20,468 nucleotides of DNA from a virus. A program made the position numbers and the translations under genes. The notes beneath the pieces were generated by a model. That model made no database searches. It was not told where the DNA came from and worked only from the letters and a program-made list of their open reading frames with translations. Of this stretch, positions 1 to 20,468 are shown in pieces. The stretch covers positions 1 to 20,468 of the IMG/VR virus record IMGVR_UViG_3300026077_000034. One strand, 5' to 3'. Every line of letters begins with the position of its first letter. The first letter of the stretch is position 1.

Positions 1-1195
1 CTGCACGACCTCTTTGAGAGCACATCAATAAATTATCATACTCTAAGTCATAGTTTAGAATAGATGCAACTTGGTCTCCAATATCATTTACCTCACATAA
101 TATGAATGCTTTATTATATGCTTTTCCTAAATCATCTATAATACTTGGAAACAGCATTGGTTTGATTTCGTTGTTTCGATATTTTGCTACTGCCTTGTAT
201 GGGAAGTTTGTAATATCAAAAACTATAAAAGCGGAATAATCATTACCCAATCCACGAGCAACGTCAACTGTAATTAAATAATTGTGATCTTTTATAGGAA
301 CTTCGTATACATCTAATCCAGCATTTTTTTGTATTGGATTCTCATATACTAAATTTTTTAATTTAGACGGATTAATAAGTGTATTAACAGATCCTAGAAA
401 CTCACACTCAAACTCAACTTTAAATTGTTGCTCAGATGTGTTTGCGATTGTTTGTTCTTTCCATTCTTCATCACGACCAGGTACTTCTGACCAGTGAACT
501 TCAGTTGGTACGTATTCATTTTTCTTTCTTTCAGCATCATGCCACATACGATAAAAATGATTCATACCTCTTGGGGTAGAAACAATTATTACCTTTGTCT
601 TTTGTCCTGATGAAATTGTTGGATAAACAGAAGCAAAGAAATCGTCAGCAATATGATTGGGGATAAAGGCAAACTCATCCAAGAATATAACGTTATAAGA
701 CCCACCCCTAACAGCAGAAGAAGAAGTTGAGTTAGCAGATATTTTTGACCCATTTTCAATTTCTAATGAACCTTTATTCCAAGATATTATACCTTGTTGC
801 ATCCATCTTGGCAAGTTTTCATATGCTAATTGTAATCTACCTAATAAATCACGGGCAGTAGAAGCTTTGTTTGCAAGTATAGCAATATTAACATTATCAT
901 TAAAAATCGCATAATGTAAGAGATATGATACAACCGTTGTCGATTTACCTGTCTGCCGAGGCATCTTACATATGTTGAAACGGTTCTCATGGAAATTTTG
1001 AATTAACTTTTTTTGAAAAGGATATTGCTTAAATGGAACTAAACCCTCATCAAGAGATACGATTTTGATATAATTATTTGCGAAATAAACTGGATCGTCT
1101 TTACACTTTAAGAACTCAATAATATTCTCTTGTGTAAATTCAATCTGAGTATTCGCCTTTTTTAAATTGGGATTACCAAGATAAACTTCACTCAT
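1..1195 (-). CDS. gp17: Terminase large subunit gp17 (3' end beyond window)
   Basis: This is the ATPase/nuclease motor that packages DNA into the prohead through the portal, and cuts concatemers. I translated it from ATG at 1195; it stays open for 398 codons to the left edge. The Walker A motif MPRQTGKST is at residues 78-86 and Walker B VIFLDEF at 169-175, with catalytic Glu174. The coupling motif STPRGMNHFY follows, as in T4 gp17. The RNase H-like nuclease begins at VDVARG (Asp311), with the second acidic residue in CEVND (Glu368). The 57-residue spacing equals that of T4 D401-E458. The third catalytic Asp would lie outside the window. Walker A is about 80 residues closer to the N-terminus than in T4, so the N-terminal region is shorter. 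It follows the 90-residue gene by 14 bases; no clear Shine-Dalgarno is seen. Confidence 0.97.
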   Translation of the reverse strand, partial: MSEVYLGNPNLKKANTQIEFTQENIIEFLKCKDDPVYFANNYIKIVSLDEGLVPFKQYPFQKKLIQNFHENRFNICKMPRQTGKSTTVVSYLLHYAIFNDNVNIAILANKASTARDLLGRLQLAYENLPRWMQQGIISWNKGSLEIENGSKISANSTSSSAVRGGSYNVIFLDEFAFIPNHIADDFFASVYPTISSGQKTKVIIVSTPRGMNHFYRMWHDAERKKNEYVPTEVHWSEVPGRDEEWKEQTIANTSEQQFKVEFECEFLGSVNTLINPSKLKNLVYENPIQKNAGLDVYEVPIKDHNYLITVDVARGLGNDYSAFIVFDITNFPYKAVAKYRNNEIKPMLFPSIIDDLGKAYNKAFILCEVNDIGDQVASILNYDLEYDNLLMCSQRGRA

Positions 1196-1209
1196 TATGA
1201 ATTAAATTA

Positions 1210-1482
1210 TTAACTTATTGTGTATCCTACTTTTGCACCTAAAACAGCAGCGTTCGCAGCAAAGATTGCTTCAGTTGATTTTTTCTCTACAACCTCTACA
1301 GAATTACCTGGCATTGTAAAAGTTCCGATTGTTGTAGATCCTCCAACCTCATCAATAACTGTTACCAATCTTGCAGTGCCACCATTATTAACAAGACGAA
1401 CTGCTGTAGCACTACCAAAGGTGGATGCACCTGCAGCATTTGTGCCACATGCAGCTTCAGTGCCTTTAATTAATGTGATCAT
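1210..1482 (-). CDS. Small beta-rich protein of unknown function (90 aa)
   Basis: The 90-residue protein is rich in Ala, Gly, Thr and Val, with no Trp and few charges. Alternating hydrophobic and small residues suggest a compact beta fold. No signal peptide or membrane segment is visible. From memory, similar small proteins occur near head genes of marine T4-like phages, so a minor virion or head-decoration role is possible, but this is weak inference. It lies 19 bases downstream of the 171-residue gene and 14 bases upstream of gp17. A degenerate late-promoter box (CATAAATA, 1510-1503) sits just upstream and could drive this gene and gp17. I do not recognise a named family. Confidence 0.75.
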   Translation of the reverse strand: MITLIKGTEAACGTNAAGASTFGSATAVRLVNNGGTARLVTVIDEVGGSTTIGTFTMPGNSVEVVEKKSTEAIFAANAAVLGAKVGYTIS

Positions 1483-1501
1483 TATTCTAAACTTTTATTG
1501 A

Positions 1502-2017
1502 CTATTTATGTTGATAATTATCTTGTATAACTTGACCTTTCTTTCTTGTTATTGGTTGAACTCCTGTTGCCACTGGTCTAGTATTTGATACTGGTACCAC
1601 AAATTCGTCACCTCTAACACCTTTTCTTAAATCTGATTTTTTAACATCAACTGCAATTATGCTTGGTTTATCTTTCCTTACCTTAGAAATGAGATTAGAA
1701 TAATATTCAGCTCTCTTAGGATTATTTGTTACATAGACATTACTTAATTCAGTTGAAAAATCTTTAGGATTAATCGTTTGAGTTGGTGTAAATCCTTTAG
1801 TCATTATTTTGTTAGCACTCTTGGTTGATGTTCCATGATACATTCTAACTGAATCCTTAAATGGTGTTTTTAATGTTTTAACTGGAGGACCAGCTCTCAT
1901 AGATCTACCTAAATTTTTAACAATTTTATTAATCCCTTTGAATGTCATCTTAGCAAGATTTGCTTTACTTTCATCAAGTTGTTTTATTTCACTAATGAAT
2001 TGATTATAAGTTTTCAT
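1502..2017 (-). CDS. Putative capsid-internal ADP-ribosyltransferase-like protein with T4 IP-type targeting peptide
   Basis: The ATG at 2017 is chosen over the GTG at 2023 because it overlaps the previous stop as TAATG, has GGAAG about 6 bases upstream, and gives the N-terminus MKTYNQFISE. T4 internal proteins such as IPIII start MKTYQEFIAE, and the prohead protease cuts after that Glu. I8-S9-E10 here matches in position; L14-D15-E16 is a second possible site. Residues 57-144 carry an ADP-ribosyltransferase-like order: R-M-Y-H-G-T-S (His61), K-G-F (74-76), V-Y-V-T (94-97), A-E-Y-Y-S (103-107), a hydrophobic strand I-I-A-V-D-V (120-125) and D-E-F-V-V-P (Glu138). This resembles the H-Y-E triad of PARP/Tpt1-type enzymes. 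The protein is basic. Inferred role: packaged in the head, injected with the DNA, and modifying a host target, as T4 Alt does. Gene call is certain; enzyme call is moderate. Confidence 0.6.
   Translation of the reverse strand: MKTYNQFISEIKQLDESKANLAKMTFKGINKIVKNLGRSMRAGPPVKTLKTPFKDSVRMYHGTSTKSANKIMTKGFTPTQTINPKDFSTELSNVYVTNNPKRAEYYSNLISKVRKDKPSIIAVDVKKSDLRKGVRGDEFVVPVSNTRPVATGVQPITRKKGQVIQDNYQHK
1503..1510 (-). promoter_or_regulatory. Possible degenerate late promoter CATAAATA
   Basis: One mismatch from TATAAATA, overlapping the end of the 171-aa gene. Its ~14-base predicted leader would place a start just ahead of the ATG at 1482, so it could give the 90-aa gene and gp17 their own late transcript. 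A single match in AT-rich DNA is weak evidence. Confidence 0.35.
1988..2017 (-). other. Capsid-targeting propeptide-like N-terminus of the 171-aa protein
   Basis: These codons encode MKTYNQFISE. Six of ten residues equal the T4 IPIII targeting peptide MKTYQEFIAE (M, K, T, Y, F, I plus the terminal E makes seven), and the I-x-E end fits the T4 gp21 cleavage rule (L/I)-x-E. Function here is inferred from that likeness. Confidence 0.65.
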
Positions 2018-3420
2018 TAGCACTTCCAGCGTCTTCTTGCCTTACATATTCTCTTGTTTGGTGTTTTCTTACAATCAATATTATGCATTTTTCTTTGTCC
2101 GTCAGAACGTGCACAGAATGACCTTCTTCTCTTTGATGCTTTAGATCCTTTCTTTACTTTACCAGTTACAGCAGTCTTTAAATTAGAACCAGGATTTTCT
2201 CTCTTGTAAGCATCTACTGCTTTTTGACTCATACCGTCAGTCTTATCTTTTCGATTTACTTTCTGCCAATCTTCACCTAAATCTGCTCTCCAATCATAAT
2301 GATCTTTAAGGTCTTTTTTAATTTTTTTAACTTTACTCTTATTAACTATTTTAGGAATATTAGTATTTTTATTAGTGATATCAGTTAAAATTTCATTCTT
2401 TATTTTACTCTGTGCCACTGGTGGAAAAACAGCATTTGGATTTATTTTCTTGTCTCCTATGACTTTTGGATCTCTAAATTTAGTTGGAACATCATCTGCA
2501 GATTTTACAATACGATCATATTTTAATTTATTTAATTTATTTTTAAAAGTATCTAACACTATCTTAGATCTATTCTGAATAAAAGTATTTACAGCTTTTG
2601 AAGATAATCTTGGAAATTTACCCATCGCTTTATCAGCACCTGTTGCTCTGATTATGGTTTTACCAAATGCATGTTTTAAAAATTGAAACTTCTCATCTAA
2701 CTCAATTAAATCATTCTTCCAATCTGAATAATTCTCTTTAAGTGGTTTTGCTTTAATTATATCAACAGTTTCTATTTCTGTAAACTTAATATCATCTGAG
2801 TTCCAATCTTGGATTACTAATTCACTTTCAATCGCAGTATCCTCTGTGTTTAATGCTACTTCTAATTCTTTTGCTTGAACTTCATGTGCATTAGCACTAC
2901 CTTTTAGTTTTTTAATTAATTTTTTAACATGTGGTACATCTTTTTTATCTAATACTTCAGGTAAATAATCATCCTTTACAAGTTCCTTTACCTTATTTGT
3001 AGCAATTGCATATTTAATATTTTTATCACCATAGCGATCTATCATTTCTTTATCACTGATAGCATCAGCAATTTCATCACGTTTTTTAATCTGCGACTTC
3101 GTTAAGGTTGCTTCATCTACATTAAGATCACTTCTCCAATCAGAAAACTCTTCTTTTCTTGTTTTTTTCTTTTTCTTTTTCACACAGTTTGGATATCTCT
3201 TACCAAACATTGTTTTCATACCTTTCTTTTCATAACCTGGCCAGCACTTTTCATTAAGAGACTCTTCATCTACTTTTTCAGGATTCATAGTCAAATCCTT
3301 ATAAGGAGGTTCCTTATATTTTTTCTCCTTTATTTTCTTCGTGTCTTGAAATCTTATGAAATCACCAAAGTTACCACGAATTAATTTAATCTCAGATAGA
3401 GTTTTTCTTGCGTATGTCAT
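2017..3420 (-). CDS. Lys-rich modular protein, likely virion/head-internal (467 aa)
   Basis: The protein is a basic mosaic without signal peptide or membrane segment. The N-terminus MTYARKTLSEIK has L-S-E-I-K at residues 8-12, the same positions as I-S-E-I-K in the next gene, suggesting a capsid-targeting peptide. Modules in order: KCWPGY...YPNCV (58-80), a two-Cys unit followed by a run of Lys; a KRDEIA...RYGD...YAIAT unit (about 110-140); a basic helical region (244-370); and a C-terminal W-Q-K-V-N-R-K-D-K-T-D-G unit (385-467) ending in a Cys/Arg-rich tail, which I recall as DUF6321-like. Short motifs FSDWR (92-96), YSDWK (231-235) and HYDWR (374-378) precede module starts, each followed by an x-x-E site. 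Start ATG lies 3 bases after the previous stop. Its stop overlaps the next ATG. Molecular function is unknown. Confidence 0.75.
   Translation of the reverse strand: MTYARKTLSEIKLIRGNFGDFIRFQDTKKIKEKKYKEPPYKDLTMNPEKVDEESLNEKCWPGYEKKGMKTMFGKRYPNCVKKKKKKTRKEEFSDWRSDLNVDEATLTKSQIKKRDEIADAISDKEMIDRYGDKNIKYAIATNKVKELVKDDYLPEVLDKKDVPHVKKLIKKLKGSANAHEVQAKELEVALNTEDTAIESELVIQDWNSDDIKFTEIETVDIIKAKPLKENYSDWKNDLIELDEKFQFLKHAFGKTIIRATGADKAMGKFPRLSSKAVNTFIQNRSKIVLDTFKNKLNKLKYDRIVKSADDVPTKFRDPKVIGDKKINPNAVFPPVAQSKIKNEILTDITNKNTNIPKIVNKSKVKKIKKDLKDHYDWRADLGEDWQKVNRKDKTDGMSQKAVDAYKRENPGSNLKTAVTGKVKKGSKASKRRRSFCARSDGQRKMHNIDCKKTPNKRICKARRRWKC
3391..3420 (-). other. Possible capsid-targeting propeptide of the 467-aa protein
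   Basis: These codons encode MTYARKTLSE, followed by I-K-L-I. L8-S9-E10 ends at the same residue number as the T4 IP cleavage site and as I8-S9-E10 in the neighbouring 171-aa protein. M-T-Y at the very start partly mirrors M-K-T-Y. The likeness is short, so this is a suggestion only. Confidence 0.4.
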
Positions 3421-3423
3421 AGT

Positions 3424-6024
3424 TTAGAAGGATTGTGGAATTTTATCAACAGTTGGTTTTGGTGGTGTAGGAGAATTGGACTGTACTTTTTTAGCAGCGA
3501 TTCTTGCTCTCGCCATTGCCTGTGCTCTTTCCCTACCAGATAACTGTGGATTATCCTTACGATATTGATCTAGATTACCACTTTTCTTTGCTGCCTGAAA
3601 CTCCTGATTTTTTTGTTTTAGTTGATCAACTCTATCATCACCAAGTCTTTCTCTGTTTGCCCTTTCAATTGAACCCATTTTTTGCTGTTGTTGCCCACTA
3701 TTACTTGATTGATTTTGTTGCTGTTGTTGTCCACTACTAGTGGTTGTTTTACCAGCCATATTTTGATTGCTTTGCGAAATTCTACCTTGTATTGGTTTTG
3801 GTTTTAATGCACTACCTACTTTTTGTGCTGCACTGCTAACTGCACTACCTACTTTTTGTGCTGCACTGCCAACTGCACTACCTGCTTTTTTGAGCATTCC
3901 TAAGAGTTGTTCATCCAACTCATCATTTTCAATTATTGAATCTCTCCAACTGTAATGATCATTTATATTCTTATCCTTTTTTGTAGCAGGTTTTGGTTTT
4001 GGTTTTACTGTTGTTTTACCATCCTCAACACCTTGATAGTAAGAATTTATCCGTTTTTGCATCTCTAGTTCAGATCTTTGATCCTCTAGTTCAGATTCAA
4101 GTTCTTTGATTTTTCCTTGATTTACAGCATTTTGAATTTCAGCACCAACGATTCCTCCAGTAGTTAGGGCACCAGCATTTCTTTTAAATGCATCCCCAAA
4201 TCTACCTGCAAAGTTTCTACTTCCACCAGATCCACCAGAACCACTACCAATTTTGGTAAATGAACCTGTTTTTGTCGGTGTAAAGTCTTTAACTTTTGCT
4301 GGTAATTTTTTACTAATTGTTGGTAAACTACCACTTCCTACAGTAACTTTTCTTATATTACCTCCTTTTATTTTTGGAACTATGTTTTTTACTGCTTTGA
4401 GGCCCATTTGAACTAATTTAGACTTTCCTTCATCCAACATATCTTCAGGAACATATCCTTCTGATTTATTACCCCAGTTTGCAGCACCTACTTTACGACA
4501 CTTAACTAATGCACCTGATGCATACGCACTTGGCCAAACTGAGTATCTTGACTTAACTTTATAGTAACAAGCATCTTTCTTTCCACTTCCTTTACCTTTT
4601 CTATCTTTAACTTCGTTTAATTCTTCTTCGTGTTCGTGTGGAATCGTATTACCATCAGCATCTTTTTTATGATGTTCTTGTATATCTTCTAATAATGCGT
4701 CTCCAACATTTACATTATTCTCTGCAAACCAACCACGATTAACTTCAACTGCATATCTTATCTCACTGTCAGGATAAACAGGAATCGGACTCATCGGATC
4801 TAATTCTTTGATACTATCAATTGTACCATCTTCTTTTATAAAAGCAATGTCAAGAGGGATGAAAGTATTTTTCATATGGAATGTCCAATAATCATTACTT
4901 TCAAATATGAATAACATACCTCTATCTTGTTCCAAACTCTCACGGAACATCAGACCACATTTAAATTCTCCACCACTTTGTGGAACTTCAAGTACAAGAG
5001 GTAATGAAGTAAATTCAGTTGATTCCTTTTTCATTTTCTTTTTCTTTTTCCTTTTCTTTTTAGGTTTGTCAGTTGAGACATATGTTGGTTTTGCAGCACC
5101 AGTTTTTTCCTGTTGACCAGGATCTGCTGCTTTCTTTCTCCTTGCTGCAGATCTTCTTTCTGCAGGAGTCATTCTTTCATATTTTGCACGGGATACACAC
5201 TTGGGAACTCCCTCACCAGGTTCATCGCTTGCACAAGTTCCACCTGTAAGAACGTTAACCCATCCACCTTTTCCGTCCTTGGATTTAGAACCCTTGAACC
5301 ACTTGTGGAGTGAACCCTCCTTTACCTCTTCTTTGTCAGTCATATAATCTGCTGCAGTATCAAGATAATCTGCTGCTTTTGTTATTTTAGACTGAACCCA
5401 TGCTTTAACCTCACCTTCACCGTTATCAACTTTTTTCTTGATTCTTTTCGCAGCGACCATGATATTGTCAGTCTGACGACGAATCATTTCATATTCGTGA
5501 TCACCTTTCTTTTCTTCATTCATCGCTTTTGTTTTCTTTTTCATAGAGTTGATATATTTGCGGAAGATTGCAGCTTCAGCAGTTTTACCCATCACTCTCG
5601 CTCTTTGCTCCATAGCAATCGCTGCTTGGATTTTATGAGCATGAGATCTACTTGATTTCCTAATTTTTGCCACACTCGCTTTCGCAGTAGCGACATCCTT
5701 AAAACCAAGTCCATGAATAGTTCCTTTAGGATCTTCATCAGTGTATAAATCAGAGTGTTTTTTAGACTTTGCAGGTTGCCCTTTTTTACGGGGTATACGA
5801 GGATTAGATTCTTCTTCTATTCCTTTCTTTTTTTTACCATCACAATGTGCCTTCTGACTAAAACCTTTTGGGTTATCACAATCAATTGACCTTTTATACT
5901 TTGCTGACCACCCTTCCTTCACCAAGAAACCGTCCTCACGGACAGTATATCCTTCAGGAATAGGTTTACACTTCTTATCAGTGTTACAATAGTATTGTCC
6001 CTTTTTACAGGAAGTCTTTGCCAT
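3424..6024 (-). CDS. Large modular Lys/Cys-rich protein with embedded DUF192 domain (866 aa)
   Basis: This is a mosaic protein between the two terminase subunits. Modules in order: Cys-rich C-K-K-G-Q-Y-Y-C (6-13) and S-I-D-C...K-A-H-C (46-61); a K-K-H-S-D-L-Y-T-D-E-D-P-K-G-T-I-H-G-L unit (88-157); a helical unit with K-A-W-V-Q-S-K-I-T-K-A-A-D-Y-L (207-221); a G-S-K-S-K-D-G-K-G-G-W-V unit (245-256, recalled as DUF5872-like) ending in poly-Lys (322-333); a DUF192 domain (about 341-446) with G-L-M-F-R-E-S-L, R-G-M-L-F-I-F and M-K-N-T-F-I-P-L-D-I; a W-P-S-A-Y-A-S-G-A Cys unit (485-510); a Gly-rich basic region; a coiled coil (636-665); an SWRD motif (692-695); an 11-residue Ala/Gly/Ser repeat (713-740); a Gln-rich tract (766-782); and a helical basic C-terminus. 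No catalytic function is evident. Probably a virion, perhaps head-internal, protein that may be cut by the prohead protease. Confidence 0.75.
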   Translation of the reverse strand: MAKTSCKKGQYYCNTDKKCKPIPEGYTVREDGFLVKEGWSAKYKRSIDCDNPKGFSQKAHCDGKKKKGIEEESNPRIPRKKGQPAKSKKHSDLYTDEDPKGTIHGLGFKDVATAKASVAKIRKSSRSHAHKIQAAIAMEQRARVMGKTAEAAIFRKYINSMKKKTKAMNEEKKGDHEYEMIRRQTDNIMVAAKRIKKKVDNGEGEVKAWVQSKITKAADYLDTAADYMTDKEEVKEGSLHKWFKGSKSKDGKGGWVNVLTGGTCASDEPGEGVPKCVSRAKYERMTPAERRSAARRKKAADPGQQEKTGAAKPTYVSTDKPKKKRKKKKKMKKESTEFTSLPLVLEVPQSGGEFKCGLMFRESLEQDRGMLFIFESNDYWTFHMKNTFIPLDIAFIKEDGTIDSIKELDPMSPIPVYPDSEIRYAVEVNRGWFAENNVNVGDALLEDIQEHHKKDADGNTIPHEHEEELNEVKDRKGKGSGKKDACYYKVKSRYSVWPSAYASGALVKCRKVGAANWGNKSEGYVPEDMLDEGKSKLVQMGLKAVKNIVPKIKGGNIRKVTVGSGSLPTISKKLPAKVKDFTPTKTGSFTKIGSGSGGSGGSRNFAGRFGDAFKRNAGALTTGGIVGAEIQNAVNQGKIKELESELEDQRSELEMQKRINSYYQGVEDGKTTVKPKPKPATKKDKNINDHYSWRDSIIENDELDEQLLGMLKKAGSAVGSAAQKVGSAVSSAAQKVGSALKPKPIQGRISQSNQNMAGKTTTSSGQQQQQNQSSNSGQQQQKMGSIERANRERLGDDRVDQLKQKNQEFQAAKKSGNLDQYRKDNPQLSGRERAQAMARARIAAKKVQSNSPTPPKPTVDKIPQSF
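3809..3886 (-). repeat. 33-bp tandem repeat encoding an 11-residue Ala-rich helix repeat
   Basis: Copies begin at 3809, 3842 and 3875 (the last partial), each starting GCACTACCT on the plus strand. Read on the minus strand they encode K-[AV]-G-S-A-V-x-S-A-A-Q units. An 11-residue period fits an extended amphipathic helix, as in LEA-type proteins. Near-identity at DNA level between copies suggests recent duplication. Confidence 0.8.
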
Positions 6025-6032
6025 TATACAGA

Positions 6033-6452
6033 CTATTCAGAGCTATTATTATTTAGCAATCCGTCTTTTAACATTTTTGAAAGTTCACTTGTTGAACCAA
6101 CAAAGAGTGCGTTGTTCGTAACAGTATTTTGAGTTTTAGGATTATCTGCTTCTATATCTTTTACTTTTTTATGTAAATCTGCTAATTTATCTGTAGTATC
6201 TGCAACTGATTTAATAAGTTGTCCAGCAACTTCATATGCTCTTGGACTTGCAGTTTCTCCTGCAACCTCCATTATACCATTAATTGCTTCTTGTCCTTTT
6301 TCAATTAGTGAATATAAATTACCTCTTGTATAATCGTAGTCTTTTTTAACTTCATCTACTTTGGTTACTTCATCTGCTTTTACAATAGCATCAACCTCAA
6401 CACTACCATCAGTGTTGAAAGTATCATTTAATGAATCGTAACCCTTTGCCAT
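6033..6452 (-). CDS. gp16: Terminase small subunit gp16
   Basis: gp16 forms the ring that recognises viral DNA and stimulates the gp17 packaging ATPase. The 139-residue product is close to the 164 of T4. It keeps the T4 core: an A-S-P-R-A-Y-E-V segment equivalent to T4 D-S-P-R-H-M-E-V, followed by the helical D-K-L-A-D-L-H-K-K-V-K-D-I (T4 I-L-K-L-H-K-D-M-K-D-I), and the C-terminal F-V-G-S-T-S-E-L (T4 F-M-G-S-P-T-E-L). The N-terminal region is acidic and differs. The ATG overlaps the gp15 stop as TAATG and has GGGGAG about 10 bases upstream. Unlike T4, gp17 does not follow directly: about 4.8 kb of other genes intervene. Confidence 0.92.
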   Translation of the reverse strand: MAKGYDSLNDTFNTDGSVEVDAIVKADEVTKVDEVKKDYDYTRGNLYSLIEKGQEAINGIMEVAGETASPRAYEVAGQLIKSVADTTDKLADLHKKVKDIEADNPKTQNTVTNNALFVGSTSELSKMLKDGLLNNNSSE

Positions 6453-7300
6453 TAGATATCTACTCCCCTGTTAGGTGCAAACTCTTTTCCATCACCAAAG
6501 AATGTGCTTGTTTCAGTAAATCCAAAATCATCACCTGGTTCAATTAATAAGTCATCTGCAGTATCTATAACATCATCATCGTTATAATCTTGTTTTGCTT
6601 TGGGTACAACAGTATATCTTTGTACACGTTTTGCTGTTCTTGTATTTGAATCTGAATAGTAATCCAACTGAACTTTTTTGATAAGTCCCTCTGGAGTTTG
6701 TGCAATGTGATTGAAGAAAAATGTTTTAGCAGTAAATGATAATGTGTATATTAACGCTCTTCTTGTTGCAAAGTCACCTTCATAATCATCTTGCTGAGAT
6801 ATATTTTGAAGAACCATTGGTATATCTCTTTTTTCACCAATTGATTTTACTAAGTCGATTGATATGTTAAAACCTGGTTGAAAGAATGGTAATATCTGCT
6901 CAAGTATTTGTAATCCATCATCCTGTTGTTTTACTAAGATATTTAAATCAAATCCAAGATTATAAGGAACAGGCATAAACACCTTTTTCATTTGGTCATT
7001 ATTTACATCTTTCGCTTTAAAAGTTTGTGTAATACCTGCTTTTCTTGTAGAGTCATAGGAGATATTAGTAATCTCAAAAGACATTCGAGGTAATGTAATT
7101 TGAGTTGCTTTATTTAATTCAGCTTGCTGTGTAATTCTTGCTAAAAACTTTTGTCTTGGACCATATGCGATTGGAACTTTTAAATCAGATATGACATTTC
7201 CAGCACCATCATCATGACGCACATGAATATCATTAAACAGTGTGCCAAATGCAATAACTGTTTTTCTTACAATTTGATGATAAAAATAATTACCTAACAT
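6452..7300 (-). CDS. gp15: Tail terminator / sheath-stabilising protein gp15
   Basis: gp15 caps the finished tail tube and contracted or extended sheath and provides the docking surface for the neck. The 282 residues compare with 272 in T4. Recognisable T4 gp15 segments are the N-terminus M-L-G-N-Y-F-Y (T4 M-F-G-Y-F-Y), V-P-I-A-Y-G-P-R-Q-K-F, L-P-R-M-S-F-E-I near residues 70-80, the strongly conserved I-L-E-Q-I-L-P-F-F-Q-P-G-F-N near 133-146, K-R-D-I-P-M-V-L, and R-R-A-L-I-Y-T-L-S-F. The C-terminal 50 residues are variable and acidic. It is coupled on both sides by TAATG overlaps, with gp14 upstream and gp16 downstream, the same order as T4. Confidence 0.94.
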   Translation of the reverse strand: MLGNYFYHQIVRKTVIAFGTLFNDIHVRHDDGAGNVISDLKVPIAYGPRQKFLARITQQAELNKATQITLPRMSFEITNISYDSTRKAGITQTFKAKDVNNDQMKKVFMPVPYNLGFDLNILVKQQDDGLQILEQILPFFQPGFNISIDLVKSIGEKRDIPMVLQNISQQDDYEGDFATRRALIYTLSFTAKTFFFNHIAQTPEGLIKKVQLDYYSDSNTRTAKRVQRYTVVPKAKQDYNDDDVIDTADDLLIEPGDDFGFTETSTFFGDGKEFAPNRGVDI

Positions 7301-8715
7301 TAGAAACTACCAAATGGATTAGATTCAGAGAAATCAATCAGTAAGTCTGCCTCTGACTCGAATATATCCCCTTCATTATATTTATCGGTGCTATTATCCT
7401 CATCAAACACAGAAACACTGAATAATGCACCAGAGGTAAGTCCTTTAATATCTTCGCCTGGAAAGAATCCTGTAGTTGTGGTTCCAATTCCAACATTACC
7501 GACTTTAAGTATTTTGGTATCATAATCCCAATTCTTAACTCTTGCCTGTGTTCCTGAACGCATACCTTGTACGACTTCGTTGAAATGGTAAGTTCCAATT
7601 CCACTAATTGTCTCTGGGTCAGATATTGTAACAGTTTCACCACCTGTATATCCTGCACCAGTATTCGTTAAGAAGATTGTATTTACTCGATTGAAACCGC
7701 TTGAAGGATCAATGCCAATTGATGCGATACCAGTCGCTCTATCTGCTGCTGTTGCTCCAGCAGGTACCCCAATAGTAACTATTGGTGCAGTTCCAAATCC
7801 AACACCTGCTTGAGTTATGGTGAATCTAATAACACCGTTAGACGCAGTATTAATAGAACAAGTTGCTGCTGCACCACTTCCACCACCACCAGTAATAGTG
7901 ATAGTAGGAGCTTCAGTATATCCAAATCCAGCATTTGTTATTAATATTTTTTCAACAGACTGACTTCCAGCTCTTACAGTTGTAATTGCAACTGCAGTAG
8001 CATCAGAACCAGATAATGAACTTGGAGATGTGGAAATTGAAACTGTTGGATTACTTGAATAGTTAAATCCATCATTATTTAAGAATATCTCACGGATAGC
8101 ACCTGTTCCAACCACTGGTGATGCTAGTGCTGTAATACCAATACCAACTAGTTGGAGATTTGCGATATATCCATCATCCTCAACTTGAGTATCGATTGCT
8201 TCAATTGATGTATCAATAACTTCATCTTCATATTCAAAGAGTTCACACTTGAGTTTATAAACATAATTACTTCCTAACTGATAGAATGGTTCTTCGTGTT
8301 CTACAAACTTTATCTCAAATAGTCTCTGTCCAAGTGGAAAAAATACTAAATCACCTTCACGAGGTCGAGATGATAACTCAATATCATCATCTGCATCCAT
8401 AAAAGGTGCAATAAATTCTTCAAATCTTTCTTTTGAAATGGTAAGAGTTACTTCATCTCTTAAACTCATACCAAACTTAGTAAGCACATCTCCAGCACCA
8501 GCATATCCATCAAAATTTTCCACATATGCTTCAATTAAAAAATTATCATCAAACTTTGAAGCAGTAACTTCTTCAATAATAGTTGACTGGTTTACAAATT
8601 TTCTTGGAATAAATGTGACTTCAACACCATAGATTTTTAAGTGCTCATTAATTAGACTTTGTACTAATCTTTGCTCACCTCTAGAACCTTGTAAAAAATG
8701 TGGATTTAGTGCCAT
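7300..8715 (-). CDS. gp14: Neck protein gp14 with repeat-containing insertion
   Basis: gp14 forms with gp13 the neck (head-completion) complex that joins packaged head to tail. Residues 1-170 align with T4 gp14: Y-G-V-E-V-T-F-I-P-R-K-F, a Y-V-E-N-F-D-G-Y segment, F-G-M-S-L-R-D-E-V-T-L-T-I-S, E-G-D-L-V-F-F-P-L and P-F-Y-Q-L-G-S-N. The extreme C-terminus E-S-N-P-F-G-S-F resembles T4 E-S-S-P-F-D. Between them lies extra sequence of about 220 residues, bringing the length to 471 against 256 in T4. It holds four repeats of the type I-x-[IL]-x-x-x-G-x-G-[YF]-x-x-x-P-x-[VI]-x-I and then a G-E-D-I-K-G-L-T-S-G-A module. These are also seen in gp8 and the giant protein. The start is ATG at 8715, 6 bases after the gp13 stop, with a weak GGGTGA upstream. 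Confidence 0.93.
   Translation of the reverse strand: MALNPHFLQGSRGEQRLVQSLINEHLKIYGVEVTFIPRKFVNQSTIIEEVTASKFDDNFLIEAYVENFDGYAGAGDVLTKFGMSLRDEVTLTISKERFEEFIAPFMDADDDIELSSRPREGDLVFFPLGQRLFEIKFVEHEEPFYQLGSNYVYKLKCELFEYEDEVIDTSIEAIDTQVEDDGYIANLQLVGIGITALASPVVGTGAIREIFLNNDGFNYSSNPTVSISTSPSSLSGSDATAVAITTVRAGSQSVEKILITNAGFGYTEAPTITITGGGGSGAAATCSINTASNGVIRFTITQAGVGFGTAPIVTIGVPAGATAADRATGIASIGIDPSSGFNRVNTIFLTNTGAGYTGGETVTISDPETISGIGTYHFNEVVQGMRSGTQARVKNWDYDTKILKVGNVGIGTTTTGFFPGEDIKGLTSGALFSVSVFDEDNSTDKYNEGDIFESEADLLIDFSESNPFGSF
7621..8094 (-). repeat. Four GxGY-type protein repeats in gp14
   Basis: Repeats start near residues 208, 254, 294 and 343. Core elements are N-N-D-G-F-N-Y-S-S-N-P-T-V-S-I, T-N-A-G-F-G-Y-T-E-A-P-T-I-T-I, T-Q-A-G-V-G-F-G-T-A-P-I-V-T-I and T-N-T-G-A-G-Y-T-G-G-E-T-V-T-I. 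Spacing is 40-49 residues. They likely form a beta-solenoid or beta-sandwich outgrowth. Confidence 0.85.
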
Positions 8716-8721
8716 TATACA

Positions 8722-9561
8722 TCACCCAATGAAGTCAAGAGGAGGAGTCTCATAGTCCATCATCATTCTTGACCTGAGTTCCTCTATCTCTCTAACTCCA
8801 TCATCATAAATTTCCCTTCCATTTAGTTCAATTCCGCCTGGTAATTTTGTTCCTCTAAATTTAATTAGATTCATTCCCCACTGTTTCTTCATCAATGCAA
8901 CAAAATATCTTTTCACAAACGGATCATTGTAAACTTGTCTATATTCTTCTGGGTCGAGTGCACGAAAACAATCAATAACAAGAAAATTATCTAAGGACTG
9001 TGAACCCCAATCAATATCTAAGTATAATCTATCTTGTCTCTGATTAAATCTTATTTGTTTTTCAGTTGTGAGTAGAAAATCAATATCCTCTAGATATGTT
9101 TTTGTCATTGCAAATTGTAGTAATTCGACAGAATTAAAATAATACAAATCATTTAAGAATAACTGATATTTAATACTAAACATTCCACCTGATATAGAAC
9201 TACTATCAAATTTAAATATTTTATTTACACCAATAACATGTTCTGGAACTGCTATAAAATTAGAAGTTTCATAAAAATTACTTGTTACAGTTCCTGCTGT
9301 GTTAGTCGATATACCAGTTGTAGTAACTATGCCAACACCGTCTGTACCTTTTGCTCTTCCTCTATCTAAATCTTCTTGGGTAATTTTGTATTTGAGAAAC
9401 ATTCTCTCAATACCGTTATAATGACGTTCTTGATATAACTGAAGAGTATCATCAAGTGCGTCATGTATTTGGTCAGTATCAAGATTTATCTCCAATACAG
9501 GATAACCCAGTTTACGCAAACCGAAATTTATAAGTTGTCCTCTACTTTGTGGTGTCGCCAT
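8722..9561 (-). CDS. gp13: Neck protein gp13
   Basis: gp13 is the head-completion (neck) partner of gp14, closing the portal after packaging and binding the tail. Its 279 residues compare with 309 in T4. The N-terminal pattern L-I-N-F-G-L-R-K-L-G-Y-P-V-L-E-I-N-L-D-T matches T4 V-I-L-R-R-L-G-A-P-I-I-N-V-E-L-T, followed by D-Q-I-H-D-A-L-D-D-T-L-Q-L-Y-Q-E-R-H-Y. Near the C-terminus K-L-P-G-G-I-E-L-N-G-R-E-I matches T4 M-L-P-G-G-V-T-I-D-G-Q-R-L, and the end T-P-P-L-D-F-I-G matches D-P-P-F-G-I-L-V-G. The gene overlaps the end of the 64-residue gene by 20 bases, implying coupled translation, and is followed by gp14 after 6 bases. Confidence 0.92.
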   Translation of the reverse strand: MATPQSRGQLINFGLRKLGYPVLEINLDTDQIHDALDDTLQLYQERHYNGIERMFLKYKITQEDLDRGRAKGTDGVGIVTTTGISTNTAGTVTSNFYETSNFIAVPEHVIGVNKIFKFDSSSISGGMFSIKYQLFLNDLYYFNSVELLQFAMTKTYLEDIDFLLTTEKQIRFNQRQDRLYLDIDWGSQSLDNFLVIDCFRALDPEEYRQVYNDPFVKRYFVALMKKQWGMNLIKFRGTKLPGGIELNGREIYDDGVREIEELRSRMMMDYETPPLDFIG

Positions 9562-9736
9562 TATTATCCGTGAAATTTGCGAGTTGCTCTAAAAGTTCAT
9601 TCTTTTCCTTTTGAAAATCATTTTTTAGAGTTTGGAGTTTTGCCTCCAAAAGAACGTTTTGATTTAATGCTGCTGCTAGTTTTGTATGATATAAGTTCAC
9701 TAATACATTAACATCTACTTCACTGTTTTGTTGCAT
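9542..9736 (-). CDS. Small coiled-coil protein of unknown function (64 aa)
   Basis: I start this at the ATG at 9736, giving 64 residues, rather than the ATG at 9754 that would give 70. The later start has a full GGAGGT 10 bases upstream and lies just after the stop of the previous gene, while the earlier ATG has no Shine-Dalgarno. The sequence has heptad-like Leu/Val spacing from D-V-N-V-L-V-N through L-L-E-A-K-L-Q-T-L to L-L-E-Q-L, so it is probably one long coiled coil, acidic at the end. No signal peptide or catalytic motif is seen. From memory, short coiled-coil proteins occur at this place in cyanophage genomes. A role in assembly or as a chaperone for a neighbour is possible but unproven. 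Confidence 0.8.
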   Translation of the reverse strand: MQQNSEVDVNVLVNLYHTKLAAALNQNVLLEAKLQTLKNDFQKEKNELLEQLANFTDNNGDTTK

Positions 9737-9737
9737 A

Positions 9738-11378
9738 TCAGAAGGTACCTCCATCTAGGGTCGAAGTCCAATGTGGTTTGTTTATATAGACATTGGTGGC
9801 AGCACCTGGTACAGATGAAAGGTTTGCAATCGCACCACTCTGACCCTCTCTTCTTAAATTATTAGTTGTATTAAATGTTCCTTCTACACCAATTAAATTA
9901 ACAGAATTACCACCTGATACTGCTGTTTCAACAACACCAAAGGCACCAGTAGAATCTTGTTTTACAATATCACCTACTGCTACTGTTATTCCTGCACTTA
10001 AAGAACTTAAAGTAACTTTTGTGATTGCAGTTAATACTTGCTTTGAAGTAATAACAGGTGTTTGTGGAGCGTTTGTAGACCTTTGTAGACCTGTATCGTC
10101 AAACCAAACAACACCACCTGAAGCAAAGTTTCCTGACTGATAGTAGATACCTTTAATATCTAAGAAACCTTTTGTTCCAGTTACAACACTGGCAGATATG
10201 GTTGCATCAGGAACATAAGTCCATCTTCGACTATCATCACCGTGTGTACCGTGATTACCTGTTCCAGCAGTGCTTGATGCGATTGAACTATCATCTAATC
10301 CAAAGAAACCATCAGTTGAGTTTGCGGTTCCAATACCAGTATTATAAGTAAATCCAAGTCCACGGTCAGTATTAGTATCTGTTGCGTGTACAACTGTTAT
10401 TTCAGTCTGTGTGCTAATACCAGCAATCGCTGTTCCTTGAAATGTTAATACTCTGGTTCCAGTATTGATAGCAGTAACTGTTGTAATACCACTCGCAGAA
10501 AAACTTGGGTGTAAAAGTGTGTCATTGACTGCAATACCTGTAACTTGGTCAACCTTAACTGATACAGCACCTACTGAAACTGTGTCCATTACAGTTCTTG
10601 TACTGGTAGTATCACCAACCATCATGATTGGGTCATTAACAGTTGTCTGTGTTGAGTTAACTGTAGTTGTTGTACCATCAACTTGTAAGTTACCTTTGAT
10701 GATAACATCACCTTCATTACTTAATCCATCTGGATATGGGTCAATGAATATCTTATTTCCCTGACCAGCGAGAGATGCGATTATATTATCTTCGATTCGG
10801 ATATTACCAAGAGAACTATTACCACCAACAATTAACTGATTATCAACAGTTACTTTGCTAGGAGCGAATCTAACATTTGCTCCAGCAAATCTTAATTCAT
10901 CTGTTCCATTCTCATCATATTCAATAGTTGCATCTGCAGCTGCTGTTCCATTTGCACCTCCACCAAATCCAAGTTTGGTGTCATCAGGAACCATTACTTC
11001 ACCTGAACCATTGGGATTAAAAATTATATCACCATCAGTATCAGTTGAAGATAAAGTATTAGCATCTAAAGTTAAGTTATCTACATTCCAAACATCTATT
11101 TTTCTACTACTATCAAGTATTGCTACGATACCACCGTCACTATTTCTTGAGTTTGTTACACCTGCTAAAGCACCAGGTGTGTGCTCCATCATAGATGTGT
11201 AGTAATGACCAGCGACTGGATGGACGTTTGTACCGTCATCTCCTAAAAATACTCTGTCTTTATATTGGTTTGTACCACCATATTGACCTATACCAGTCAC
11301 ATATGCCATTTCACCCCAATTCAAACTCGATGGTTTTGCGGTACCAGATGATCGTTTGATTCTAATAATACTTGCCAT
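9738..11378 (-). CDS. Fibre-like virion protein at the wac position (546 aa)
   Basis: This is a probable fibre or whisker protein. Residues 5-26 have I-R-I-K-R-S-S-G-T-A-K-P-S-S-L-N-W-G-E, a pattern common at the N-terminus of phage tail-fibre and tropism-type proteins. Next come repeats of fibre type: I-I-F-N-P-N-G-S-G-E-V with D-D-T-K-L-G-F-G-G (about 118-141), E-Y-D-E-N-G-T-D-E-L-R-F-A-G-A, and G-N-L-Q-V-D-G-T-T-T-T-V-N-S-T (about 229-243). The rest is Thr/Ser/Gly/Val-rich beta sequence. T4 has fibritin (wac) at this position, directly upstream of gene 13; position suggests an analogous neck appendage, but I see no long fibritin-type coiled coil, so homology is not claimed. The ATG follows the previous stop with no gap and has GGGGGA about 9 bases upstream. 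Confidence 0.8.
   Translation of the reverse strand: MASIIRIKRSSGTAKPSSLNWGEMAYVTGIGQYGGTNQYKDRVFLGDDGTNVHPVAGHYYTSMMEHTPGALAGVTNSRNSDGGIVAILDSSRKIDVWNVDNLTLDANTLSSTDTDGDIIFNPNGSGEVMVPDDTKLGFGGGANGTAAADATIEYDENGTDELRFAGANVRFAPSKVTVDNQLIVGGNSSLGNIRIEDNIIASLAGQGNKIFIDPYPDGLSNEGDVIIKGNLQVDGTTTTVNSTQTTVNDPIMMVGDTTSTRTVMDTVSVGAVSVKVDQVTGIAVNDTLLHPSFSASGITTVTAINTGTRVLTFQGTAIAGISTQTEITVVHATDTNTDRGLGFTYNTGIGTANSTDGFFGLDDSSIASSTAGTGNHGTHGDDSRRWTYVPDATISASVVTGTKGFLDIKGIYYQSGNFASGGVVWFDDTGLQRSTNAPQTPVITSKQVLTAITKVTLSSLSAGITVAVGDIVKQDSTGAFGVVETAVSGGNSVNLIGVEGTFNTTNNLRREGQSGAIANLSSVPGAATNVYINKPHWTSTLDGGTF
9747..9752 (-). promoter_or_regulatory. Ribosome binding site GGAGGT for the 64-aa gene
   Basis: GGAGGT lies 10 bases before the ATG at 9736, inside the end of the 546-residue gene. 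It is the strongest Shine-Dalgarno in the window and decides the start of the coiled-coil gene. Confidence 0.75.
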
Positions 11379-11609
11379 TTAGAAATTTCCCCCGTTGATG
11401 TCTAAGTTCTGTGCTGCACCTGGAGTCAACTCCAATGTTGCGTCAAATTTTTTTGTCACTCCATTAAAAACAAGCACCATACCATTTTCTAAGGTACTTG
11501 GTATATTCACGTCACTTAATTCTGTTAATGATAGAGTTTGAGCACCTGCCAGAGATGAAATCACCTTTGTGGCATTTTGTTGTCCAACTCTGACTTTGAT
11601 ATCTGCCAT
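11379..11609 (-). CDS. Small virion-associated protein of unknown function (76 aa)
   Basis: The 76 residues start M-A-D-I-K-V-R-V-G-Q-Q-N-A-T-K-V-I-S-S-L-A-G-like and continue with a T-E-L-S-D-V-N-I-P segment followed by G-M-V-L-V-F-N-G. The V-R-V-G-Q-Q-N-A-T-K-V-I pattern is one I recall in marine T4-like phages next to fibre genes; no function is established there to my knowledge. L-S-D-V-N and G-x-x-L-x-[FY]-N are common in fibre-associated peptides, so it may be an accessory of the 546-residue protein, whose ATG follows its stop directly. It is the first gene after the late promoter at 11645-11638. No obvious Shine-Dalgarno precedes it. Confidence 0.8.
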   Translation of the reverse strand: MADIKVRVGQQNATKVISSLAGAQTLSLTELSDVNIPSTLENGMVLVFNGVTKKFDATLELTPGAAQNLDINGGNF

Positions 11610-11637
11610 CTAAGTTAGCGTATTCAGATCTAAAAAG

Positions 11638-11645
11638 TATTTATA
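11638..11645 (-). promoter_or_regulatory. T4-type late promoter TATAAATA
   Basis: The minus strand reads TATAAATA, the full T4 late-promoter -10 box recognised by the gp55/gp33 system. It lies in the longest gene-free gap of the window (40 bases), with transcription expected to start near 11631, about 22 bases before the ATG at 11609. It would drive the 76-aa gene through gp16 and possibly beyond. It is the only exact copy I found by eye. Confidence 0.85.
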
Positions 11646-11649
11646 TTTA

Positions 11650-11853
11650 CTAAGACGTTATCTTTGAAGCAAGTTCATTTAACATAGATTTAAGAGTTTC
11701 TAACTCTAATTTCATAGCATCTAATTCTGCTTGCTTATCTGAATTAACTCTACGATTATTCATGTAATTTTCATAAGCAGTTGTGTCAGTGTTGACTATT
11801 GCATTAGTTTTTTCATCACGAAATAAACTTTTATGTCCTTCTACTGGTAACAT
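11650..11853 (-). CDS. Small coiled-coil protein of unknown function (67 aa)
   Basis: The protein begins M-L-P-V-E-G-H-K-S-L-F-R-D-E-K-T-N-A-I-V-N and passes into a helical C-terminal half with heptad Leu/Met spacing (A-E-L-D-A-M-K-L-E-L-E-T-L-K-S-M-L-N-E-L), so it probably oligomerises as a coiled coil. The V-E-G-H-x-x-L-x-R-D start is one I recall from cyanophages in the same place, without known function. It is translationally coupled to the giant protein upstream by a TAATG overlap at 11855-11851 and is the last gene before the late promoter. It may be a baseplate or fibre accessory or chaperone, inferred from position only. Confidence 0.8.
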   Translation of the reverse strand: MLPVEGHKSLFRDEKTNAIVNTDTTAYENYMNNRRVNSDKQAELDAMKLELETLKSMLNELASKITS

Positions 11854-14800
11854 TATGCTAATGCGATTGCTCTAAAGTCCTTGAATCTTACAGGTGCAGA
11901 TTCATTAGTGGATATCATTACTATTTTAATTACAAATCCACTAAACTGCTCCAATTCATCTATTGAGAATTGGTATTCAGAAAATTCATCAAAATTATTA
12001 GGTGCAACAAAAGCATCTGCTCTACCATCATTATTTGCCTCATCAATAATTTGATCACCAAATCCATCACCATCAGTATCAATTAGATTTTTGTAACCAG
12101 GAAATGGTCTGTATGTTGAATTAACCTCTGTTGAATCAGCAGTAAACAAACGGTAGAATACTCTAAAGTCTGCTTCTGGTTCAACACTTGCACCAATTAG
12201 AACCTTTAATGAAGTTGCAGGTTGTTCCAAGTTAACTCTTTCAGTAATAAAGACTGAACCGTGAGGATCATTTAATATTTGATTAGTACGTGGGTCAGTT
12301 GCATAATTATCTAATCCAATAGGATTATTAATTTTATTTCTACCAAATATGAAGGTAGCATTCTTTGTATCTAAAACAGGTGACAGATTTTCATCAGAGG
12401 TTGCCATATTTACATTCAATGCTAGTGACTTCTGTTTAGGGAAAAATGTTAATTTATCCTCATTAACAGTTGATGCAATTAATCTTGGAGTTGGGAAAAA
12501 TGTAGTCTGATTTAGCGATGTTGTTTCAAATCCTTGATCGACAAATGATACCTCAGTTCCATTTGCACTTGTACCACTAATTGTTCTAACTGTAGTATTA
12601 AGTTCAGTTGTTGTTCCAGGTGTAATAAAGTTTATTTGTGGTGAGAATGTACTGTATTGATGATTTTGTGATATTCTTACACTATTAGCACCAAATGCTT
12701 TTTCATCTCTAAAGCATAATAATTGATTTCCTGTTCTAGTGGAGATGCCTGATACATTTACCTCAAGATAATACTTATCTAAATTTGATTCGTTAATCAA
12801 GGTAGTATTTGTGGGAATAGTAAATGTTGTATTAATTCCTATAAGTGGCATTCCTGCTGCCTCATAAGTTTGAATACTCGCACCTTCAGCGTGTGGTAGT
12901 GCGACTGTATTCAATACACCTCTTGTAAGTGTCAATTGACCAGTTCCTACAACATAAGAAACTATTTCTTCTTCAATTAGAGCTTCTCCTCTATCGACTG
13001 TAATTCCACCAAAACTTGTAAATGGTGCAGTATCAGCAATAGAAACAACTGTGCTCTCAGCAGTTAAGGCAGATGTAGAAGGAACTATTAAAGTATCTGG
13101 TTTTATGTTTTCAATAATAACTTTATTTGTTTGACCGTGATGTGCGTGATTGTACTGTGTTACTTCAAATACTTTTCCAGTATTTAAATCACCATTTACA
13201 ACTGAATCACCATTTACAGCAACATTACTAATAACTGCTCTCGTATTGTTACCAGCACCATACTGAACTAATGGTTGATTGTTTGTAAACTTCTCACCCT
13301 GAACATCAGTTAGATATAAAGTATCAAATGTTGAATTGATTGCAGTTACAATAAACTTTAATCCAGCACCTCTAACCACACCACTGTGACTGTTATCTAC
13401 CGTTAATACATCACCAACTTGATACCCAGTACCTGCAGCTTGTATCGTAACAGCAGTAACCACACCACCTGATATCGAAGTAGTTACTGTGCAACCAGTT
13501 CCACTTCCAGTCAAAGCAACTGTGCTAACAGTTCCACTTATACTATAACCTGAACCACCTGTTACAACTTCTTCAGATGAAATAGGAGCACCTTGCCCTT
13601 CAATAATACCTGTTACACTCTGATCCTCTGCGTCACCAGCAGCACCTGTACTTACTTTTCGACCAATAGGTAAGTTTGTATTGGTTCTTGTACCACCACC
13701 ATCAATGGTCACTTTTAATTTTCGAGGCAGTGAGCGTATAGGATTATTATTTAATATTTGTGTATTGAAATTGCCTGGTTCAATTGGTGTATTGTACATA
13801 GTCACTGAACCACTTTCAACAAATGATGCCTTACGAAGTTTGAATGTTAAATCTTGATTCTGGCTAGCAGTCCAAATTGTACCGTTCTGAGATTTGTACA
13901 AACTACCACCAAGATACTGTTTAGAAACAACTACGTTCTGAACATCAGGTAATTGTGTTGTTTTTATAGATTTTTCACCCATAGTTGCAACAAACATCTC
14001 ATACTTATCGGACGATGGGCATAAGAATACTAATGCGTACATTTCGCCTGGCTCAAGATACACAGGAGATGAGAATTTAATCGTTGTTGCTAAAGACGCA
14101 TCATTTGAGACATTGATATCACTTGGATTCAATGTAACTGCTGAGAAATCTTGTACTAGGAAACTTGTTGGAACTCCAAGTTCAGTTGTTCTGAGTTGAA
14201 CTTGTAATTTAGCAATATCATCCTTAGATCTAAAGTAAACATCGAATGATGTTAAGAATGCACCAGTACCATCAACTGTAAATGACTGTGCCAATGGGTC
14301 ATCATCTTGAACTTCAATAGTCGTTCTTATATTATTTTGAACCTCAGTTGTAATATCAACTTGATTAGGTCTTTGTGGTGGACGGGGTGGATTTCTTACA
14401 AGAACATTATTGTTTGTTTGTGTAATTATAGTACCTGTTCCTAAGTAAGTACCAGTCGCTGTACTTGTTAGTGGTGCATCACCTGTAAATGGTATGATTA
14501 CATTTTCTTTTGAGGTCGTAATTCTAAATGTTAATGTTCCAGATTTGAATACTACAGGTGGTTTTGGTGTAGCATTAGCATTTCGGAAGAAGAAGCATCC
14601 TACCAAATCACCCCAGTTATCAGTATTTAAATCAATATTTGTTACTGTAGCAACTGCACCACTCGATACACCAGTTAATTTTGCACCTTTAACAAGGTAT
14701 CCAAAATATTTTTCTAAGTTTGCTAAACCTATACAATCAACGTTGAATAATCTTGATGTAGCGGAGTAAGTTTCTGAAGGTGCAGGTCTTGTCCTATCAT

Positions 14801-17800
14801 AAGGATCTACCTGATATGTTTCAACTAATACGCTAGGAGAACCTAATCCTGCTCCAACCTCTGGTCGTGCACTATCACCAAATTTATGATTTGGTGCTTG
14901 TGACCTTATCAAACCTATCTGAGTTCCATTTATTTCAACTTTTACATCTTCAAATACAGAGAATGTACCAGAAGACATCTCTATCTCTACTAATTTGGGA
15001 ACTATATCAGGAACACCACTATCTAAAAAGTGATAATGTCTTGTAAATGGTTTCAAACCACTTGTTGCAAACATAACATTTCTAGATCTCATAAATGGAT
15101 CTGCTTCAGATTGAACTTTTGTACTTTCAACATAATCACGTTCTTCTGCTGGTCCAACTAAAGTGTTAACAAATTCTCTTTCAATTCTTCTAGTGATTGT
15201 ATTAATTGAACCTCGTCTAGTGATTGTCATATCACCTTTAGTTTCTTGACTAAAGTGATGAACGTGTCTTCTACCTGTTTCCCTATTAGATACAACATTT
15301 GAACTTTCAACCCACCTATTACCTGTGGATTCTGTTCTAAAATTATTAACGTAAATTGTTCTAGACCAATTATCAGATGGTGGATCTAATTTTACATTTC
15401 CAGAAAATACTAATACGTTAAATGGGTTGACATTAACAGCGTCTGTTGCATGGGGGTTTTCTATCCAATCAACTTCTGTATATTTTAATGTAATCAAATC
15501 ACCAGTTTTCTGACAATTTGGATCAAGTAGTTTTAAGTTTGAGTTTACATCAGCAGATGAAATATCAATTCCTGTGTCTAATGCAAGTTCTGGGTTCATT
15601 GACCAGAAATCAACTGCACTAATAAGTTCTTTATTAACTACATCAACATCACAACTAGAACCACCTTCTCTATCAAAGTTAATAAATGATCTATCTTTAA
15701 AGTCATTTACAACAAAACCTGTCTTAAATCTATTCAAACCATCTTGGTCTCTAACTTGAAATGCTTTTGTATCTAATTCAAGTGCACTTAATGATGTTAT
15801 AGTTTCTAGATTTTCAATTCGTTTTTCAAGTGCAGCGATATCACGCATTGTAAATCTACGATTATCTTTTAATCTTATTTGTGGTTCTTTAACTGGATCA
15901 TAGAGATATGGTGGTAAATCTATCTCTGCAATTTCCATCGTATCACTTACGTTAGATGGAGGAGCAGGGTTTTCTGATGATTCTCCTTTGTAAACTTGAA
16001 CATTACCATTCTTATTGATAACCAACTTATCAATTCTACCAAGATAGAAACTGAAACCAAGTAATGAACTCTCATTTGGTGTAATTACAAATGGATTATC
16101 TGATTCAAATGATCTACTTGTAAATGCAAACGGAGAACCTCCACCACCACTATATGTAAATGGATTTACTCTTGGACGATAATCAAGAATATCAGATGCT
16201 CCTGTCCCACCTACAAATGGAATATCATTTGTATATCTTTCTTTCGTATATGAATTAACAGTGAATAAATCACCAGAATTACCACTCGCAACTTGATACT
16301 TATCAAATATGATTAATAATCTTTTAGATGGTATTGCTGATTTAGCATTTCTAACAATTCTAGAATAATCACAATATTGTTCCTTATGTCCTTTATCTAA
16401 TGTATAATTACTTGTTCTATCTACGTAGTTACCTACAGTTACACCTTGCAATATAGTTTCAATTCCAGACTCCTTAAACTTAACAACCTCACCTATTGTA
16501 AAGACACTATCATTTAAATATACAAAATCGACAGTATTTGTTGTTCGACTTACAATTTGTCCGATTGCACGACTATCTTGACCTACAATTTTCTCACCAA
16601 CTATAGTGTTTGTATCTAATCCTAATCCTGATACAAATGTAAGTTTATCTAAAACAGGAGTTGCAGTATTTTTAGATTCATATATGGCGATTATTTTTAC
16701 AACATCAGGTACATTTAATGATATTTCTTCATCCTCTACTCTTAATCCATATGCCCTACTGGTAGAAAGATTATTAAATGGAGTATTAACTCCTTGAGTA
16801 GATGTTACCTCCAATGTTTGACTTCTTAAATAATCTTTTGTCTTACTGGTAATACCAATTTTTTTAAGAGTAACACCGACAGTAACATTATGATTTGTTG
16901 TTTTGGCTAGTCCACTAAAGGTGATAGTATCTCCACCATTAGTAATCGAAACTTGATCTGATGTTAGAGTTTCAATTGTCCCATCATTATATGTAATAGA
17001 GTATTTTTCAGCATCAAATGGTTCAAAGAATGCACTAGTAATTCCAGAATTTATATTTAATCCTGCCTGTGAGGATAATGTTAATGAATTACTTGTTACT
17101 GATTGACCTGTAATTTGTCTACTTATGATTAGATTTGAATTTGCAAAATTAACATTTGAAACATTTGGTCTTGGTAATTCTGTAAATATACCAGATTTTT
17201 GAAGATTTAATACTCTAGGAACTTTAATTCTAAATGGACTTGTAGTTGTTTCACTTGTTCCTAATGTACCACCAACATTAATTCCAGCAACATCCTGTGT
17301 TGCTGCTAATGTTAAAGTTTTTCCATTAGTTGAAATATTAGTTACTCTATTGAAAACAGGATCAGTTGAATCTGCTCCTATAAATGCAATAATTGAATCT
17401 GTTTTAATACCAACTTTACCAGCAAAATTACGATTAATAGCAGTTGCTGCAGTTCCTACTATGTTTATTTGGTCTGAAGGTGAAAACCCAGGCAATACAC
17501 GATCATACAATACTGTATCTGCAGCAAATGTTGATATACCAGTTGTAGACGCTAAATCTTGTCGAATATATTTGATATCATCAGTAGTATATGTAACTAT
17601 TTCTTTAACTGAAACATTTCCTTTTATATTTTGCTCGGTGAATAATATTTGCTCTCCTTTTATGAATGTTCCAGTTGTTTGTGACACTGCTAATTCATTT
17701 ACACCAGTTGCTCCACTTACTTTAGCTAGATAACCAATAGCACCACTTGATAGTCCTCTAATTCTCTGTCCTACTGATTTTGATTCTGGAATAGCAGAGC

Positions 17801-19241
17801 ATTTTAATATAGTATAAGTTTGAATATCATATAAATGTAAATCCCAATCTGTTGTAGCACCAGTGTAAGGTGCATTAGATACTCCCCAAGAATATACCCT
17901 TGCTTCTCCTATTTCTTGTCCTTGTACTGCAGTATTACTGGTGTTTCCTCTTCTTTGATTGTATAGTTTAACTATATTTGTAGTATTTCCACCAATTTTG
18001 ACCACTGGTGATCCAGTAACATTATTGACCTTAATAAGACTTCCCATCTCAAATGGAATAGATGCTGAATCAACTGTTTTAGTATCTCTAGGTTTTTCAA
18101 CATCTAAAACGGTTGTACCAGATACGTCTACATCAAATCCTTTAACATATGCTTTACCTGGTGACAGTTTAACACACATCAAATCATCAGATGGAACATT
18201 TTGTTGATCTGTAGTTCTATCCTCTGTGAATAATCCACCAGAATCAATTTCATCATTAAGTGAGTTTTGTATATTAACACGGAAAGGTTCTACAGCGTAG
18301 TTTCCAGATTCATCAAATGTTCTTTTTGCAAAGTATTTTTTAATTTCACTATAAGTTGCAGAATTCTGGAGTTTTTTAATTTCACCAGAATCAACTCTCA
18401 TTAATTCTACAAAATTTGTATCTTCGTAGTCGTTTAATGCTTTTTTAGAGAGTTTGACAGAAATTTTGAAACGATCTGCACCTGGTGCTGCAAAGTTTGT
18501 AAATCCTTTTGCATTATCATACAATGATGGATCATCATTAGAGTTGATAATTTCCTCAGAGATATCAAATCCAACTCGATAAGATGGAAGTGTTGAATAT
18601 GGTTCTAGTATTATGAGTGATGACGGTACATCAACAAAACTACCCCTCATAAAGTAAACACCTTCATTTACACCAAAGGCACATCCTGTCGCTGTTGCAT
18701 CTTCAGAGGTTAATGTAAGAACAGTTTCACCTATTGTTAATGTAGTATTTCCATATGTTAATGGTTCTTCTAATATTAAAACTTCTCCATTTGGGAAAAA
18801 TGTACTCTCACCACTAGTTCCTGATTGTTGATACTTAATAAAAATAGTAATATTATCTACACCTTCAGCAGGAGGAAGTATAAAATTCTTGATTGTTGCT
18901 ACAATACCTGATGTTTGACCTCTAACTCTTAGACCTTTTCCACCATTTGATGATATTATATTGTTTAAGTAAATTGAAACATCAATGCCAAGATGTGTAT
19001 CATTTACTTTTGCTGAAAAATAAGACCTATCAAGTTCGATACCACCAGGTATGACCATCGAACCTTCTTTGAATATATGTTTACCAAAAGACTCAACTTG
19101 ATTTTGTAAGAGTGACTGTAAACCAGTTAACTCTCTTGCCTGAACAGGATATCCAGGTTTGAATAATACTTTGTAAAAATTATCTGCCTTATCGAAATCA
19201 TCATAATAGGGCGATATATTTAAGTTAGTCTTTTGTGGCAT
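11853..19241 (-). CDS. Giant DUF4815-type baseplate/tail-fibre structural protein (2462 aa)
   Basis: This occupies 36% of the window and the place of T4 genes 9-12, directly after gp8. Residues 12-67 have the DUF4815 pattern: Y-Y-D-D-F-D-K, F-K-P-G-Y-P-V-Q-A-R-E-L-T, L-Q-N-Q-V-E-S-F-G and F-K-E-G-S-M-V. A short coiled coil A-A-L-E-K-R-I-E-N-L-E lies at 1136-1146. A D-P-L-A-Q-S-F beta domain starts at about 1648. GxGY repeats occupy about 1890-1950. A G-E-A-L-I-E-E-E-I-V-S-Y...L-T-R-G-V-L unit lies near 2080-2110. A Ca-binding-like D-T-D-G-D-G-F-G-D segment is at 2388-2396. The C-terminus ends F-K-D-F-R-A-I-A-L-A, as I recall in cyanophage relatives. Probably an outer baseplate or fibre-attachment protein built of many beta domains. 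One base separates it from the gp8 stop. Confidence 0.85.
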   Translation of the reverse strand: MPQKTNLNISPYYDDFDKADNFYKVLFKPGYPVQARELTGLQSLLQNQVESFGKHIFKEGSMVIPGGIELDRSYFSAKVNDTHLGIDVSIYLNNIISSNGGKGLRVRGQTSGIVATIKNFILPPAEGVDNITIFIKYQQSGTSGESTFFPNGEVLILEEPLTYGNTTLTIGETVLTLTSEDATATGCAFGVNEGVYFMRGSFVDVPSSLIILEPYSTLPSYRVGFDISEEIINSNDDPSLYDNAKGFTNFAAPGADRFKISVKLSKKALNDYEDTNFVELMRVDSGEIKKLQNSATYSEIKKYFAKRTFDESGNYAVEPFRVNIQNSLNDEIDSGGLFTEDRTTDQQNVPSDDLMCVKLSPGKAYVKGFDVDVSGTTVLDVEKPRDTKTVDSASIPFEMGSLIKVNNVTGSPVVKIGGNTTNIVKLYNQRRGNTSNTAVQGQEIGEARVYSWGVSNAPYTGATTDWDLHLYDIQTYTILKCSAIPESKSVGQRIRGLSSGAIGYLAKVSGATGVNELAVSQTTGTFIKGEQILFTEQNIKGNVSVKEIVTYTTDDIKYIRQDLASTTGISTFAADTVLYDRVLPGFSPSDQINIVGTAATAINRNFAGKVGIKTDSIIAFIGADSTDPVFNRVTNISTNGKTLTLAATQDVAGINVGGTLGTSETTTSPFRIKVPRVLNLQKSGIFTELPRPNVSNVNFANSNLIISRQITGQSVTSNSLTLSSQAGLNINSGITSAFFEPFDAEKYSITYNDGTIETLTSDQVSITNGGDTITFSGLAKTTNHNVTVGVTLKKIGITSKTKDYLRSQTLEVTSTQGVNTPFNNLSTSRAYGLRVEDEEISLNVPDVVKIIAIYESKNTATPVLDKLTFVSGLGLDTNTIVGEKIVGQDSRAIGQIVSRTTNTVDFVYLNDSVFTIGEVVKFKESGIETILQGVTVGNYVDRTSNYTLDKGHKEQYCDYSRIVRNAKSAIPSKRLLIIFDKYQVASGNSGDLFTVNSYTKERYTNDIPFVGGTGASDILDYRPRVNPFTYSGGGGSPFAFTSRSFESDNPFVITPNESSLLGFSFYLGRIDKLVINKNGNVQVYKGESSENPAPPSNVSDTMEIAEIDLPPYLYDPVKEPQIRLKDNRRFTMRDIAALEKRIENLETITSLSALELDTKAFQVRDQDGLNRFKTGFVVNDFKDRSFINFDREGGSSCDVDVVNKELISAVDFWSMNPELALDTGIDISSADVNSNLKLLDPNCQKTGDLITLKYTEVDWIENPHATDAVNVNPFNVLVFSGNVKLDPPSDNWSRTIYVNNFRTESTGNRWVESSNVVSNRETGRRHVHHFSQETKGDMTITRRGSINTITRRIEREFVNTLVGPAEERDYVESTKVQSEADPFMRSRNVMFATSGLKPFTRHYHFLDSGVPDIVPKLVEIEMSSGTFSVFEDVKVEINGTQIGLIRSQAPNHKFGDSARPEVGAGLGSPSVLVETYQVDPYDRTRPAPSETYSATSRLFNVDCIGLANLEKYFGYLVKGAKLTGVSSGAVATVTNIDLNTDNWGDLVGCFFFRNANATPKPPVVFKSGTLTFRITTSKENVIIPFTGDAPLTSTATGTYLGTGTIITQTNNNVLVRNPPRPPQRPNQVDITTEVQNNIRTTIEVQDDDPLAQSFTVDGTGAFLTSFDVYFRSKDDIAKLQVQLRTTELGVPTSFLVQDFSAVTLNPSDINVSNDASLATTIKFSSPVYLEPGEMYALVFLCPSSDKYEMFVATMGEKSIKTTQLPDVQNVVVSKQYLGGSLYKSQNGTIWTASQNQDLTFKLRKASFVESGSVTMYNTPIEPGNFNTQILNNNPIRSLPRKLKVTIDGGGTRTNTNLPIGRKVSTGAAGDAEDQSVTGIIEGQGAPISSEEVVTGGSGYSISGTVSTVALTGSGTGCTVTTSISGGVVTAVTIQAAGTGYQVGDVLTVDNSHSGVVRGAGLKFIVTAINSTFDTLYLTDVQGEKFTNNQPLVQYGAGNNTRAVISNVAVNGDSVVNGDLNTGKVFEVTQYNHAHHGQTNKVIIENIKPDTLIVPSTSALTAESTVVSIADTAPFTSFGGITVDRGEALIEEEIVSYVVGTGQLTLTRGVLNTVALPHAEGASIQTYEAAGMPLIGINTTFTIPTNTTLINESNLDKYYLEVNVSGISTRTGNQLLCFRDEKAFGANSVRISQNHQYSTFSPQINFITPGTTTELNTTVRTISGTSANGTEVSFVDQGFETTSLNQTTFFPTPRLIASTVNEDKLTFFPKQKSLALNVNMATSDENLSPVLDTKNATFIFGRNKINNPIGLDNYATDPRTNQILNDPHGSVFITERVNLEQPATSLKVLIGASVEPEADFRVFYRLFTADSTEVNSTYRPFPGYKNLIDTDGDGFGDQIIDEANNDGRADAFVAPNNFDEFSEYQFSIDELEQFSGFVIKIVMISTNESAPVRFKDFRAIALA
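12015..12080 (-). other. Calcium-binding-like Asp-rich loop in the giant protein
   Basis: Residues 2388-2409 include D-T-D-G-D-G-F-G-D and, nine residues on, N-N-D-G-R-A-D. The D-x-D-x-D-G spacing is that of EF-hand, dockerin or thrombospondin type 3 loops. Binding is inferred. Confidence 0.55.
13392..13574 (-). repeat. GxGY repeats in the giant protein
   Basis: Two units are visible: V-V-T-G-G-S-G-Y-S-I-S-G and I-Q-A-A-G-T-G-Y-Q-V-G-D-V-L-T-V, joined by an S-G-T-G-C-T-V-T segment. The pattern is the same as in gp14 and gp8. Confidence 0.75.
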
Positions 19242-19242
19242 T

Positions 19243-20468
19243 TTAGAATTCTAGTATGATTTTGATATCTTCCTTTTGACGGGAGTTTCTAACAATTAAT
19301 GGTCTATTATCTAAGTAAACTATTTCTCCTGACCCTTTATTTATCTCGGAATTAGAAAGTCCCGAAATAAAGTTAACTCCTAAGTTAATTAACTTATTAC
19401 CAGTAGGGTTAGTAGTTATTCCAGAAAAATCACGAGAAATCGCTCCAGCGAAGAATGAGGATTTACCCTCAATGTTATTCGCACCAACCACTGACTCAAA
19501 ATCATAAATTCTACCAGCAGTTGATATACCCGCATAATCAGTATGATCATAAGTTGTTCTATTAAAATTAAGAGATCGATCTCTAAAATATTTTAATACT
19601 TTTGTCTCAGAATCATACGATGCAATAAATCCAGTTGACACTTTTCCCGTATTAGGAGCAACTGTCAATACTTGTTTAATTTCTTCACCAACTTGTGGTA
19701 CACCAGATACAGTATCAAACTTGACTGCTTTTAATGAAGAATAGGTATTATCAGTATATGTGACTGATGTTCCAACTTTAGTTGGGTTCTTTACAACTCC
19801 AACCTGTGCAAATTTAGTATCTATTGGAAAATCTTTTGTAGAATCGTCAAATCTAGCGTAAACAATGACTCTATCAGTTCCTAATTCAGTATAAACATCT
19901 GAACCGTGTCCTAAACCTGGTGGAATGATAGGGACAAGTTTAGCACGACCAGTTGAAGTACTAACACCACTACTTAATGTACCTAAATCAACAATACCAT
20001 AACTATATCCTTTTCCTCCAGCACTAACCGTCACATCAGTTATTGTACCATTTACAACATCAACTCTTGCTTTTGCTCCCTCTCCATCACCAATTATATC
20101 AACTTCTTGACTCAATCCATTCGCATATCCGCTACCAGCATTCTCAATATAAACATGTTTAATTTGGTTTTGGTTTACGTTTGAATCTCCATTTTCACGA
20201 ACTGATCTTATTTGTGAGTCTTGACTGGAACCCCAACTATTCGGGACAGTAATAAATTCAGTTGAGTCAAATTTAATAATATCACTAGGTGAAACAGTGA
20301 AAAGATACTTCCAAAGATATCCGTCACCGCTGTTTCCTGCCTTTGATGGTTCCAAGTCAGTAAAGGTTGGTTCATCTTGGGAGACATTTCCAAGTGGGTT
20401 AGAGCCTGTCGATCCATTATCAATACAAACGTAAACTTTAAAGTCGGAATTAAGTACGTAGTAGTTCG
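19243..20468 (-). CDS. gp8: Baseplate wedge protein gp8 (5' end beyond window)
   Basis: gp8 is a subunit of the baseplate wedge. The frame is open to the right edge, so 407 codons plus stop are present and the true start lies outside; the TTG at 20355 is internal, not a start. Two segments identify it: G-D-G-Y-L-W-K-Y-L-F (T4 G-D-G-Y-V-W-E-Y-L-F) followed by E-F-I-T-V-P (T4 E-Y-I-V-V-P), and near the C-terminus G-S-G-E-I-V-Y-L-D-N-R-P-L-I-V (T4 H-S-G-E-M-I-Y-M-E-N-R-P-P-I-I), ending I-I-L-E-F (T4 I-L-F-T-F). Between them are two GxGY units and a Q-V-G-E-E-I module absent from T4. The stop is one base before the giant protein's ATG, so the two are likely co-translated. Confidence 0.95.
   Translation of the reverse strand, partial: NYYVLNSDFKVYVCIDNGSTGSNPLGNVSQDEPTFTDLEPSKAGNSGDGYLWKYLFTVSPSDIIKFDSTEFITVPNSWGSSQDSQIRSVRENGDSNVNQNQIKHVYIENAGSGYANGLSQEVDIIGDGEGAKARVDVVNGTITDVTVSAGGKGYSYGIVDLGTLSSGVSTSTGRAKLVPIIPPGLGHGSDVYTELGTDRVIVYARFDDSTKDFPIDTKFAQVGVVKNPTKVGTSVTYTDNTYSSLKAVKFDTVSGVPQVGEEIKQVLTVAPNTGKVSTGFIASYDSETKVLKYFRDRSLNFNRTTYDHTDYAGISTAGRIYDFESVVGANNIEGKSSFFAGAISRDFSGITTNPTGNKLINLGVNFISGLSNSEINKGSGEIVYLDNRPLIVRNSRQKEDIKIILEF
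19996..20160 (-). repeat. GxGY repeats in gp8
   Basis: Two units, V-Y-I-E-N-A-G-S-G-Y-A-N-G and V-T-V-S-A-G-G-K-G-Y-S-Y-G, flank a G-E-G-A-K-A-R-V-D-V strand. T4 gp8 as I recall it has no such repeat here. Confidence 0.75.

What the first reader, a model, noticed from the sequence alone, without database searches (positions are those of the whole stretch)
1502..2017. Head-packaged ADP-ribosyltransferase candidate with a T4 internal-protein targeting peptide
Seen: from the ATG at 2017 the protein begins MKTYNQFISE, then has Y-H-G-T-S (His61), V-Y-V-T, A-E-Y-Y-S and D-E-F-V-V-P (Glu138) in the order and spacing of H-Y-E ADP-ribosyltransferases. Known: T4 IPs begin MKTYQEFIAE, are cut after residue 10 by gp21, stay in the head and are injected; T4 Alt is an injected ADP-ribosyltransferase acting on host RNA polymerase. 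Inference: this phage packages a small ART with an IP-type peptide to act on the host at the moment of infection. It is much smaller than Alt and appears unrelated to it.
Basis: partly seen in the sequence, partly recalled or inferred. Interest (0 to 1): 0.85.

Follow-up and report, generated by a model that had tools for sequence, protein, structure and literature searches.

The report
Head-packaged ADP-ribosyltransferase in ocean cyanophage
An ocean virus of Prochlorococcus-type cyanobacteria carries a small enzyme-like protein wearing the same N-terminal "load me into the head" label that phage T4 uses for proteins it injects, and the gene sits in a docking slot where related viruses swap in other labelled proteins, so the label offers a way to list what these viruses probably inject.

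Summary
The gene is real: 171 codons, minus strand 2017-1502, with its start codon overlapping the upstream stop codon. The phage is a P-SSM2-like T4-type cyanophage (gp15 74% identical), and the gene lies between terminase genes gp16 and gp17. Residues 54-148 model as an ADP-ribosyltransferase (ART) fold. The top 18 PDB fold hits are all Tpt1/KptA and the rest of the leading hits are almost all PARPs or ART toxins. His61, Tyr95 and Glu138 are invariant in the three family members found. The first ten residues are a T4 internal-protein-type capsid-targeting peptide: the aromatics at positions 4 and 7 needed for targeting in T4, and an I-x-E protease site at 8-10. The stronger finding is the context. 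In contigs where this slot is bounded on both sides, all 24 slot genes carry the tag, against 15 of 665 genes elsewhere, while their bodies are largely unrelated. A distant phage carries another tagged ART-like gene in the same interval, and a tagged family (T4-GC190) has been found in cyanophage virions. Packaging and the ART fold are well supported. Catalysis, injection and the host target are inferred. It is not Tpt1/KptA, and it shows no similarity to T4's Alt-type enzyme ModA.

The parts
1502..2017 (-). Tagged ART-like gene, 171 aa (P0001)
1988..2017 (-). Residues 1-10 MKTYNQFISE: capsid-targeting peptide of T4 internal-protein type; Tyr4 and Phe7 are the targeting positions; predicted gp21 cut after Glu10 (I-S-E)
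1970..1987 (-). Residues 11-16 IKQLDE: second possible prohead-protease site (L-D-E), cut after Glu16
1574..1858 (-). Residues 54-148: predicted ART domain (strand, helix, strand, helix, strands)
1835..1837 (-). His61 codon, first residue of the H-Y-E triad (YHGT)
1733..1735 (-). Tyr95 codon, second residue of the triad (VYVT)
1604..1606 (-). Glu138 codon, third residue of the triad, at the start of a predicted strand (DEFVVP)
2017..3420 (-). 467-aa protein with C-terminal DUF6321 (ends RRRWKC); upstream boundary of the slot; its stop overlaps the start of the tagged gene
1210..1482 (-). 90-aa protein (phrog_19805); downstream boundary of the slot
1..1195 (-). Terminase large subunit gp17, partial (runs off the contig end)
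6033..6452 (-). Terminase small subunit gp16

Best explanation
The gene encodes a small ART-fold effector delivered in the phage head. SHOWN in sequence: residues 1-10 form a T4-type capsid-targeting peptide, residues 54-148 form a predicted ART domain with the H-Y-E triad kept in the family, and the gene sits in a head-gene slot where related phages carry other, mostly unrelated, proteins with the same tag. INFERRED: late in infection the tag docks the protein on the prohead scaffold core (aromatic residues 4 and 7). Prohead protease gp21 cuts after Glu10 or Glu16. The mature protein stays with the DNA, is ejected into the next host cell, and there uses NAD+ to ADP-ribosylate a host or defence target (protein or nucleic acid, unknown) before phage genes are expressed. 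The overlapping stop and start codons suggest translation coupled to the structural gene upstream.
For: Fold: the AF2 core has pLDDT about 80. PDB Foldseek ranks 1-18 are Tpt1/KptA (E from 2.7e-3, probability up to 1.00); then come mostly PARP10/14/15/16, pertussis S1 and exotoxin A. The viral library gives phage G Gp53 at 5.7e-5, a mycobacteriophage 'ADP-ribosyltransferase', PaBG 'RNA 2'-phosphotransferase' and DarT. Pfam PTS_2-RNA 3.2e-5, and a homologue at 4.8e-4 plus PARP 0.021. Triad: invariant in the three homologues. Tag: in 39 tagged genes, position 4 is F/Y in 39 of 39 and position 7 is F in 37 (L in 2), with synonymous codon variation; these are the two positions that matter for T4 IPIII targeting, while residues 8 and 10 control cleavage (PMC9026906). 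Slot: 24 of 24 tagged against 15 of 665 elsewhere; 17 body clusters share the tag. Other tagged ART-type bodies: L154 1085-1591 lies in the DUF6321-gp17 interval of a distant phage, and family C matches this body without the tag (hhalign 97.6%, E 4.7e-12). Virion precedent: T4-GC190 was detected in S-SM1 virions (PMC3037559); the S-SM1 protein begins MKKFSAFLNEA and the S-SSM7 one VKSFGQFLTEA. In T4 only 4 of about 107 CDS checked carry the tag, 3 of them the known internal proteins.
Against: No virion proteomics is known to me for this phage or a close relative carrying the gene. The family is small (three members found; no relative in GTDB genomes). Foldseek E-values are modest and none is below 1e-3 in the PDB. 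The model had a shallow alignment, and its N-terminal 50 and last 20 residues are poorly predicted. Related tagged families B and C, and probably the HGQS family, do not clearly keep the catalytic Glu, so some tagged ART-fold proteins may not be enzymes. Only 20 of 39 tags carry an I/L-x-E cut site, so gp21 processing is not universal.
Confidence: 0.66

Rival explanations
1. It is a Tpt1/KptA-type RNA 2'-phosphotransferase, injected to repair or alter RNA ends (for example host tRNA cut by defence nucleases) rather than to modify proteins.
For: Best Pfam hit is PTS_2-RNA; the 18 best PDB folds are Tpt1/KptA; related tagged family C hits phrog_5470 'RNA 2'-phosphotransferase' at 7e-4.
Against: The Pfam match covers only profile positions 73-158 of 177 and is below the gathering score, so the N-terminal RNA-binding lobe is missing. 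The HVHL-type motif of Tpt1 is VYVT here and Glu138 sits at the H-Y-E position.
Confidence: 0.14
2. It is a packaged ART-fold protein without catalysis, acting as a stoichiometric inhibitor of a host defence enzyme, as T4 IPI, IPII and IPIII inhibit GmrSD restriction enzymes.
For: All three T4 internal proteins act as inhibitors (PMC12373910); related tagged families lose the Glu.
Against: The window's own family keeps His, Tyr and Glu across 34% identity.
Confidence: 0.13
3. The N-terminal peptide is not a head-targeting signal but a recombination seam or translation-coupling element shared by exchanged cassettes.
For: The start ATG often overlaps the upstream stop, and some cassettes are flanked by conserved DNA.
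Against: Codons at residues 3-7 vary synonymously, F and Y alternate at position 4, and the constraint falls on the T4 targeting positions. The same tag occurs in T4 internal proteins and away from this slot.
Confidence: 0.05

Closest known systems
[quoted passage not shown]
   Same: N-terminal tag (MKTYQEFIAE against MKTYNQFISE), aromatic residues 4 and 7, I-x-E cut site, hypervariable small cargo shared only by the tag
   Different: Cargo here is an ART fold, the phage is a marine cyanophage, and the genes sit between gp16 and gp17 rather than beside gene e or 57B
T4 Alt (head-packaged, injected ADP-ribosyltransferase; ModA and ModB paralogues)
   Same: The idea: an ART carried in the head and injected at infection
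   Different: Different ART clade and far smaller; no blastp similarity to ModA (Alt itself not compared). Alt has its own propeptides, not an IP-type tag
Tpt1/KptA RNA 2'-phosphotransferase
   Same: Nearest solved fold and Pfam profile; YHGT motif
   Different: Lacks the N-terminal RNA-binding lobe; Tyr95 and Glu138 where the Tpt1 profile has other residues
Head-associated phage ARTs and polyvalent effectors (Iyer et al. 2017 and 2022, PMC5512222 and PMC9503650)
   Same: Prediction that ART genes near terminase and portal genes are packaged and injected
   Different: There the delivery rests on gene neighbourhood or fusion to MuF/portal domains; here a short, recognisable targeting peptide marks the cargo
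Cyanophage T4-GC190 cytidylyltransferase-like virion protein
   Same: CTS-like N-terminus (MKKFSAFLNEA in S-SM1, VKSFGQFLTEA in S-SSM7); found in virions (PMC3037559)
   Different: Different enzyme fold; cyanophage core gene outside this slot

Membership tests
T4-type internal (capsid-targeted) proteins | N-terminal ~10-residue targeting peptide with aromatic residues at 4 and 7 | tested here: met
   MKTYNQFISE; Tyr4 and Phe7; 39/39 and 37/39 across tagged genes; positions from PMC9026906
T4-type internal (capsid-targeted) proteins | gp21 cut site I/L-x-E ending the peptide | tested here: met
   I8-S9-E10, and L14-D15-E16; present in only 20 of 39 tags overall
T4-type internal (capsid-targeted) proteins | Phage encodes a gp21 prohead protease | tested here: inconclusive
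   Not on this 20-kb contig; present in same-slot contigs L002, L003, L067, L077 and L120
T4-type internal (capsid-targeted) proteins | Present in the virion and injected | not testable with these tools
   Only a precedent for another tagged family, T4-GC190 (PMC3037559)
ART superfamily, H-Y-E group | ART fold | tested here: met
   moderate confidence (core pLDDT about 80, PDB E 2.7e-3)
ART superfamily, H-Y-E group | His, Tyr and Glu triad conserved in the family | tested here: met
   H61, Y95 and E138 invariant in three members; Glu not clearly kept in the more distant tagged families
ART superfamily, H-Y-E group | NAD+ binding and transfer activity | not testable with these tools
   needs biochemistry
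Tpt1/KptA | Full-length profile match above the curated cut-off | tested here: not met
   24.5 bits against a cut-off of 26
Tpt1/KptA | N-terminal RNA-binding lobe | tested here: not met
   Match starts at profile position 73 of 177; residues 1-54 are a tag plus a low-confidence helix
T4 Alt/ModA/ModB ARTs | Sequence similarity to the family | tested here: not met
   No blastp similarity to ModA; Alt and ModB were not compared
Polyvalent proteins | Several effector domains in one polypeptide | tested here: not met
   Single ART domain in 171 aa

The most novel reading that the evidence does not exclude
Environmental T4-like phages share one portable head-delivery code, MK(T/S)(F/Y)xxF with or without I/L-x-E. 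In marine members the gp16-gp17 interval is a dedicated exchange site for tagged effectors: ARTs, and elsewhere in the genome GNAT-like, nucleotidyltransferase and possible phosphatase proteins. Reading this N-terminal code would give a census of the proteins these phages inject.
Probability: 0.6. Interest if true: 0.85.

Novelty: new variant of a known kind. Interest (0 to 1): 0.72.

Why it matters
Which proteins cyanophages inject in the first seconds of infection is essentially unknown. If the tag works as in T4, it turns that question into a sequence search and a simple virion mass-spectrometry test. It also suggests that head-delivered ADP-ribosylation exists on an ART scaffold and delivery route different from T4 Alt. 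Prochlorococcus and Synechococcus phages are among the most abundant in the ocean, so the effectors concern host take-over and defence at large scale.

Tried and rejected
Single-sequence scans for relatives of the ART found none. An alignment-based scan returned only the two already found through the neighbouring gene, and GTDB genomes gave none. tblastn in annotated phages gave only weak hits, the best being Bacillus phage G gp53 at E=0.007. phmmer of the single protein against the PDB gave nothing useful. The HGQS family model was too poor for a fold claim, so its kinship rests on the profile comparison only. Family B is only weakly linked to this ART (hhalign 13.8%). A late-promoter match ATAAATA at 1503-1509 is no more frequent in the window than chance and is not used. 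The sigma-70 promoter scan found fewer sites than shuffles. Tpt1/KptA membership and similarity to T4 ModA were tested and not met.

Full report
WHAT IS THERE. The window is the whole of a 20,468-base virus record. Its structural genes all run on the minus strand: a 2462-aa protein, gp13, gp14, gp15, gp16, an 866-aa and a 467-aa protein, the gene in question, a 90-aa protein and the start of gp17. gp15 is 74% identical to Prochlorococcus phage P-SSM2, which has a similar order (gp16, two large proteins, the 90-aa gene, gp17) but no tagged gene there. The finding's ORF is real: 171 aa from ATG 2017, which shares its A with the TAA stop of the upstream gene.

THE BODY IS AN ART FOLD. Pfam's best hit is Tpt1/KptA at 3.2e-5, slightly below the curated cut-off. 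Neighbour-gene retrieval brought two relatives, L057 (63% identical over the full length) and L017 (about a third identical, 5' end missing). In the three, His61, Tyr95, Tyr106 and Glu138 are invariant. The AlphaFold2 model is confident only for residues 54-148. Its PDB fold hits run Tpt1/KptA for ranks 1-18, then mostly PARPs and ART toxins, and its viral hits are named or likely ARTs, led by phage G Gp53 at 5.7e-5. It is not a Tpt1: the RNA-binding N-lobe is missing (match starts at profile position 73 of 177). It has no similarity to T4 ModA.

THE FIRST TEN RESIDUES ARE A T4-TYPE TARGETING PEPTIDE. T4 IPII and IPIII begin MKTYQEFIAEA, and IPI begins MKTFKEFT. In T4 IPIII the first ten residues suffice for packaging; residues 4 and 7 govern targeting and 8 and 10 govern cleavage by gp21, whose motif is L/I-x-E (PMC9026906). 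Across 39 tagged cyanophage genes, position 4 is F or Y in all, position 7 is F in 37 and L in 2, and the I/L-x-E site is in 20; codons vary synonymously, so the constraint is on the protein. In T4, about 107 annotated CDS checked gave four with the tag: the three internal proteins and 61.1.

THE SLOT. In 19 contigs where the interval is bounded by the DUF6321 gene and the 90-aa gene followed by gp17, all 24 genes in it are tagged; elsewhere 15 of 665 genes are, 10 of these being a long protein just before the 90-aa gene in other contigs. Several contigs are near-duplicates, so the counts are not fully independent. In L014, P-SSM2 (L091) and two single-cell records (L093, L094) the gene order differs and no tagged gene lies there. 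With the first 20 residues removed, 55 tagged proteins fall into 17 blastp clusters (the largest is inflated by fusions such as L028). A capped scan of IMG/VR for MKT[FY]x[QE]FIxE returned tagged genes on nearly all of 80 loci; in L101, L121, L129, L138, L148 and L154 they lie between gp16 or DUF6321 and gp17. That scan selected for the tag, so it shows breadth, not frequency.

OTHER TAGGED ART-TYPE BODIES. L154 1085-1591 (YHGT...GVYSTPS...GSEV) lies in the DUF6321-gp17 interval of a diverged phage. A family of about 30 tagged proteins (family C, from L109) matches this ART body with the tag removed (hhalign 97.6%, E 4.7e-12), but has no Glu at the Glu138 position; family B is only weakly linked. 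A slot family with HGQS in place of HGTS is related by profile (94.4%, E 9.3e-8). So ART-type bodies have been joined to this tag repeatedly, and not all need be enzymes.

VIRION PRECEDENT. The cyanophage core protein T4-GC190 was detected in S-SM1 virions (PMC3037559). The S-SM1 protein starts MKKFSAFLNEA and the S-SSM7 one VKSFGQFLTEA, both with the position-4 and -7 aromatics and L-x-E. This is the nearest thing to experimental support for the tag in cyanophages.

PRIOR ART. Iyer et al. predicted from gene neighbourhood that many phage ARTs are head-packaged (PMC9503650), and T4 internal proteins are known to be found by their signal sequence and to inhibit GmrSD enzymes (PMC12373910). In the held library only one paper contains both 'capsid targeting' and 'cyanophage', the T4 review; other literature was not searchable here. 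What appears new is the cyanophage tag, the cargo slot and the tagged non-Alt ART.

VERDICT. Packaging about 0.85, ART fold about 0.85, catalytic activity about 0.7, injection given packaging about 0.85 (my estimates). The host target is unknown. A separate test of the two large upstream proteins shows an excess of [LI]xE sites over shuffles (8 against 3.7, and 12 against 5.3), consistent with gp21 processing but not part of the claim.

Noticed in passing
window 2017-6024: The 467-aa and 866-aa proteins repeat a [YH]xxW[RK]xx[LI]xE-like motif and have an excess of [LI]xE sites over shuffles; they may be cut by the prohead protease into several head proteins.
   Followed up: partly
window 4693-4992: DUF192 domain (E=6e-26) inside the 866-aa protein.
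   Followed up: no
window 1210-1482; L015, L018, L096: The 90-aa family (phrog_19805) occurs in two places in these phages: before gp17 and before gp21 at the gp67/gp68 position.
   Followed up: partly
L028 873-1751; L030 1427-2308: Two cassettes fused into one ORF, with a second tag-like stretch (YKTFKQFTEQ) in mid-protein.
   Followed up: no
L010 5223-5813; L024 3185-3697: Tagged genes immediately upstream of gp16: a possible second cargo slot.
   Followed up: no
L231 4414-4797: Tagged protein next to a tagged ART-like gene, with a GNAT-like segment (by eye).
   Followed up: no
L119 519-1097; L135 321-2098; L139 8259-9539: Tagged proteins resembling a phosphatase (by eye) and cytidylyltransferases (Pfam CTP_transf_like).
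   Followed up: partly
L097 18966-19130: T4 gene 61.1 begins MKTFKEFIKED, a targeting-type N-terminus; its product may be a further T4 head protein.
   Followed up: no
L149 5912-9422: Five tagged genes within 3.5 kb in one contig.
   Followed up: no
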